In this document: in pieces, positions 1-64,000 of the stretch | Layout of the letters: the number at the start of each line of letters is the position of its first letter | Numbering within the stretch: the first letter of the stretch is position 1 | Source: Variovorax paradoxus | GTDB lineage: Bacteria; Pseudomonadota; Gammaproteobacteria; Burkholderiales; Burkholderiaceae_C | Assembly: GCF_009498455.1 (NCBI RefSeq) | Contig: NZ_CP045644.1 | Coordinates: forward strand, 248,001-312,000 | Length of the DNA stretch: 64,000 nt | Direction of reading: 5' to 3' | Translations under genes and position numbers: made by a program | The notes under the pieces: model-generated | What the model was told of the DNA's origin: nothing | What the model saw: the letters and a program-made list of their open reading frames with translations, nothing else | Databases searched by the model: none

Positions 1-1
1 C

Positions 2-463
2 AGCGCGTACATGCACTTCCTGGCGCGCCCCGATGCCGAAGCCCTGCTCGCGGCCGACGATTTCAAGCGCATGTGGCCCTTCTTCCTGCTGATGAAGGCC
101 GGCCCCGATGGTTTCGGCTGGCTCACCGAAGAAGTGAGGCAGCAGTACCGTGAGGTCTGGAGCGCGGGCCTCACGGGCGCTTGCAACCTGTACCGCGTGA
201 CGCCGATGAAGCCGCCGCTGCCAGGCCAGACCGTCGACAGCATTCCGGTGCTGCCGCGCGAACGCCTCACGGTGACCATGCCGACCTTCGTGTTCTGGGC
301 GCTCGACGACGCGGCGCTGCTGCCGGGCCTGCTCGAAGGGCTGGAAGCGTACGTGCCGAAGCTCGAGGTCAAGAAGGTGCCGAACGCCACCCACTGGATC
401 GTGCACGAGCAGCCGCAGCTGGTCGCGCGCGAGATCGAGGGCTTCCTGGCCCGCAATCAGTAA
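2..463 (+). CDS. Alpha/beta hydrolase, C-terminal part (5' end outside window)
   Basis: The reading frame is open from the first bases of the window, so only about the last 153 residues are present. The segment looks like the cap region and last third of an epoxide-hydrolase/haloalkane-dehalogenase-type alpha/beta hydrolase. A strand ending in FVFWALDDAALLPG carries the usual acid position, and PNATHWIVHEQPQLV near the end carries the catalytic histidine before the C-terminal helix. The nucleophile elbow would lie upstream of the window. The substrate cannot be inferred. The gene converges on the acyltransferase pair, and its stop overlaps the end of the second acyltransferase gene by a few bases. 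Confidence 0.75.
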   Translation, partial: SAYMHFLARPDAEALLAADDFKRMWPFFLLMKAGPDGFGWLTEEVRQQYREVWSAGLTGACNLYRVTPMKPPLPGQTVDSIPVLPRERLTVTMPTFVFWALDDAALLPGLLEGLEAYVPKLEVKKVPNATHWIVHEQPQLVAREIEGFLARNQ

Positions 464-1341
464 ATGGGTGGCTCGCCCTCAGGGCGGGTCTTGAAGCGCC
501 GATGCACCCAGTAGTACTGGGACGGCATCGTGTCGATGTAGCCCTGCAGGCGCTCGTTCATGAGCGCCGTGTCGGCCTCGACGTCGTCGGTGGGGAAGTT
601 CTGCCACGCCGACAGCACCTGGATCTCGTAGCCGCCGGGCGTGAGCTTCGCCACCACCGGCACCACCTTGGCCTTGCCCAGCCGCGCGAAGCGCGAGAGT
701 GACGGCACGGTGGCCGCCTGCACGCCGTAGAAGGGCACGAAGATGGTCTGGTCGCGCCCGAAGTCCATGTCGGGCAGCAGGTACAACAGGCCGCCCTTGC
801 GCAGCCCCGAGAGGATGGGCTTGATGCCGTCGACCCGGTTGAGCGCCGCCACGTCGCCGAAGCGCGTGCGGCCTTCGCGAATCCACGCATCGACCATCGG
901 ATCGCGCTGGGTCGTGTAGATCGTGGCCGACGGGCGCGCCGTGTGCATGGTGAGCGCGGTGGCCGCGGCATCGAGTCCGTAGAAGTGCGGCGCGAACAGG
1001 ATCATCGGCGCGTCGCCCTCGGCGATCTCGCGGATCTCCGAGGCAGAACCGACGATCTTCAGCCGGCTTTTCACCACCTGTTCAGGCGCATGCCAGAGCC
1101 AGCTGCGGTCCAGCCACGACTGCGCGACGAAGACGAAGGTCTCGCGCGCGATGGCCCGGCGCTCGGCCTCCGATTTTTCGGGGAAGCACAGGGCCAGGTT
1201 CCGGTCGACCACACGCCGCCGCGGCACGGCGATGGTGTGCAGCAATCGGCCGAGCACCTTGCTGAAGCCGCGCACCAGCGGCAGAGGCATCGGTGCCAGC
1301 ACCCGCATGAAGCCGATACCGAGTCGGGAGCTGAGACTCAT
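457..1341 (-). CDS. LpxL/HtrB-type lysophospholipid (lipid A) acyltransferase, second copy
   Basis: A 294-residue inner-membrane acyltransferase of the LpxL/LpxM family, which adds secondary acyl chains to Kdo-lipid A from acyl-ACP. An N-terminal hydrophobic segment (about residues 8-37) is followed by the catalytic H-X4-D motif in APHFYGLD (H119, D124). The C-terminal MPSQYYWVHRRFKTRP block is typical of the family. The start ATG overlaps the stop of the upstream paralogue by 4 bp (ATGA), so the two are translationally coupled. Which acyl position each enzyme uses cannot be told from sequence. The product could also be an ornithine-lipid or other lysophospholipid acyltransferase. Confidence 0.88.
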   Translation of the reverse strand: MSLSSRLGIGFMRVLAPMPLPLVRGFSKVLGRLLHTIAVPRRRVVDRNLALCFPEKSEAERRAIARETFVFVAQSWLDRSWLWHAPEQVVKSRLKIVGSASEIREIAEGDAPMILFAPHFYGLDAAATALTMHTARPSATIYTTQRDPMVDAWIREGRTRFGDVAALNRVDGIKPILSGLRKGGLLYLLPDMDFGRDQTIFVPFYGVQAATVPSLSRFARLGKAKVVPVVAKLTPGGYEIQVLSAWQNFPTDDVEADTALMNERLQGYIDTMPSQYYWVHRRFKTRPEGEPPIY

Positions 1342-2237
1342 GGCGCAGCCCCTCCGGCAGCGTTGGCCACCACGGCCGGTTCGCCGCGCGGCTCCTTGTA
1401 GCGCGCGTAGTCCCAGACGTACTGGCCGGGCAGGCTGTGGATCAGGCGGCCGATGCCGTCGTTCATGGCGGCAGCGGCGTCTTCGATCGAGGCCTTGGGG
1501 TCGGTGAGCGCGGTGCCGACGATCGGCTCGAAGCGGATCACATAGCCCGCGCCGCGCGGCAACCGCTCGCACACGCTGAGGAAGCAGGCGGCGCCGGTCT
1601 GTTGGGCCAAACGGGGAAGCAGGGTCATGGTGTACGCGGGACGGCCGAGAAAAGGCGCCCACACGCCCTGCCCCAGCGGCGGCACCTGGTCGGGCAGGAT
1701 GCCGGTGTAGCCACCGCTGCGCAGCGTGCGGATCAGGCCGCGCACGCCGGTGTTGTTGGTCGGCAGGGTCTGCAGGCCGGGCCGGTCGCGCGAACCCGCG
1801 GCGATCAGGTCGGCCATCCATTTTTTGCGCGCCGGACGGAACAGCGCGGTGATCGGGCCGAAGTCTGCGAGGAAGCGCTCGCCGATGGCCTGGCCGCACA
1901 TCTCCCAGCTGCCCAGGTGCGGCGCCACGAGGATCACACCCTTCTTGGCGCGCATCGCGGCCTCGAAGGCCTCGACGCCTTCCCAGCGCACCACGCGCGT
2001 CAGCACGCTCTCGCCGTGCGGGCGCAGCCACAGCCAGGGCAGTTCGGAGGCCATGTGGCCGGCGGCGGCGATGGCGGGACGGTACTGCGCGGGCGAGAAG
2101 CCGGCGCTCTCGGCGTTGGCCTTGAAGCGGCGGCGGTAGTCCGGCGCGCACCACCAGACCAGCCATCCCAGCAAGGCGCCGAACCGATGCATCAACGGCA
2201 TCGGCACGCGGGCAAGCAGGCGGAACAGGGTGATCAT
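1338..2237 (-). CDS. LpxL/HtrB-type lipid A acyltransferase, first copy
   Basis: A 299-residue member of the same family as the downstream gene. It has an N-terminal membrane segment at about residues 15-32, the catalytic H-X4-E motif in VAPHLGSWE (H107, E112), and the family ending PGQYVWDYARYK. It is the first gene of a two-gene operon with a 4-bp overlap. The pair is clearly diverged, which suggests distinct acyl-chain or position specificity. It diverges from metK across about 230 bp. The start ATG lies at the end of a run of plausible codons and I saw no better alternative. Confidence 0.9.
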   Translation of the reverse strand: MITLFRLLARVPMPLMHRFGALLGWLVWWCAPDYRRRFKANAESAGFSPAQYRPAIAAAGHMASELPWLWLRPHGESVLTRVVRWEGVEAFEAAMRAKKGVILVAPHLGSWEMCGQAIGERFLADFGPITALFRPARKKWMADLIAAGSRDRPGLQTLPTNNTGVRGLIRTLRSGGYTGILPDQVPPLGQGVWAPFLGRPAYTMTLLPRLAQQTGAACFLSVCERLPRGAGYVIRFEPIVGTALTDPKASIEDAAAAMNDGIGRLIHSLPGQYVWDYARYKEPRGEPAVVANAAGGAAP

Positions 2238-2456
2238 TGAACGGGGAGGGGGAGAGAGTCAGGAAGCGTCAAAAGGCGGACGCGCGCGCATGGTATTGCG
2301 CGGCTCGAATAGAATGCAAATTGTCGCCGAGTTACGGAACAACTTGCAGGGCGACACCCACAAGCGCGCATGCGATTGTGTCCCGTCGATTCTTCGACAT
2401 CTGCTAAAGCGTTCGCCAGGGCTCCGCAGAGTTGGCAACGCGCCAATTGCAACTTC

Positions 2457-2462
2457 AAGGAG
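2457..2462 (+). promoter_or_regulatory. Ribosome binding site that fixes the metK start
   Basis: AAGGAG lies 8 bases upstream of a GTG codon at 2471. It supports GTG as the metK start over an in-frame TTG at 2432, which has no such site and would add 13 residues not seen in MetK proteins. The rest of the 2238-2470 gap is the divergent promoter region between metK and the acyltransferase operon. I could not recognise a SAM-binding riboswitch in it. Confidence 0.7.
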
Positions 2463-2470
2463 TGACCACA

Positions 2471-3655
2471 GTGGCGAACGACTTTCTCTTTACCTCCGAA
2501 TCGGTCTCCGAAGGCCACCCCGACAAGGTCGCGGACCAGATCTCGGACGCGATCCTCGATGCGATCTTCGAGCAAGACCCCCGCAGCCGCGTCGCCGCCG
2601 AAACGCTGACCAACACCGGCCTCGTGGTGCTCGCCGGCGAGATCACGACCAACGCGCACGTCGACTACATCCAGGTCGCGCGCGACACCATCAAGCGCAT
2701 CGGCTACGACAACACCGAGTACGGCATCGACTACAAGGGTTGCGCCGTGATGGTCTGCTACGACAAGCAGTCCAACGACATCGCCCAGGGCGTGGACCAT
2801 GCGTCCGACGACCACCTGAACACCGGCGCCGGCGACCAGGGCCTGATGTTCGGCTACGCCTGCGACGAGACGCCCGAGCTGATGCCCGCGCCGATCTACT
2901 ACGCGCACCGCCTCGTGGAGCGCCAGGCCCAGCTGCGCAAGGACGGCCGCCTGCCCTTCCTGCGTCCTGATGCCAAGAGCCAGGTCACGATGCGCTACGT
3001 GGACGGCAAGCCGCACAGCATCGACACCGTGGTGCTCTCCACGCAGCACAGCCCCGACCAGAGCGAAACGCCGACCAAGATGAAGGCCTCGTTCAACGAA
3101 GCCATCATCGAAGAGATCATCAAGCCCGTGCTGCCCAAGGAATGGCTGCAGAACACGCGCTACCTGATCAACCCGACCGGCCGCTTCGTCATCGGCGGTC
3201 CGCAGGGCGATTGCGGCCTCACGGGCCGCAAGATCATCGTCGACACCTACGGCGGCGCCTGCCCGCACGGCGGCGGCGCGTTCTCCGGCAAGGACCCGTC
3301 GAAGGTCGACCGCTCGGCCGCCTACGCCGCGCGCTACGTGGCCAAGAACATCGTGGCCGCCGGCCTGGCCCGCCAGTGCCAGATCCAGGTGGCCTACGCG
3401 ATCGGCGTGGCCCAGCCGATGAACATCACGGTCTACACCGAAGGCACCGGCGTGATCTCGGACGAGAAGATCGCCGAACTCGTGCGCGAGCACTTCGACC
3501 TGCGCCCGAAGGGCATCATCCAGATGCTCGATCTGCTGCGCCCGATCTACCAGAAGACCGCCGCCTACGGCCACTTCGGCCGCGAAGAGCCCGAGTTCAC
3601 CTGGGAAGCCACGACGCAAGCCGCTGCACTGCGCGCTGCGGCCGGCCTCAAGTAA
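2471..3655 (+). CDS. metK: S-adenosylmethionine synthase (methionine adenosyltransferase)
   Basis: Makes S-adenosylmethionine from ATP and methionine in the cytoplasm. The 394-residue product has the family landmarks: GHPDK at residues 15-19, GAGDQGLM at 119-126 (metal/ATP site) and the glycine-rich [14 protein letters not shown] loop at 267-280. It starts at GTG behind a good ribosome binding site and gives a protein beginning [16 protein letters not shown] after the initiator, as usual for this family. Length and domain order are normal. The gene stands alone and is followed by a strong terminator. Confidence 0.97.
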
Positions 3656-3676
3656 GCACGCTGCAAACTCGGCCTC

Positions 3677-3716
3677 AAGGCCCGCCGTCCCCTCGGGGCG
3701 GCGGGCCTTTTCTTTT
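3677..3716 (+). terminator. Rho-independent terminator after metK
   Basis: An 11-bp perfect stem (AAGGCCCGCCG paired with CGGCGGGCCTT) with an 11-base loop is followed by TTTTCTTTT. It begins 21 bases after the metK stop. It probably also helps insulate metK from the convergent TonB receptor gene. Confidence 0.85.
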
Positions 3717-3726
3717 CAGGGCGCGT

Positions 3727-5853
3727 TCAGAAGCGGTACGCGCCGCTCAGGCCCACTGTCCAGTTGCGGCCCAGCGCGGGCTCGTAGAAGCGCGCATTGC
3801 CTTCGTTGACGATGACCGAGCCCAGGTAGCGGCGGTCGAACAGGTTATCGACGCGCGCGAAGGCGTTGAAATCCCAGCGTTCCCACTTCTTCAGGTAACC
3901 GGCATACAGCGCCGCCACGGCGTAGCCATGCGCGCTTGCGGTGTTCAGGTCGTTGGCCTGGATGCGGCTCAGCGCGCGCATCTCGACACCCGCGCGCCAG
4001 CCCTCCGGCGGCACCCAGCCGAGCGAGGCGAACAGCGACTGCCGCGCGATGCCCGGGATGCGGTTGCCTGCGTTCACCGCGTTGCTGCCCGCGCAGGGCG
4101 ACGGCGAACAGAACGCATCACGGTACGTCGCGTCGAGCCACGTGTAGGCCACCTGCGTGCGCCAATGGTTGGCCGTCTCGTGCTGCCACCCCAGCTCGAA
4201 GCCATTGCGCCGCGTGCGCCCCGCGTTCTGGAAGGTGGCGCGGCCGCCGCTGTTGGTGGCGGTGACGATCTCGTCGCGCGTGCGCGTGTGGAACAGCGCC
4301 GCTGTCAGCAGGCCGCCCGCCAGCCGCGCCTTCGCGCCCACCTCGAGGCTGTCGTTCACCGAAGGCCGCAGCCCGAAGTTGAGCCCGCTCGCGCCACCCG
4401 GGCGGTACGACAGCTCGTTGAGCGTCGGCGTCTCGAAGCCCCGGCCGACCGAGCTGTACAGCGCGAGATCGGGCGTAGCCTGGTAGCGCAGCGAGGCCAC
4501 GGGCAAGGTCTTGCTGTAGCTCGCACTGCCGCTGTCGTCGCGGTTGGCTCCGCCGATGTACAGGTCGTGCGAATCGAAGTGCACGCGGCTGCGGCGCACG
4601 CCGGCCTCGAGCGTCCAGCGCTCGGCAAAACGCCAGGCCGCCTGCGCATAGGGATCGAGATTCCAGACCTCGTTGCGCTCGTTGCGACGCAGCCGCCCTT
4701 GCACGCCCAGCACGGGCATCGCGGCGGAGCCCTGGTAGTTCTGATGGCCGAGGCGGCGCTCGCGCAGGCTGTCGTAGCCCAGGCCCGCCACGAGGTCGAA
4801 GGGCCGGTCGGCCAGTTGCAGCGCGGCGGTCCAACGCAGGTCGACGCCGCCGTACTGGCGCGTGAGGTCGATCACGCCGCCCGCATGCAGCGGGCTTTGC
4901 TGTGCCGACGGCGGAATCGACTGGAACTGCACGGTCTTGCGCTCGCCGCCATAGACCATGAACTGCAGCGCCTGCTCGGCATTGAGCCGCCGCTCGTAGC
5001 GCAGGCCGACCTGCGTCTGCTCGACCGTCTTGCGCGTGTCGTACTGCAGCGCGAGCGGTGCCTTGCGCGGCGCCTGCGCAGCCTGCTCGGCCGTCAGGCC
5101 CAGCGGGTCTTGCGCCTCGATGCGCACGCTGTTGAACACGAGCGTGAGCTTGTCGCCGTTGTCGAGCGCGACGCCCAGCTTGCCGTTCGCGATGTTGCGC
5201 CGCGCGGCGCTCTGCTCGCGCCAGCCGTCGGTGCGAAAGTGGCTCGCACCGAGCAGGTAGTCGACCGCGCCCTGCGAACCGCTGAGCTGCAGCGACTGGC
5301 GCCAGCTGCCGAAGCTGCCGCCCGCCAGCGAAAAGGACAAGCGCGGCGCGCCCTCCCCCGAGGCCGTGAAGGCCTGCACCACGCCGCCCGACGAATTGCC
5401 GTAAAGCGCCGAGAACGGCCCACGCAGCACCTCGACGCGGTCGACCGAGCCGATGTCGATGTTCGAGGTCTGCCCCTGCCCGTCGGGCAAGGTGGCCGGA
5501 ATGCCGTCGACGTACAGGCGCACGCCGCGAACGCCGAAGGTCGAGCGCGCGCCGAAGCCGCGCACCGACAGCTGCAGGTCCTGCGCGTAGTTCATGCGGT
5601 TCTGCACCTGCAGGCCGGGCACGGCGCCGAGGCTTTCGGACAGGTTGACCTGCATGCGGCTGTCGCGCATCTCGTCGCCGTCGACGCGATCGACCGAGCC
5701 GGGCACGAGAAACGGAGACAGCGTGCCGCGCGGCGTGGAGACGGTGACATCGCGCAGCGTGCCGGCCGGCACCGCTGCGGGTTGCTGGCCGTGCACGGCC
5801 AGCGGAGCGCCCAGGATCAGCAGGCGAAGCGGGTAAGAGAGTGCGGCATTCAT
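3727..5853 (-). CDS. pqqU: TonB-dependent outer-membrane receptor, PqqU/YncD type
   Basis: A 708-residue TonB-dependent receptor. After a signal peptide come the plug domain (roughly residues 40-150, with LYVDGIPATLPDGQGQTS and VEVLRGPFSALYGNSSGGV) and a 22-strand barrel ending in aromatic YRF. The plug motifs and barrel segments such as GSVIVNEGNARFYEP match E. coli YncD (PqqU), which imports the redox cofactor PQQ. That match is from memory of the family, not an alignment. I chose the ATG at 5853 over a GTG two codons upstream because it gives a compact signal peptide. Neighbouring genes serve siderophore uptake, and no PQQ-dependent enzyme is visible nearby. A siderophore ligand remains possible. 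Confidence 0.85.
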   Translation of the reverse strand: MNAALSYPLRLLILGAPLAVHGQQPAAVPAGTLRDVTVSTPRGTLSPFLVPGSVDRVDGDEMRDSRMQVNLSESLGAVPGLQVQNRMNYAQDLQLSVRGFGARSTFGVRGVRLYVDGIPATLPDGQGQTSNIDIGSVDRVEVLRGPFSALYGNSSGGVVQAFTASGEGAPRLSFSLAGGSFGSWRQSLQLSGSQGAVDYLLGASHFRTDGWREQSAARRNIANGKLGVALDNGDKLTLVFNSVRIEAQDPLGLTAEQAAQAPRKAPLALQYDTRKTVEQTQVGLRYERRLNAEQALQFMVYGGERKTVQFQSIPPSAQQSPLHAGGVIDLTRQYGGVDLRWTAALQLADRPFDLVAGLGYDSLRERRLGHQNYQGSAAMPVLGVQGRLRRNERNEVWNLDPYAQAAWRFAERWTLEAGVRRSRVHFDSHDLYIGGANRDDSGSASYSKTLPVASLRYQATPDLALYSSVGRGFETPTLNELSYRPGGASGLNFGLRPSVNDSLEVGAKARLAGGLLTAALFHTRTRDEIVTATNSGGRATFQNAGRTRRNGFELGWQHETANHWRTQVAYTWLDATYRDAFCSPSPCAGSNAVNAGNRIPGIARQSLFASLGWVPPEGWRAGVEMRALSRIQANDLNTASAHGYAVAALYAGYLKKWERWDFNAFARVDNLFDRRYLGSVIVNEGNARFYEPALGRNWTVGLSGAYRF

Positions 5854-5890
5854 CGGCACCGATTCTGCGTCGGTGCCCTGCCCCTTTGGC

Positions 5891-6103
5891 CTAGCGCGAA
5901 CCCGTGCGCGGCGACCGGCGCCAGCCGTACCAGGCGCACACGAGCACCGGAATACCCAGGCCGACCCAGGCCACCATGTCGCCCACGCCGCCGTCGCTGA
6001 ACAGCGCGGTGATGAGGCCGATGGTGGTCAGCACGCCCAGCACGATCGGCCAGCCCCACATGCGCCAGAAGGACTGGTGCGGTGCCTTGTGGTGCGTCGT
6101 CAT
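5891..6103 (-). CDS. Small two-helix inner-membrane protein of the PepSY operon
   Basis: A 70-residue hydrophobic protein starting MTTHHKAPHQSF, with two predicted membrane helices (about residues 17-36 and 42-60) and a basic C-terminus (GWRRSPRTGSR). Its ATG overlaps the stop of the PepSY gene (ATGA), so it is the third gene of a siderophore receptor-PepSY-small protein operon. I do not recognise the family. Short membrane proteins in this position commonly accompany FoxB/PiuB-like PepSY proteins and may stabilise them or take part in ferrisiderophore reduction. That role is inferred from position only. Confidence 0.7.
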   Translation of the reverse strand: MTTHHKAPHQSFWRMWGWPIVLGVLTTIGLITALFSDGGVGDMVAWVGLGIPVLVCAWYGWRRSPRTGSR

Positions 6104-7302
6104 GCCTGCACCTTCATGGCCGGTGCCGGGTCGGGCTGCGGGCCCGAGGCCGAAGGCGGTGCGCGCTCCGTGGCCGGCGCCGCCGTGGTGGCCGCGCGGG
6201 CCGGCACGGTGTTGCCGCGCTTGAGCCACAGGTACAGCCCGCTGCCCAGCACGATGATGGTCGCGATGTCGAGCAGCGCCCACAGGATCTGCATCGGCAT
6301 GCCGCCGTAGTCACCGAAATGCAGCGGCTGCGACACCAGCAGCGCCGTGAGGTACCAGGGCAGCTTCGGCGCCGCCGTGATCTCGGTGGTCTTCGCATCG
6401 ACCAGCACCGGCTGCAGCAGCTTCGAGGTGAAGGGCTCCTTGCCGCGCAGGAAGAAGGTCGTGTGGTGCGGGCTGGAGAACGCGGTGCCCGGGAAGGCGA
6501 TGAACGACAGCCGGTTGCCCGGCGCGTGCTGCATCGCCGCGTCGTACGAGCGCTGCACCGAGCCGCGCTCGCCCACGGCGACCACGGGCTCGTTCTTGTA
6601 GGGAGCCAGCAGCGTGGTGAGCTGGTCGTACTGCCAGTACTTGATCACCAGGTCGGCCCAGGTGTTGATCATGCCGGTGGCGCCCACCACAAAGAGCCAC
6701 ACCAGGGTGACGACGCCCAGCAGGTTGTGCAGGTCGAGCCACTTCAGGCGGGGCCGCTTCTCGCGGCGCACCGTGCCGAAGTCGAGCTTGCGCATGAACG
6801 GCGAATACAGCACCACGCCCGAGACGATCGCGACCAATAGCAGGAAGCCCATGAAGCCCAGGAACAGCTTGCCCGGCAGGCCCGCGAACAGGTCGACGTG
6901 CAGCTTGAACATCACGTACATGAAGCCCTCGTCGAACTTCGGCTGCGCAAGGATGACGCCGGTGCGCGCATCGACCGCGACCGACTTGAAGTCGTCGGTG
7001 GGCGCGGGCGTCGGCGTGAGCGTGACGAACCACAGGCCGTCGTCGTCTTCGGGATGCGAGACGAACTGCACCACGCGATCGGGGTGCTGCGCGCGCGCCA
7101 CTTCGAGCACGCGGTCCAGGCTCACGCGCGGCGTGTTCGCCGGCATCTTCGGCGCCTCGACCTCGGTGCCCAGCAGGTGGCCGATCTCGTGGTGGAAGAT
7201 CAGCGGCAGGCCGGTGATGCACAGCAGCAGCATGAACACCGTGCAGACGAGGCTGCTCCACTTGTGGACCCAGGCCCAGGTCTTGATCTTTCGGCTGTCC
7301 AT
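6100..7302 (-). CDS. PepSY-associated transmembrane protein (FoxB/PiuB-like, siderophore iron reduction)
   Basis: A 400-residue iron-regulated inner-membrane protein of the PepSY-TM family. The first helix (about residues 13-36) contains HHEIGH at its end. A periplasmic PepSY region (about 50-150) follows, then further helices near 165-190, 205-235 and 345-375 with conserved histidines. Family members such as FoxB and PiuB help release iron from imported ferrisiderophores, probably by reduction. It lies 32 bp downstream of a TonB siderophore receptor and overlaps the small membrane-protein gene. The Fur box upstream of the receptor should control the whole operon. Confidence 0.85.
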   Translation of the reverse strand: MDSRKIKTWAWVHKWSSLVCTVFMLLLCITGLPLIFHHEIGHLLGTEVEAPKMPANTPRVSLDRVLEVARAQHPDRVVQFVSHPEDDDGLWFVTLTPTPAPTDDFKSVAVDARTGVILAQPKFDEGFMYVMFKLHVDLFAGLPGKLFLGFMGFLLLVAIVSGVVLYSPFMRKLDFGTVRREKRPRLKWLDLHNLLGVVTLVWLFVVGATGMINTWADLVIKYWQYDQLTTLLAPYKNEPVVAVGERGSVQRSYDAAMQHAPGNRLSFIAFPGTAFSSPHHTTFFLRGKEPFTSKLLQPVLVDAKTTEITAAPKLPWYLTALLVSQPLHFGDYGGMPMQILWALLDIATIIVLGSGLYLWLKRGNTVPARAATTAAPATERAPPSASGPQPDPAPAMKVQA

Positions 7303-7334
7303 GTCGTCGTCGTGCGTCGTTGGGTGGAAAAAGG

Positions 7335-9437
7335 CTAGAAGCGGTAGGTGGCGCTTGCCACGATGTTGCGTCGCGCACCGTACCAGCAGTCACCGCGCGA
7401 GAGGCAGGTGCTGAAATACACCTTGTCCGTCACGTTGTTGATGTTGAGCGCATAGCGCCAGTTGGCCGTATCGTAAGCAAACACCAGGTCGGCCAGCGCC
7501 ACGCCCGGAATGCGCGGGCCGGTGCCGAACTGGGTGTCTCGGAACGAGCTCATCACGCGCACGCCGGCGCCCGCCGAGAAGCCGCTCATGCCGGCCACCG
7601 AGAACTTGTACTTGGCCCAGAAGCTGGCCTGGTGCTTGGGCAGGCCTTCGATCTGCGCGTCGGCATCGGTGTAGTTGTAGTGCGCGACGAGGTCGAGGTT
7701 GGCGCCCACCGAGCCCTTGGCTTCCAGTTCGACGCCCTTGGTCTTGGTCAGGCCGCGCTGCGAGAACACCTTCGGCTGCTCTTCGACGATCTGGTTCTTC
7801 TCGCGCAGGTCGTACACGGCGGCGCTGAAGGCCAGGGCGCGGTCCTTGGGCTCGTACTTCACGCCCGCTTCCCACTGCTCGCCACGCAGCGGCGAGAAGA
7901 TGCGGCCGTCGCGCGGCGATTGCGGCGTGAACGACTCGCTGTAGCTCAGGTACGGCGACCAGCCCGAGGGATGGGCGTACATCACGCCCAGGCGCTTGGT
8001 GGTGGCGCTGCTCTTTTGTTCGTCGCTGCCGACGGCACTGGACACGGCGCGGTCATGGCGCAGGCCGGCCACGAAGATCCAGTTGTCGAGCTTGATCTGG
8101 TCCTGCAGGTACAGGCCGGTCTGGCGCTGTCGCGTGCGCGGACGCGCCACGCGCTCGGGCTCGTCGAGGTGGCCGTACACCGGTGCATAGATGTCGATGG
8201 TGTCGGCCGTGGTGCCGCCCCAGACGTTCTCGCGCTGGCGCGCGTAGTCCGCACCGATCAACAACGTGTGCTTGAGCGCGCCGGTCTGGAAGTGGCCTTC
8301 GACGTGGTTGTCGAGCGTCTGCGTGCGGTTGCGCGTGAGCTGGCTGTCGTAGTAGCGGGCCAGCACGCGCTTGAAGATCGGGTCGGTCGACCAGCTGTCG
8401 AAGCCGCTGAATGCGCCGCCGTAGTGGTAGCGGTTGTCGTTTTCGTTCTTCGCGTAGCGGAAGTTCTGGCGCACGGTCCAGCTGTCGTTGAACTTGTGCT
8501 CGAACTGCCAGCCGAAGGTCTGGCGCTCGCTGTTGTAGTAGTCGCCGGGCTCGCCGATGAAGCGGCTGGCCGGCACGCGGCCGAACGGGGCCGGCAGCAA
8601 GGTGCCTTCCCATGGCAGGAACTGCGAGCTGCTGCCGCTCTTGTCTTTTTGCCACAGGCCTTGCAGCGTCAGCGAGGTCGCCGCGTTGGGTCGCCAGGTG
8701 AGCGACGGCGCGATCACGCTGCGGTCGTCGGGCACGTAGTCCACCTGCGAATCGGACTTGCGCTGCAGCGCGATCAACCGGTACGACAGCGAACCGTCGG
8801 CGTTCAGCGGACCGGTGAGGTCGGCCTGCACCTGCTTGCGGCCGAAGCTGCCGAACTGCACGCCCACCTCGCGCTGGGCCTCCTGCAGCGGTCGCTTGCT
8901 GACCATGTTGACCACGCCCGCCGCGGTGCCCGCGCCGAACAGCATGCCCGAGGGGCCGCGCAGCACTTCGAGGCGCTCCAGCGTGTAGGGCTCGGTGCGC
9001 GTGGTGCTCGTGTAGTAGCCGTAGGCCTGGCGCAGGCCGTCCAGGTAGATGTCGGGGTAGGCGCCGCGCACGCGGATCGAATCGGTCCGCGAATCGACAC
9101 CGTAGGCGTCGGAGCGCACGCCCGCCGCGTAGTTGAGCGCTTCCTGCAGGTTGGTCGCGCCCTGGTCGACCATCTGGTCGCGCGTGATCACGGTGACGGA
9201 CTGCGGCGTTTCCGACAGCGGCGTGTCGGTCTTGGTGGCAGTGACGGCGTTCTTCGCGCGGTAGCCGATCACGGGCGTGGTGGCGGTTTCGGCCTCGGCA
9301 TTCGCATCGACGCGCACTTCAGGAAGCGACCCCGCGCCGCTCGTTTGCGTTTGCGCCAGCACGTGCTGCTGCGCGTAGATCGCCAGACAGCCCACCAGCA
9401 CCGAAGCGGCCTTGCGCCGCGCCAAGATTCTTGCCAT
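7335..9437 (-). CDS. TonB-dependent siderophore receptor, hydroxamate (FoxA/FhuA-like) type
   Basis: A 700-residue outer-membrane receptor for a ferric siderophore. It has a signal peptide ending near VLAQ, a plug with PQSVTVITRDQM, SIRVRGAYPDIYLDGL and LEVLRGPSGMLFGAG, and a barrel ending in ATYRF. A late CLSRGDCWYG segment carries a cysteine pair, a feature I associate with ferrichrome/ferrioxamine receptors. An alternative start 22 codons upstream lies inside the Fur box region and would spoil the signal peptide, so the ATG at 9437 is preferred. It is the first gene of an iron-uptake operon. The exact siderophore is unknown. Confidence 0.9.
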   Translation of the reverse strand: MARILARRKAASVLVGCLAIYAQQHVLAQTQTSGAGSLPEVRVDANAEAETATTPVIGYRAKNAVTATKTDTPLSETPQSVTVITRDQMVDQGATNLQEALNYAAGVRSDAYGVDSRTDSIRVRGAYPDIYLDGLRQAYGYYTSTTRTEPYTLERLEVLRGPSGMLFGAGTAAGVVNMVSKRPLQEAQREVGVQFGSFGRKQVQADLTGPLNADGSLSYRLIALQRKSDSQVDYVPDDRSVIAPSLTWRPNAATSLTLQGLWQKDKSGSSSQFLPWEGTLLPAPFGRVPASRFIGEPGDYYNSERQTFGWQFEHKFNDSWTVRQNFRYAKNENDNRYHYGGAFSGFDSWSTDPIFKRVLARYYDSQLTRNRTQTLDNHVEGHFQTGALKHTLLIGADYARQRENVWGGTTADTIDIYAPVYGHLDEPERVARPRTRQRQTGLYLQDQIKLDNWIFVAGLRHDRAVSSAVGSDEQKSSATTKRLGVMYAHPSGWSPYLSYSESFTPQSPRDGRIFSPLRGEQWEAGVKYEPKDRALAFSAAVYDLREKNQIVEEQPKVFSQRGLTKTKGVELEAKGSVGANLDLVAHYNYTDADAQIEGLPKHQASFWAKYKFSVAGMSGFSAGAGVRVMSSFRDTQFGTGPRIPGVALADLVFAYDTANWRYALNINNVTDKVYFSTCLSRGDCWYGARRNIVASATYRF

Positions 9438-9460
9438 TTTTACCGCTCGCTGAACACTAT

Positions 9461-9475
9461 TGATAACAATTCGCA
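9461..9475 (-). promoter_or_regulatory. Fur box upstream of the siderophore receptor operon
   Basis: Read on the minus strand the 15-mer TGCGAATTGTTATCA matches the 7-1-7 Fur consensus TGATAATnATTATCA at 11 of 14 defined positions. It lies 23 bases upstream of the receptor's ATG, where bound Fur would block transcription. It is 135 bp from the divergent cls-like gene, so any effect there is less certain. Confidence 0.75.
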
Positions 9476-9609
9476 TTCTATTGTCAAGAAAGTCGCGGTC
9501 CACGGGTTTTCCAGCAGCCGGGCGCGAGGTGTTGCAAAAGTGCCGCGATCGGCCGCGCCAGCCGGGCTACGATGCCGCCCGCACGCCGGTGCGTGCGCTG
9601 ACAGGCCCC

Positions 9610-11211
9610 ATGCTCAAGCTCCTCGCCTCGTTGTTTCCCGCGCTGCGCGGCCCGGCGCTGGTGCTGGCCGTGCTGGTGCTCACCGGCTGCGCCGGCCTGC
9701 CGCCACGCCTGCCTGGCGCACGCGACGCGCCGCCGGAGGTGGCGATTCCCGCCTCGTCCGCCACCCTGCTCGGCCGCGCCGCCGCCAGCCTCGATTCGCC
9801 GCCCGACGGCCTCTCGAGCATGCGGCCGCTCATCGAAGCCTCGTTCGCGCTCGACGCACGGCTGGAGCTCATCCGCAGCGCCCAGTCGTCGCTCGACGTG
9901 CAGACCTACCAGCTCGGCAACGACAAGACCGGCCGGCTGCTGCTGCGCGAACTGCGCGACGCGGCCCGACGCGGCGTGCGCGTGCGCCTGCTGCTCGACG
10001 ACTTCTACACGGCCGGCATGGACCGCCTGCTGCTCGGACTGGCCGCCGAGCCCAACGCGCAGGTGCGGCTGTTCAATCCCTTCGTGAACGCGCGCGACAG
10101 CGCGTCGATGCGCTGGCTGGAGTTCTTCGGCGATTTCCGGCGGCTCAACCACCGCATGCACAACAAGCTGTTCATCGCCGACGGCGCCATGGCCATCGCG
10201 GGCGGGCGCAACCTCGCGGACGAGTACTTCCTGCGCAGCGAGAGCGCCAACTTCATCGACTTCGAGCTGCTGCTGGCCGGCCCGGTGGTGCCGCAGTCGG
10301 CCGGGATCTTCGACACCTACTGGAACAGCGACGTGGTCTATCCGCTGCAGCGCATGGCCGGCACGACGCTCACGCCCGACGAACTGAAAGCCGCCTTCGA
10401 CGCCGCGACCTCGCCCGCCTTCGCGCCGCTGCCCGATCCGCTGGCCGCCACCGACCTGCTGGGCGACCTGCCGCTGGGCGCGCAGCTCGCGAACATGAGC
10501 GAGACGCGCTGGATCCGCGCCGAAGCCGCCGCCACCGCCGACAGCCCGAACAAGGCCCTGGGCACGATGGCCCAGCCGCAGGAATCGCTGGCGCAGCGTT
10601 TCCACGAAATGCTGGGCGCGGCGAAGTCGAACGTGGTGGTGATCTCGCCCTACTTCATTCCCGGCGACGAGGGCATGGCGCGCATCCGCATGGGCCGCGA
10701 CCAGGGCCTGAGCATCACCGTGGTCACCAACTCGTTGGCCGACAGCGACGAGCCGCTGGTGAACATCAACTACAACCGCTACCGCGTCGACATGCTCAAG
10801 CTGGGCGTGAACCTGTACGAGGTGAGCACGCAGCAACTCAAGCGCAGCGGCCAGTTCCGCAGCCTGCTCAAGAAGGCGCGCGGGCGCCTGCATGCCAAGC
10901 TGGCGCTGGTCGATCGCCAGTGGGTGCTGCTCGGCTCGATGAACCTCGACCCGCGCTCGGCCCTGCTGAACACCGAGTTCGGCGTGCGCGTGCGCAGCTT
11001 CGAGCTCACGCAGGCGCTGCTCTTCGCCTACCAGCTGGACGACATGGAAGGCGTGTACCGCGTCGTGCTCAAGCCCGACGGCGAGAACGTGCAATGGATC
11101 GGCACCGGCGACGTGGACAACGAGGTGCTCGACAGCGAGCCCGACTCCAGCATGCTCACGCGGTTCCAGCTGCTGCTGTTCTCGTGGTTCGTGCCGACCG
11201 ACCAGCTCTGA
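9610..11211 (+). CDS. clsC: Phospholipase D family lipoprotein, cardiolipin synthase C (YmdC) type
   Basis: A 533-residue protein with an N-terminal lipobox (LTGC, cysteine near residue 28), so it is probably a lipid-anchored envelope protein. It has two complete HxK(x4)D catalytic motifs, HNKLFIAD from H184 and HAKLALVD from H428, followed by GGRN and GSMNLD. These define the phospholipase D superfamily. Length and layout fit ClsC, which makes cardiolipin from phosphatidylglycerol and phosphatidylethanolamine. The ATG at 9610 is chosen because it puts the signal peptide at the N-terminus. A 50-codon upstream extension would run into the Fur box. It is transcribed alone, divergently from the siderophore receptor. 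Confidence 0.88.
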   Translation: MLKLLASLFPALRGPALVLAVLVLTGCAGLPPRLPGARDAPPEVAIPASSATLLGRAAASLDSPPDGLSSMRPLIEASFALDARLELIRSAQSSLDVQTYQLGNDKTGRLLLRELRDAARRGVRVRLLLDDFYTAGMDRLLLGLAAEPNAQVRLFNPFVNARDSASMRWLEFFGDFRRLNHRMHNKLFIADGAMAIAGGRNLADEYFLRSESANFIDFELLLAGPVVPQSAGIFDTYWNSDVVYPLQRMAGTTLTPDELKAAFDAATSPAFAPLPDPLAATDLLGDLPLGAQLANMSETRWIRAEAAATADSPNKALGTMAQPQESLAQRFHEMLGAAKSNVVVISPYFIPGDEGMARIRMGRDQGLSITVVTNSLADSDEPLVNINYNRYRVDMLKLGVNLYEVSTQQLKRSGQFRSLLKKARGRLHAKLALVDRQWVLLGSMNLDPRSALLNTEFGVRVRSFELTQALLFAYQLDDMEGVYRVVLKPDGENVQWIGTGDVDNEVLDSEPDSSMLTRFQLLLFSWFVPTDQL

Positions 11212-11460
11212 GCCGCCCGCCATGCGTCGCATCGCCGCGACACATGGGAACTTGTCGCATCTGCTTCTCTAGAATCCAGCCCGCCGCGCACAGCGGCCGT
11301 CACCACGGTGCCGTCGGCGGAGCTTCCGCCTGAGCGGCCCCGCCTCACCCAGATTTTTTTCAAGGCAAGGCACGACACCGCCCTTCGTCCCCTGACGAGG
11401 GCCGTGCGTGCGCGTGCGCGGCCGCCGTGCGCACAACGCCCTTCAAAAAAACTGGACAAC

Positions 11461-13629
11461 ATGAAGCCGACTTTCCGTACCGCCCCCACGTCGCGCCCCC
11501 TGTGGCGCCTTTCCCTGCTGGCCGGCGCCGCCCTCGCGTCGCTGAGCGGCACCGCACTGGCGCAGACCACCGCCTCGACCCTGAAGGAAGTGACCGTCAG
11601 CGCCGAGGACGACAAGGGCTACGCCCCCGCTGCCGCGAGCACCGCCACCAAGGGCAGCGCGCCGCTGCGCGACGTGCCGCAGGCCGTCAACGTGCTGCCC
11701 GAACAGTTGCTGCGCGACCAGGGCGCCGTGTCGATGCAGGACGCCCTGCGCAACGTGCCGGGCGTGAGCTTCAACCACGGCGACGGCCAGCGAGACCAGG
11801 TCGTGATCCGCGGCTTCAGCGGCATCTCCGACTGGTTCGTCGATGGCGTGCGCGACGACGCGCTGTACTTCCGCGACCTCTCGGACACCGAGCGCATCGA
11901 GGTGCTCAAGGGCCCCGCCGCCGTGCTCTACGGCCGCGGTTCCTCGGGCGGCCTGATCAACCGCGTGACCAAGAAGCCCGTGTTCGAGCGCCGCTTCGGC
12001 GAGGTCTCGCTGGGCCTGGGCAGCCACCACTACACGCGCAGCACGATCGACCTGAACACGCCCATCGGCGAGAACATGGCGTTCCGTCTGAACGTGGCGG
12101 GCGAAAAGTCGGACAGCTACCGCGACCAGCAGTTCACCGACCGCTACAACATCGCGCCCTCGCTGGCGATCAAGTTCAGCCCGCAGACCGACCTGCTGCT
12201 GCAGTACACCAACCTGCGCGACCAGCGCCTCACCGACTTCGGCATTCCGGCGCTCAACGGCCGCCCGGTCGACGTGCCCATCGGCGCCTACTACGGCTCC
12301 GCGCACGGCAAGCGCGACGACACCGTGACCAGCAAGGTGCAGACCTTCACCGCCACGCTGAACCACCGCTTCAGCGACGCGCTGAGCCTGCGCAACACCA
12401 CGCGTTATTCGAGCTACCACCTCGACCGCAACAACACGCTGCCCAGCGGCACCACCGACCCGGTGCGCCTCACGGTAGGCCGCACGCGCGGCATCGTCGA
12501 CCGCGACGAGAGCGGCTGGTTCAACCAGACCGACCTGACCTGGCGCAACGACCTCGGCGGCTTCAAGCAGGAGTGGCTGGTCGGCGCCGAGTTCGGCGTG
12601 CAGCGCAAGCGCCTGTTCAGTGTGTCTTCCGCGACGGGCGCCCAGCGCGTGAGCCTGTTCAATCCGGTCGCCGACCCGCTGCCGATTCCGCTCGCCACGT
12701 ACCTGGCCGACGGCGCGATCCCGAGCAACAGCGAGTTCAAGACCGCGGCCGTTTACTTCCAGGACCAGATCACGCTGGCGCCGCACTGGAAGGCGCTGAT
12801 CGGCGGACGCTACGACGTGTTCAAGCAGGACACCGGCTTCGAGCGCAAGCTCGCGCCGCTGGAACGCACCGACCGCAAGTTCAGCCCGCGCGCCGGCGTG
12901 GTGTGGCAGCCTGATGCGGTGCAGTCGTACTACGTGTCGTACAGCCGCTCGTTCCAGCCTTCGGGCGAGAACTTCGCGCTGTCTACCGGCAACATCGACA
13001 ACGCGCCCGAGATCACCGTCAACAAGGAAATCGGTGCCAAGTTCGACCTGCTCGACGGCGGCCTGAACCTCACGACCGCGCTGTTCAACCTGGAGCGCTC
13101 GGGCATCAAGAACACCGACCCGAACAACCCGCGCCGCCAGATCAACGTCGGCACGCAGCGCACCAACGGCCTGGAGCTCGCACTCAACGGCCGCCTGCCC
13201 GGCCGCTGGGACGTGAGCGCGGGCTATGCGTACCTCGACGCGAAGATGACCAAGTCGCTCGCTACCGTGAGCTCGCTGCAGCTGCCCGTGGGCGCCGCCA
13301 TCCCGGTGCAGGGCAAGACCGCCGCGCTCACGCCACGCCACTCGGCCTTCGTGTGGGCCATGAAGGACCTCGGCCACGGCTTCAGCGCCGGCGGCGGCCT
13401 GAACTACGTCAGCGCGCGCTATGCGTCGCTGAGCAACCTCGTCACGCTGCCCTCGTACCTGACCGCCGACCTCGCGGCCAACTACAAGACCGAGCGCTAC
13501 GAGATCGCGCTGAACCTGAAGAACATCGCGAACCGCAAGTACCACGTCTCGGCCCACGGCAGCGTGGACAACCTGATCCTGCCGGGACCGGGACGCGAGG
13601 TGCAGCTGACGCTGCGCGCGAAGTTCTGA
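11461..13629 (+). CDS. TonB-dependent siderophore receptor, catecholate (Fiu-like) type
   Basis: A 722-residue outer-membrane receptor. The signal peptide ends at ALAQ (about residue 34). The plug carries DVPQAVNVLPEQLLRDQGA, QVVIRGFSG and IEVLKGPAAVLYGRGSSGG, and the barrel ends in terminal phenylalanine (LRAKF). The motifs resemble Fiu/FiuA-type catecholate or monomeric siderophore receptors, but the ligand cannot be fixed. The ATG at 11461 starts a normal signal peptide. The 249 bp upstream (11212-11460) hold no clear Fur box, unlike the other receptor in this block, so iron control is not evident from sequence. No partner gene follows. Confidence 0.9.
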   Translation: MKPTFRTAPTSRPLWRLSLLAGAALASLSGTALAQTTASTLKEVTVSAEDDKGYAPAAASTATKGSAPLRDVPQAVNVLPEQLLRDQGAVSMQDALRNVPGVSFNHGDGQRDQVVIRGFSGISDWFVDGVRDDALYFRDLSDTERIEVLKGPAAVLYGRGSSGGLINRVTKKPVFERRFGEVSLGLGSHHYTRSTIDLNTPIGENMAFRLNVAGEKSDSYRDQQFTDRYNIAPSLAIKFSPQTDLLLQYTNLRDQRLTDFGIPALNGRPVDVPIGAYYGSAHGKRDDTVTSKVQTFTATLNHRFSDALSLRNTTRYSSYHLDRNNTLPSGTTDPVRLTVGRTRGIVDRDESGWFNQTDLTWRNDLGGFKQEWLVGAEFGVQRKRLFSVSSATGAQRVSLFNPVADPLPIPLATYLADGAIPSNSEFKTAAVYFQDQITLAPHWKALIGGRYDVFKQDTGFERKLAPLERTDRKFSPRAGVVWQPDAVQSYYVSYSRSFQPSGENFALSTGNIDNAPEITVNKEIGAKFDLLDGGLNLTTALFNLERSGIKNTDPNNPRRQINVGTQRTNGLELALNGRLPGRWDVSAGYAYLDAKMTKSLATVSSLQLPVGAAIPVQGKTAALTPRHSAFVWAMKDLGHGFSAGGGLNYVSARYASLSNLVTLPSYLTADLAANYKTERYEIALNLKNIANRKYHVSAHGSVDNLILPGPGREVQLTLRAKF

Positions 13630-13793
13630 GCGTGCGGGGCGGCTGCGTGTTCGGCACGCGGCCGCTGCATGGTCTGAGCGGCCTCATTTCACCCGGACAA
13701 AAGCACCCCGAACGTTTCGACCGATGGCACCCCGGCAGCCCCGTGTTTCCCCGGAAAAGCACAGCCGTGCGAGACGAGGGCAAGGGGCACGCT

Positions 13794-13822
13794 CTTGAAA
13801 GGTCATCGAATGCCCTTATGAT
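13794..13822 (+). promoter_or_regulatory. Heat-shock promoter of groES-groEL
   Basis: TTGAAA (13795-13800) and TATGAT (13817-13822) are 16 bases apart and form a good housekeeping promoter. The same stretch reads as CTTGAAA, 12-13 bases, then CCCTTATGA, which fits a sigma-32 promoter. The -10 runs into the CIRCE operator, so HrcA binding would block it. Nothing else was recognised in 13630-13793 between the receptor gene and this promoter. Confidence 0.7.
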
Positions 13823-13848
13823 TAGCACTCGCTGCTGACGAGTGCTAA
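13822..13848 (+). promoter_or_regulatory. CIRCE operator (HrcA binding site) of groESL
   Basis: A perfect inverted repeat, TTAGCACTC, nine bases, GAGTGCTAA, identical to the CIRCE consensus. HrcA represses groESL by binding this element in DNA. It lies 86 bp upstream of the groES start and overlaps the end of the promoter -10. Confidence 0.97.
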
Positions 13849-13934
13849 CAGCCCTCCCATCCAGTCGACAGGTCGCCGGTTTCTCCGGTGTCCGACCACA
13901 AACAAACCCGTTTCTTACCCTTCCAGGAGATGCA

Positions 13935-14225
13935 ATGAAACTTCGTCCTTTGGCCGATCGCGTGATCGTCAAGCGTGTTGACAGCGAAACCAAGACCGCC
14001 TCCGGCATCGTCATCCCCGACGCAGCCGCCGAAAAGCCCGATCAGGGTGAAGTCCTGGCCGTGGGCCCGGGCAAGCGCAACGACAAGGGCGAGCTGGCCG
14101 CACTGACCGTCAAGGTCGGCGACCGCGTCCTGTTCGGCAAGTACAGCGGCCAGACCGTCAAGGTCGACGGCGACGAACTGCTCGTCATGAAGGAAGACGA
14201 CCTGTTCGCAGTCGTCGAGAAGTAA
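13935..14225 (+). CDS. groES: Co-chaperonin GroES
   Basis: A 96-residue chaperonin-10 that caps GroEL during protein folding. It has the family opening [15 protein letters not shown], a mobile-loop region near residues 17-32 ([14 protein letters not shown]) and the ending [14 protein letters not shown] sits six bases before the ATG. It is the first gene of the groES-groEL operon, with a 29-bp gap to groEL, under CIRCE control. Confidence 0.98.
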
Positions 14226-14248
14226 TTCAACAGATCCATTCGGAGTAA

Positions 14249-15910
<1,662 letters not shown>

Positions 15911-15914
15911 TTTC

Positions 15915-16036
15915 GCTCGCCCCCAGGGGGATTTGGCTCGCCCCCAGGCTGCGCGGCACTTCGTGTCCGCTACGCCAACCCCCTACCGGGGGCAACACCT
16001 GCGGCCCGGCAAAGCCGGTTCCGCGGTGTTTCGCGA
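15915..16036. repeat. Comamonadaceae-type intergenic repeat region after groEL
   Basis: The spacer holds a 13-bp direct repeat (GCTCGCCCCCAGG at 15915-15927 and 15936-15948). A stretch follows of the kind I associate with dispersed intergenic repeats in Comamonadaceae, running through CACTTCGTGTCCGCTACGCC, a CCCCCTACCGGGGG palindrome and CGGCAAAGCCGG. No reading frame of interest lies here. The repeat assignment rests on recognition. A genome-wide copy count would settle it. Confidence 0.5.
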
Positions 16037-16040
16037 AATG

Positions 16041-16068
16041 AAAAAGCCCCGCTTCGGCGGGGCTTTTT
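16041..16068. terminator. Bidirectional terminator between groEL and xylB
   Basis: A perfect 12-bp stem (AAAAAGCCCCGC with GCGGGGCTTTTT) closed by a TTCG tetraloop. T runs follow on both strands, so it can end both groEL (+) and the convergent polyol operon (-). Confidence 0.92.
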
Positions 16069-16095
16069 CTATGGGCGATCGGTATTGAATCGGGT

Positions 16096-17562
16096 CTATC
16101 GGAACTGGTCGCGCAGCGCCATGTACAGCACCTGAAAACGCGCATGCCGCGTCTTATGCCCACTGCCCCCTTCGGACGAAGGCGTCAGCGTCTGCTTCAC
16201 CGGCGGCAAGGTGCACACCTCGGCCACCGCACCCCCATCGGCCAGCCACGCCAACCGCGCCGCACCGAGCGCACCGCCGGTCTCGCTGCCCGCGTAGAGC
16301 GTGAGCTCCACCTGGAAGATGTCGGCCAGCAACTGCCCCCACCAGACACTGCGCGCACCGCCACCCACGAGCGCGACTTCGCGCAGCGGCATGTCGGCCG
16401 GCAGGCGCAGCGTGTCGAAGCCATCGCGCAGGCCGAAGCTCACGCCTTCGACCACTGCGTAGGCGATCTCTGCGGGGCCGTGTGCATGCGTGAGGCCGAA
16501 GAGCACGCCCTGCGCATTCGGGTTGTTGTGCGGCGAACGTTCACCCGACAGGTACGGCAGGAACAGCGGGCAGCGTGACCGGTCTTCCAGCGCAACCGAC
16601 GCCGCCGCTTCGAGCAACGCCGCCTCGTCCGCGAACTTGAAGGTCTTGGTCGCCCAACTCACCGCGCTCGCGGCCGAGAGCATCACCGACATCTGGTGCC
16701 AGCGCTTGGGCAGCGCATGGCAGAAGGCGTGCATCGCCTGCGCGGGGTTCGGCAGGAAGCGGTCGGTCGAGACGAACACCACGCCCGAGGTGCCGAGCGA
16801 GACAAAGCCCTGCCCCGGCTCGACGAGCCCCATGCCGACCGCGCTGGCGGCGTTGTCGCCTGCGCCGCCGGCGATCTTCACGCCGTCGCGCAATCCCCAG
16901 CGCGCCGCCAGTTCAGGCTTGAGCAGCGCGGAGACTTCGCTGCCTTCGACCAGCCGCGGCATGTGATCGCGCGTGAGCCCCGTGGCGGCGAGCAGTTCGT
17001 CGGACCAGTCGCGCGCGCCCACGTCGAGCCACAGCGTGCCGGCTGCATCGGACATCTCGCTGACCGCCTCGCCGCTGAGCATGAAGCGCAGCCAGTCCTT
17101 GGGCAGCAGCACGCGCGCGACGCGGGCGAAGACCTCGGGCCCGTGCTCGCGCACCCACAGCAGCTTGGGCGCGGTGAAGCCGGGCATCGCGAGGTTGCCT
17201 GCGATTTCGCCCAGGCGCGGCACGGCGCGCGTGAGCGCCTCGCACTGCGCGCCGCTGCGGCCGTCGTTCCAGAGGATGGCCGGGCGCAGCACCTCGCCTG
17301 CGGCGTCGAGCAGCGTGGCGCCATGCATCTGGCCCGACAGGCCGATGGCCCGCACCTGCGCCAATGCGTCACCGTGCGCTTCGCGCAGTTCGGCCATGAC
17401 CGCGTCGAGCGCCTGCCACCATTGGGCGGGCGCCTGTTCCGACCACAGCGGTTGCGGCCGGTCGACCGTGAGCGGCGCGCGTGCCACGCCGACGATGCGG
17501 TGATCGTTTGCGAGCAGCAACGCCTTGAGCTCGGACGTGCCGAGGTCGAGTCCCAGATACAA
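16096..17562 (-). CDS. xylB: Xylulokinase
   Basis: Phosphorylates D-xylulose to xylulose-5-phosphate. The 488-residue FGGY-family kinase has the N-terminal phosphate-binding loop GLDLGTSELKALL, GQMHGA at 77-82 (substrate loop) and the catalytic aspartate D236 in AGGAGDNAAS. It appears to start with TTG, preceded by GGGAGA at suitable spacing. It is the last gene of the minus-strand polyol cluster, 52 bp after the AraC regulator gene. With the D-arabinitol dehydrogenase it completes a route from D-arabinitol to the pentose-phosphate pathway, matching MtlY of Pseudomonas mannitol/arabinitol operons. Confidence 0.94.
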   Translation of the reverse strand: MYLGLDLGTSELKALLLANDHRIVGVARAPLTVDRPQPLWSEQAPAQWWQALDAVMAELREAHGDALAQVRAIGLSGQMHGATLLDAAGEVLRPAILWNDGRSGAQCEALTRAVPRLGEIAGNLAMPGFTAPKLLWVREHGPEVFARVARVLLPKDWLRFMLSGEAVSEMSDAAGTLWLDVGARDWSDELLAATGLTRDHMPRLVEGSEVSALLKPELAARWGLRDGVKIAGGAGDNAASAVGMGLVEPGQGFVSLGTSGVVFVSTDRFLPNPAQAMHAFCHALPKRWHQMSVMLSAASAVSWATKTFKFADEAALLEAAASVALEDRSRCPLFLPYLSGERSPHNNPNAQGVLFGLTHAHGPAEIAYAVVEGVSFGLRDGFDTLRLPADMPLREVALVGGGARSVWWGQLLADIFQVELTLYAGSETGGALGAARLAWLADGGAVAEVCTLPPVKQTLTPSSEGGSGHKTRHARFQVLYMALRDQFR

Positions 17563-17614
17563 GATGGTCTCCCTGATGGCGCCTTCGGGGAAGGCGCGTT
17601 GGCCTTGAAAGAAG

Positions 17615-18556
17615 TCAGCCGAAGCGCGTGTCGGCCTGGCGCCTGAATTCGCTCGGCGTCATGCCCTTGATTTCGAGAAAGCGCCGGTTGAAGTTCGCCA
17701 CGTTGTTGAAGCCCACCTGGTAGCAGATGTCGGTCACGTAGTAGTCGGTCTGCATCAGCAGGTGGCAGGCGCTGTTGATGCGCACGCGGTTCACGAAGTC
17801 GGTGAAGCTGTTGCCGGTCGAGCGGCGGAAGAAGCGGCTGAAGCGGCTCTCGCTCATGCCCAGCTCGGCGGCCACGTCCGACATCGAGATCGAGTCGGTC
17901 ATGTTGTTGGTGATGCGGTTCACGATGTCGTTGATCTGGTCGACCTGCGCATCGCCGTCGCTGCCCTGCACGCCCTGCATCTGCACGCTCGACAGCAGCC
18001 GGTAGTCGGTGCACTGCGCCAGATCGGCCATGAATTCGCAGAACAGGCCCAGGCGCCGCACGCCGCGCGCCGCCTTGATGGCGTCCCAGTGCGCGAGCGC
18101 CTGCGCCGACATGCCGAAGAACTCGATGCCGTGGCGCGCGCGATCGAGCAGCGGCATCACGTCGCGCAGCTCGGGAATCTCGGCGGCCGCGCGCTCGATG
18201 GGCTCGTGGCGGAACTGGATCACGCGGTCGCGACCGGCGGCGCCTTCTTCGGGCACGTCGAGCGAGATCCAGTTGTGCGGCAGGCGTGGCCCGCACAGCA
18301 CGAGGTGGCCAGGCTGGAACGGCCCGATCCAGTCGCCGATGAAGGCCTTGCCCGAGGTCTCGGTGATCAGGTGCAGCTCGTAGTCTTCATGGAAATGCCA
18401 TCGCACCAGCGGGCTCGGGAAGCCGTGCGCGAGGCAGCGCACCAGGCCGGTTTCTTCCGGGGCCTCGTAGCCCAGCGACGGGGAGCGCGCGAAGTCGCGC
18501 TCCAGCTCGGGTTGGCGTTGGCGAGGGATCGCGCGTTTGCGGGTGGTCGTTGTCAT
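17615..18556 (-). CDS. AraC-family transcriptional regulator of the polyol operon
   Basis: A 313-residue regulator with an N-terminal cupin-like sensor (HFHEDYELHLITETSGKAFIGD near residue 55) and a C-terminal double helix-turn-helix (about 205-305, with SESRFSRFFRRSTGNSF and DICYQVGFNNVANFNRRF). This matches the MtlR type that activates polyol operons when a polyol is bound. It lies inside the operon between the fructokinase and xylulokinase genes, so it may be autoregulated. The inducer is likely a polyol taken in by the neighbouring ABC importer. That is inferred from position. Confidence 0.88.
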   Translation of the reverse strand: MTTTTRKRAIPRQRQPELERDFARSPSLGYEAPEETGLVRCLAHGFPSPLVRWHFHEDYELHLITETSGKAFIGDWIGPFQPGHLVLCGPRLPHNWISLDVPEEGAAGRDRVIQFRHEPIERAAAEIPELRDVMPLLDRARHGIEFFGMSAQALAHWDAIKAARGVRRLGLFCEFMADLAQCTDYRLLSSVQMQGVQGSDGDAQVDQINDIVNRITNNMTDSISMSDVAAELGMSESRFSRFFRRSTGNSFTDFVNRVRINSACHLLMQTDYYVTDICYQVGFNNVANFNRRFLEIKGMTPSEFRRQADTRFG

Positions 18557-18571
18557 GGCAGCACGGATCGA

Positions 18572-19540
18572 TCAGGGCCGGGAAGCGACGGCCTCATTGT
18601 CTTCCTGAGAAAGCGCCGTGTGAACGGCTTCCAGCGTCGGTGGATCGGCGCCCTCGCGGGTGCAGTTCAGGGCTGCAGCGGTGGCGGCGAAACGCATCAC
18701 GGCGCGCCAGGCGTCGTCGCCGAGTTCGGCGAGTTGCGCGGGATGCTCGACGCCATGGGCCAGCAGCGCCACCGACAGCCCGGCGGTGAAGGTGTCGCCC
18801 GCGCCGATGGTGTCGACCACCTCGACGCGCGGCGCGGCCACGGTGAGCGGGGCGCTGCCGGTGCGCCACAGCGTGGCACCGGCGCCGCCGCGCGTGACGA
18901 CGACGGCGCGCGCGCCGGCCGTGAGGCACTCGGCCGCAAGCGCATCGATGGGCCGCCCGGGGGCGAGCAACTGCGCGTCTTCGTCGCTGAGCTTGACGAG
19001 GTCGGCCATGGCGAACCACTCGGTGACACGAGCGCGGTAGGACGCCATGTTCGGGATCAGGCTGGGCCGCACGTTGGGATCGAACACGATCACGCAGCGC
19101 CCGGCATGGGCCGCCACGAGGTCGGTGATGCGCGACGACGCCGGCTCCTGCAGCAGCGAGATCGAGCCGAAGTGCAGGAAGCGGCATTCCGCCGGCAACT
19201 GCGGCAGCGGCTCGGGCGCCCAGGTCGCGTCGGCACTGTCGCGTGTGTAGAAGGCGTAGCGGTTGGTCTGCGGCGTGCGCTCGACAAAGGCCAGCGTCGA
19301 CGGCGCGTCGCTGCGCAGGATGAGGCGGGTATCGACGCCGTTGCGTTCGAGAAAGGCCATGAGCCGTTCGCCGAACAGGTCGGTCGAGAGCTGCGTGAGA
19401 AAGCCGGTCGGCTGCCCGAGCCGCGCGCAGGCCACGGCGGTGTTGAGCGGCGAGCCGCCCTCATGGCCCAGGAACGCGAGGGTGCCCGCTTCGCTGGCGG
19501 TGAAATCGATCAGGGCCTCGCCCGTGAGTGCTATGCGCAT
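18572..19540 (-). CDS. PfkB-family sugar kinase, probable fructokinase
   Basis: A 322-residue ribokinase-family enzyme with the N-terminal substrate motif GGSPLNTAVACARLG (from residue 28) and the C-terminal DTIGAGDTFTAGL signature, where D249 is the catalytic base. In this setting it should phosphorylate fructose, the product of sorbitol or mannitol oxidation, to fructose-6-phosphate, like MtlZ of Pseudomonas. It lies 23 bp after the TalC-like gene and 15 bp before the AraC gene. Other PfkB substrates (2-keto-3-deoxygluconate, tagatose) cannot be excluded. Confidence 0.88.
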   Translation of the reverse strand: MRIALTGEALIDFTASEAGTLAFLGHEGGSPLNTAVACARLGQPTGFLTQLSTDLFGERLMAFLERNGVDTRLILRSDAPSTLAFVERTPQTNRYAFYTRDSADATWAPEPLPQLPAECRFLHFGSISLLQEPASSRITDLVAAHAGRCVIVFDPNVRPSLIPNMASYRARVTEWFAMADLVKLSDEDAQLLAPGRPIDALAAECLTAGARAVVVTRGGAGATLWRTGSAPLTVAAPRVEVVDTIGAGDTFTAGLSVALLAHGVEHPAQLAELGDDAWRAVMRFAATAAALNCTREGADPPTLEAVHTALSQEDNEAVASRP

Positions 19541-19563
19541 GGTGTGTGGATTTTGTGCTTCTG

Positions 19564-20262
19564 TCAGGGCAAGGCGCGGGCGTCGGCCAGGAAACCCGCT
19601 TCGGCCGCCAGGGTGGCGGGATGGTCGAGCAGCTCGGCAAAGAGGCGCGGCGGGATGGTGATGGCGCCCACGTCCAACGCCAGCAGCGACAGGTACGCCG
19701 CGCGCGACCGGATGCTCGCCACCAGCAGCCGCGTGCCCGACGCGGGACGCCGTGCGACCAGCGACTGCATCTGCGCGATGAGCCCGAGCCCGTCGATGCC
19801 GGCGTCTTCGAGCCGGCCGAGGTAGGGCGCCGCATAGGCCGCGCCCAGCTGCGCGGCAAAGTGCGCCTGCTCGGGCGCGTACACGGCGGTCCAGGTGACG
19901 GGCACGCCCTGCGCGATGAGCTGCGCGCCGGCATCCAGGCCCTGGCGCGTGGCGGGAATCTTGATGACGAGCTGGCCGCGGTCGAACTGCGGCAGCAGCG
20001 CCTGCGCGTCTTCGAGCATGCCGTCGACCTCGCTCGAATACACCTGCGCCTGCACCTGGCGCGCGCCCAGTTCGATGCAGCGCTTGAGCAGCCCCGGCAC
20101 CGCCGCGCGGCCCACGCCGGCACGCTGCAGCAGCGTCGGGTTGGTCGTCACGCCGTGCACCACCGGGTGCGGCAGGCAGGCCTGCAGGTCGGCCAGGTCG
20201 GCGCTGTCGAGGTAGAGATGGAAATCGTCGTTCACGGGTCGCTCGCTGCTGAGGGTAGCCAT
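19564..20262 (-). CDS. Small transaldolase-family aldolase (TalC/FSA-like)
   Basis: A 232-residue class I aldolase of the transaldolase superfamily, in the size range of the short TalC/fructose-6-phosphate aldolase group. It shows GVTTNPTLL (TTNP at 39-42) and the Schiff-base lysine K101 in LVIKIPAT. A true full-length transaldolase gene lies at 32.2 kb, so this copy probably has a specialised role in polyol breakdown, either rebalancing fructose-6-phosphate or cleaving a ketose. The ATG at 20262 opens a protein whose first strand reaches DFHLYLDSADL quickly, as in the family. The gene is followed after 23 bp by the kinase gene. Confidence 0.82.
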   Translation of the reverse strand: MATLSSERPVNDDFHLYLDSADLADLQACLPHPVVHGVTTNPTLLQRAGVGRAAVPGLLKRCIELGARQVQAQVYSSEVDGMLEDAQALLPQFDRGQLVIKIPATRQGLDAGAQLIAQGVPVTWTAVYAPEQAHFAAQLGAAYAAPYLGRLEDAGIDGLGLIAQMQSLVARRPASGTRLLVASIRSRAAYLSLLALDVGAITIPPRLFAELLDHPATLAAEAGFLADARALP

Positions 20263-20348
20263 CTTCTCATCGGGCCGGAGGCGCTTCACCGCACGAACAA
20301 GTGCGGTCTCGGTACTTTTGTGCTCTGACGGGCATGCCGGCTCCCTCT

Positions 20349-21137
20349 TCAGCTCATGACATTGCCGCCGTCGACATTGAGGGTCTGCGCCGTGATGTAG
20401 CGCGCCTCGTCGCTGGCGAGAAACACCGCCGCCCCTGCAATGTCGCCCGGCACGCCCATGCGCCCGAGCGGCACGTCGAGGCCGACACGCCGCTTCTTCT
20501 CGCCCGGCGCGAGCCCTTCGGCTTTGGCGAACAGGCTGTCGACATGGTCCCACATCGGCGTGTCGACCACACCGGGGGCGATGCCGTTGACGCGGATGCC
20601 GTGCGGCGCCATGGCCAGCGCGGCGCTCTGCGTGTAGCTGATGACGGCCGCCTTGGTCGCGCAGTAGTGCGACACCAGCGCCTCGCCGCGGCGTCCGGCC
20701 TGCGAGGCCATGTTGATGACCGACGCGCCCTGCGTGCCGGCCTCGACCATGTGGCGCAGCACGGCCTGCATCACGAAGAACATGCCCTTCACGTTGACGG
20801 CGAAGAGCCGGTCGAACGAGGCCTCGTCGCTGTCGAGCAGCGGCGCGAGGTCGAACACGGCGGCGTTGTTGAACAGCGTGTGGATCGGGCCGAAAGCGAC
20901 CTGGGCTTCGGCCAGCATGTGCGTGATGGCCTGCGTGTCGGTGACGTCGGCCGCGATGTACGCGAGGCTGTCGAGGTGGCGTTGCTGCAGAGCCCGCACT
21001 GCCTCGGGCGCGGCGGTCGCGCGGTCGATCACGCTGCAGCGCGCGCCCTCGGCGATGCAGGCCTCGGCCACGGCCAGGCCGATGCCGCCGCCGGCACCGG
21101 TCAGCAGCACATGGCGGTCCTGCAGCCGGCCGCTCAT
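20349..21137 (-). CDS. smoS: SDR-family polyol dehydrogenase, sorbitol dehydrogenase (SmoS) type
   Basis: A 262-residue short-chain dehydrogenase. The NAD loop TGAGGGIG is at 13-20, NNAA at 90-93, and the catalytic triad is S145, Y158 and K162 (YCATK). The stretch NMASQAGRRGEAL and the ending TLNVDGGN are shared, from memory, with Rhodobacter SmoS, which oxidises sorbitol to fructose and galactitol to tagatose. Its ATG overlaps the stop of the dalD-like gene by 4 bp. Together with the kinase it would feed fructose-6-phosphate into metabolism. Confidence 0.88.
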   Translation of the reverse strand: MSGRLQDRHVLLTGAGGGIGLAVAEACIAEGARCSVIDRATAAPEAVRALQQRHLDSLAYIAADVTDTQAITHMLAEAQVAFGPIHTLFNNAAVFDLAPLLDSDEASFDRLFAVNVKGMFFVMQAVLRHMVEAGTQGASVINMASQAGRRGEALVSHYCATKAAVISYTQSAALAMAPHGIRVNGIAPGVVDTPMWDHVDSLFAKAEGLAPGEKKRRVGLDVPLGRMGVPGDIAGAAVFLASDEARYITAQTLNVDGGNVMS

Positions 21138-22573
21138 GGCGCGGCCTTCTCCGCAACGAAGCGCGTGACGCGCTCGCCGGCGCGGCGCACCGCATCGACC
21201 AGCCGGGCGTCGCCCGCAAGGCTGCCCCACAGCCCGGCATCGGCACACAGTGCCGCCATCGGATCGGCCGCGTCGCAGATCGCGTGAGCCACGGCGACGT
21301 CCATGCTCTGGTCCTGGTAGGCGTAAGGCAGCTCGCCCCGGTGCCAGCGCTGCAGGAACGCGAGGAACAGCGCAGGAAGCATCGCCACGCTGTCGATGCC
21401 CTGCCCGGCCGCCAGCCGCTCACGCACGGTCGGCGCGATGAAGCCCGGGATCTTCGAGAAGCCATCGGCCGCCACGCGCTGGTTGGTGTCGCGGATCGCG
21501 GGGTTGCCGAAGCGGTCGAGCACCACGTCGCGGTAGGCCGCGAGGTCGATCGGGCTCGGGCTCAGGCACGGGATGACGTCATCGGTCACGTAGTCGAAAG
21601 CCATCCGGCGGATGGCGGCGTCGTGCGTGCCTTCGTGGATGAACCCCAGCCCTGCCAGCGTGCCCGCCCAGGCGATGCAGCTGTGCGTGGCGTTGAGGAT
21701 GCGGATCTTGGCCTCTTCATACGGCTGCACCGAGTCGACGAGCTCGACACCCACGCGCCCCCAGTCGGGCCGGCCGGCGACGAAGTCGTCTTCGATCACC
21801 CACTGGATGAAGCTCTCGCCTGTGACCGCGGCGCCCTCGTCGCGGCCCGTGGCGGCTTGCACGCGCGCGCGCAGTTCCGGCGGAGGACGCGGCGTGATGC
21901 GGTCGACCATCGCGTTCGGGCAGCGGGTGTTGGCATCGACCCAGGCCTGCAGCGGCGCGTCGCCGACCCGCGCGATGAATTCGAGCAGGCCCGCGCGGAA
22001 ACGGTCGCCGTTGTGGCGCAGGTTGTCGCAGTTCAGCAGCGTCACGGGGCCCGCCTGCGCGGCGCGCCGCGCCCGCAGGATCGCGCAGACCGCGCCGTAG
22101 ATCGTCTCGCCGGCCTCGCCGCGCCGCGCGCGTTCGATGTCGGTTGCGAGGTCGGCGAACGACAGGTCGAGCTTGCCCTTGGTGTCGAGGTAGTAGCCGG
22201 CCTCGGTCACGGTGAAGGAGACGATGCGCGTGGACGGCGCCGCGCCGCGCGCGATCACTGCGGCCAGCGACGGCTCGTAGGAGAGCACTTCGCGGATCGC
22301 TTCGATCTGTTCGTAACGGTACTCGCCGGCTGGCGACACCGTCTCGAGCGTGTAGCGCCCGCCCTGGGCCTGCAGCGCTGCGACGACTTCAGCCATGTCG
22401 GGCCGGATGTTGGCGCCCGACAGCGACCAGCGGGTGTCGCCCGCATCGATCAGCCGCTGCAGGTAGACGGCCTGGTGCGCGCGATGGAACGAGCCGAGGC
22501 CGAGGTGAAGCACCGTGAATTCCGAAGGCGCCGGTGGGGTGGGCACGAGGGCCGCTGCTGCTGCGAGGGTCAC
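21134..22573 (-). CDS. dalD: D-arabinitol 4-dehydrogenase / mannitol 2-dehydrogenase family enzyme
   Basis: A 479-residue polyol-specific long-chain dehydrogenase. The N-terminal LGLGSFHRAHQAVYL and the catalytic block EEAKIRILNATHS, with K289 and N294 spaced as in mannitol 2-dehydrogenase, are clear. The sequence recalls Klebsiella DalD closely (NMVDRITPRP-like and NQRVAADGFSKIP segments), which favours D-arabinitol oxidation to D-xylulose with mannitol to fructose as a side activity. The start is GTG with no strong ribosome binding site, so the N-terminus is less sure. It lies between the ABC ATPase gene (32 bp) and smoS (4-bp overlap). Confidence 0.9.
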   Translation of the reverse strand: MTLAAAAALVPTPPAPSEFTVLHLGLGSFHRAHQAVYLQRLIDAGDTRWSLSGANIRPDMAEVVAALQAQGGRYTLETVSPAGEYRYEQIEAIREVLSYEPSLAAVIARGAAPSTRIVSFTVTEAGYYLDTKGKLDLSFADLATDIERARRGEAGETIYGAVCAILRARRAAQAGPVTLLNCDNLRHNGDRFRAGLLEFIARVGDAPLQAWVDANTRCPNAMVDRITPRPPPELRARVQAATGRDEGAAVTGESFIQWVIEDDFVAGRPDWGRVGVELVDSVQPYEEAKIRILNATHSCIAWAGTLAGLGFIHEGTHDAAIRRMAFDYVTDDVIPCLSPSPIDLAAYRDVVLDRFGNPAIRDTNQRVAADGFSKIPGFIAPTVRERLAAGQGIDSVAMLPALFLAFLQRWHRGELPYAYQDQSMDVAVAHAICDAADPMAALCADAGLWGSLAGDARLVDAVRRAGERVTRFVAEKAAP

Positions 22574-22605
22574 GGGGAAGGTCCGGAAAAATGAAGAGGG
22601 TCGGG

Positions 22606-23643
<1,038 letters not shown>

Positions 23644-23661
23644 GAGATGTCTCCCTTTTCT

Positions 23662-24486
23662 TTACTTGACGGCGCCGAAGGTCAGGCCTTGCACCAGTTG
23701 CTTCTGGCTGAACCAGCCGAACACGACGATGGGCGCGATGGCCATCAGCGACGCGGCCGACAATTTGGCCCAGAACAGGCCCTCGGGGCTGGAATACGAG
23801 GCGATGAGCGTGGCCAGCGTGCCGGCCTTTGCCGACGTGAGGTTCAGCGCCCAGAAGGCCTCGTTCCAGCTCAGCACCAGGCACAGCAGGCCGGTCGATG
23901 CGAGCCCGCCGACCGACAGCGGCATCACGACGTGGCGGAACTCGGTCCACAGGCTCGCGCCGTCCATGCGCGCGGCTTCGAGGATCTCGTTCGGAATGTC
24001 CTTGTAGGCGCTGTAGAGCATCCACACCATGATCGGCAGGTTCGACAGCGTGAACACGATGGTGAGCGCGGTGAGCGAATCCAGCATGCCGGCGGTCTGC
24101 GCGAGCACGTAGATCGGCACCAGCGCACCGACGGCCGGCATCATCTTGGTGGAGAGCATCCACATGAGGATGTCGCGCGTCTTCTTCGTGCGGAAGAAGG
24201 CCATCGAGTACGCGGCGGGCGCTGCGATCAGCAAGCCGAGGATGGTCGAGCCCAGGCTGGTAATGAGCGAGTTGCGCGCGTACAGCAGGTAGTCGCTGCG
24301 GCGCTGCACCTCGCCGAAGTTGTCGAGCGTGGGCTCGAAGATGAACAGCGGCGGCACATGAATGGCCTGCAGCTCCGTCTTGAAGGCCGTGAGGAACAGC
24401 CAGCCGAGCGGGAAGAACAGAAGCAGCGCCACGGCCCACGCACCGACGGTGCGCAGCAGCTGGGGAAGGAAGTTGCTGGGTTGCAT
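23662..24486 (-). CDS. smoG: Polyol ABC transporter permease (SmoG/MtlG type)
   Basis: A 274-residue inner-membrane permease of the MalG family with about six helices. The EAA loop that docks to the ATPase is visible as EILEAARMDGASLWTEF, and helices are evident at about residues 13-33, 70-95, 105-130, 140-160, 185-210 and 240-262. I chose the ATG at 24486, since upstream in-frame residues belong to shadow translation of the preceding gene. It partners with the upstream permease to form the channel. Confidence 0.92.
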   Translation of the reverse strand: MQPSNFLPQLLRTVGAWAVALLLFFPLGWLFLTAFKTELQAIHVPPLFIFEPTLDNFGEVQRRSDYLLYARNSLITSLGSTILGLLIAAPAAYSMAFFRTKKTRDILMWMLSTKMMPAVGALVPIYVLAQTAGMLDSLTALTIVFTLSNLPIMVWMLYSAYKDIPNEILEAARMDGASLWTEFRHVVMPLSVGGLASTGLLCLVLSWNEAFWALNLTSAKAGTLATLIASYSSPEGLFWAKLSAASLMAIAPIVVFGWFSQKQLVQGLTFGAVK

Positions 24487-24499
24487 GGTCGTTCCTTCT

Positions 24500-25357
24500 T
24501 CAGTCGAGGTTCTTGCCGATGATGCGGATGAGGAACACGGCGACGATGTTGGCCAGCACCACCGCGAACAGCGCACCGGCGGAGGCCACGCCCACATCGA
24601 AATTCATGAGCGACTGCTTGAAGATCATGTAGGTCATGTTCGTGCTCTCGTTGCCCGGGCCGCCATTGGTGGTGATGGCGATCTCGGCGAACACGCTGAG
24701 CAGGAAGATCATCTCGATCATGATCACGACGGCCATCGGGCGGCCGAGGTGTGGAATGGTGAGATAGAAGAAGCGCTGGAACGAACTGGCGCCGTCCATG
24801 CGCGCGGCTTCCATCTGCTCGCGGTCGAGCGACTGCAGCGAGGTGATGAAGATCAGGCAGGCAAACGGCAGCCACTGCCACGCCACCATGATGATCACGG
24901 AGAACAGCGGCACATCGGTGAGCCAGTCGACCGGCTGCGCGCCGAAGAAGCGCCACAGGTCGGCGAGCACACCGTAGATGGGGTTCATCATCATGTGCTT
25001 CCACAGCAGCGCGTTCACTGCGGGCATGACGAAGAAGGGCGAGATCAGCAGCACGCGCACGATGCCGCGGCCCGGGAAGGGCTCGTTCACCAGCAGCGCG
25101 AGCAGCACGCCGAACACCACCGTGATGACGATCACGCTGCCGATGAGCAGCAGCGTGTTCCACGTGGCCGGCCAGAAGTCGGGGTCGGTGACGAAGTAGT
25201 GAAAGTTCTCGAGGCCCGCGAACGTGCGTTCGCCCGGCTGCATGAGGTTGTAGTTCACGAACGAGAAGTACAACGTCATCAGCAGCGGCACGATCATCCA
25301 GAGGAAGAGCGTGAGCACGGCGGGCGCCATGAGGGCGCGGGGCAGGAGGCGTTTCAT
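24500..25357 (-). CDS. smoF: Polyol ABC transporter permease (SmoF/MtlF type)
   Basis: A 285-residue MalF-like permease with six or so helices, the first at about residues 10-32, and an EAA motif in QMEAARMDGASSFQRF. The stop lies 13 bp before the next permease start. It is separated from the binding-protein gene by 145 bp holding strong hairpins, which probably lower permease expression relative to the binding protein. Confidence 0.92.
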   Translation of the reverse strand: MKRLLPRALMAPAVLTLFLWMIVPLLMTLYFSFVNYNLMQPGERTFAGLENFHYFVTDPDFWPATWNTLLLIGSVIVITVVFGVLLALLVNEPFPGRGIVRVLLISPFFVMPAVNALLWKHMMMNPIYGVLADLWRFFGAQPVDWLTDVPLFSVIIMVAWQWLPFACLIFITSLQSLDREQMEAARMDGASSFQRFFYLTIPHLGRPMAVVIMIEMIFLLSVFAEIAITTNGGPGNESTNMTYMIFKQSLMNFDVGVASAGALFAVVLANIVAVFLIRIIGKNLD

Positions 25358-25384
25358 CAGAAGGTCCTTCTTGTGTCTCTGGCT

Positions 25385-25489
25385 CCTTCCCCCTCTGGGG
25401 GAAGGCGGGGATGGGGGCTCCCTGATCGAGCGCTGCGGCGATTGAAGCGCCGCGTGCCCCCACCCCGACCCTCCCCCGGAAGGGGAGGG
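25385..25489. repeat. Intercistronic hairpin element between smoE and smoF
   Basis: Two strong hairpins flank a weaker one. The first is a 9-bp stem CCTTCCCCC/GGGGGAAGG with a TCT loop (25385-25405). The last is an 8-bp stem CCCTCCCC/GGGGAGGG with a CGGAA loop (25469-25489). A GCGGCG/CGCCGC stem lies in the middle (25435-25453). The inner flanks GGCGGGGATGGGGGC and GCCCCCACCCCGACC also pair imperfectly, so the whole is one nested inverted repeat. There is no T run, so mRNA protection or partial termination is likelier than full termination. It resembles dispersed Comamonadaceae repeats. Confidence 0.75.
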
Positions 25490-25502
25490 AGAAAGCCAAG
25501 CC

Positions 25503-26813
25503 TTACTTGTAGTAGCCGGCCTTCTTCATCTCGCGCTCTGCGCTCGTCTGCGAGGTCTTCAGTGCCTGGTCGACCGTGACCTTGCCCGACAGCGCCGCGC
25601 TCATCTGCTGGCCCACCGCCACGCCGATGGCCTGGAACTCGGGAATGGCCGCGTACTGCACGCCGACGTACGGCGACTTGGGCAAGGTGCTGTCGCTGAG
25701 GTTGGCGCTGTCGATGGCCTTCTTCTCGGCGGCGGCGAACTTGGCGACCTTCTGGAACTCGGGGTTTGCGTAGGTCGACTTGCGCGTGCCGGTGGGCACC
25801 GTGCCCCAGCCATGCTCCTTGGCAACGAGGTTGACGTACTCCTTGGAGGTTGCCCACTTCACGAAGGTCTGTGCCGCGGCGCCCTTGGTCGAGCTGGCGG
25901 GAATGGCGAGGTTCCAGGTCCACAGCCAGTTCGCGCCCTTGGGCGTGACGGCGACGGGCGCTTGTGCGAACGCGACCTTGTCGGCCACCTTCGACTGCTT
26001 CGGATCGCTGATGAACGACGCGGCGATGGTCGCGTCGACCCACATGCCGCACTTGCCTTCGTTGAAGAGCGCGAGGTTCTCGTTGAAGCTGTTGGCCGAG
26101 GCGCCCGGCGGGCCGTAGGCCTTCATGAGGTCGACGTAGAAGCCGATCGCGTCCTTCCAGGGCTTGGTGTCGATCTGCGGCTTCCACTGCATGTCGAACC
26201 ACTGGCCGCCGTTGGTGTTGACCAGCGTGGTCAGGAAGGCCATGTTGTCGCCCCAGCCCGGCTTGCCGCGCAGGCACATCGCGTACAGGCCGCCCTTCGG
26301 GTCATGGATCTTGCCGGCGAGTTCCTTCACCTGCGCCCAGGTGGGCTGCTCGGGCATCTTGAAGCCGACCTTGTCGGCCAGGTCCTTGCGGTACATGAGC
26401 ATCGAGCTCTCGCCGTAGAACGGTGCGGCGTAGAGCTTGCCTTCGTGCGACAGGCCGGCGCGGATGGCGGGCAGCAGGTCGTCGGCGTCGTAGGCGGCAT
26501 CGGTGGCGATGGGCTGCAGCCAGCCCTTCTTCGACCAGATCGGCGCTTCGTACAGGCCGATGGTCATCACGTCGAACTGGCCGCCCTTGGTGGCGATGTC
26601 GGTGGTCACGCGCTGGCGCAGCGTGCCTTCTTCGAGCGTGACCCACTTGAGCTTGATGTCGGGGTTCGCCTTTTCGAAGAAGGGCGTGAGCTTCTGCATC
26701 TCGATCATGTGGCCGTTGTTGACGGTGGCGATCACGAGTTCGGTGGCGGCGTGGGACACGAGGCCCGTGCCGATGAGTGCGAGGGCGAGGCCCGCTTTCA
26801 GAAACCGCTTCAT
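25503..26813 (-). CDS. smoE: Polyol ABC transporter substrate-binding protein (SmoE/MtlE type)
   Basis: A 436-residue periplasmic binding protein of the family 1 extracellular solute-binding group. The signal peptide MKRFLKAGLALALIGTGLVS ends at HAA, and the mature part has the typical two-lobe composition with aromatic ligand-site residues. It is the first gene of the polyol operon and presumably captures mannitol, sorbitol or arabinitol. The 182 bp upstream (26814-26995) separate it from the LysR gene and should hold the MtlR-type activator site. I saw CTAG...CTAG (26940-26955) there but cannot assign it. Confidence 0.92.
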   Translation of the reverse strand: MKRFLKAGLALALIGTGLVSHAATELVIATVNNGHMIEMQKLTPFFEKANPDIKLKWVTLEEGTLRQRVTTDIATKGGQFDVMTIGLYEAPIWSKKGWLQPIATDAAYDADDLLPAIRAGLSHEGKLYAAPFYGESSMLMYRKDLADKVGFKMPEQPTWAQVKELAGKIHDPKGGLYAMCLRGKPGWGDNMAFLTTLVNTNGGQWFDMQWKPQIDTKPWKDAIGFYVDLMKAYGPPGASANSFNENLALFNEGKCGMWVDATIAASFISDPKQSKVADKVAFAQAPVAVTPKGANWLWTWNLAIPASSTKGAAAQTFVKWATSKEYVNLVAKEHGWGTVPTGTRKSTYANPEFQKVAKFAAAEKKAIDSANLSDSTLPKSPYVGVQYAAIPEFQAIGVAVGQQMSAALSGKVTVDQALKTSQTSAEREMKKAGYYK

Positions 26814-26995
26814 GTTGTCTCCTAGAGGTGAGCGACGCCCTCTTGTGCTTGTCGGGTCGCCGTGCCCGGATTCTGGAGAAACGCGCTTGCGGCTTTGGTA
26901 TTTCGAATGTCGCCACCAGTACTTTCATGCACCAGTTGGCTAGTGAAATCCCTAGTTAACGCAATTCAGGATGGAAAACTGTCTGTCTGAAGTTC

Positions 26996-27937
26996 TCAGG
27001 CGTGCCCGCCCCCGCCCAGCAGCTGGCGCCGGAACTGCGCGGCGGCTGGCGACAGCGCGCGGTCCTCGCGGGTGATCAGGCAGATCGGCGGCACGCGCAC
27101 CGGCAGCTCGACCGGCACCGTGCGCAGCACGCCCAGCCGGCCATAGTGGTTGGCCTGCGAGGCTGGCATGACGGCCGCCATGTCGGAGTTCTCGAGCAGG
27201 GCCGTGATGGCGATGGGCGATGCCGTTTCGATGATGTCCAGCCGGGCCTGAATGCCCGCCTCGCGCATCGCGGCCTCGAAGCGCCCGCGCTGCGGCGAGC
27301 CGGGAGGCTGCAGCACCCATGACCAGCTCGCCATCTCGGCCAGCGTGACGCTGGCCGCGCGCTCGAACACCGGGTGCGCCGCGCGCACCACGACCACCTG
27401 CGACTCGCCCAGCAGCGGCACGCTCGCGTACTTGGCCTCGTCGTGGCCGTCGGTGAGGCGGCCCAGCACGAGGTCGACATCGCCCTGCTCCAGCTGCGCG
27501 TGCATCACGTCGCTGGTCTCGACCACCACCGACACGGCCACCTGCGGATGGCGCAGGTGGTAGGCGACCAGCGCCGGTGCGAGCAGCTCGGGCACCGCGC
27601 CCGGCACGCTGCCCACGCGCAGCGCCCCGCTCAGGCCCGAGCGCAGCGCGAGCATTTCCTCGCGGGCGGTGCCGAAGTCGCTGAGCACGCGGCGGGCGTA
27701 GCGGATGAGGATCTCGCCGTAGGGCGTGGGCGCCATGCCGCGCGCCGAGCGCTCGAAGAGCTGTTCACCCAGCGACTCCTCCAGCTGCTGCAGCAGCTTG
27801 GTGGCCGCGGGCTGGCTGATGTTCATGGCCTCGGCCGCGCGGCCGAGGTGGCGATGCGCGTCGAGCCGGGCCAGCAACAGCAGTTGGCGCGGCCGGACGT
27901 GGAGCATCAAGGAGGCATCGGTGAGGCCTGTGTTCAT
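26996..27937 (-). CDS. LysR-family transcriptional regulator
   Basis: A 313-residue LysR regulator. The winged helix-turn-helix occupies about residues 10-70 (NISQPAATKLLQQLEESLGEQLFER), followed by a linker helix and a two-lobe effector domain (about 90-300). It diverges from a TctC-like binding protein gene, with a 10-bp inverted repeat in the shared gap. It resembles the GbpR/PcaQ branch, which often controls sugar or aromatic acid use. The ATG at 27937 is preferred to a TTG two codons upstream. The effector is unknown. Confidence 0.9.
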   Translation of the reverse strand: MNTGLTDASLMLHVRPRQLLLLARLDAHRHLGRAAEAMNISQPAATKLLQQLEESLGEQLFERSARGMAPTPYGEILIRYARRVLSDFGTAREEMLALRSGLSGALRVGSVPGAVPELLAPALVAYHLRHPQVAVSVVVETSDVMHAQLEQGDVDLVLGRLTDGHDEAKYASVPLLGESQVVVVRAAHPVFERAASVTLAEMASWSWVLQPPGSPQRGRFEAAMREAGIQARLDIIETASPIAITALLENSDMAAVMPASQANHYGRLGVLRTVPVELPVRVPPICLITREDRALSPAAAQFRRQLLGGGGHA

Positions 27938-27951
27938 GCACAAAAGTATAT

Positions 27952-27994
27952 GGAGCTTCGGCCTTTTTCGATTGGATCGCGCGCCCGAAGCTCC
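27952..27994. promoter_or_regulatory. Inverted repeat in the lysR-tctC divergent promoter
   Basis: GGAGCTTCGG (27952-27961) and CCGAAGCTCC (27985-27994) form a perfect 10-bp inverted repeat with 23 bases between arms. It sits in the short divergent gap, 14 bp from the LysR start and 36 bp from the tctC-like start. This is a good candidate binding site for the LysR protein, although the spacing is wider than a simple LysR box. Confidence 0.55.
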
Positions 27995-28030
27995 TTAGGC
28001 TCGGGGCCACAACAAGCAGGAGACGACGCG

Positions 28031-29011
28031 ATGACCCTCTTTCCCCTGGCGCGCCACGCCGGTGTGGCGGCGCTGCTGGCGCTGGCCACTTGCCTGAGCG
28101 CAGGCGCACAGCCGGCCTACCCCGACAAGCCGCTGCGCATCCTGGTCGGCGCCTCACCGGGTGGCGGCACCGATATCCTTGCGCGCGTGCTGGCCGACAA
28201 GTTCTCGCCCGCGCTCAAGCAGCCCGTGACGGTAGAGAACCGCCCCGGCGCATCGAACACCATCGCCGGCGAACTCACAGCCCGCGCGCCGGCCGACGGC
28301 GCCACGCTGCTGCTGGCCACCAACACGGCGCAGGCCGTGGCGCCGCACATCCTCAAGCTCAAGTACGACCCGCTGAAAGACCTGCAACCCGTCGGCCTCG
28401 TGGCCGTGATGCCCAACGTGCTGGTGGTGTCGGCCAACTCGCCCTACAAATCGGTGAAGGAGCTGCTCGCGGCCATGGCCGCCAAGCCGGGCGGCTTCAA
28501 GTACGCGTCGTCGGGCATCGGCAGCACGCAGCACGTGGGCGGCGAGGCCTTCAACCTGGCCACGGGCATGACCTCGATCCACGTGCCCTACAAGGGCAGC
28601 TCGCAGGCGCACATCGACATCATCTCGGGCGAGGTCGAGATGATGTTCGACAGCACCTCCTCCGCCATGGGCCAGATCCGCGCCGGCAAGTTCCGCGCAC
28701 TGGCCGTGAGCGCGCCGCAGCGCTCGCCCGAGCTGCCCGACGTGCCCACGCTCGCCGAGCAAGGCATCAAGGGCGCCGACGTGTCGACCTGGTACGGCCT
28801 GTACGTGACGGCCGGCACGCCGCGCCCGGCGGTCGAGCGGCTGAGCGCCGAACTCACGCGCACGATGAGCCTGGCCGACGTGCAGTCGCGCATCAAGGCG
28901 CTCGGTGGCGAGCCCGGCACGCTGACCGGCGAGCCTTTCGCGGCCATGAACAGGCAGGAGTTCGACCACTACGGCCGGCTCGTGCGCGACGCGCGCATCA
29001 AGGCCGAGTGA
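28031..29011 (+). CDS. Tripartite tricarboxylate transporter-type binding protein (Bug/TctC family)
   Basis: A 326-residue periplasmic binding protein. The signal peptide ends at AGAQ (about residue 26), and the mature protein opens with the family motif YPDKPLRILVGASPGGGTDI. Bug proteins bind carboxylates such as citrate, aromatic acids or nicotinate. No TctA or TctB membrane genes are present, so it must use membrane subunits encoded elsewhere or act as a sensor. AGGAG lies eight bases before the ATG. It is followed 40 bp later by the pdxA-like gene and probably shares its transcript. Confidence 0.9.
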   Translation: MTLFPLARHAGVAALLALATCLSAGAQPAYPDKPLRILVGASPGGGTDILARVLADKFSPALKQPVTVENRPGASNTIAGELTARAPADGATLLLATNTAQAVAPHILKLKYDPLKDLQPVGLVAVMPNVLVVSANSPYKSVKELLAAMAAKPGGFKYASSGIGSTQHVGGEAFNLATGMTSIHVPYKGSSQAHIDIISGEVEMMFDSTSSAMGQIRAGKFRALAVSAPQRSPELPDVPTLAEQGIKGADVSTWYGLYVTAGTPRPAVERLSAELTRTMSLADVQSRIKALGGEPGTLTGEPFAAMNRQEFDHYGRLVRDARIKAE

Positions 29012-29051
29012 GGCCGCCCTTTTCCCTTCCTTATTCCCCAGACATCCCACC

Positions 29052-30113
29052 ATGCCCATCCCCTCTTCCACCCCGCGCGTGACCTCCGCCAAACCCCGCA
29101 TCGCCGTGCTGCTCGGCGACCCCAGCGGCGTCGGCCCCGAGATGGCCGTGAAGCTGCTCGCGCGTCAGCGCAACCTCGACGCCGCACGCGTGCTGCTCAT
29201 CGCCGATCCGGTTGTGCTGGCCGCGGGCGAACGCGTGGCGGGCGTGAAGCTGGCCCCGCTGCAAGTGAATGCCCTGGACGATCTGCGCTTCGAGGACGGC
29301 CGGCTCAGCCTCTTCACGCGCGACTGGATGGCGGGCGAGGAGCCCGTGCTCGGCGAGTCGAACGAGCGCTCGGGCCACGCCTCGTTCCAGGCACTCGAAG
29401 ACGCGACCCTCGCCGTGCGGCGCGGCCAGGCCGACGCGATCCTCTTCGCGCCCCTCAACAAGCATTCGCTGCGGCTCGGAGGCCTGACGCACGAGGACGA
29501 GCTGCGCTACATGCAGGAGCGCTTCGCCGTGACCAGCTTCGTCTGCGAGTTCAACCTCACCGGCTCGCTGTGGACCTCGCGCGTGACCTCGCACATTCCG
29601 CTCAAGGACGTGGCGCGGCACATCACGGGGGAAGGCGTGAGCGACGCCGTGAAGATCATCGCATCGGCACTGCGCCGCGCGGGCGTGGCGCAGCCGCGCA
29701 TCGCGGTGACCGGGCTCAACCCGCACGCGGGCGACGGCGGCTCGATCGGCATGGAAGAGATCGAGATCATCGCGCCCGCCATCGAACAGCTGCGCGCCGA
29801 AGGCTACGACGCGCGCGGCCCGTTCTCGCCCGACACCGTGTTCATCGGCGCGCGGCGCGGCGATGTCGATGCGGTGGTGTCGATGTACCACGACCAAGGG
29901 CAGATCGCGATGAAGCTCATGGGTTTTGAACAGGGCGTGACCCTGCACGGCGGGCTGCCGGTGCCGGTCGCCACATCGGCCAGCGGCAGCGCCTTCGACA
30001 TTGCCGGCAAGGGCATGGCACAGATCGAAGGGCTGCAGCAGGCCTTCGACCTGTGCGTGCGCATGGCGAGCGGCGTGCCTGTTCCAGCACCCGCCGAAAC
30101 AGCAGTCGTCTGA
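29052..30113 (+). CDS. PdxA-family dehydrogenase (4-hydroxythreonine-4-phosphate dehydrogenase-like, PdxA2 group)
   Basis: A 353-residue metal- and NAD-dependent oxidative decarboxylase of the PdxA family. It has the N-terminal GDPSGVGPE motif (from about residue 22), metal-ligand histidines in SHIPL, GLNPHAGDGG and YHDQGQ, and the ending segment PVATSASGSAFDIAGKG. Coupling to a LysR regulator and a Bug binding protein suggests a catabolic role (PdxA2/DenD or TphB-like diol dehydrogenation) rather than vitamin B6 synthesis. No partner kinase or dioxygenase is nearby, so the substrate is open. Normal PdxA function cannot be excluded. Confidence 0.85.
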   Translation: MPIPSSTPRVTSAKPRIAVLLGDPSGVGPEMAVKLLARQRNLDAARVLLIADPVVLAAGERVAGVKLAPLQVNALDDLRFEDGRLSLFTRDWMAGEEPVLGESNERSGHASFQALEDATLAVRRGQADAILFAPLNKHSLRLGGLTHEDELRYMQERFAVTSFVCEFNLTGSLWTSRVTSHIPLKDVARHITGEGVSDAVKIIASALRRAGVAQPRIAVTGLNPHAGDGGSIGMEEIEIIAPAIEQLRAEGYDARGPFSPDTVFIGARRGDVDAVVSMYHDQGQIAMKLMGFEQGVTLHGGLPVPVATSASGSAFDIAGKGMAQIEGLQQAFDLCVRMASGVPVPAPAETAVV

Positions 30114-30134
30114 GCTGCTGGCGCCGCAAAAGAA

Positions 30135-30156
30135 AAGGGCCGCATATGCGGCCCTT
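30135..30156. terminator. Terminator between the pdxA-like and DUF805 genes
   Basis: A 22-bp perfect palindrome centred on CATATG with GGGCCG arms. On the minus strand it is followed by a T-rich CTTTTCTTTT tract, so it mainly ends the DUF805 transcript. On the plus strand the T tract is weak. Confidence 0.75.
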
Positions 30157-30166
30157 GGCAGAACGT

Positions 30167-30499
30167 TCAGGCGCTCGGCGGTTCGCCGTAAGCGTTGGAC
30201 TCCGGCTGCGACGGCTGAACGAAGAAGTAGATCAGCACGAGATTGATCAGCGGGATGATCGACAGCAGCAAGAACCAGCCGCTCTTGCCGATGTCGTGCA
30301 GGCGGCGCACGCCCACCGCGAGTGCGGGCAGAAGCAAAGCCAGCGCTGCGATGAAATACACGTATTCATGGATCAAGCCCGTCACGACGAGCACCCCGAA
30401 CTGGGCCAGAAAAAACCACCAGAATTCCGAACGCGACGCACGACCGGTGAAATCGGTGTACTTCGCAATGCACGTCTTGACCGCTGTTTGAAAGTCCAT
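30167..30499 (-). CDS. DUF805 membrane protein
   Basis: A 110-residue inner-membrane protein of the DUF805 family. It starts MDFQTAVKTCIAKYTDF and contains the family signature GRASRSEFWWFFL (about residues 20-32), helices near 28-45, 48-68 and 80-97, and RRLHDIGKSGWF. GAGGAG lies seven bases before the ATG at 30499, which decides the start against an upstream extension of 34 codons. Function is unknown. Members are often found near stress or phage-like genes. It appears to be a single-gene unit. Confidence 0.85.
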   Translation of the reverse strand: MDFQTAVKTCIAKYTDFTGRASRSEFWWFFLAQFGVLVVTGLIHEYVYFIAALALLLPALAVGVRRLHDIGKSGWFLLLSIIPLINLVLIYFFVQPSQPESNAYGEPPSA

Positions 30500-30672
30500 T
30501 GACTCGCTCCTCTTGATGAATCCCAGGGAAATTTCCCCGGGGCCATCATATCGGCGCACTGTGCAACGACAAACTCGGCCAAACCGGCCAGCACACTGCA
30601 AACCAATGGCCTAACGGCCTATGAAATAGCGCGTTGGACAGAGGCTTGCAGGGCTTGCAATGAGGTGTGCCG

Positions 30673-32226
30673 TCAGGCGCTCAGCCGCTTCAGCAGGCCG
30701 GCCGTCGAGGCGTCGAGCCCCGTGACATCGCCCGAGGCCAGGCGGGGCTCGATGTCGCGCGCCAGCACCTTGCCGAGCTCCACGCCCCACTGGTCGAAGC
30801 TGTTGATGCCCCACAGCGCGCCGCTGGTGAACACGCGGTGTTCGTACATCGCGAGGAAGGCGCCGAGTGCTTCGGGCGTGAGCTTCTCGAACACGAAGAA
30901 GGTGCTCGGCCGGTTGCCCGGAAAGTTCTTGTGGCCGCCTTCGTCGAGCTTGCCGACCATCAGCGCCTGCGCCTGCGCGAGCGCGTTGGCGAGCAGCTTG
31001 GGATGGTGGCCATCCAAGTCGTGCGAGGCGTCGCGCACCGCCATGAACTCGAGCGGGATCACGTCGGTGCCCTGGTGCAGCATCTGGAAGTACGCGTGCT
31101 GCCCGTTGGTACCGGGCTCGCCCCAGAGCACGGGCGAGGTGCCGAAGTCCAGCGGCGCGCCGCTCGCATCGACCTGCTTGCCGTTGCTTTCCATCTCGAG
31201 CTGCTGCAGGTAGGCCGGCACGCGCTTCAAGGCGCTGTGGTACGGCGCGATGCTGCGGCTCGTGAAGCGGTGGAAGTTGCGGTACCAGACGTCGAGCAGG
31301 CCCAGGCGCACCGGCAGGTTCTGCTCGAGCGGCGCGGTGCGGAAGTGCTCGTCCATCGCATGCGCGCCCGCCAGCAGCCGGCGAAAACCGTCGGCGCCGA
31401 TGGCAAGCGCAATCGGCAGGCCGATGGCCGACCACAGCGAATAGCGGCCGCCCACCCAGCCCCAGAAGCCGAAGGTGGTGGCGATGCCAAACTTGTTCGC
31501 GGCCTCGACATTCGTCGTGAGCGCGGCGAAGTGGCCGGCGATGTCGGTGCCGCCCGACTGCTCGTACCAGCGCTTGGCCGAGAGCGCGTTGGTCATCGTC
31601 TCGGCCGTGGTGAAGGTCTTCGAGGCCACCAGGAACAGCGTGTGCTCGGGCGCAAGGCCCTTCAGCACGCCCGCCAGTTCGTGGCCGTCGACGTTCGACA
31701 CGAAGTGAAAGCGCTTGCCGGGCGCCACGAACTCCGCGAGCGCCAGCACGGCCATCTGGGGGCCGAGGTCGGAGCCGCCGATGCCGATGTTGACCACGTC
31801 GGTGATCGTGTGGTCGCCGCGCACCTTCTCGGCATAGGCCAGCATCGCATCGAGCGTGGCGTGCACCTCGCGCAGCTCGTGGGCCGTCTGACGGCCGGTG
31901 GCCGCATCGGCCGGCGCGCGCAGCAGCGTGTGCAGCACGGCGCGGTCTTCGGTGTTGTTGATGTGCGCGCCCGAGAACAGCGCGTCGCGGTGGGCCTCGA
32001 GGCCGCACTCGCGCGCCAGCGCGAACAGCAGCGCCTCGGTGCGCGCGTCGATCAGGTTCTTCGACAGGTCGGCAAAGACGTGGGGCGCCTCCTGGCTGAA
32101 GCGCTCGAAGCGCCCGGCGTCGTCCACGAAGGCATGGCGAAGATCGAACTGGCGACCGGCCGTGTCGAAGCTGGACTGCAGTTGCGCCCAGGCCGGCGCG
32201 CGGTCACAGCGCAGGGTCATGGTCAT
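30673..32226 (-). CDS. pgi: Glucose-6-phosphate isomerase
   Basis: Interconverts glucose-6-phosphate and fructose-6-phosphate. The 517-residue product has the family motifs NIGIGGSDLGP, the FGFWGWVGGRYSLWSAIGLP signature region and GINSFDQWGVELGK near the end. Two ATG codons lie two codons apart at the start. The first (32226) is taken. The gene begins 2 bp after the tal stop, so tal and pgi form a tight operon. Length fits betaproteobacterial Pgi, a little shorter than the E. coli enzyme. Confidence 0.96.
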   Translation of the reverse strand: MTMTLRCDRAPAWAQLQSSFDTAGRQFDLRHAFVDDAGRFERFSQEAPHVFADLSKNLIDARTEALLFALARECGLEAHRDALFSGAHINNTEDRAVLHTLLRAPADAATGRQTAHELREVHATLDAMLAYAEKVRGDHTITDVVNIGIGGSDLGPQMAVLALAEFVAPGKRFHFVSNVDGHELAGVLKGLAPEHTLFLVASKTFTTAETMTNALSAKRWYEQSGGTDIAGHFAALTTNVEAANKFGIATTFGFWGWVGGRYSLWSAIGLPIALAIGADGFRRLLAGAHAMDEHFRTAPLEQNLPVRLGLLDVWYRNFHRFTSRSIAPYHSALKRVPAYLQQLEMESNGKQVDASGAPLDFGTSPVLWGEPGTNGQHAYFQMLHQGTDVIPLEFMAVRDASHDLDGHHPKLLANALAQAQALMVGKLDEGGHKNFPGNRPSTFFVFEKLTPEALGAFLAMYEHRVFTSGALWGINSFDQWGVELGKVLARDIEPRLASGDVTGLDASTAGLLKRLSA

Positions 32227-32228
32227 GT

Positions 32229-33185
32229 TTACTTGCCGCTTTCCTGCATGAGCTTTTCGAGCTTCACGGCGTCGGCCGCGAAGGCGCGGATGCCCTCGGC
32301 GAGCTTCTCTGTGGCCATGGCGTCTTCGTTGAGCGCGAAGCGGAAGCCGGCCTCGTCGTAGCTCAGCTTCTCGGCGGTGCCGCTCGCGGCAGCCTTGGCA
32401 TCGAGCGCGTGCGCGAGCGGCTCGTTGCTCGCGGCCAGCTCGGCCAGCAGCTCGGGGCTGATGGTCAGCAGGTCGCAACCCGCCAGCGCCTGGATCTGGC
32501 CGACATTGCGGAAGCTCGCGCCCATGACCTCGGTCTTGATGCCCTGCTGCTTGTAGTAGTTGAAGATTTCGCGCACCGACTGCACGCCCGGGTCGTTCGC
32601 GCCGGCGTTGGCCGCTTCGTCCCACTTGGCACCGGCCGACTTCTTGTACCAGTCGTAGATGCGGCCCACGAAGGGCGAGATGAGCTGCACGCCGGCCGCG
32701 CCGCAGGCCACGGCCTGCGCGAACGAGAACAGCAGCGTGAGGTTGGTGCGAATGCCCTTCTGCTCGAGCAGGCGCGCGGCCTCGATGCCCTCCCAGGTGG
32801 AGGCAACCTTGATCAGCAGGCGCTTCTCGGTGTCGATGCCTTCGGCCTTGTACAGCGCCACGATGCGCTCGCCGCGGGCCACGGTGGCCACGGTGTCGAA
32901 CGAGAGGCGGGCGTCGACTTCGGTCGAGACGCGGCCCGGGATGATGGAGAGGATTTCGGTGCCGAAGCGCACCAGCAGGCGGTCGATGACTTCGTCGAGC
33001 GGCTTGCCGGTGTGCGCTTTCACGGTCTCGTCGAGCAGCGGCCGGTATTCGGCCTTCTGCACGGCCTTGAGGATCAGCGACGGGTTGGTGGTCGCGTCCT
33101 GCGGCTTGGAAATGCTGAGCTGCTTGAAGTCGCCGGTGTCGGCAACGACGGTGGTCCACTGGCGGAGGGCATCGAGTTGGTTCAT
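32229..33185 (-). CDS. tal: Transaldolase
   Basis: A 318-residue transaldolase B-type enzyme that transfers a dihydroxyacetone unit between sedoheptulose-7-phosphate and glyceraldehyde-3-phosphate. ATTNPSL is at 31-37, the Schiff-base lysine K126 lies in [10 protein letters not shown], and [11 protein letters not shown] is conserved. The ATG at 33185 gives the usual N-terminus [10 protein letters not shown] longer reading from 33287 has no homology at its front. It is the first gene of tal-pgi. The 243 bp upstream, shared with the lipocalin gene, hold the divergent promoters but no site I can name. Confidence 0.97.
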
Positions 33186-33428
33186 GAAATCAATTATCCG
33201 GGGAGGGGTGTGACAAGTCCTGCACGCAGTTGCGCATCGGGCGATGTTTTCATGCGAACCGTAGCACGGGTTTTCGCGAAGCTCCATCGGCCTGCGGCGC
33301 GAAGGGTTGTCAGCCGTGCTGCCCTACAGGGGCTGTGGTCCGTGGCTGACGGCGACGGCCCCCGTCCGGCGGCTACCCTGAAGCAGACGCGGCAACTCTG
33401 CCCGACGACTTTCCCCTCAGGAGCCCCC

Positions 33429-34097
33429 ATGACCTCTCGCCATCCACGCCCCGCGCCCGCCGGCCGCCCCTTCGACGACCGCCGCACCAGCAAGGCCATC
33501 GGCGTCATGGCCACGGCCTTCGTCGTGGGAGGGGTGGCCACCTGGTACGCGCTGGGCGCCGCGCGCACGGCCCATGCCCAGCCGGCCGGCCCCGCCGACG
33601 GTGCCCCGCTGATGCGCGCGCCGCTGCAGGTCGTGGCGCCGGTGGACCTGCACCGCTATGCCGGCCTCTGGCACGAACAGGCACGCCTGCCCAACCGGTT
33701 CCAGAAACAGTGCGCCGGCCCGGTGAGCGCCGAATACACGCCGCAGCCCGACGGCACCGTGCAGGTGCGCAACCGCTGCGTGCGCGCCGACGGCAACTTC
33801 GACGAGGCCATCGGCAGTGCGCGCGTGGTGCCCGTGGCCGGCCAACCCGGCGCGGGACGGCTGCAGGTGCGCTTTGCCCCTGCGTGGCTGAGCTGGCTGC
33901 CGATGGTGTGGGGCGACTACTGGATATTGAAGCTCGACCGCGACTACCAGGTGGCGCTGGTCGGCACGCCCGACCGTGAGTACCTTTGGGTGCTCTCGCG
34001 TGCGCCGCGCCTCGAAGACGACGCCCTGCAGGCCGAGCTGGACTACGCCCGCAGCCTGGGCTTCGACACCGACAAGGTGGTGCTCACCGGCAGGTAG
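33429..34097 (+). CDS. blc: Lipocalin (Blc-like) with N-terminal membrane anchor
   Basis: A 222-residue lipocalin. The core begins at DLHRYAGLWHEQARLPNRFQ with the GxW motif (residues 79-81) and includes GDYWILKLDRDYQVALVG and YLWVLSR, as in bacterial Blc, which binds lysophospholipids or fatty acids. E. coli Blc is an outer-membrane lipoprotein. Here there is no lipobox cysteine. Instead a hydrophobic helix (about 24-43) ends near AHAQ, so it is either anchored or secreted. The 3' end overlaps the convergent HAD gene by 55 bp. Confidence 0.9.
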   Translation: MTSRHPRPAPAGRPFDDRRTSKAIGVMATAFVVGGVATWYALGAARTAHAQPAGPADGAPLMRAPLQVVAPVDLHRYAGLWHEQARLPNRFQKQCAGPVSAEYTPQPDGTVQVRNRCVRADGNFDEAIGSARVVPVAGQPGAGRLQVRFAPAWLSWLPMVWGDYWILKLDRDYQVALVGTPDREYLWVLSRAPRLEDDALQAELDYARSLGFDTDKVVLTGR

Positions 34098-34705
34098 CGC
34101 TGCAGCTGCGACGGCAGCATGGCCGGCGCGGTGCAATGGATGGCGTGCCAGCCGAAGGCGCGGGCCATCTCGACATTGGCGGCCGAGTCGTCGATGAACA
34201 CGGTCTGCTCGGGATCGAGGCCGTGGCGCATGGCCAGCACCTCGTAGATCTCGCGCTCGGGCTTGAGAAACTTCACGTCGCCCGAGAACACGCCGCCGTC
34301 GAAACGCCGCATGAATGCATGCCGGCGCTCCAGAGCGCGGGCGAACGGCGCGGGCATGTTCGACAGGTAGTACAGCCGCAGCGGCTGGCCGGCGTCGCGG
34401 TGGGCGATGAGCTGCTCGAGCATCTCCAGCGTGACGTCGATCGGCTCCAGCCGCTCGCCCAGCCCGTCGAGCATGGCGTGCAGCGACGCGGCCGGCAGCG
34501 CCAGGCGGGCCGACATGCGGGCGATCGCATCGTCCAGCGTGCGGGTGCCGCAGTCGAAACCGGTCCAGTCGTCGTGATGGAAAAGGGCCCGGCCCAAGGC
34601 CGCGGCAGCGGCTTCAGTGGGGGCGTGAGGGGCAAGATGGGCCTGGACCAGCCGTGTCGGCTCCCAGGCGAACAGCACGGCGCCAAGATCGAAAACCACG
34701 TTCAT
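34043..34705 (-). CDS. HAD-superfamily phosphatase (YihX-like)
   Basis: A 220-residue haloacid-dehalogenase hydrolase of subfamily IA. Motif I is FDLGAVL, close to the FDLGGVL of YihX, a glucose-1-phosphate phosphatase. Motif II is YYLSNMP, the motif III lysine lies in KFLKPEREIY, and motif IV is VFIDDSAANV. The sugar-phosphate neighbours (pgi, tal, zwf, AfuABC-type importer) make a sugar phosphate a reasonable substrate, but that is inference. Its last 18 codons overlap the end of the lipocalin gene on the other strand. Confidence 0.87.
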   Translation of the reverse strand: MNVVFDLGAVLFAWEPTRLVQAHLAPHAPTEAAAAALGRALFHHDDWTGFDCGTRTLDDAIARMSARLALPAASLHAMLDGLGERLEPIDVTLEMLEQLIAHRDAGQPLRLYYLSNMPAPFARALERRHAFMRRFDGGVFSGDVKFLKPEREIYEVLAMRHGLDPEQTVFIDDSAANVEMARAFGWHAIHCTAPAMLPSQLQRYLPVSTTLSVSKPRLRA

Positions 34706-34717
34706 GGCGCCATTGTT

Positions 34718-35754
<1,037 letters not shown>

Positions 35755-35758
<4 letters not shown>

Positions 35759-38028
35759 ACGGAGAGGCTTTCCATTTTGTGATGTCCCTGATGCGGCGGC
35801 GCAGTGCCGCGCCGCCCCAGCTTGCGCTCCCCGACCACGAACTGCACCAGCGCGATCGCCAGCGACATCAGGATCATGAGCACCGTGCAGTACGCGAGCG
35901 CGATGCCGTAGTCGCCATTGCCGACGCGGCCGATGATGTAGGTGGTGGCCAGTTCGTTCTCGGCCGTGACCAGGAAGATCACCGCGCTCACCGTCGTCAT
36001 GGCGCGCACGAAGCTGTAGACCAGCGCGGCCACCAGCGCGGGCTTGAGCAGCGGCAGCACCACCTTGAAGAGCGTCTGCGAGGTCGAGGCGCGCAGCATC
36101 AGCGAGGCTTCGTCGAGCGAGCGGTCGAGCTGCTTGAAGGCCGCCGTGCCGGCCCGCACGCCCACCGGCAGGTTCCGGAACATGAAGCACAGCACGATGA
36201 TCAAGCCGGTGCCCGTGAGCTCCAGCGGCGGCACGTTGAAGGCCAGGATGTAACTCACGCCGAGCACCGTGCCCGGAATCGCAAAAGCCAGCAGCGCGCC
36301 GAACTCGAAGATGCCCTGACCCTTGAACTCGTTGCGTGCCAGCAGCCATGCAATCAGCAAACCCAGCGCGGCGGTGATCGGCGCCGAGATGCCCGCGAGC
36401 TTGAGCGTGGTGATCAGCGAGTTCCACGCGGTGCCGGCCCACACCAGCCCGAACTGGCCCCACTCCAGCGCGAAGGCGCTCTTGAAGTGGTTGAGCGTGA
36501 AGCTGTAGTCACGCCCCCAGGTCTGCACGAAGCCGCCCGCGAAGGCGAACAGGTAGACCACGGCGGTGAAGGCGATCCACGGCAGCGCGATGCACTGGAT
36601 GGTGCGGCGCACGCCGTCGGGCAGCGGCATCGCAATGCCCGCGTCGCCCTTGCCGCTCACGGTCGTGTAGTTCTGCTTGCCGAGCACCCCGCGCTGCAGC
36701 GCGAACACGCCGAGCGCGAACAGCGTGAGCACCCAGGCCAGCGAGGCTGCGCGGCCCTGGTCGTACTGCGCGCCGACGATGGCAAAGAAGATGTCGGTCG
36801 ACAGCACCGAGAACTGGCCACCCACCACCACCGGGTTGCCGAAGTCGGCAATGCTCTCGATGAAGCCGACCAGGAAGGCGTTGGCCAGTCCGGGCTTGAG
36901 CAACGGCAGCGTGACGGTGAAAAAGGCGCGGCGCCGGTCGGCGCGCAGCATCTGCGCGGCCTCTTCGAGGCTGGGCGCGATGCCCTGCACCACACCGCGC
37001 ATGATCATGAAGGCGATGGGCGTGAAGGCGAACAGCTGCGCCACCAGCACGCCCGGCATGCCGTAGAACCAGCGCGTGGGTTCGATGCCGAACACGCTTT
37101 CGAGCACCTGGTTGACGATGCCCGCGCGGCCGAACAACAGGATCAGGCCGAGCCCGACGACGAACGGCGGCGTGATGATCGGCAACAGCGCCAGCACCCG
37201 CAGCGCACCCTGCCCGCGCTGGCTGCCGCGCTCGGCCATCAGCGCCATCAGCGTGCCGAGGAAGGTGGTGCCGGCCGCAGTGAGCAGCGCCAGCACCAGC
37301 GTGTTCCACGCGACGCCGCAGCGCACCCCGCCCGCAAGGCAGCCCAGGCCCCAGATGCGCTCGGTGAACACGCGTGCGATGAAGGCCGTGATCGACCACT
37401 GCCCGTCTTCGTTGAAGAACGCGCCCGACAGCGCCTTGCTCACCGGGTAGGCGATGAACAGCGCCATCAGCACGCCGCAGCCGACGACCGCGGCAGAGAC
37501 GAAGAGGTCACCCTTGAACAGGCCGAGCCGCGCGATGCCGAAGGCAGCGAGCATCACAAGCGCCGTCAGCGCCACGAAGCCGCCCGCGCCGATGCCGAAT
37601 TGGTTGACGGCCAGCTCGCCGAACTGCGTATTGAGTGCCGCAACGCTCCAGCCGCGCGCGCCGATGGTGAAGCCCGCCACCGCCAGCCCGATGGCGCCAA
37701 TCGCGCCGCCCGCCAGCAGCCAGCGCCCCTGCGCCTTGCCGGCCGGCAAGGCCGCACCGACGGCGCACAGCAGCAAACCGGCCAGCCCGATGAAGAGCCA
37801 ACTGCGGCCCTGCGTGGCCGCTTGCATCAGCCCATTGGCGCCCTCTGCACTGCCGAACACCTGCGGAACGGCTTCGTACCAGGTGGCATCCTGGATCGCA
37901 TACCAGGGCAGCACGAGGTAGGCCGCGAAGCCCAGCACGACCCAGGCCCAGATCCAGCGCCGTGCGCGCCGGGCGGCCGCGAGAGACGCCGGGTTGACCG
38001 GCGCGCCTTCGTTGGAACGCGCTTCCAC
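35755..38028 (-). CDS. afuB: ABC transporter permease, long AfuB-type
   Basis: A 757-residue inner-membrane permease with two fused permease halves, each with an EAA-type loop (SLEEAAQMLRADRRRAF and SLDEASLMLRASTSQTLF). A roughly 240-residue N-terminal region adds several extra helices. FbpB-type iron permeases are about 500-560 residues, so the length fits the AfuB group better. It appears to start with GTG directly after the stop of the binding-protein gene with no gap, and overlaps the ATPase gene by 4 bp, so all three are translationally coupled. Confidence 0.87.
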
Positions 38029-39039
38029 TTAGCGCGGCAGCGAATTGACGTCTTTTTCCCAGCGCGCGATGAGGCGGCGACGCTCGGCGCTGGCGCCGTA
38101 CTTGGCGTAGTCGTAGTTGATGAACTTGATCTTCTTGAAGTCAGGAATGCGCGGGTCGAGCTTGGCGGTCGCGTTGCTCGGCAGCTGGAACTGCTTGTTG
38201 GCGGCGCCGAGTTCCTGCGCGGCGGGCGTGAGCGCCCATTCGTAGAACTTCTTGGCGGCGTCGAGGTTGCGCGCGCCCTTGATGATGCTCATGGAGCCGA
38301 TCTCGGCGCCGGTGCCGTCGCTGGGCGTGATGGTCTCGACCGGGAAGCCCTGCATCTTCTCGCCCGGGCCGTCGTGCACGAAGCTGATCGACACGGCCGT
38401 TTCGCCACGCGCCACCGCCTTGATCGGGCCGGTGCCCGAGCGGGTGTACTGGCCGACGTTCTTGTGCAGCGCCTTGAGGTAGTCGAAGGCCTTGTCCTCG
38501 CCCATGAGCTGCACCAGCGTGGCGATCATGGTGTAGGCCGTGCCGCTCGATGCCGGGTTGGCCACCTGGATGTCTCCCTTGTACTCGGGCTTGAGCAGGT
38601 CGGTCCAGGTCTTGGGCACGGGCAGCTTCTTCTTGGCGAGCAGCTCGGGGTTGTAGCCGAAGCCCAGCGGGCCCGAGTAGATGCCCACGGTCTTGTAGCC
38701 CGATTGCTTGGCCTGCTGCTGCGCCCAGGGGTGCAGCTGCGACAGCGTGGGCGACTTGTATTCGAGCGTGAGCCCCTGCTCGGCCGCCTGCAGGTGCGGG
38801 TCGCCCGTGCCGCCGAACCAGACGTCGGTCTTGGGGTTGTCCTTCTCGGCGATGAGCTGGGCCAGCGCCTCGCCCGAGCCCTTGAGCGCCATGTTGATGC
38901 GCACGCCCGTGGTGCGGGCGTAGACGGTGGAGATCACGTTGCACCACTCGGCCTGCACCGAGCAGATGACGTTGACGGTTTGCGCCGACGCGACGGCCGA
39001 CAGACCCAGCAGCGCGGCTGCCGTGAAAAGCTTCTTCAT
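38029..39039 (-). CDS. afuA: ABC transporter substrate-binding protein, AfuA-type (probable hexose-phosphate binding)
   Basis: A 336-residue periplasmic binding protein with a signal peptide ending at ASAQ (residue 20). By memory it resembles Actinobacillus AfuA through several blocks: TDVWFGGTGDPH, NPASSGTAY (161-169), GETAVSISFVHD and GAEIGSMSIIKGARN. H222, D223 and E246 fall where AfuA contacts its sugar phosphate. AfuA was first called an iron protein but binds glucose-6-phosphate and related hexose phosphates. The tyrosine pairs used for iron in FbpA are not obvious here. First gene of the importer operon, divergent from zwf. An iron ligand stays possible. Confidence 0.85.
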   Translation of the reverse strand: MKKLFTAAALLGLSAVASAQTVNVICSVQAEWCNVISTVYARTTGVRINMALKGSGEALAQLIAEKDNPKTDVWFGGTGDPHLQAAEQGLTLEYKSPTLSQLHPWAQQQAKQSGYKTVGIYSGPLGFGYNPELLAKKKLPVPKTWTDLLKPEYKGDIQVANPASSGTAYTMIATLVQLMGEDKAFDYLKALHKNVGQYTRSGTGPIKAVARGETAVSISFVHDGPGEKMQGFPVETITPSDGTGAEIGSMSIIKGARNLDAAKKFYEWALTPAAQELGAANKQFQLPSNATAKLDPRIPDFKKIKFINYDYAKYGASAERRRLIARWEKDVNSLPR

Positions 39040-39062
39040 TGGTATTCCCCTGCCTCGGACAT

Positions 39063-39083
39063 AAAAAAAGGCCTTGCGGCCTT
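39063..39083 (-). terminator. Intrinsic terminator in the afuA leader
   Basis: On the minus strand, AAGGCC-GCAA-GGCCTT is followed by TTTTT, giving a 6-bp stem closed by a GNRA tetraloop. It ends 23 bases before the afuA start, and no gene precedes it on that strand, since zwf is divergent. It must therefore act within the afuA leader (attenuation) or end a short RNA from the zwf-afuA gap. Confidence 0.65.
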
Positions 39084-39118
39084 GGGGCAGCGTAGCTTTA
39101 GTACAGGTGTGCCGAATC

Positions 39119-39130
39119 GGTACAAGTACC
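39119..39130. promoter_or_regulatory. Short palindrome in the afuA-zwf divergent promoter
   Basis: GGTAC-AA-GTACC is a near-perfect dyad midway between the divergent afuA and zwf starts. It could be an operator shared by both. It does not match the HexR consensus well enough to name the regulator. Confidence 0.4.
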
Positions 39131-39183
39131 ATCGCGACTGGCACATTGCCTGCTCGGCATCCAGACAAAAGGAAAGTTTTCTC

Positions 39184-40656
39184 ATGAGCTTCGATCTCGT
39201 TCTGTTCGGCGGTACTGGCGACCTTGCGTGGCGCAAACTGATGCCCGCTTTGTTCCAGGCCTTCAGGCACGGCAGCCTGCCGCAGGACGGGCGCATCGTC
39301 GGCGTGGCACGCGACGACCTGTCGGACGACCAGTACCGCGAACTGATCCAGTCGCGCTTCAGCGCCGTCGAAGGCGCCAAGCGCCCCTCCCCCGAGGAGT
39401 TCAAGAAGTTCGCGTCCATGCTGCACTACCTGCGCATGGACCTGTCCAAGCCCGCCGACTACGCCAGCCTGGCCGAGCTGCTCCAGCAGCGCGACGCAAA
39501 AACGGTCGTGATGTACGTAGCCACGGCGCCCGCGCTCTTCACGCAGGTGGTCGAGCAGATCGCCGCCGCCGGGCTCAACGGCCCGCGCACCCGCGTCGTG
39601 CTCGAGAAGCCGCTGGGCCACGACCTGGCCTCCAACCGCGCCATCAACGCCGCGGTGGGCAAGGTGCTCGAGGAGAAACAGGTCTTTCGCATCGACCACT
39701 ACCTGGGCAAGCCCTCGGTGCAGAACCTGTTCGCGATGCGCTTCGGCAACGCGCTGTTCGAACCCATCTGGCGCCGCGAGCACATCGCCAACATCCAGAT
39801 CACCATGGCCGAAGACCTCGGTGTGGAAAAGCGCGGCGCTTTCTACGACCAGACCGGCGCGCTGCGCGACATGGTGCAGAACCATGCGCTGCAGCTGCTG
39901 TGCGCCGTGGCCATGGAGCCGCCGATCAACGCGCACGCCGACGCCATCCGCGACGAAAAGCTCAAGGTGCTGCGCGCCCTCAAGCCCTGGACGCCAGAGA
40001 GCCTGGGCCTGCACGCGGTGCGCGGCCAGTACACGGCCGGCACGGCCTACGGCGAGCGGGTGCAGGGCTACCGCGACGAGCCGGGCGTGAACCCCGACAG
40101 CCGCACCGAGACCTTCGTGGCACTGCGCACCGAAATCGCCAACTGGCGATGGGCCGGCGTGCCCTTCTACATCCGCACCGGCAAGCGGCTGGCCTCGCGC
40201 GACGCGCGCATCGAAGTCAACTTCCGCCCGACGCCGCACGCGATCTACCGCGCGCCCGCGGGAAACGTCAACAAGCTGGTGATCAACCTGCAGCCGAAGG
40301 ACGGCCTGGAGCTGCACATGCTCGCGCAGGCCCAGGACAACCGCCAGCGCGGCGGCAACGGCCACGCCAGCGCCGCGCAGCTGGCGCCGGTGCAGCTCGA
40401 CCTCGATTTCGACAAACGCTTCGGCGCCGAGCGCGTGGGCGCCTACGAACGCCTGCTGCTCGACGTGATCGACGGCCGCCTCAACCTGTTCGTGCGCAGC
40501 GACGAACAGGAAGAAGCCTGGCGCTGGGTCGAACCGCTCATCGACAGTTGGGAATCCGACGGCGGCCCGCGCCCCTATGCGGCCGGCACCTGGGGCCCCA
40601 GCGCATCGAGCGCCATGATCGCGCGCGACGGCTTCGCCTGGGGCGAAGAGCAGTAA
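39184..40656 (+). CDS. zwf: Glucose-6-phosphate 1-dehydrogenase
   Basis: A 490-residue enzyme that oxidises glucose-6-phosphate to 6-phosphogluconolactone with NADP, feeding the pentose-phosphate and Entner-Doudoroff routes. The dinucleotide loop GGTGDLA is at 9-15, EKPLGHD at 141-147 and the active-site RIDHYLGK at 169-176. The start ATG gives the usual MSFDLVLFGGTGDL opening. It stands alone on the plus strand, divergent from the AfuABC-type importer. This fits an importer that supplies its substrate. Confidence 0.97.
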   Translation: MSFDLVLFGGTGDLAWRKLMPALFQAFRHGSLPQDGRIVGVARDDLSDDQYRELIQSRFSAVEGAKRPSPEEFKKFASMLHYLRMDLSKPADYASLAELLQQRDAKTVVMYVATAPALFTQVVEQIAAAGLNGPRTRVVLEKPLGHDLASNRAINAAVGKVLEEKQVFRIDHYLGKPSVQNLFAMRFGNALFEPIWRREHIANIQITMAEDLGVEKRGAFYDQTGALRDMVQNHALQLLCAVAMEPPINAHADAIRDEKLKVLRALKPWTPESLGLHAVRGQYTAGTAYGERVQGYRDEPGVNPDSRTETFVALRTEIANWRWAGVPFYIRTGKRLASRDARIEVNFRPTPHAIYRAPAGNVNKLVINLQPKDGLELHMLAQAQDNRQRGGNGHASAAQLAPVQLDLDFDKRFGAERVGAYERLLLDVIDGRLNLFVRSDEQEEAWRWVEPLIDSWESDGGPRPYAAGTWGPSASSAMIARDGFAWGEEQ

Positions 40657-40683
40657 CGCAGCAGCAGGCTGCGCGGCCTTCCT

Positions 40684-41604
40684 TCAGCCGAACTGAAGGC
40701 AGCGCATGCCGAGCGTGCCCGACTGGAAGCCTTCGTAGACGGTCTTCGCACGCTCGCCCGGCGCCGCAGCGCCCAGGGCATACAGGAAGGGAAAGTAGTG
40801 GTCCGGCGTGGCCACGGCGGTCGACGCCCCTTCGAGCTTCTGGTAGTCGATGAGCGCGCGGTCGTCCCGGCCGGCCAGCGCGGCTTTCACCGCATCGTCG
40901 AAAGACTGCGCCCACGGGCGACTGGCCTTCGGGCCATCGGGCGTGCCGCGGTCGGTCACGCGCAGGTTGTGCACGACGTTGCCGCTGCCCATCACGAGCA
41001 CGCCTTGGTCACGCAACGCCGCCAGGTCACGCCCCACCGCATGATGGAACGCCGCCGGCTTGTCGTAGTCGATGCTGAGCTGGAAGACCGGCACGTCGGC
41101 CTTCGGGTACAGGTGCTTCAGCACGCTCCAGGTGCCGTGGTCCAGCCCCCACTGCTCGGTGGCGATGACCGGCGTCTGCTTGACCGCGCCGACCGCCTCG
41201 CGCGCGAGCGCGGGCTGACCCGACGCGGGGTATTCGATGTCGAACAGCGCCTGCGGAAAACCGCCGAAATCGTGGATCGTCTTGGGCCGCGTCTGCACCG
41301 TGACGCCGGTTGCGCCCTGGCTGAGCCAGTGCGCCGACACGCTGAGGATCGCCGTCGGACGCGGCAGCTCACGGCCCCAGGCGGCGAGGCGGCGCGTGAA
41401 GGCGTTGTCCGCGAGCGCATTCATCGGCGAGCCATGGCCGATGAAAATCACGGGCATGCGGCGCGCGGGTGCTGCGCCGGCCGCGTGCGCGATCTCGGTC
41501 ATCGACGCCAGCGCGGCGGTCGCGCCCAGCGCCGAGCCCATGAGAAAGCCGCGGCGGCCGAGCAGGCGGGTCGCCCAAGAGGAAGGGATCGTCGGAGGTG
41601 TCAT
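40684..41604 (-). CDS. DODA-type extradiol dioxygenase with Tat signal (YgiD family)
   Basis: A 306-residue class III extradiol dioxygenase of the 4,5-DOPA dioxygenase family. The zinc/iron ligand candidates are H57 in IGHGSPMNA, H92 in SAHWLS and H212 in GNVVHN. GLDHGTW (H156) is the family active-site block. Unlike cytoplasmic E. coli YgiD, it begins with a twin-arginine signal (GRRGFLMGS, arginines 17-18) and a hydrophobic stretch to about residue 43, so it should be exported folded. The ATG at 41604 is preferred over a longer start at 41670. The aromatic substrate is unknown. Confidence 0.87.
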   Translation of the reverse strand: MTPPTIPSSWATRLLGRRGFLMGSALGATAALASMTEIAHAAGAAPARRMPVIFIGHGSPMNALADNAFTRRLAAWGRELPRPTAILSVSAHWLSQGATGVTVQTRPKTIHDFGGFPQALFDIEYPASGQPALAREAVGAVKQTPVIATEQWGLDHGTWSVLKHLYPKADVPVFQLSIDYDKPAAFHHAVGRDLAALRDQGVLVMGSGNVVHNLRVTDRGTPDGPKASRPWAQSFDDAVKAALAGRDDRALIDYQKLEGASTAVATPDHYFPFLYALGAAAPGERAKTVYEGFQSGTLGMRCLQFG

Positions 41605-41707
41605 GGTTTCGTTCGGGACAAGCGCCGGACTCTGCCTGATCTCTCGCGGCGCCGCAGTGCCTTTACGCACACTTCGGCCGATCTCCTTCCGCTTCGGTGA
41701 CGTACCT

Positions 41708-42744
41708 TCAGATCCGCCCTTCCTCCACCGCGTGGCAGGCGACCTGCACGCCCTTCAGGCTCATCAGCGACGGCCGCTCCGACGAGCAGCGCGCATTGGC
41801 ATGCGGGCAGCGCGGATGAAAGGCGCAGCCGGTCGGCGGGTTCAGCGGGTTCGGCACTTCGCCCTGCACCGGCGTGCGCGCACGGCCGGTGTGCTTCATC
41901 TGCGGGATCGCGTCGAGCAGCATGCGCGTGTACGGATGCTGCGGCTCGGCGAAGAGCTTCTGCTTGTCCGCCACCTCGACCAGCCGGCCCAGGTACATCA
42001 CGCCAACCTGGTCGGCCACGTGACGCACCACGGCGAGGTTGTGCGAAATGAAGAGGTACGTCAGGCCCTGCTCGCGCTGCAGGTCTTTCATGATGTTGAG
42101 CACCTGCGCCTGCACGCTCACGTCGAGCGCCGAGGTGGGCTCGTCGCACACCAGGAACTCGGGCTGCGTGGCGAGCGCCCGCGCAATCGAAATGCGCTGG
42201 CGCTGGCCGCCCGAGAACTGGTGCGGGTACTTGCTCATGTCCAGCGGCGAGAGGCCGACCGACTGCAGCAGCTCGCCCACGCGCTGGCGCAGCGCGTCCT
42301 TGTCGCTCAGGATGCCGTGCTCGCGCAGCGGCTCGCCGATGATGTCCTCGACGATCCAGCGCGGGTTGAGGCTCGCGTAGGGGTCCTGAAAGATCATCTG
42401 GATGCGACGGCGCAGCTGCCGGCCTTCGGGCGTCTTGAACGCGGCGTGCGCGTCCTGCCCGTCGAACTGCAGGCCGCCGCGCGTGGGCGCATACAGCCCC
42501 ACCAGCAGGCGCGCCACGGTGCTCTTGCCGCAACCCGATTCGCCGACCAGCGCGAGCGTCTTGCCGCGCTCGATGGAAAAGCTCACGCCGTCCACCGCAT
42601 GCAGCAGCACGCGCGGCTTGCGTTCCAGCACGCGGTTGAGCCAGGGCGGCGAGACGTCGAAGGTGCGCGCGAGGTCGTGCGCGACCACGAGCGGCTCGCC
42701 GGTCTTTGTGGCCGCAGCGTCCTTGCGGGGTTCGGTCACGGCGC

Positions 42745-42748
<4 letters not shown>
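41708..42748 (-). CDS. dppF: Dipeptide/oligopeptide ABC transporter ATPase, DppF/OppF type
   Basis: A 346-residue ATPase with Walker [10 protein letters not shown] (69-77), signature [15 protein letters not shown], Walker [12 protein letters not shown] and the C-terminal peptide-importer motif [15 protein letters not shown] with the cysteines of the FeS-like oligopeptide domain. It is the last gene of a six-gene operon and overlaps dppD by 4 bp. It pairs with DppD to drive import. Confidence 0.93.
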
Positions 42749-43815
<1,067 letters not shown>

Positions 43816-43835
43816 GGGGCGTTGTCCTTTTCTGT

Positions 43836-44747
43836 TCAGCGCAAGCGCGGATTGAGCGCGTCGCGCAGCCAGTCGCCGAGCAGGTTCACGCTGAGTGCAA
43901 TGAGCACCAGCATCAGGCCTGGGAACACCGTGATCCACCATTCGCCCGAGAACAGGTACTGGTTGCCGATGCTGATGAGCGTGCCCAGCGAGGGCGAGGT
44001 TGGCGGCACGCCGACACCCAGGAACGACAGCGTCGCCTCCGTGATGATCGCGGTCGCGACCTGGATGGTGGCCAGCACCATCACCGGCCCCATCACGTTG
44101 GGCAGCACGTGGCGCAGCATGATGCGCAGCGGCGCCACGCCGGTGACGCGCGCGGCCTGCACGTACTCCTTGTTGCGCTCCACCAGCGTGGAGCCGCGCA
44201 CGGTACGTGCGTACTGCACCCAGCCCGTGAGCGAGATCGAAATGATCAGCACGCCGAAGGCCAGCGATTCGTGCGCGCTCGGAAAGAGCGCACGGCCGAC
44301 GCCGGCGATGAGCAGCGCGACCAGGATGGGCGGGAACGACAGCATCACGTCGCACACGCGCATGAGGAAGGAGTCGAGCCAGCCGCCGAAGAAACCGGCC
44401 AGCAGGCCGAGCACCACGCCGACGACGACGGACAGCACCACCGACACCACGCCGACGATCAGCGAGATGCGCGCGCCGTAGATCACGGCCGACAGAATGT
44501 CGCGGCCCTGGTCGTCGGTGCCGAGCAGGTATTTGGACGAGCCTTCGGCGCTCCAGGCCGGCGGCAGGCGGGCGTCACCGAGTTCGAGGGTGGCGAGGTC
44601 AAAAGGATTGTGCGGCGACACCCATCCGGCGAACACCGAACAGAAGACGCACACCAGCGCAATGACGGCGGCGGCGATCGCCACCGGCGAGGTTCGGAAG
44701 CTGTAGCCGACATCGCTGTCGAGCCAGCGGGCAAGGGTTGTTTTCAT
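43836..44747 (-). CDS. dppC: Dipeptide ABC transporter permease, DppC type
   Basis: A 303-residue inner-membrane permease with about six helices (first near residues 20-42) and the EAA-like loop YVQAARVTGVAPLRIMLRHVLPN. It partners with DppB. The gene is separated from the binding-protein gene by 116 bp holding a strong terminator-like hairpin, so its expression is probably lower than that of the binding protein. Confidence 0.93.
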   Translation of the reverse strand: MKTTLARWLDSDVGYSFRTSPVAIAAAVIALVCVFCSVFAGWVSPHNPFDLATLELGDARLPPAWSAEGSSKYLLGTDDQGRDILSAVIYGARISLIVGVVSVVLSVVVGVVLGLLAGFFGGWLDSFLMRVCDVMLSFPPILVALLIAGVGRALFPSAHESLAFGVLIISISLTGWVQYARTVRGSTLVERNKEYVQAARVTGVAPLRIMLRHVLPNVMGPVMVLATIQVATAIITEATLSFLGVGVPPTSPSLGTLISIGNQYLFSGEWWITVFPGLMLVLIALSVNLLGDWLRDALNPRLR

Positions 44748-44796
44748 CGCCGGGCCGCGCCGAGGGGAGCGTGGGGGTTATTTTTCATCGTGAAGC

Positions 44797-44829
44797 AAAA
44801 AAGAATGGGCCCGCAATAAGCGGGCCCAT
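44797..44829 (-). terminator. Intercistronic terminator after the peptide-binding protein gene
   Basis: A perfect 10-bp stem (ATGGGCCCGC with GCGGGCCCAT) and AATAA loop, followed on the minus strand by TCTTTTTTGC. It lies between the binding-protein gene and dppC within one operon. It should stop most transcripts after the highly needed binding protein and let a fraction through to the membrane subunits. Confidence 0.8.
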
Positions 44830-44863
44830 GGTCGGGCCGCTCAGGCAGCGGCCCAGGGTCGAC

Positions 44864-46444
44864 TTACTTGATGCTCATCCACTTGAAGTACATGAAGTTG
44901 TCGGCCAGCTGCACCAGCTCGACCTTCTTGCTCACGCCCCAGGCCAGCGACTGCTGATGCAGCGGCAGGTGGCCGATGTCGTCGGAATGGACCTTGAAGG
45001 CTTCCTTGATCATCTCGTTGCGCTTGCCCTTGTCCGACTCGGACTGGATCTTCTTGGTCAGCTCGTCGAGCTTGGGGTTGCAGTAGGCGCCCAGGTTGAA
45101 CTGGCCCGTGCCCTTGTCGTCGGGGCACGAGGTGAGCGAGCTCAGCGCGTTGTGCGAGTCGTAGGTGGTCGGGGTCCAGCCCAGCATGTAGAAGCTGGTG
45201 TCGCGGCGCAGGATCTTCGGGAAGTAAGTGCCCTTGGTCTCGGCCACGAGGTTGATCTTCACGCCGATCTTCGCGAGGTTGGCGGCCACGCTCTGGCAGA
45301 TCTGGCCGTCGTTGACGTAGCGGTCGTTCGGGCAGTTCATCGAGACTTCAAAGCCATTCGGGTAGCCGGCTTCGGTCAGCAGCTTCTTGGCGGCATCCAC
45401 GTCGAAGGGCAAGCGCTTGTCCTGGTCGGCGGTCCAGCCGTTGATGCCCGGGCCGACAAGCAGCGCGGTGGGCTTGGAGGCGCCGCGCATCACGGTGCGC
45501 TGAATGCCGGCAATGTCGATGGCCTGGTAGAAGGCCTGTCGCACGCGCTTGTCCTTGAACGGGTTCTTGCCCTTCACGTTCGAGTACTGCAGCTCGTCGC
45601 GCTTCTGGTCCATGCCTAGGAAGATGGTGCGCATCTCGGGGCCGGTGATGACGCGTGCATTGGGCGCGGCGTTGATGCGCGCGATGTCCTGCACGGGCAC
45701 GGGTTCCATCACGTCGACTTCGCCGGAGACCAGCGCGGCCACGCGGGTCGCGGGGTTGGCGATGGGCGTGAACACGATCTCCTGCGCGTTGCCGTCGATC
45801 TTGCCCCAGTAGGTGCCGTTGCGCGTGAACACGGTGCGCACGTTGGGCTGGCGCTCGCGCACGCGGAACGGGCCGGTGCCGTTGGCCTTGAACGAGGCGG
45901 TGTTCTCGATGCCCTTGCGGCGGTCGACGGGCTTGGTGGCCTGGTTTTCCTCGCACCACTTCTTGCTCATGATCATGGTGAGCGAGATCACGTCGGGCAG
46001 GATCGGGAACGGGCCGTTGGTTTCGATTTCGACGGCGAGGTCGCCGACCTTGCGCACGGCCTTGATCTCGCTGAGCGTGGCCTTCATGTCGGAGCCGTCG
46101 CCCTGCGCACGCGCGAAGCTGAACACCACGTCGTCGGCGCTGAACGGCGTGCCGTCATGGAACACGACGCCCTTGCGCAGCTCGAAGCGCCACACGTTCG
46201 GCGAGGTCTGCTTCCAGCTCGTGGCCAGCAGCGGTGCCAGGCTCAGGTCCTTGTTGCGGCCCACGAGAGTTTCATAGACGTTGGCGGTGACGCTCAGTTG
46301 CAGCGACTCGTTGAGCGAGTGCGGGTCGAGCGACAGGGCGTCGCCCTGGTTCGCGATGCGGATGGTCTGCGCGCTGGCGACCATGCTGACGGCGCTCAGA
46401 GCGCACAGGACAGCGACCGCGGCCGCCTTCTTCTTGAAACTCAT
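44864..46444 (-). CDS. Family 5 extracellular solute-binding protein (dipeptide/oligopeptide type)
   Basis: A 526-residue periplasmic binding protein. The signal peptide MSFKKKAAAVAVLCALSAVS continues to VASAQ (about residue 26). The mature part has the SBP_5 layout, with GVVFHDGTPFSADDVVFSF and GTGPFRV blocks. The ATG at 46444 is chosen because it starts the signal peptide; an upstream start would bury it. The ligand is probably a peptide or amidated amino acid, given the amidohydrolase gene directly upstream. It is followed by a terminator-like hairpin and dppC. Confidence 0.92.
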   Translation of the reverse strand: MSFKKKAAAVAVLCALSAVSMVASAQTIRIANQGDALSLDPHSLNESLQLSVTANVYETLVGRNKDLSLAPLLATSWKQTSPNVWRFELRKGVVFHDGTPFSADDVVFSFARAQGDGSDMKATLSEIKAVRKVGDLAVEIETNGPFPILPDVISLTMIMSKKWCEENQATKPVDRRKGIENTASFKANGTGPFRVRERQPNVRTVFTRNGTYWGKIDGNAQEIVFTPIANPATRVAALVSGEVDVMEPVPVQDIARINAAPNARVITGPEMRTIFLGMDQKRDELQYSNVKGKNPFKDKRVRQAFYQAIDIAGIQRTVMRGASKPTALLVGPGINGWTADQDKRLPFDVDAAKKLLTEAGYPNGFEVSMNCPNDRYVNDGQICQSVAANLAKIGVKINLVAETKGTYFPKILRRDTSFYMLGWTPTTYDSHNALSSLTSCPDDKGTGQFNLGAYCNPKLDELTKKIQSESDKGKRNEMIKEAFKVHSDDIGHLPLHQQSLAWGVSKKVELVQLADNFMYFKWMSIK

Positions 46445-46478
46445 GGGAACACTCCTCGGGTTGGGATCAAAAAACACA

Positions 46479-47762
46479 TCAAGAAGCCGCGGTGGCGGCT
46501 GCTTGCTCTGGCTGCGTACCGCGGGTGGCGGCAAGCGGCATGCCCCGCTCGATCAGCCCCGCATGCAATGCGGCGCCGAGCGGCAGGATCTCGTCGTTGA
46601 AGTCGTAGCGGCTGTTGTGCAGGAAGGCGCCGCTGCGGGCGTCCTGGCCGATGCGCAGATAAGCACCGGCCTTCTTCTGCAGCATGAAAGAGAAATCTTC
46701 GGCGCCCATGCTGGGCTCCAGGTTGCGGTCGACGTTCTTCGCGCCGACCAGCGACTCGGCCACGTCGGCCGCGAACATCGCTTCGGGCGCGGTGTTGATC
46801 GTGGCCGGGTAGATGCGCTCGTACTTGATCGTCGCGGTCGCACCAAAGCCGGCGGCAATGGCCGTGCACAGCTCGCTCAGGCGCTGCTCGACCTGCGCCT
46901 GCACGCGCGCGCTGAAGGTGCGCACGGTGCCGACCAGCGTGGCCTCGCCCGGGATCACGCTCATGGCGCCGAGATCGCCGGCCTGCACGGCGCAGATGCT
47001 GACGACGGCCGCGTCGATGGGACGCACGCTGCGCGACACGATGGTCTGCGCCGCGGTGATGATGTGCGCGGCCACCACGACGGGGTCGATGGTCTGGTAC
47101 GCATGAGCACCATGGCCACCCTTGCCCTTGACCTCGATCGTCACGCGATCGGCCGCGGCCATCATCGCGCCGCGGTTGATGCCCACGGTGCCGGCCGGCA
47201 TCGCGGGCCAGTTGTGCATCGCATAGACGGCGTTCACCGGAAAGCGATCGAACAGGCCGTCTTCGATCATCACGCGCGCGCCGGCAAAGCCTTCTTCGCC
47301 GGGCTGGAAGATCAGCACCGCGGTACCGTCGAAGTCGCGCGTCTCGGCCAGGTAGCGCGCGGCGCCGACGAGCATGGCGGTGTGGCCGTCGTGGCCGCAG
47401 CCGTGCATCAGGCCGTCGTTGGCGGAGCGCCAGCCGAAGTCGTTGTCCTCGCGCATGGGCAGCGCGTCCATGTCGGCACGCAGGCCGATCATGCGACCGC
47501 TGGCCGTCGACTTGCCGCGGATGACGCCGACGACGCCGGTCTTGCCGATGCCCTCGTGGATCTCGTCCACGCCGCACGCGCGCAGCGCTTCGCGCACGCG
47601 ACCGGCGGTGTAGACCTCCTCGAAGCCGAGCTCGGGGTGGGCGTGCAGGTCGCGGCGGAAGGCCGTGATCTCGGGGTAGAAGCTGGCGATGTGCGCGAAG
47701 GCCCGGCCGGAGGCCTGCAGGCGCGGCGCTGCAGCGGCCGTTGCTGTTGCGGCGGCACTCAC
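46479..47762 (-). CDS. M20-family amidohydrolase (HipO/AmaA-like)
   Basis: A 427-residue metal-dependent amidohydrolase that releases amino acids from N-acyl or amide conjugates. Metal-site blocks are visible: DLHAHPELGFEE, HGCGHDGHTAML with the bridging region, and FQPGEEG with the catalytic glutamate. MGAEDFSFML lies near the end. It appears to start with GTG and begins one base after the dppB stop, inside the peptide importer operon. It likely hydrolyses the imported ligand in the cytoplasm. The N-terminal 20 residues are alanine-rich and poorly conserved, so a later start is possible. Confidence 0.9.
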   Translation of the reverse strand: MSAAATATAAAAPRLQASGRAFAHIASFYPEITAFRRDLHAHPELGFEEVYTAGRVREALRACGVDEIHEGIGKTGVVGVIRGKSTASGRMIGLRADMDALPMREDNDFGWRSANDGLMHGCGHDGHTAMLVGAARYLAETRDFDGTAVLIFQPGEEGFAGARVMIEDGLFDRFPVNAVYAMHNWPAMPAGTVGINRGAMMAAADRVTIEVKGKGGHGAHAYQTIDPVVVAAHIITAAQTIVSRSVRPIDAAVVSICAVQAGDLGAMSVIPGEATLVGTVRTFSARVQAQVEQRLSELCTAIAAGFGATATIKYERIYPATINTAPEAMFAADVAESLVGAKNVDRNLEPSMGAEDFSFMLQKKAGAYLRIGQDARSGAFLHNSRYDFNDEILPLGAALHAGLIERGMPLAATRGTQPEQAAATAAS

Positions 47763-47763
47763 C

Positions 47764-48744
47764 TCAATGGCCTCCCGCCTTGCCCACGCGCAGCCGAGGA
47801 TCGACCACGAAGTACAACAGGTCGACCACGAGGTTGATCACCACGAAGATCAGCGCGATCAGGCACAGGTAGGCGGCCATCACGGGGATGTCCGCGAAGG
47901 TCACGGCCTGGATGAAGAGCAGGCCCATGCCGGGCCACTGGAACACCGACTCCGTGATGATCGCGAAAGCGATCAGCCCGCCGAGTTGCAGACCCGTGAT
48001 GGTCATGACCGGCACCAGCGTGTTCTTGAGCGCGTGGCCGAAATGGATCGCGCGGTTCGACAGGCCCCGTGCGCGCGCGAACTTGATGTAGTCGGTGCGC
48101 AGCACCTCGAGCATCTCGGCGCGCACCAGCCGCATGATCAGCGTGAGCTGGAAGATCGCCAGCGTCACCGCCGGCAGGATGATGTGGTGCCAGCCGTCGG
48201 CCTTGAAGAGCCCACTGGTCCACCAGCCGAACTGCACCGTATCGCCGCGCCCGAAGCTCGGGAACCAGCCCAGCGTCACAGCGAAGACGAGAATCAGCAG
48301 GATGCCGATCAGGAAGGTGGGCAGCGACACGCCGAGCAGCGACACAGTCATGAACACCTGGCTCATGAAGGTGCCACGGCGCAGAGCGGTGTACACGCCC
48401 ATCGGAATGCCGACGAACAGCGCCAGGGCCGCGGCCACCAGTGCGAGTTCGAGCGTGGCCGGGAAGCGCTCGCCGATCAGGCGCGACACCTTGGCGCCCT
48501 GGCGCAGGCTCAGGCCGAACTCGCCTTGTGCGGCATTGACGAGGAAATGCCAGAACTGCACGAAGAAGGGTCGGTCGAGCCCCAATGCGGCGCGCATTTC
48601 ACGGATCTGGTCGGGCTTGGCGTCTTGTCCCAGCAGGAACACGACCGGGTCGCCGACATATTGAAAGAGGAGGAAGGCGATGAACGCGACCGCGATCATC
48701 ACGATCACGGCCTGGATCAGGCGGCGCAGTACAAAGGCAGTCAT
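47764..48744 (-). CDS. dppB: Dipeptide ABC transporter permease, DppB type
   Basis: A 326-residue inner-membrane permease, first gene of the dppB-amidohydrolase-binding protein-dppC-dppD-dppF operon. It starts MTAFVLRRLIQAVIVMI with a first helix at about residues 9-30, has the EAA-type loop YIKFARARGLSNRAIHFGHALKN and ends with the NLVVDLLYFVVDPRLR block of DppB proteins. The order with the permease first and the binding protein third is unusual against the classical dppABCDF arrangement. The 201-bp gap to the porin gene holds its promoter. Confidence 0.93.
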   Translation of the reverse strand: MTAFVLRRLIQAVIVMIAVAFIAFLLFQYVGDPVVFLLGQDAKPDQIREMRAALGLDRPFFVQFWHFLVNAAQGEFGLSLRQGAKVSRLIGERFPATLELALVAAALALFVGIPMGVYTALRRGTFMSQVFMTVSLLGVSLPTFLIGILLILVFAVTLGWFPSFGRGDTVQFGWWTSGLFKADGWHHIILPAVTLAIFQLTLIMRLVRAEMLEVLRTDYIKFARARGLSNRAIHFGHALKNTLVPVMTITGLQLGGLIAFAIITESVFQWPGMGLLFIQAVTFADIPVMAAYLCLIALIFVVINLVVDLLYFVVDPRLRVGKAGGH

Positions 48745-48870
48745 TCAACAACAATAGTGATCGCGGCATGCTAGCAGTGCAAGCAGCGTGCCCGCACGGG
48801 GGTTCCCCCGGGGTGCACACAGATGGTGCTCTTTGCCAACACTGCCCGGCCTCGCGATGACGGCGCACCA

Positions 48871-48907
48871 ATGAAAAAAGCCACCCGGCTTGCGCCGGGT
48901 GGCTTTT
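48871..48907 (-). terminator. Terminator of the left porin gene
   Basis: A 13-bp perfect stem (AAAAGCCACCCGG with CCGGGTGGCTTTT) and six-base loop, with TTTTTTCAT after it on the minus strand. It lies 39 bp past the porin stop. Confidence 0.9.
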
Positions 48908-48945
48908 GGTCTTTCGATTCGAAGCTGGCTTACGCCAGCATCAAA

Positions 48946-50190
48946 TTAGAAAGCGTGACGGATACCGAAGTCGTAGCCGGTCGAGTTCTTCGGGGTGAAG
49001 ACACCGTTGTTGATGAAAGCCGGGCCGCCAACGGTCAGAGCTGCACCGTTCTTGTTGCTCACGCGAGCAACGGTAGCGTACAGAGCCGTGCGCTTCGACA
49101 GGTTGTGCACGTAGCCGAGTGCCAGCTTGTTGGCCTTCGGGTCAGCGATACGCGGGCCGAAGAACACTTCAGGACGGTTGTAGTCGTACTTGACGTGCGA
49201 GTACGAAGCGCGGATCAGGCCAGCACCGACGGGCACGGTCACGCCCAGCAGGTAACCGGTCAGGTCGACGTCAGGCGTAGCAGCAAGGGGGGTGACTTCG
49301 TAGTCAGCCTTGTTCTTGACGCGCGACAGTTCACCGAACAGCTTCACGGGACCGAAGTCGTACGAAGCGCCCAGGTTCAGCGTGTTGACCTTGTTGGTCA
49401 CGCCAGCGTAGAACTGGTCACCCGAGGTGCTGCTGCCATAAGCCAGCGCGACGTCCAGAGGACCGTTGGCGTAGCCGAAGCGGCCACCGACGTAACGACC
49501 GGTGCGCGAGTTGTTCGCAACGTTAGGCGTAGCCAGACCAGGGCTGAACTTGTCCTTTTCGTGGAAGCCGTACTGCACTTGGCCGTAGAAGCCGCCCAGG
49601 TTCGGGGGCAGGAAGTAGCCGATGGTGTTGCTGGCGCGAACGTAGTTCGGGTTGCCACCGAAGCCACCCGAACCGCCGGTGGTGTTGAAACCGCTGGCCG
49701 TCGAGATCAGGTTGGTGCCAACGCCGTTGGTGCCGAACGGATCGAACACGGTGTCGTTCCAGAACGTCGGGGTGTAATCACGACCCAGGCGAACTTCACC
49801 GAAACCACCCGACAGGCTCACGGTCGAGCGACGAGCGAACGTCGACACGCCGGTTGCGCCGTCGTCATTGGTGATCGGGGCTTCGAGCCAGAAGCTGGCT
49901 GCCAGACCGCCACCCAGGTCTTCCGTACCACGGAAGCCCAGACGGCTGGAGTTGTAACCCGAGTTAGCCAGAGCCGTACGGCTGACCTTGACGCTGCCTT
50001 GGTTCAGGTAGAACGGGTTGTAGATCGGGAAGCCAGCAGCGTTGTACGTCACGCCGTTGTTCTGATCACGCGAGGTGGACGAGTAGCCGCTGATCGACGC
50101 GTCGACCACACCAAACAGAGTGACGGACGACTGAGCCGAGGCAACACCGGCAACAGCCAGGGCAGCCAGAGCAACTAGAGATTTTTTCAT
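48946..50190 (-). CDS. Gram-negative porin (OmpC-like, Burkholderiales type), intact copy
   Basis: A 414-residue outer-membrane trimeric porin. The signal peptide MKKSLVALAALAVAGVASAQ is clear, SSVTLFGVVDASI opens the barrel, LGFRGTEDLGGGL is the family block and the protein ends in phenylalanine (IRHAF), as needed for barrel assembly. GGAG lies nine bases before the ATG at 50190. It is almost identical to the start-less porin at 51.8-53.1 kb on the other strand, differing mainly in loop-like segments. The 281 bp upstream (50191-50471), shared with coq7, hold its promoter and a GTTGCA/TGCAAC palindrome at 50370-50385. Confidence 0.95.
   Translation of the reverse strand: MKKSLVALAALAVAGVASAQSSVTLFGVVDASISGYSSTSRDQNNGVTYNAAGFPIYNPFYLNQGSVKVSRTALANSGYNSSRLGFRGTEDLGGGLAASFWLEAPITNDDGATGVSTFARRSTVSLSGGFGEVRLGRDYTPTFWNDTVFDPFGTNGVGTNLISTASGFNTTGGSGGFGGNPNYVRASNTIGYFLPPNLGGFYGQVQYGFHEKDKFSPGLATPNVANNSRTGRYVGGRFGYANGPLDVALAYGSSTSGDQFYAGVTNKVNTLNLGASYDFGPVKLFGELSRVKNKADYEVTPLAATPDVDLTGYLLGVTVPVGAGLIRASYSHVKYDYNRPEVFFGPRIADPKANKLALGYVHNLSKRTALYATVARVSNKNGAALTVGGPAFINNGVFTPKNSTGYDFGIRHAF
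50051..50173 (-). repeat. Porin inverted repeat, left arm block
   Basis: 123 bases encoding the end of the signal peptide and first barrel strands are identical to 51847-51969 on the other strand. Further identical or near-identical blocks continue through both porin genes. Together they make an inverted repeat of about 1.2 kb around coq7 and osmC. Confidence 0.9.
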
Positions 50191-50471
50191 TGCAAGTTTC
50201 TCCAAGGTTAAACATAGGGCTCCGGTGCGAAGGGCTCACCGTGACTGGCACTTTGTGCTCCCACCGGACCCCGGGCCAACCTCCTTTTGGGAAGTTGATG
50301 CTATTGCACCAGAGCCACTGCAACAGGGCAAAACAAATCGCCCTAAATCTTGGAAGCCCCGCGTGTTTCGTTGCAGTCGTGCAACAAAGGACTTAGGCAG
50401 GTCGTTTTTCCACGATGTGAAACAAAATGTGGCCGTCTTGCATCGTCAGGTAGGTGGGTTCAAATAGGCCC

Positions 50472-51101
50472 ATGACCGCTCTGATCGACTCGACCCTGAC
50501 TGCCGCCGATGCAGCTTTGCGCACGCTTTTTGCCCGATCTCATGCCACCCGGTCGCTTCCACCCGCGATCCTGCCGCAAGGTGAAATGACCGAATCGGAG
50601 CGGCGCGAGGCCGGCGCACTGATGCGCGTGAACCATGTCGGCGAAGTGTGTGCTCAGGCGCTGTACACCGCCCAAGCCGCTGTGACGCGCGACCCGGCAT
50701 TGCGGGCCCATTTCTTGGAAGCCGCCCACGAGGAAACAGATCACTTGGCGTGGACCCGGCAACGGCTGGACGATCTGGGGGCCCGCCCCTCGCTCCTGAA
50801 TCCGCTCTGGTACGCAGGCGCCTTCGGTCTCGGCCTGATTGCCGGGCGCCTGGGCGATCCCTTGAGTCTCGGCTTCGTCGCCGAAACCGAGCGGCAGGTG
50901 GAAGCGCACCTCGAAAGCCACTTGGACCGCCTGCCAGCAGCCGACTACGCCTCCCGGGCCGTGGTCGAGCAGATGAAGATCGACGAAGCACGCCATGCCA
51001 CGCAAGCCGTTGACGCAGGTGCGGCGGACCTACCGGCACCGGCCAAGGCACTGATGCGCGTCGCCTCGAAGGTCATGACGACCATCGCGCACCGCATTTA
51101 A
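50472..51101 (+). CDS. coq7: Ubiquinone biosynthesis hydroxylase Coq7 (DMQ hydroxylase)
   Basis: A 209-residue di-iron enzyme that hydroxylates demethoxyubiquinone in ubiquinone synthesis, the alternative to UbiF in many proteobacteria. The iron ligands are visible as E58 (NHVGEVCA), E88xxH91 (EETDH), E140 and E172xxH175 (DEARH). A hydrophobic membrane-interaction helix lies at about 112-127. The ATG at 50472 is preferred over a start 6 codons upstream. It stands between the two inverted porin genes, converges on osmC and shares an upstream gap with the left porin. Confidence 0.95.
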
Positions 51102-51127
51102 GGCCCAGGTCGCGCCGCACGGCGTTT

Positions 51128-51577
51128 TCAGGTCTCGATCAGGTCGAAGCTGGTGGTGATTTCGGCCGTCTTCGCCAGCATGATGCTGGCCGAGCAATAG
51201 GTTTCGTGGCTCAGCGCGATCGCCCGCTCCACGGCGGTCGCCGGAATTCCCTTGCCCGCCACCGTGAAGTGCATGTGGATCTTGGTGAAGACCTTGGGGT
51301 CCTTTTCGGCGCGTTCGCTGGTCAGCTTGACGCTGCAGCGCTCGACGCGATGGCGCCCCCTCTTCAATATGAGCACCACGTCATAGGCTGTGCAACCCCC
51401 GGTGCCCGCGAGCACGGCTTCCATCGGCCGCGCGGCGAGGTTCTGCCCGCCGTTCTCGGGCTTGGCCGCATCCGGCGCGCCGTCCATCATCAGGACATGG
51501 CCGCTGCCAGTTTCGGCCACGAAGCCCATGGCCGATCGGGTGCCTGCATCGCCGGTCCAACTTACTGTGCATTCCAT
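51128..51577 (-). CDS. OsmC/Ohr-family protein (YhfA-like)
   Basis: A 149-residue OsmC-fold protein of the thiol peroxidase type. The two redox cysteines are C62 in TGGCTAYDVV and C128 in SHETYCSASIML. The spacing and the PMEAVLAGTGGC helix fit the YhfA branch rather than Ohr. It probably detoxifies hydroperoxides or handles lipoyl-linked thiols. The ATG at 51577 is used; a TTG five codons upstream is possible. It is convergent with coq7 (26 bp apart). Upstream on the other strand lies the candidate small RNA region. Confidence 0.88.
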   Translation of the reverse strand: MECTVSWTGDAGTRSAMGFVAETGSGHVLMMDGAPDAAKPENGGQNLAARPMEAVLAGTGGCTAYDVVLILKRGRHRVERCSVKLTSERAEKDPKVFTKIHMHFTVAGKGIPATAVERAIALSHETYCSASIMLAKTAEITTSFDLIET

Positions 51578-51663
51578 GGTGTTCAGTTCCAATTGGGATG
51601 AATTCGTGCGGAAAAATGCGCACCAAACATCAACTTGTGTGTGGGAAAAGCATCGCCTGCTTG

Positions 51664-51691
51664 TTGCATCGCAACAAAGGGTGGGTATACT
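51664..51691 (+). promoter_or_regulatory. Promoter upstream of the candidate small RNA
   Basis: TTGCAT (51664-51669) and TATACT (51686-51691) with a 16-base spacer. The -35 lies within a perfect inverted repeat, TTGTTGC-ATC-GCAACAA (51661-51677), which could be an operator. Predicted start of transcription is about 51698. Confidence 0.55.
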
Positions 51692-51697
51692 CTATTT

Positions 51698-51793
51698 CAT
51701 TGCTGCGCACTTCATGGTGTGCACCCAGTTGTCTCCTCCACCCTTCCAATTGGTGGATTTAGCCCCGAGTCGCAAGACTCGGGGCTTTTTTCT
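51698..51793 (+). ncRNA. Candidate small RNA (about 95 nt) or porin leader RNA
   Basis: Between a plausible promoter and a strong intrinsic terminator lies a roughly 95-base segment with three hairpins: UGCGCAC/GUGUGCA (51704-51723), UCCACC/GGUGGA (51737-51757) and the terminator stem (51762-51785). The single-stranded linker CCCAGUUGUCUCC (51724-51736) can pair with the Shine-Dalgarno region GGAGAAACU of the intact porin mRNA over nine base pairs with one bulge. No open reading frame of note is present. It may be a porin-regulating RNA, or the remnant leader of the adjacent porin copy. No family was recognised. Confidence 0.5.
51762..51791 (+). terminator. Intrinsic terminator of the candidate small RNA
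   Basis: A perfect 10-bp stem GCCCCGAGTC/GACTCGGGGC with a GCAA tetraloop, followed by TTTTTT. It stands between the upstream promoter and the right porin copy, so transcription from that promoter would stop before the porin. Confidence 0.92.
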
Positions 51794-51846
51794 TTGTGCG
51801 CCCCGATGGCGGCGCCACTCTAGCCGCTCCCCCTCAAAAGGGCAGC

Positions 51847-51969
51847 TGCTCTGGCTGCCCTGGCTGTTGCCGGTGTTGCCTCGGCTCAGTCGTCCGTCAC
51901 TCTGTTTGGTGTGGTCGACGCGTCGATCAGCGGCTACTCGTCCACCTCGCGTGATCAGAACAACGGCGT
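51847..51969 (+). repeat. Porin inverted repeat, right arm block
   Basis: Identical over 123 bases to 50051-50173 on the other strand. Identity begins abruptly at 51847, inside the signal-peptide codons; the sequence before it is unrelated to the left porin's start and leader. Confidence 0.9.
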
Positions 51970-53134
51970 CACCTACGACAAGCTTGGCTTCCCGGTCTAC
52001 AACCCTTTCTATGTGAACAAGGGCAGTGTCAAGGTCAGCCGTACGACTTTGGCCAACTCGGGTTACAACTCCAGCCGTCTGGGCTTCCGTGGTACGGAAG
52101 ACCTGGGTGGCGGTCTGGCAGCCAGCTTCTGGCTCGAAGCCCCGATCACCAATGACGACGGCGCAACCGGCGTTTCGACGTTCGCTCGTCGCTCGACCGT
52201 GAGCCTGTCGGGTGGTTTCGGTGAAGTTCGCCTGGGTCGTGACTACACCCCGTCGTTCTGGAACGACACCGTGTTCGATCCGTTCGGCGCCAACGGTGTG
52301 GGCACTAACCTGATCTCGACGGCCGGTGGCTTCAACACCACCGGTGGTTCGGGCGGCTTCGGTGGCAACCCCAACTACGCCCGTGCCAGCAACACCATCG
52401 GCTACTTCCTGCCACCGAATCTGGGCGGCTTCTACGGCCAAGTGCAGTACGGCTTCCATGAACAGAACAAGTACGACAGCGGCGATTTCACGCCGAAGGC
52501 CAGCACAGCCTTCGTTCTGAATCCAAAGACGGGTGCGATCGAAAAAACCGATGTTGCAGCTGCGAAAAGTCGCACCGGCCGTTACATCGGTGGCCGCTTC
52601 GGCTACGCCAACGGTCCTCTGGATGTCGCGCTGGCCTATGGCAGCAGCACCTCGGATGACCAGTTCTACGCGGGCACGACCTCCAAGGTCAACACGCTGA
52701 ACCTGGGCGCTTCGTACGACTTCGGTCCCGTGAAGCTGTTCGGTGAAGTGTCGCGCGTCAAGAACAAGGTCGACTACGAAGTCGCCCCGTTCACCGACAC
52801 TACGCCCGACACCAATCTGACCGGCTACCTGCTGGGTGTGACTGTGCCCGTCGGTGCTGGCTTGATCCGCGCTTCGTACTCGTCCGTCAAGTACGACCTG
52901 AACCAGCCCGAGTCGTTCTTCACGCCCCGCGCTGCTGACCCTAAGGCGAACAAGCTGGCCATCGGTTACGTGCACAACCTGTCGAAGCGCACGGCTCTGT
53001 ACGCGACCGTTGCTCGCGTGAGCAACAAGAACGGTGCAGCTTTGACCGTTGGCGGCCCGGCTTTCGCGTCCACGGCCGGCTTCACCCCGAAGACCTCGAC
53101 CGGCTACGACTTCGGCCTCCGTCACGCCTTCTGA
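51848..53134 (+). pseudogene. Gram-negative porin, second copy, lacking its start codon
   Basis: The frame encodes the end of a signal peptide (ALAALAVAGVASA), then a full porin barrel ending in LRHAF. It is nearly identical to the left porin, with changes concentrated in loop-like stretches, including a longer loop near the PKTGAIEKTD segment. The initiator and first codons are missing. Reading back in frame there is no ATG, GTG or TTG before a TAG at 51821. An in-frame ATG at 51806 precedes that TAG by five codons. The first usable codon, GTG at 51911, would skip the signal peptide. It is therefore probably silent, unless recombination restores a start or the junction is an assembly error. 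Confidence 0.75.
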
Positions 53135-53190
53135 TCGACTACGGCTCGATTCTCATGCTGGCCCTTGCCAGTTTGAATCAAGAGGCCTTC

Positions 53191-53221
53191 AAGCCGCCCG
53201 GCTCACGCCGGGCGGCTTTTT
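53191..53221 (+). terminator. Terminator of the right porin copy
   Basis: A perfect 12-bp stem (AAGCCGCCCGGC/GCCGGGCGGCTT) with a TCAC loop and TTTTT. It lies 56 bp past the porin stop and separates it from the convergent recombinase gene. Its survival suggests the porin copy was expressed recently. Confidence 0.92.
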
Positions 53222-53229
53222 GTGCTTCT

Positions 53230-54360
53230 TCAACTCACCCGGCCACGCCTGCTCTGCAGCAGCCCCACATTCATTTCTCCGCTCAGCACCGATGCGTAGA
53301 AACGCTCCACCATGTTGACGCTCGTGCGTGCATTGCGCGCCAAAGTCAGCATGTCGATCCCTTGCCCATACAAGAGCCGCAACGTGATGGCCGTATGGCG
53401 CAGGCAATACAGCGTCCTCGATTGACCCAGCGGCCCCTTTTCGAGCCCGGTCTTTTCGAGCACCCAGTGAAAAAAGAAATTGAGAACCGCCAGCGCGTGC
53501 TCGCGGTTCTTCAGGTGCGGCATGAAGATGTAGTCTTCCGCCCCGCCGAAGCCATGCGCCGCGCGGTGAGCGCGCAAACATTCATAGACGCGAACAGCAG
53601 GCCGCAGGCTCACGATGGGCTGACTGTGCCGCTTGGTCTCCGGCAGGTTCATCCGCAGGTAGACGTGCTTGCCGCGCACGACCTCGATGTGCTTGTGCTT
53701 CATGAGCTTGATGTCGCTGGGGCGCACGAAGGTGTTGACCATCCAGCGGATCAGCCACGGCAACTCGTCGGGCATGACGAGCAGTTCACGCGCGATCCAG
53801 AAGCGTTCGCCAGCCGTCAATCGATCAAGCACCGGGTGCGAGTGACCCCGCAACTTGCGTGCAGCCGCAATCAGGGCGCGGTATTCCGCCACGCTGAAGC
53901 TGCCTCGCGGCTGGCTGCGCACCTTGATCTTCGGAAACACGGGCGCCTCGCGCACCGCACCGGTGTGCACGCCATGCATCACGATCTTGCGCAACAACAC
54001 GAGGTACTGCGCGATCGTCGTGCTGGTGAAGCCTTGCTCGCCGAGGTGATCAATCAGTCGCTGCACATCGGCCGTCACGAACAAGGTCGCTTGCACATCG
54101 CCCAGCAACGGAACGATGTGCGCACGCAATCTGTTGCCCATGACCTGCCATGTGGGCCGTCCGATTTCGCCGCGTTGCACGCGTGCGGCCTCGGCTTGCA
54201 TCAGTCCTTTCGAAAGGTCGCTGACAGAAACTGATAACAAATTCTGCTCAACCGTTATCGAATTAGCGGGCGTATGAATCGCGGGATAGGTGCGCGCAAA
54301 AAAACCGGAATCATTTGCAGCTGGAGCCTTGCGGAATAGGTTTATGACATTTGTGTCCAT
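53230..54360 (-). CDS. Lone tyrosine site-specific recombinase (integrase family)
   Basis: A 376-residue phage-integrase-type recombinase. A SAM-like core-binding region (about 40-130) precedes the catalytic domain. Catalytic candidates are R213 (FVRPSD), K243, R321 in YCLRHT (a tyrosine, Y318, replaces the usual first histidine) and the nucleophile Y355 (ERFY). The NARTSVNMVERFY box matches the NxGTSxxMIExxY variant of some integrases. The ATG at 54360 is preferred over a TTG six codons upstream. No excisionase, phage gene or tRNA is adjacent. Its upstream DNA is visibly more AT-rich than the neighbours, a hint of transfer. It lies 95 bp beyond the start-less porin. Confidence 0.85.
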   Translation of the reverse strand: MDTNVINLFRKAPAANDSGFFARTYPAIHTPANSITVEQNLLSVSVSDLSKGLMQAEAARVQRGEIGRPTWQVMGNRLRAHIVPLLGDVQATLFVTADVQRLIDHLGEQGFTSTTIAQYLVLLRKIVMHGVHTGAVREAPVFPKIKVRSQPRGSFSVAEYRALIAAARKLRGHSHPVLDRLTAGERFWIARELLVMPDELPWLIRWMVNTFVRPSDIKLMKHKHIEVVRGKHVYLRMNLPETKRHSQPIVSLRPAVRVYECLRAHRAAHGFGGAEDYIFMPHLKNREHALAVLNFFFHWVLEKTGLEKGPLGQSRTLYCLRHTAITLRLLYGQGIDMLTLARNARTSVNMVERFYASVLSGEMNVGLLQSRRGRVS

Positions 54361-54433
54361 GCCATTCCCCGCATGCAATACCGATGCCTCTTATGATTGA
54401 TGGTTAGCAAATGAAAACTCCCTGGAAAAGATC

Positions 54434-55999
54434 TTGCGCAATGCACCTGTTACCGCGGCCTTAACGCCCGCCGACTATCTCAGAAAAATCCTCAATGCGC
54501 GGGTCTACGACGTGGCCGTCGAGTCCGCTCTGGAGAAGGCGCGCGCGCTCAGCGAACGGCTCGGCAATACCGTATTGCTCAAGCGCGAGGATCAACAACC
54601 CGTCTTCAGTTTCAAACTGCGCGGTGCCTATAACAAGATGGCGCACCTCAGCAAAGCGCAATTGGCGAGCGGTGTGATTTGCGCATCGGCCGGCAACCAC
54701 GCACAAGGCGTTGCGCTCGGTGCGCGCAAGCTCGGCACACGCGCAGTGATCGTGATGCCCGTGACCACGCCGCAATTGAAGATCGATGCGGTGCGCGGTT
54801 TCGGCGGCGAGATCGTGTTGCACGGCGACAGCTATTCCGACGCCTACCTGCATGCGCTCGAATTGCAGACGCAGCAGAGCCTGACCTTCGTCCACCCGTT
54901 CGACGACCCCGATGTCATCGCGGGCCAGGGCACCATCGCGATGGAAATCCTGCGCCAGCACCAGGGTCCGCTCGATGCGGTGTTCGTGGCGATCGGCGGC
55001 GGCGGCCTGATCTCCGGCGTGGCCAACTACATCAAGGCCGTGCGGCCCGAGATCAAGGTGATCGGCGTTCAGATGAACGACTCCGACGCGATGATGCAAT
55101 CGGTCGCCGCGCGCCAGCGCGTCAACCTGACCGATGTCGGCCTGTTCTCCGACGGCACGGCCGTCAAGCTGGTCGGCGAGGAAACCTTCCGCATCGCGCA
55201 GAACCTGGTCGACAGCTACATCACGGTCGACACCGACGCCGTGTGCGCCGCCATCAAGGACGTGTTCGTCGACACGCGCAGCATCGTCGAGCCGGCTGGT
55301 GCGCTGGCCGTGGCGGCCATCAAGCAGTACGTAGCCGAACACGGCCGCCAGGGCGAAACCTACGCGGCGATCCTGTGCGGCGCCAACATGAACTTCGACC
55401 GGCTGCGCTTCGTGGCCGAGCGGGCCGAGGTCGGCGAGGAACGCGAGGCGCTGTTCGCCGTGACCATCCCCGAAGAGCGCGGCAGCTTCCGTCGTTTTTG
55501 CGAACTCATCAGCGAGTTGCCCGCCGGCGGCGCACCGCGCAGCGTGACCGAGTTCAACTACCGCATCAGCGACGCCGCCAAGGCCCACGTGTTCGTCGGC
55601 CTCACGACCTCGGCGCGCGGCGAGTCGGCCACCATCGCGAAGGTCTTCATCGAACATGGCTTCGACGCGCTCGACCTCACGCACGACGAACTCGCCAAGG
55701 AGCATCTGCGCCACCTGGTGGGCGGTCGCACGGGTCTCGCGCACGACGAGCGCCTGCTGCGCTTCGTGTTCCCCGAGCGTCCGGGTGCGTTGCTCAAGTT
55801 CCTGAGCCTGATGCGGCCGAACTGGAACATCAGTCTGTTCCATTACCGCAACCAGGGCGCCGACTACGGGCGCATCCTCGTGGGCCTGCAGGTGCCGGCC
55901 GAAGAGTCGGCGGCCTTCGACGAATTCCTCGAAACGCTGGGCTATCCGTACGTCGAGGAAACGGCCAACCCCGCCTACCGCCTGTTCCTTCAGGCCTGA
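54434..55999 (+). CDS. ilvA: Threonine ammonia-lyase, biosynthetic
   Basis: A 521-residue PLP enzyme that deaminates threonine to 2-oxobutanoate, the first step of isoleucine synthesis. The PLP lysine lies in FSFKLRGAYNK, the glycine-rich phosphate loop is GGGGLISGV, and two C-terminal ACT-like regulatory domains (about 335-420 and 430-520) give isoleucine feedback control. No suitable ATG exists; the start appears to be TTG at 54434, preceded by GGAAAAG. It diverges from the recombinase gene across 73 bp and converges on gspC. Confidence 0.95.
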   Translation: MRNAPVTAALTPADYLRKILNARVYDVAVESALEKARALSERLGNTVLLKREDQQPVFSFKLRGAYNKMAHLSKAQLASGVICASAGNHAQGVALGARKLGTRAVIVMPVTTPQLKIDAVRGFGGEIVLHGDSYSDAYLHALELQTQQSLTFVHPFDDPDVIAGQGTIAMEILRQHQGPLDAVFVAIGGGGLISGVANYIKAVRPEIKVIGVQMNDSDAMMQSVAARQRVNLTDVGLFSDGTAVKLVGEETFRIAQNLVDSYITVDTDAVCAAIKDVFVDTRSIVEPAGALAVAAIKQYVAEHGRQGETYAAILCGANMNFDRLRFVAERAEVGEEREALFAVTIPEERGSFRRFCELISELPAGGAPRSVTEFNYRISDAAKAHVFVGLTTSARGESATIAKVFIEHGFDALDLTHDELAKEHLRHLVGGRTGLAHDERLLRFVFPERPGALLKFLSLMRPNWNISLFHYRNQGADYGRILVGLQVPAEESAAFDEFLETLGYPYVEETANPAYRLFLQA

Positions 56000-56026
56000 A
56001 AGAAAGAAGAAAAGAGACCGCTGGGC

Positions 56027-56659
56027 TTACTGCGCAGGGCTCTGCGCCTGCGGCGGCGGCTCCATCGCGGCGCCCGCCGTGGCGGCGGGTTGAAGTTGCT
56101 GCTGCGGCGGCATCACCACCGCCGGCATCGTGGTCGGCAAGGGCCCGGCCGGCGCAGGTGACGACACCACGGGCAGGCCGGCAGGCGGCGTCGGAAGCCC
56201 CATGCTCAACGGCGCACGCACCGGCAGTTGCAGCGTGAACGCCGCGGGCCCATCGCGCTGGGCGCCGAGCGTCGCCGCGCGCACCCCCACCGACTGCAGC
56301 ACATAGCTCTCGCCGACCTTCGAGCCGACGCGGAACGGCCGCGGCGGCTTGCCGTCGATCGAGATCAGCGCCGCGCCCTGGTTCGACGGGTCCGCCACCA
56401 CGCCCGACAGCGCGAAGCGGCTCGCGGCCTCCGGCGCCACGGGCGCGTTCGACGTCACCGTGACCACGCCCAGCAACCGGGCCACCGCCTCGGCATCGGC
56501 CGCGACCGGCGCGCGCGGCATCGTGGCCGCAGCCGCCACCGCATCGGCCGGCGACGCCAGCCTCAGCGCCCAGAACACCGCGGCGCCTGCGGCCAACGCC
56601 CAAAGCCCCGTCGTTGCAAGTGGGGCATGCCAGCGGGCCGCGGAGTAAGGACTTGTCAT
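56027..56659 (-). CDS. gspC: Type II secretion protein GspC-like
   Basis: A 210-residue inner-membrane protein with a single N-terminal helix (about 14-33) and a periplasmic homology region (about 58-145, with LLGVV, FALSGVVADP and GAALISIDGKPPRPFRVG). It connects the inner-membrane platform to the GspD secretin. The C-terminus is a long proline-, alanine- and glutamine-rich tail, with no PDZ or coiled-coil domain. It is transcribed divergently from gspG with about 50 bp between starts, so the two share a promoter region. Confidence 0.85.
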   Translation of the reverse strand: MTSPYSAARWHAPLATTGLWALAAGAAVFWALRLASPADAVAAAATMPRAPVAADAEAVARLLGVVTVTSNAPVAPEAASRFALSGVVADPSNQGAALISIDGKPPRPFRVGSKVGESYVLQSVGVRAATLGAQRDGPAAFTLQLPVRAPLSMGLPTPPAGLPVVSSPAPAGPLPTTMPAVVMPPQQQLQPAATAGAAMEPPPQAQSPAQ

Positions 56660-56709
56660 GGCCGCGGATTATCATGCAGCGCGCTTACTGCCTCATGTCC
56701 CCGCAAGCT

Positions 56710-57150
56710 ATGAACAAACTCCTTCGTTCCGTCTCCCGCACCGCCCAGCGCGGCTTCACGCTGATCGAACTCATGGTGGTGCTTGTCATCATCGGCGTGC
56801 TCGCGGCCCTGATCGTGCCGAACGTGATCGAGCGCGCCGACGACGCCCGCGTCACCGCCGCCCGCACCGACATCAACAACCTGATGCAGGCGCTCAAGCT
56901 CTACCGCCTCGACAACCAGCGCTACCCGACCGCCGAGCAGGGCCTGCAGTCGCTGCTGACCCGCCCCACCGCGGGCCCGGCCGCACCCAACTGGAAGCCC
57001 TACGTCGAGAAGCTGCCCAACGACCCCTGGGGCCATCCGTACCAGTACATGAACCCGGGCATCAAGGGCGAAATCGACGTGCTCTCCTTCGGCGCCGACG
57101 GACAGAGCGGCGGCGAGGGCAAGAATGCCGACATCGGCAGCTGGCAGTAA
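56710..57150 (+). CDS. gspG: Type II secretion major pseudopilin GspG
   Basis: A 146-residue major pseudopilin. The prepilin peptidase site is RG/FTLIELMVV, with cleavage after G15 and the conserved glutamate E20. The calcium-site and C-terminal blocks DPWGHPYQYMNPG and FGADGQSGGEGKNADIGSW are typical. The ATG at 56710 gives a short leader with basic residues. First gene of gspGHIJK, overlapping gspH by 26 bp. Confidence 0.97.
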   Translation: MNKLLRSVSRTAQRGFTLIELMVVLVIIGVLAALIVPNVIERADDARVTAARTDINNLMQALKLYRLDNQRYPTAEQGLQSLLTRPTAGPAAPNWKPYVEKLPNDPWGHPYQYMNPGIKGEIDVLSFGADGQSGGEGKNADIGSWQ

Positions 57151-57631
57151 GCGCATCGCCCCCGGCCGCACCGTGCAGCCACTCCCTCGCGCGGTGCGCG
57201 GCTTCACCTTGCTGGAACTCATCGTGGTGATCGCGATCATCGCCATCGCGACTGCCAGCGTCAGCTTCGCAATGCGCGACAGCAACGCCGCCGCGCTCGA
57301 CCGCGAGGCCGACCGCCTCGCCGCCCTGCTCGAATCGGCCCGCGCCCAGTCACGCGCCAGCGGCGTCATGGTGCGCTGGCGCCTCGTCGAAGGCGGCGGC
57401 TTCGTCTTCGACGGCCTGCCGGCCGACGCCTTGCCCACGGGCTGGATCCACGCCGGCATCACGGCCCAGCCCCTGCTGGGCGGCGGCACGCCGGTGGCGG
57501 CGCTGCAGCTCGGGCCCGACCCCATCATTCCGGCGCAGCAGGTCATGCTGCACAGCGAAGGCCCGCCCGCGCGCATGCTGCGCGTCGCCACCGACGGGCT
57601 GCGTCCGTTCACCGTGTTCGCCGTGCCATGA
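57125..57631 (+). CDS. gspH: Type II secretion minor pseudopilin GspH
   Basis: A 168-residue minor pseudopilin with the prepilin site RG/FTLLELIVVIAI (cleavage after G26, glutamate E31) and a long basic leader. It begins inside the end of gspG and overlaps gspI by 4 bp. The later start options would cut into the leader. It belongs to the pseudopilus tip or shaft of the secretion system. Confidence 0.9.
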   Translation: MPTSAAGSKRIAPGRTVQPLPRAVRGFTLLELIVVIAIIAIATASVSFAMRDSNAAALDREADRLAALLESARAQSRASGVMVRWRLVEGGGFVFDGLPADALPTGWIHAGITAQPLLGGGTPVAALQLGPDPIIPAQQVMLHSEGPPARMLRVATDGLRPFTVFAVP

Positions 57632-58008
57632 CACAACGGCTGCGGCGCACCGCACGCCACCGCGGCTTCACGCTGATCGAGGTGCTGATCGCGCTCGGCA
57701 TCGTCGCGCTCGCGCTCGCGGCCGGCTCGCAGGCCACGATGTCGCTCACGCGCAATGCGCAGCGCCAGTCCGACCTCGTGCTGGCCGGCCTGTGCGCCGA
57801 AAACGAACTCGCCAAGGCGCGCCTGTCGCGGCAGATGCCAGCCATCGGCGACTCCGGCTCGATCTGCCTGCAGGCCGGCCTCACCTTCCTCGTGACGACC
57901 ACGACGGTGCCCACGCTCAACCCGAACTTCCGGCGCGTCGAAGTGCAGGTGCGCGACGAAGGCAGCGCGCCGCTGCTGCGCGTCTCGACCGTGGTGGGGC
58001 GCGTCTGA
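57628..58008 (+). CDS. gspI: Type II secretion minor pseudopilin GspI
   Basis: A 126-residue minor pseudopilin with the site RG/FTLIEVLIALGI (cleavage after G13, E18), the CAENELAKARL helix and a short beta domain. It forms the tip complex with GspJ and GspK. Overlaps its neighbours by 4 bp and 1 bp. Confidence 0.93.
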   Translation: MTQRLRRTARHRGFTLIEVLIALGIVALALAAGSQATMSLTRNAQRQSDLVLAGLCAENELAKARLSRQMPAIGDSGSICLQAGLTFLVTTTTVPTLNPNFRRVEVQVRDEGSAPLLRVSTVVGRV

Positions 58009-58697
58009 TGCCGCGCATCCGCAAGCCTTCGCGCGCACGCGGCTTCACGCTCATCGAGCTGTTGGTCGCCATCGCCGTGATGGCGCTGCTCGCGCTGGTG
58101 AGCTGGCGCGGCCTGGACAGCATGTCGCGCGCCACCACGCAGAACCAGCTGCGCGCCGACGCGGTGCTCACGCTGCAGGCCACGCTCGCGCAATGGAGCG
58201 CCGACCTCGACGCCGTCACCCTGCTCGCGCAGACCCGTCCGATCGACTGGGACGGCCGCGTGTTGCGCATGACGCGCCGCGGCAGCGACACCAGCACGCC
58301 GACCGTGCAGGTCGTTGCGTGGACATTGCGCCCCGGCGCCGACGGCACGCGCTGGCGGCGCTGGCAATCGGCGCCCTTCGCCACGCGCGGCGAATGGGTG
58401 CAGGCCTGGAACCTCGCGGCCGCCTGGGCACAGGATGGCGCCGCGCCCACCGCCGGCGCCACCGATGTGGCACTGATGCCCGTCAACAGCTGGCAGCTCG
58501 CGTACTTCCGCAACAACGCCTGGGTGCCGGCCGAGCCGCTGCCCGTCGCGGCAGCGAACCCGTCCAACCCGGCCGGCGCACTCGTCGCCCTGCCCGACGG
58601 CGTGCGGCTCGTGCTGACCCTGCCGCCCGGCGACGGGCTCTCAGGCACGCTCACGCGCGACTGGGTCCGGCCGACGCTCGGGGGGCCGCGCTCATGA
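58008..58697 (+). CDS. gspJ: Type II secretion minor pseudopilin GspJ
   Basis: A 229-residue minor pseudopilin with the site RG/FTLIELLVAIAVM (cleavage after G12, E17). Its size and the block SWRGLDSM fit GspJ. It starts on the last base of the gspI stop and overlaps gspK by 4 bp. Part of the I-J-K tip complex. Confidence 0.92.
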   Translation: MPRIRKPSRARGFTLIELLVAIAVMALLALVSWRGLDSMSRATTQNQLRADAVLTLQATLAQWSADLDAVTLLAQTRPIDWDGRVLRMTRRGSDTSTPTVQVVAWTLRPGADGTRWRRWQSAPFATRGEWVQAWNLAAAWAQDGAAPTAGATDVALMPVNSWQLAYFRNNAWVPAEPLPVAAANPSNPAGALVALPDGVRLVLTLPPGDGLSGTLTRDWVRPTLGGPRS

Positions 58698-59728
58698 CCG
58701 CACCGCGCAGCCATCGCACGACAGGCACACGCCGCCAGTCCGGCGCCGCGCTGCTCGCCGCCATGCTGACCGTGATGCTGGTCGCCACCTTTTCCGCCGC
58801 GGCGCTCTGGCAGCAGTGGCGTTCCGCCGAGGTCGAAGGCGCCGAGCGCGCGCGCGTGCAGGCGGCCTGGGTGCTCATCGGCGCGCTCGACTGGTCACGC
58901 CTGATCCTCGGCGAAGACGGCCGCGCCGGCGGCCCCGACCACCTCGGCGAGCCGTGGGCCGTGCCGCTCGAAGAGGCCCGCCTCACCAGCTTTCTCTCGG
59001 CCGAGAAGAACGTGGCGAGCGACAACCTCGAAGGCCTGCCCGACGCGTTCCTGTCGGGCCGCATCGTCGACGCGCAGTCCAAGCTCAACGTGCTGTCACT
59101 GGTAGACGCCGGCAAGCCGGTGCCCGCCAGCGTCGCCACCTTCACGCGCCTCTTCAATCTGCTGGGCCTGCCGGCCGGCGAGCTCAGCCAGATGACCGCG
59201 CGGCTCGCGAGCGCGCTGCACACCGGCACCACCGACGCCGCCTCCGCGGGTGGTGCCAGCGGCGGTGGCGCTGCAAGCGCCGACACCGGCGCCGCCCCGC
59301 TGATGCCGCAGGAAGTCGCGCAGCTGGTCTGGCTCGGTCTCTCGCCCGCCACCGCCGCCGCGCTCGAGCCCTACGTGACGATCCTGCCGGAGCGCACCAC
59401 GCTCAACCTCAACACGGCCAGCGCCGAGGCCATCAGCGCGAGCGTCGAATCGCTGGGCATTGCCAGCGCGCGCCAGCTGGTGGAGCGGCGCACCCGATCC
59501 TTCTTCAAGAACATCGAGGAGGCCAACGCCGGCCTGCCCAGCGGCGGCTCGCGTTTCAACGCGGCCCAGCACGGCGTGGGCACCCAGTATTTCGAGGTGT
59601 ACGGCCGGCTGCGGCTCGATCGCACGTGGGTCGAAGAGCACTCGCTGCTCTTTCGCAAGGGCCTGGCCGTGACCACCGTGTGGCGCACGCGTGGCGCGGG
59701 CGCCACCACGCCTCCGGCAAAACCCTGA
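58694..59728 (+). CDS. gspK: Type II secretion minor pseudopilin GspK
   Basis: A 344-residue minor pseudopilin, the large tip subunit. The prepilin site is SG/AALLAAMLTVML without the glutamate at position 5, as usual for GspK. The GRIVDAQSKLNVLSL motif is characteristic, and the region around 185-205 is a low-complexity glycine/alanine/serine insertion. The last gene of gspGHIJK. A 129-bp gap with a palindrome follows. Confidence 0.93.
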   Translation: MTAPRSHRTTGTRRQSGAALLAAMLTVMLVATFSAAALWQQWRSAEVEGAERARVQAAWVLIGALDWSRLILGEDGRAGGPDHLGEPWAVPLEEARLTSFLSAEKNVASDNLEGLPDAFLSGRIVDAQSKLNVLSLVDAGKPVPASVATFTRLFNLLGLPAGELSQMTARLASALHTGTTDAASAGGASGGGAASADTGAAPLMPQEVAQLVWLGLSPATAAALEPYVTILPERTTLNLNTASAEAISASVESLGIASARQLVERRTRSFFKNIEEANAGLPSGGSRFNAAQHGVGTQYFEVYGRLRLDRTWVEEHSLLFRKGLAVTTVWRTRGAGATTPPAKP

Positions 59729-59787
59729 GTCCCATTTACTTTTGACTGCTCAAAACACCGTCAAACGCACGTAGTCTCTGCAAGGTA

Positions 59788-59806
59788 TGCTATTCAAACA
59801 ATAGCA
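59788..59806. repeat. Palindrome between gspK and gspL
   Basis: TGCTATT-CAAAC-AATAGCA, perfect 7-bp arms, in the gap before gspL. Similar TGCTATT palindromes are dispersed in Comamonadaceae. It may be a weak transcription or mRNA-processing signal. Confidence 0.5.
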
Positions 59807-59857
59807 ACAACTTGTAAGCCACCCCCTACAATCTCCGGCTTTTCCGACACCCCCTAC

Positions 59858-61069
59858 ATGACCCCGCTGCTGCTCATTGCTCCCCTCCCTCCGGCCGATG
59901 CCGCGGGTGAGTACGACTGGGCCCAGGCCGGTGAGGACGGCATCGCCTTGCGCGACCAGGGCCGAGCGCTGCTGGCACTGCTGCCGTCGGGCCCCGAGGT
60001 CACGCTCGGCATTCCGTCCGCGGCGCTTTCGTGGCACCGCGTCACGCTGCCCAAGGGCAGCATGGGCAGCACCTCGAAGCTGCGCGCCGTGCTCGACGGC
60101 CTGCTCGAAGAGCACCTGCTCGACGAGCCGGAAACCCTGCACTTCGCGCTCGCACCCGACGCCAAGGCCGGCGAGCCCGTGTGGGTCGCGGCCTGCAACC
60201 GCATCTGGCTGCGCAGCGTCGTGCAAGGGCTCGAAGCCGCCGGCCGGCGCGTCGTGCGCATCGTTCCCGAATTCACGCCGCAGCCGGCCGATGCGCCGCC
60301 GCTGCTGCAGATCACGGGTGAGGCCGAAGCCCCGCAGCTCACCGTTTGCGACGGCGACGGCGTGGTCTCGCTGCCGCTGGCCGGCGCAGGCCTGGCCCTG
60401 TCGAACAGCCTGCCGCTCGACACCGCCGTGATCAGCACCGAACCCGCCGTCGCCGAAGCGGCCGAACACCTGCTCGAGCGCCGCGTGCCGATCGTGCAGG
60501 CGCCGCAGCGCTGGCTGCACGCCACGCGCACGCCCTGGGAGCTCGCGCAGTTCGACCTCGCCGTGACGGGCCGCGCGCGCGCCGGCAAGAAGTTCGCGTC
60601 GGTGTTGCAGACGCTGCGCTTCGCGCCCGAATGGCGCGCCGCGCGCTGGGGCATCGTGGTGCTGCTGCTGACTCAATTGATCGGCCTGAACGCCTGGGCC
60701 TGGAAGGAGCGCAACGCGCTCGAGTCCAAGCGTCAGGCCACGCGCGCCATCCTCACGCAGACCTTCCCCTCGGTGAAGATCGTGGTCGACGCGCCGCTGC
60801 AGATGGGCCGCGAGGTCGCCGCGCTGCAGCAGGCCGTGGGCGACGTGGCACCGAGCGATTTCGAACCCATGGTCGGCGCCATCGCCGCCGCCCTGCCGTC
60901 CGGCCGCTCCCCGAGCGCGATCGATTTCAGCGCCGGCCAGCTGCGCCTGCGCGGCCTCGGGCTGCAGCCGCAGGAGGTCACGCAGATCACCAGCGTGCTG
61001 TCGCCGCGCGGCTACCAGGTGCGCACCGAAGGCGATCTGCTGCTGGTGCAGGCCGAGGCCAACCGATGA
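59858..61069 (+). CDS. gspL: Type II secretion protein GspL
   Basis: A 403-residue inner-membrane protein. The cytoplasmic actin-like domain (about 1-255) binds the GspE ATPase, one helix lies near residues 265-287 (WGIVVLLLTQLIGLNAWAW), and the periplasmic ferredoxin-like domain (about 300-400) contacts GspM. The start ATG is the first codon of a clean frame. Overlaps gspM by 4 bp. Confidence 0.92.
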   Translation: MTPLLLIAPLPPADAAGEYDWAQAGEDGIALRDQGRALLALLPSGPEVTLGIPSAALSWHRVTLPKGSMGSTSKLRAVLDGLLEEHLLDEPETLHFALAPDAKAGEPVWVAACNRIWLRSVVQGLEAAGRRVVRIVPEFTPQPADAPPLLQITGEAEAPQLTVCDGDGVVSLPLAGAGLALSNSLPLDTAVISTEPAVAEAAEHLLERRVPIVQAPQRWLHATRTPWELAQFDLAVTGRARAGKKFASVLQTLRFAPEWRAARWGIVVLLLTQLIGLNAWAWKERNALESKRQATRAILTQTFPSVKIVVDAPLQMGREVAALQQAVGDVAPSDFEPMVGAIAAALPSGRSPSAIDFSAGQLRLRGLGLQPQEVTQITSVLSPRGYQVRTEGDLLLVQAEANR

Positions 61070-61620
61070 ACTTCAGCGAACAACTCAAGGCCCGCTGGGC
61101 CGTCCTCGGGATGCGCGAGCGCCGCCTCGTCATCGGCGCCGTCGCGCTGGTGGCACTGGCCTTGCTCTGGTGGATCGCGCTCGCCCCCGCGCTGCGCACG
61201 CTGGCCGCGGCACCGGCCGAACACGCACGGCTCGACGCCCAGCTCCAGCAGATGGCCACCTTGCAGAACCGCGCGAAGGCGCTGCAGTCGCAACCGCGCC
61301 TGGCGCGCGACGACGCACTGCGCGCACTCGAAAGCTCGGTGCGCGACGGCCTCGGCGTCACGAACGCCCAGCTCATGACGGCCGGCGGCGACGGCGGCGC
61401 CACCGTCACGCTGCGCGGCGCGCCGGCCCAGAACCTGGCGCAATGGCTCGCACAGGCGCGCGGCAACGCGCACGCCGTGCCGCGCGAAGTGCACCTGACG
61501 CGCGCGCCCGTCGCACCGCCGCCGCCGGGCGCCAAGCCAGCGCCCGCCGCCACGCCCGACCAACCTCCGCAACCCCGCTGGGACGGCACGCTCGTGATGG
61601 CGCTGCCCGCCCCGCGTTAA
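61066..61620 (+). CDS. gspM: Type II secretion protein GspM
   Basis: A 184-residue inner-membrane protein with one helix (about residues 21-42, RLVIGAVALVALALLWWIAL), a coiled-coil-like stretch after it and a small periplasmic domain. It binds GspL. The C-terminus is proline-rich. It overlaps gspL by 4 bp and precedes gspN by 22 bp. Confidence 0.9.
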   Translation: MNFSEQLKARWAVLGMRERRLVIGAVALVALALLWWIALAPALRTLAAAPAEHARLDAQLQQMATLQNRAKALQSQPRLARDDALRALESSVRDGLGVTNAQLMTAGGDGGATVTLRGAPAQNLAQWLAQARGNAHAVPREVHLTRAPVAPPPPGAKPAPAATPDQPPQPRWDGTLVMALPAPR

Positions 61621-61642
61621 GCATCCCCACGCACCGCACGGC

Positions 61643-62446
61643 ATGGCGAGACGCCCTCCGGTCCCCGACCTCCAGCCGCGCCGCGGCAGCTGGCGCTGGG
61701 CCGTGCTCGGCGCCGTCACCGGCGTGCTGGTCGCGGTCGTGCTGTTCGCACCGGCACGCTGGCTCGCCTCGGCGCTCTCGGGCTGGACGCAAGGCCGCCT
61801 GCTGCTGGTCAACCCGCGCGGCACGGTCTGGAACGGCACCGCCGCCGTCGTGTTCGCCAGCGGCGCGGGCGGCGCGCAGGCCGTCTCGCTGCCGGGCCTG
61901 TTGAACTGGCGCATGTGGCCGAACTGGCGCGGCCTGTCGGCGCGCCTTGATCTTTCGTGCTGCGCGGCGCAACCGCTCGGCCTGCAAGCCAGCCCGCGCG
62001 CCGACGGCCTGCAGCTCACATGGCAGGACGCCCGCTCGCGCTGGCCCGCCACGCTGCTCACCGGCCTGGGCGCGCCCTGGAACACCCTCAAACTCGAAGG
62101 CGCGCTCGACCTCAATACGCGCGCCTTCGCCATGCAGTGGGACGGCCCCGCATTGCGCATCGAAGGCCAGGCCACGCTCGACGCCACCGATGTCTCGTCC
62201 GCCCTGTCGACCCTGCGGCCGATGGGCAGCTACCGCCTCTCACTCGAAGGCGGCACGCGGCCCACGCTGCTGCTGAGCACGCGCGAAGGCAGCCTCGAAC
62301 TGAACGGCAGCGGCAGCTGGAGCGGCACCGCGTTGCGCTTCAACGGCGAAGCCAGCGCGGCACCGGGCCGCGAAGACGCACTTTCCAATTTGTTGAACAT
62401 CATCGGGCGGCGCGACGGTGCGCGCTCGATCATCACCCTGGGTTGA
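61643..62446 (+). CDS. gspN: Type II secretion protein GspN
   Basis: A 267-residue protein with one N-terminal helix (about 17-38) and a periplasmic beta-rich domain typical of GspN (NPRGTVWNGTAAVVF, WRMWPNWRGL and RLSLEGG blocks). GspN is found in a subset of type II systems, and its role is unclear. It lies between gspM and gspD, with an 7-bp gap to gspD. Confidence 0.88.
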   Translation: MARRPPVPDLQPRRGSWRWAVLGAVTGVLVAVVLFAPARWLASALSGWTQGRLLLVNPRGTVWNGTAAVVFASGAGGAQAVSLPGLLNWRMWPNWRGLSARLDLSCCAAQPLGLQASPRADGLQLTWQDARSRWPATLLTGLGAPWNTLKLEGALDLNTRAFAMQWDGPALRIEGQATLDATDVSSALSTLRPMGSYRLSLEGGTRPTLLLSTREGSLELNGSGSWSGTALRFNGEASAAPGREDALSNLLNIIGRRDGARSIITLG

Positions 62447-62453
62447 TCCGACC

Positions 62454-64000
62454 ATGAAGAAGCCTCTGTCCTCGTCCGGCGCCCGCCCCGGCCTCATTGC
62501 GCTCGCGGTACGCCTGCTGATCGCGGCGTCGTTCGTGCCGGTCTTGCCAGCCGCCTACGCGCAGACCGGCGACGCCCCGCGGCGCGGCGAACCGATCACG
62601 CTCAACTTTGCCGCCGCCGACATCGAGGCCGTGGCGCGCACCATGGCGGTGGTTACCGGGCGCGACGTGGTGGTCGACCCGCGCGTGAAGGGCACCATGA
62701 ACTTGGTCACCGACCGCCCGCTGGCGCCGGCCGCCGCGTTCAACCAGTTCGCCGCCGCGCTGCGCCTGCAGGGCTTCGCGGTGGTCGAGGCCGACGGCCT
62801 GTTCAAGGTGGTGCCCGAGGCCGACGCCAAGCTGCAGACCAGCACCGTCAACACCTCCATCAGCGGCGCCAGCTCGACCGCGGGCAACCAGATCGTCACG
62901 CAGATCTTTCGCCTGAACTACGAGTCGGCCAACAGCCTGCTGCCGGTGCTGCGCCCGCTGATTCCGCCGAACAACACCATCAACGTGAACCCGGGCAACA
63001 ACTCGCTCGTGATCACCGACTACGCCGACAACATGCGCCGGCTGGCGCGCATCATCGCGTCGCTCGACGTGCCCAACGCGTCCGACATCGAAGTCATCCA
63101 GCTCAAGCATTCGATTGCCACCGACATGGTGCCGCTGGTCACGCGGCTGGTCGACGGCGGCGGTGCGAGCACGCCGGGCGCCGCCGCGCCGGGCGGGGCC
63201 GACGCCTCGTTCCGCACCACGCTGATGGCCGACCCGCGCAGCAACTCGCTGATTCTTCGCGCCGCCAACCCCGCGCGCGTGCAGCTCGTGCGCACGCTGG
63301 TCGAGAAGCTCGATCGTCCGCCCGCAGAAAGCAGCAACGGCGCGGCCGGCAACATCTACGTGGTCTACCTGAAGAACGCCGATGCGGTGCGCCTCGCGGC
63401 CACGCTGCGCGCCGCCATGGCCGCTAGCCAGCAGCAGTCGCAGGTGCCGGGCGCGCCCGGCGCCGCGGGCAGCGCCGGCTCGTCGGCGCCGCCGGCCGGC
63501 ATGCCGCAGCAGATGCAGGCCAGCTTCGGCGGCAACGCCCAGGGCGGCGGTTCGGCCGCGGCCAACGCGCCGCTGAACAACGCCAACCAGCCGTCCACCG
63601 GCGGCCAGATCCAGGCCGACCCGAGCACCAACTCGCTGATCATCACCGCGCCCGAACCGCAGTACCGCCAGATGCGCGCCGTGATCGACAAGCTCGACGG
63701 CCGCCGCGCACAGGTGATGATCGAGGCGCTCATCGTCGAGGTCAGCGCCAAGAAGGCCGCCAACTTCGGCGTGCAGTGGCAGAGCGCGCTGGGCAACAAC
63801 GCCGTCATCGGCACCAACTCCAGCCTGGCCAGCGCCAACATCCTGGCGCTCACGCAGGCACTGGCCACGCGCGATGTGGCCAATATCCGGCCGTCCACCG
63901 GCCTGAACCTGGGCATCGCCGGCAAGATCGGCGGCCAGTACATCCTGGGCGCCATCGCCAACTTCTTCAACAGCGACGGCGACGCCAACGTGCTCTCCAC
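62454..64000 (+). CDS. gspD: Type II secretion secretin GspD (3' end outside window)
   Basis: The first 515 codons of the outer-membrane secretin that forms the exit channel. The signal peptide runs to about residue 40 (AAYAQ). The N0 domain begins ITLNFAAADIEAVART, N1-N3 domains follow (for example GNNSLVITDYADNMRRL), and glycine/serine-rich low-complexity linkers occur near residues 230-250 and 320-380. The window ends at the beginning of the secretin core (LGNNAVIGTNSSL). The gspE and gspF genes are not seen and probably lie beyond. Confidence 0.95.
   Translation, partial: MKKPLSSSGARPGLIALAVRLLIAASFVPVLPAAYAQTGDAPRRGEPITLNFAAADIEAVARTMAVVTGRDVVVDPRVKGTMNLVTDRPLAPAAAFNQFAAALRLQGFAVVEADGLFKVVPEADAKLQTSTVNTSISGASSTAGNQIVTQIFRLNYESANSLLPVLRPLIPPNNTINVNPGNNSLVITDYADNMRRLARIIASLDVPNASDIEVIQLKHSIATDMVPLVTRLVDGGGASTPGAAAPGGADASFRTTLMADPRSNSLILRAANPARVQLVRTLVEKLDRPPAESSNGAAGNIYVVYLKNADAVRLAATLRAAMAASQQQSQVPGAPGAAGSAGSSAPPAGMPQQMQASFGGNAQGGGSAAANAPLNNANQPSTGGQIQADPSTNSLIITAPEPQYRQMRAVIDKLDGRRAQVMIEALIVEVSAKKAANFGVQWQSALGNNAVIGTNSSLASANILALTQALATRDVANIRPSTGLNLGIAGKIGGQYILGAIANFFNSDGDANVLS

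Follow-up and report, generated by a model that had tools for sequence, protein, structure and literature searches.

Why is a porin body that has no start codon kept with an open frame opposite a complete porin? The question is raised by a locus in the window, a stretch of 64,000 nucleotides from Variovorax paradoxus (contig NZ_CP045644.1, positions 248,001 to 312,000 of the forward strand). The left gene, porL (48946..50190, minus strand), is a complete Omp32-like porin whose PDB relatives are the Omp32 porins 1e54 and 2fgq; it has a leader, an ATG at 50188-50190, a ribosome site (TTGGAGAAAC) upstream of that ATG and a stop codon at 48946. The right copy, porR (51845..53134, plus strand), is a start-less porin body, with CTC at the position of the porL ATG and, a short way 5′ of it, a TAG in the same frame; its own frame is open to the stop at 53134. 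Both match the Porin_4 profile (PF13609; 225.6 and 191.1 bits against a cut-off of 27).

The first-pass annotation had described two nearly identical porins with inward-facing 5′ ends and with coq7 and osmC between them, and this arrangement was recovered, with a small RNA also lying between the two. The identical blocks that it listed, of 123 nt (50051-50173 and 51847-51969), 119 nt (49847-49965 and 52055-52173) and 68 nt (49778-49845 and 52175-52242), are exact, and an additional one of 64 nt was found (49330-49393 and 52684-52747). The two genes form inverted-repeat arms of 629, 336 and 218 nt with complementarity of 94, 85 and 94%, respectively, far above chance. Its assignment of a start codon and ribosome site to the left copy only, and of differences to surface-loop-like segments, likewise agrees with our data: residue differences between the copies fall mainly outside the predicted strands (35 of 183 residues, versus 13 of 211 within; P value=9e-5, Fisher's test), as placed by a porin model of modest quality (mean pLDDT 67.5). 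Moreover, porR carries a 19-residue insertion relative to porL.

The signal-peptide codons of porL contain a short core, TGCTCTGGCT (50164..50173, minus strand), which is a candidate crossover site and recurs in porR at 51847-51856. From core to core, the predicted invertible segment (50164..51856) would hold the porL promoter and start, coq7 (50472..51101, plus strand), the osmC-like gene (51128..51577, minus strand) and the small RNA (51730..51792, plus strand). The latter belongs to RF02278 (Betaproteobacteria toxic sRNA; covariance-model score 62.6 bits against a gathering threshold of 50), has a terminator at its end, directly upstream of porR, and is also present as a sequence in the five compared loci that have no porR. 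Between it and porR lies a DNA motif, CCACTCTAG (51815..51823, plus strand), found in most Variovorax loci, followed by the R edge site (51839..51861, plus strand), a dyad of AGGGCAG-9 nt-CTGCCCT that overlaps the porR core and occupies the place of the start-codon region. A terminator hairpin (53191..53218, plus strand) stands 3′ of porR.

Beyond this hairpin lies int (53230..54360, minus strand; 376 aa from its ATG), the conserved partner of porR; neither its position beside porR nor the RF02278 small RNA figured in the first-pass annotation. Judged by fold and catalytic residues, Int is a tyrosine recombinase. Foldseek matched it in the PDB to Tn1549 Int, Cre and lambda Int (probability 1.00; TM 0.3-0.4 on the query), no Pfam match was found at 1e-3, and the PHROG integrase family phrog_1 matched at 4e-16. 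Residues R208, K238, R316, H317 and Y350 are invariant among 30 sequences; R208, K238, R316 and Y350 we take to be the catalytic residues of tyrosine recombinases. Among the 120 of 1499 homologues listed, the source names, where given, are mostly ‘hypothetical protein' or ‘integrase'.

We consider it fairly likely that the locus switches between two porin states by means of a site-specific recombinase of its own, placing alternative bodies behind one promoter, start and leader. One end of the 1.7-kb segment carries one porin promoter, start codon and leader; the second body stands at the opposite end, without a start and behind a terminator. Both copies have the short core among their signal-peptide codons, in inverted orientation to each other, and Int would recognise it. 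Recombination at the cores within a clone would turn the segment round and fuse the leader, still in frame, to the other body, with porin R then produced in place of porin L. Such a switch would probably serve to evade porin-binding phages or to change permeability. Porins are main receptors for phages and main gates of permeability. A silent cassette activated by recombination between the copies had already been proposed from the window; the logic of that proposal stands, yet what was found speaks for an enzyme acting at specific sites rather than for recombination between the copies in general.

The pairing of Int with porR was surveyed in 101 Variovorax genomes. Int is found in 45, at a single place in each, and the R edge motif in 42, of which 41 also have Int (P value=2e-22, Fisher's test, with relatedness ignored). 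The porR frame is uninterrupted as far as the stop in 38 of the 39 copies measured, a set outside which stand L161, L176 and L199 (contig ends), L182 (duplicated stretches), L192 (leader deletion) and L200 (no R). For the same seven closest pairs, dN/dS of R is 0.08-0.20 versus 0.27-0.44 for L. The comparison of left with right copies leaves out L157, L167, L182, L184, L189 and L196 (assembly gaps, contig ends, leader insertion or stop) and left copies of <390 codons. L157 and L182 contain apparent assembly artefacts inside the porins. Int itself has a median dN/dS of 0.098 (820 pairs among 41 genes). With Int intact, R is broken in none of 37 measured genomes, whereas with Int broken or absent it is broken or gone in three of four (G078, G062 and G083, with G007 the exception). 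Counting against a switch, GTG or TTG occurs within 15 codons of the core in 3 of 41 Variovorax R copies.

None of the 38 Variovorax loci in which the arrangement is complete shows the inverted form (in L161, L167, L176, L188, L189, L199 and L200 it is incomplete, and they are outside this number); R is always the start-less copy. A fixed orientation of this kind among related strains, combined with a lack of inverted molecules in deep long-read data, had been named by the first-pass annotation as evidence against its switch, and the first half is what the genomes give. The silent-cassette reading is thus weakened by the single orientation, while the linked recombinase, the shared core, purifying selection on R and recurrence elsewhere argue for it.

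That recurrence was followed in other Comamonadaceae genera; 60 stretches were fetched, a part of the Int places listed. A porin frame adjoins 55 of the 56 closer Int relatives whose surroundings could be read far enough, and none of 20 relatives of weaker profile score (the dividing line, 1e-140, was picked after the data had been seen). Of the 53 such Int-adjoining porin frames (S) at the 5′ side, 47 have no in-frame ATG upstream; the other six do, which counts against a switch, and in L285 the ATG precedes the core by two codons. The start-less S shares a short core with the signal-peptide codons of the start-bearing porin (L): in G609, G616, G606 and G610 the two are alike only in TGCTCTGGCT, with differing flanks, and in G623 both contain CGCTCTGGCT. 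In many of these genomes the stretch read shows no start-bearing partner; among those with both, the start-less copy is inverted to the start-bearing porin at the coq7 locus in 62 of 63. A segment is bounded there by two inverted candidate sites of recombination. In freshwater relatives the porin bodies lie tail to tail, and a flip there would exchange the bodies themselves. Against a switch, S is broken beside an intact Int in G441 and G598; in G386 it has an extra base at the core.

An inverted state is known from one pair of diverged species, G407 and G338: the flanks are collinear, but the stretch from core to core is inverted (67% identity over 349 bp in the best minus-strand block). The tree pairs L407 with S338 and S407 with L338, a pattern that may also come from separate gain of bodies. 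Pairwise comparison of bodies in 20 genomes with both copies gave this one clear reciprocal pair; a swap was favoured by >0.1 in 3 of 269 comparisons and the parallel arrangement by >0.1 in 10. No inverted form was found among six g105 genomes. In genus g112 the residues ALATL follow the core in 9 of 10 start-less copies and in none of 10 start-bearing ones, thus no recent flip is visible there.

The exception to the inverted layout, Limnohabitans G312, bears on an unlikely alternative: the start-less porin and Int may be an integrative element that uses the porin leader as its attachment site. On integration its body would come to lie behind the host promoter and displace the old one, and the Variovorax copy would be a fixed, immobile remnant. 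G312 harbours three units of ~7 kb in direct orientation, each ending in int and then a start-less porin, between the start-bearing porin and, by eye, the usual host flank; the units contain a second recombinase frame, DUF6641 and, in one unit, DUF6876, and b1-b3 have directly repeated cores at both unit ends. Past int, however, no second core was found in 14 aligned Variovorax loci, which would seem to make excision impossible; R and Int are nevertheless under purifying selection there, and the other 62 genomes show the inverted orientation.

Less probable still, at roughly one chance in eight, porR is a silent donor from which homologous recombination copies parts into porL, Int being incidental. 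The long identical blocks would be expected from this, the window's own copies (W_L and W_R) are near each other on the Variovorax tree, and outside Variovorax bodies are mixed between start-bearing and start-less positions. Within Variovorax, L and R bodies nevertheless fall for the most part into lineages of their own (6 and 7 label changes, versus ~24 in shuffles), which fits flipping of a promoter segment better than copying between cassettes; moreover, donors need no Int, whereas loss of Int goes with a broken or missing R in most of the four genomes above.

That porR is translated in place from an unrecognised start, as an ordinary second porin, is very improbable. Its strong purifying selection would suit such a gene, and AAAGGG is followed within a few bases by a CTG in frame, but the protein from that CTG would have no charged signal-peptide start, AAAGGG does not adjoin the core in three g96 edges read, and the distance from the upstream motif to the core differs among Variovorax loci in length and frame. 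A terminator closely precedes porR; a promoter is nevertheless compatible with our scan, as no promoter-like site was found by sigma-70 consensus in 48700-53400, and a scan blank across the whole stretch, even for porL, says nothing on a porR promoter. Decayed duplication, the copies staying alike by chance or, as the first-pass annotation had it, by gene conversion, would account for the missing start codon and the nearly identical 5′ parts, but is rejected as scarcely credible given the open R frames, dN/dS far below 1 and the recurrent Int pairing.

Returning to the two-state switch, a broader form of it stands at about even chances: a widespread family of dedicated tyrosine recombinases in Comamonadaceae would use the ~10 bp signal-peptide core as crossover, exchanging the body but leaving promoter, start and leader in place. 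Most genera would do so by inversion and Limnohabitans by unit stacking inside the porin gene, possibly for phage-receptor change. If true, such a body swap would add a new means of surface variation for bacteria of soil and freshwater and would explain the intact state of the start-less frames, and the Int family could serve as a marker for further loci.

The literature searched, which excluded most subscription papers, yielded no account of a porin that is invertible or linked to a recombinase, and we know of no switching among Omp32 porins, ordinary porins of the same family. Surface-layer inversion at sap of Campylobacter fetus is RecA-dependent and uses long 5′ homology. As here, one promoter and start lie on an invertible segment that also holds unrelated genes, and silent cassettes are inverted with 5′ ends in common; unlike sap, the present locus has porins, a linked tyrosine recombinase and a ~10 bp core in signal-peptide codons. 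With shufflons (Rci of R64) and FimB/FimE it shares a tyrosine recombinase adjoining its target and an inversion that sets the coding body or promoter state; Int, in contrast, is nearer to phage integrases (phrog_1), its target is a porin, and the flanks of the two sites are dissimilar, recalling attB and attP more than symmetric repeats. In the PinQ system of the e14 P segment, inversion by a serine recombinase makes a chimeric blocking protein that affects phage adsorption to porins (PMC12529663); that system resembles ours in a recombinase-driven inversion fusing coding parts and in its porin and phage link, and differs in that ours would use a tyrosine recombinase and yield an alternative porin rather than a chimeric blocking protein.

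The porin pair in the window is formed by L (48946-50190, - strand), which is complete, and R (51845-53134, + strand), which is open to its stop and carries CTC where an ATG is expected; the first-pass annotation was right that only the left copy has a start, and the identical blocks of 123, 119 and 68 nt it reported were recovered together with a further one of 64 nt. In this genome of 7.29 Mb, the segment separating L and R holds coq7, osmC and, between osmC and R, the small RNA RF02278 (51730-51792, + strand), whose terminator directly precedes R and whose sequence is also found in all five compared Variovorax loci without R. A promoter-like TTGCAT-16-TATACT was noted by eye upstream of RF02278, and a CU-rich stretch of this RNA might base-pair with the ribosome site of the porin. 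The first-pass annotation does not mention the gene on the far side of R, which encodes the tyrosine recombinase Int (53230-54360, - strand). Differences between L and R fall mostly outside predicted strands (35/183 vs 13/211 within strands in the window; 34 vs 14% in 18 within-genome pairs). A third porin (G000:C1:760451-761671; L201), with a protein 90% identical to L and nearly the same 5′ leader, might be an additional partner in gene conversion or for Int. In two assemblies (L157 and L182), stretches are duplicated or collapsed in both porins, probably as artefacts of near-identical copies.

There is good support for a conserved pairing between the recombinase and a porin that is start-less yet under selection, and we hold it with very little doubt. 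Int is present in 45 of 101 Variovorax genomes, adjoining ilvA in every one (window included), and the R edge motif is present in 42, 41 of which also carry Int. The four genomes with Int and without the motif represent two contig breaks (G079 and G029), a leader deletion (G063) and a decayed int without R (G062), and the one with the motif alone (G083) yielded no Int match and has R in pieces. Stops are found in both Int and R in G078; the exception is G007, where Int has a stop and R is open. At loci without the start-less porin and int (L017, L023, L024, L026-L033 and L035), coq7, osmC and ilvA are directly joined.

R is under selection. It is open in 38 of the 39 copies measured, with dN/dS of 0.08-0.20 (vs 0.27-0.44 for L) in the seven closest pairs and medians of 0.33 (R) and 0.39 (L) over all 561 pairs, which are not independent of each other. 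An in-frame ATG upstream of R was found in 3 of 41 copies, each over 70 codons off, and a GTG or TTG within 15 codons in 3 of 41.

The candidate crossover site is a short core in the signal-peptide codons common to both copies. In some 40 Variovorax loci the R edge, a 7-bp dyad around 9 bp, is close to AAGGGCARYTGCTCTGGCTGCCCTGGC, and the corresponding L DNA, ATGAAAAAATCTCTAGTTGCTCTGGCTGCCC, is almost invariant. Outside Variovorax, the stretch common to L and the start-less copy (S) can shrink to 10 bp, TGCTCTGGCT, and the sequences on either side are then unlike (G609, G616, G606 and G610). One variant core, CGCTCTGGCT, occurs in both copies of G623; a different one, AACCCTCGTTGCA or longer, is common to L and S in five of the seven g105 genomes read; and other leader stretches are common to both in G549 and G382. 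In G386 an extra base at the S core would throw the product of a join off frame, which counts against a switch there.

Int relatives (E <= 1e-20) were found in 20 of 399 sampled family genomes (three of them Variovorax) and, with queries from the respective genera, in 36 of 84 (g105), 50 of 90 (g112) and 3 of 10 (g148) genomes; 1499 homologues at E <= 1e-30 were among the candidates scored. Outside Variovorax, a porin frame directly adjoins 57 of the 60 closer Int frames of near full length (55 of 56 where there is room to see), vs 0 of 20 more distant relatives, the boundary between the two having been drawn after the results were seen. Among 53 porin frames of the 5′-side type, 47 are without an in-frame ATG upstream and 35 without ATG, GTG or TTG. 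Some of the distant relatives without a porin alongside (L303, L305-L319, L323, L274 and L282) recur in many genomes. A single short contig of G523 (L283:5669-10810) carries a tail-to-tail pair of start-less porins, and each of the two has a separate int.

The start-less copy is inverted relative to a start-bearing porin at the coq7 locus, (i) head to head in 47 genomes (38 Variovorax plus G300, G195, G441, G229, G584, G588, G593, G547 and G598, the last five of which have further porins in the vicinity, with the partner picked by its matching leader); (ii) tail to tail in 15 (G338, G407, G382, G609, G623, G613, G616, G643, G606, G610, G607, G612, G640, G549 and G386). The 63rd genome, Limnohabitans parvus II-B4 (G312), has one inverted plus three direct copies. 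The direct copies form three stacked units of ~7 kb inside the porin gene (G312:C7:103-126 kb; L236 and L237), each comprising int, a start-less porin and a recombinase frame of 200-234 aa, and resemble successive insertions into the leader.

Signs of inversion were found between G407 and G338, where coq7, promoter plus leader, left arm and int are collinear and the DNA bounded by the cores is inverted; the breakpoints fall at the core, and one internal 31-bp block has the opposite sense. Protein identity is higher crosswise (47 and 34%) than in parallel (32 and 30%), and the tree joins the bodies crosswise (SH-aLRT 96 and 88). Outside Variovorax, start-bearing and start-less bodies are mixed as if at random (17 changes vs a shuffled mean of 18.4; 127 of 500 shuffles as low), on a tree that undersamples L (21 L vs 52 start-less). 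Variovorax L and R bodies are mostly unmixed, which is what movement of the promoter segment alone would give.

The AlphaFold model of Int (pLDDT 78) matched Tn1549 Int, Cre and lambda Int in Foldseek at probability 1.00, with TM of only 0.3-0.4 on the query, which leaves domain placement unsure; across 30 sequences, the putative active-site residues of Int do not vary. Some relatives have additional N-terminal parts, that of L234 weakly matching an antitoxin profile (E 0.11); by eye, those of L234, L239 and L242 resemble an antitoxin DNA-binding segment.

The best reading, which we favour by a modest degree, is that Int changes which porin is made by inverting DNA. The purpose of this may be phage receptor change or permeability; in PMC12529663, a recombinase other than Int is described as influencing phage adsorption that depends on porins. 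Against such a switch, none of the 38 complete Variovorax loci has the inverted form, all being in one orientation; in g112, the residues that follow the core are still position-specific, ALATL being found in 9 of 10 S copies vs 0 of 10 L copies; and S is broken in G441 and G598 despite intact Int. The single orientation and the position-specific residues imply that the flipped state is rare, transient or strongly biased, or that switching is not by Int. Strongly biased flipping would resemble directional attB x attP systems.
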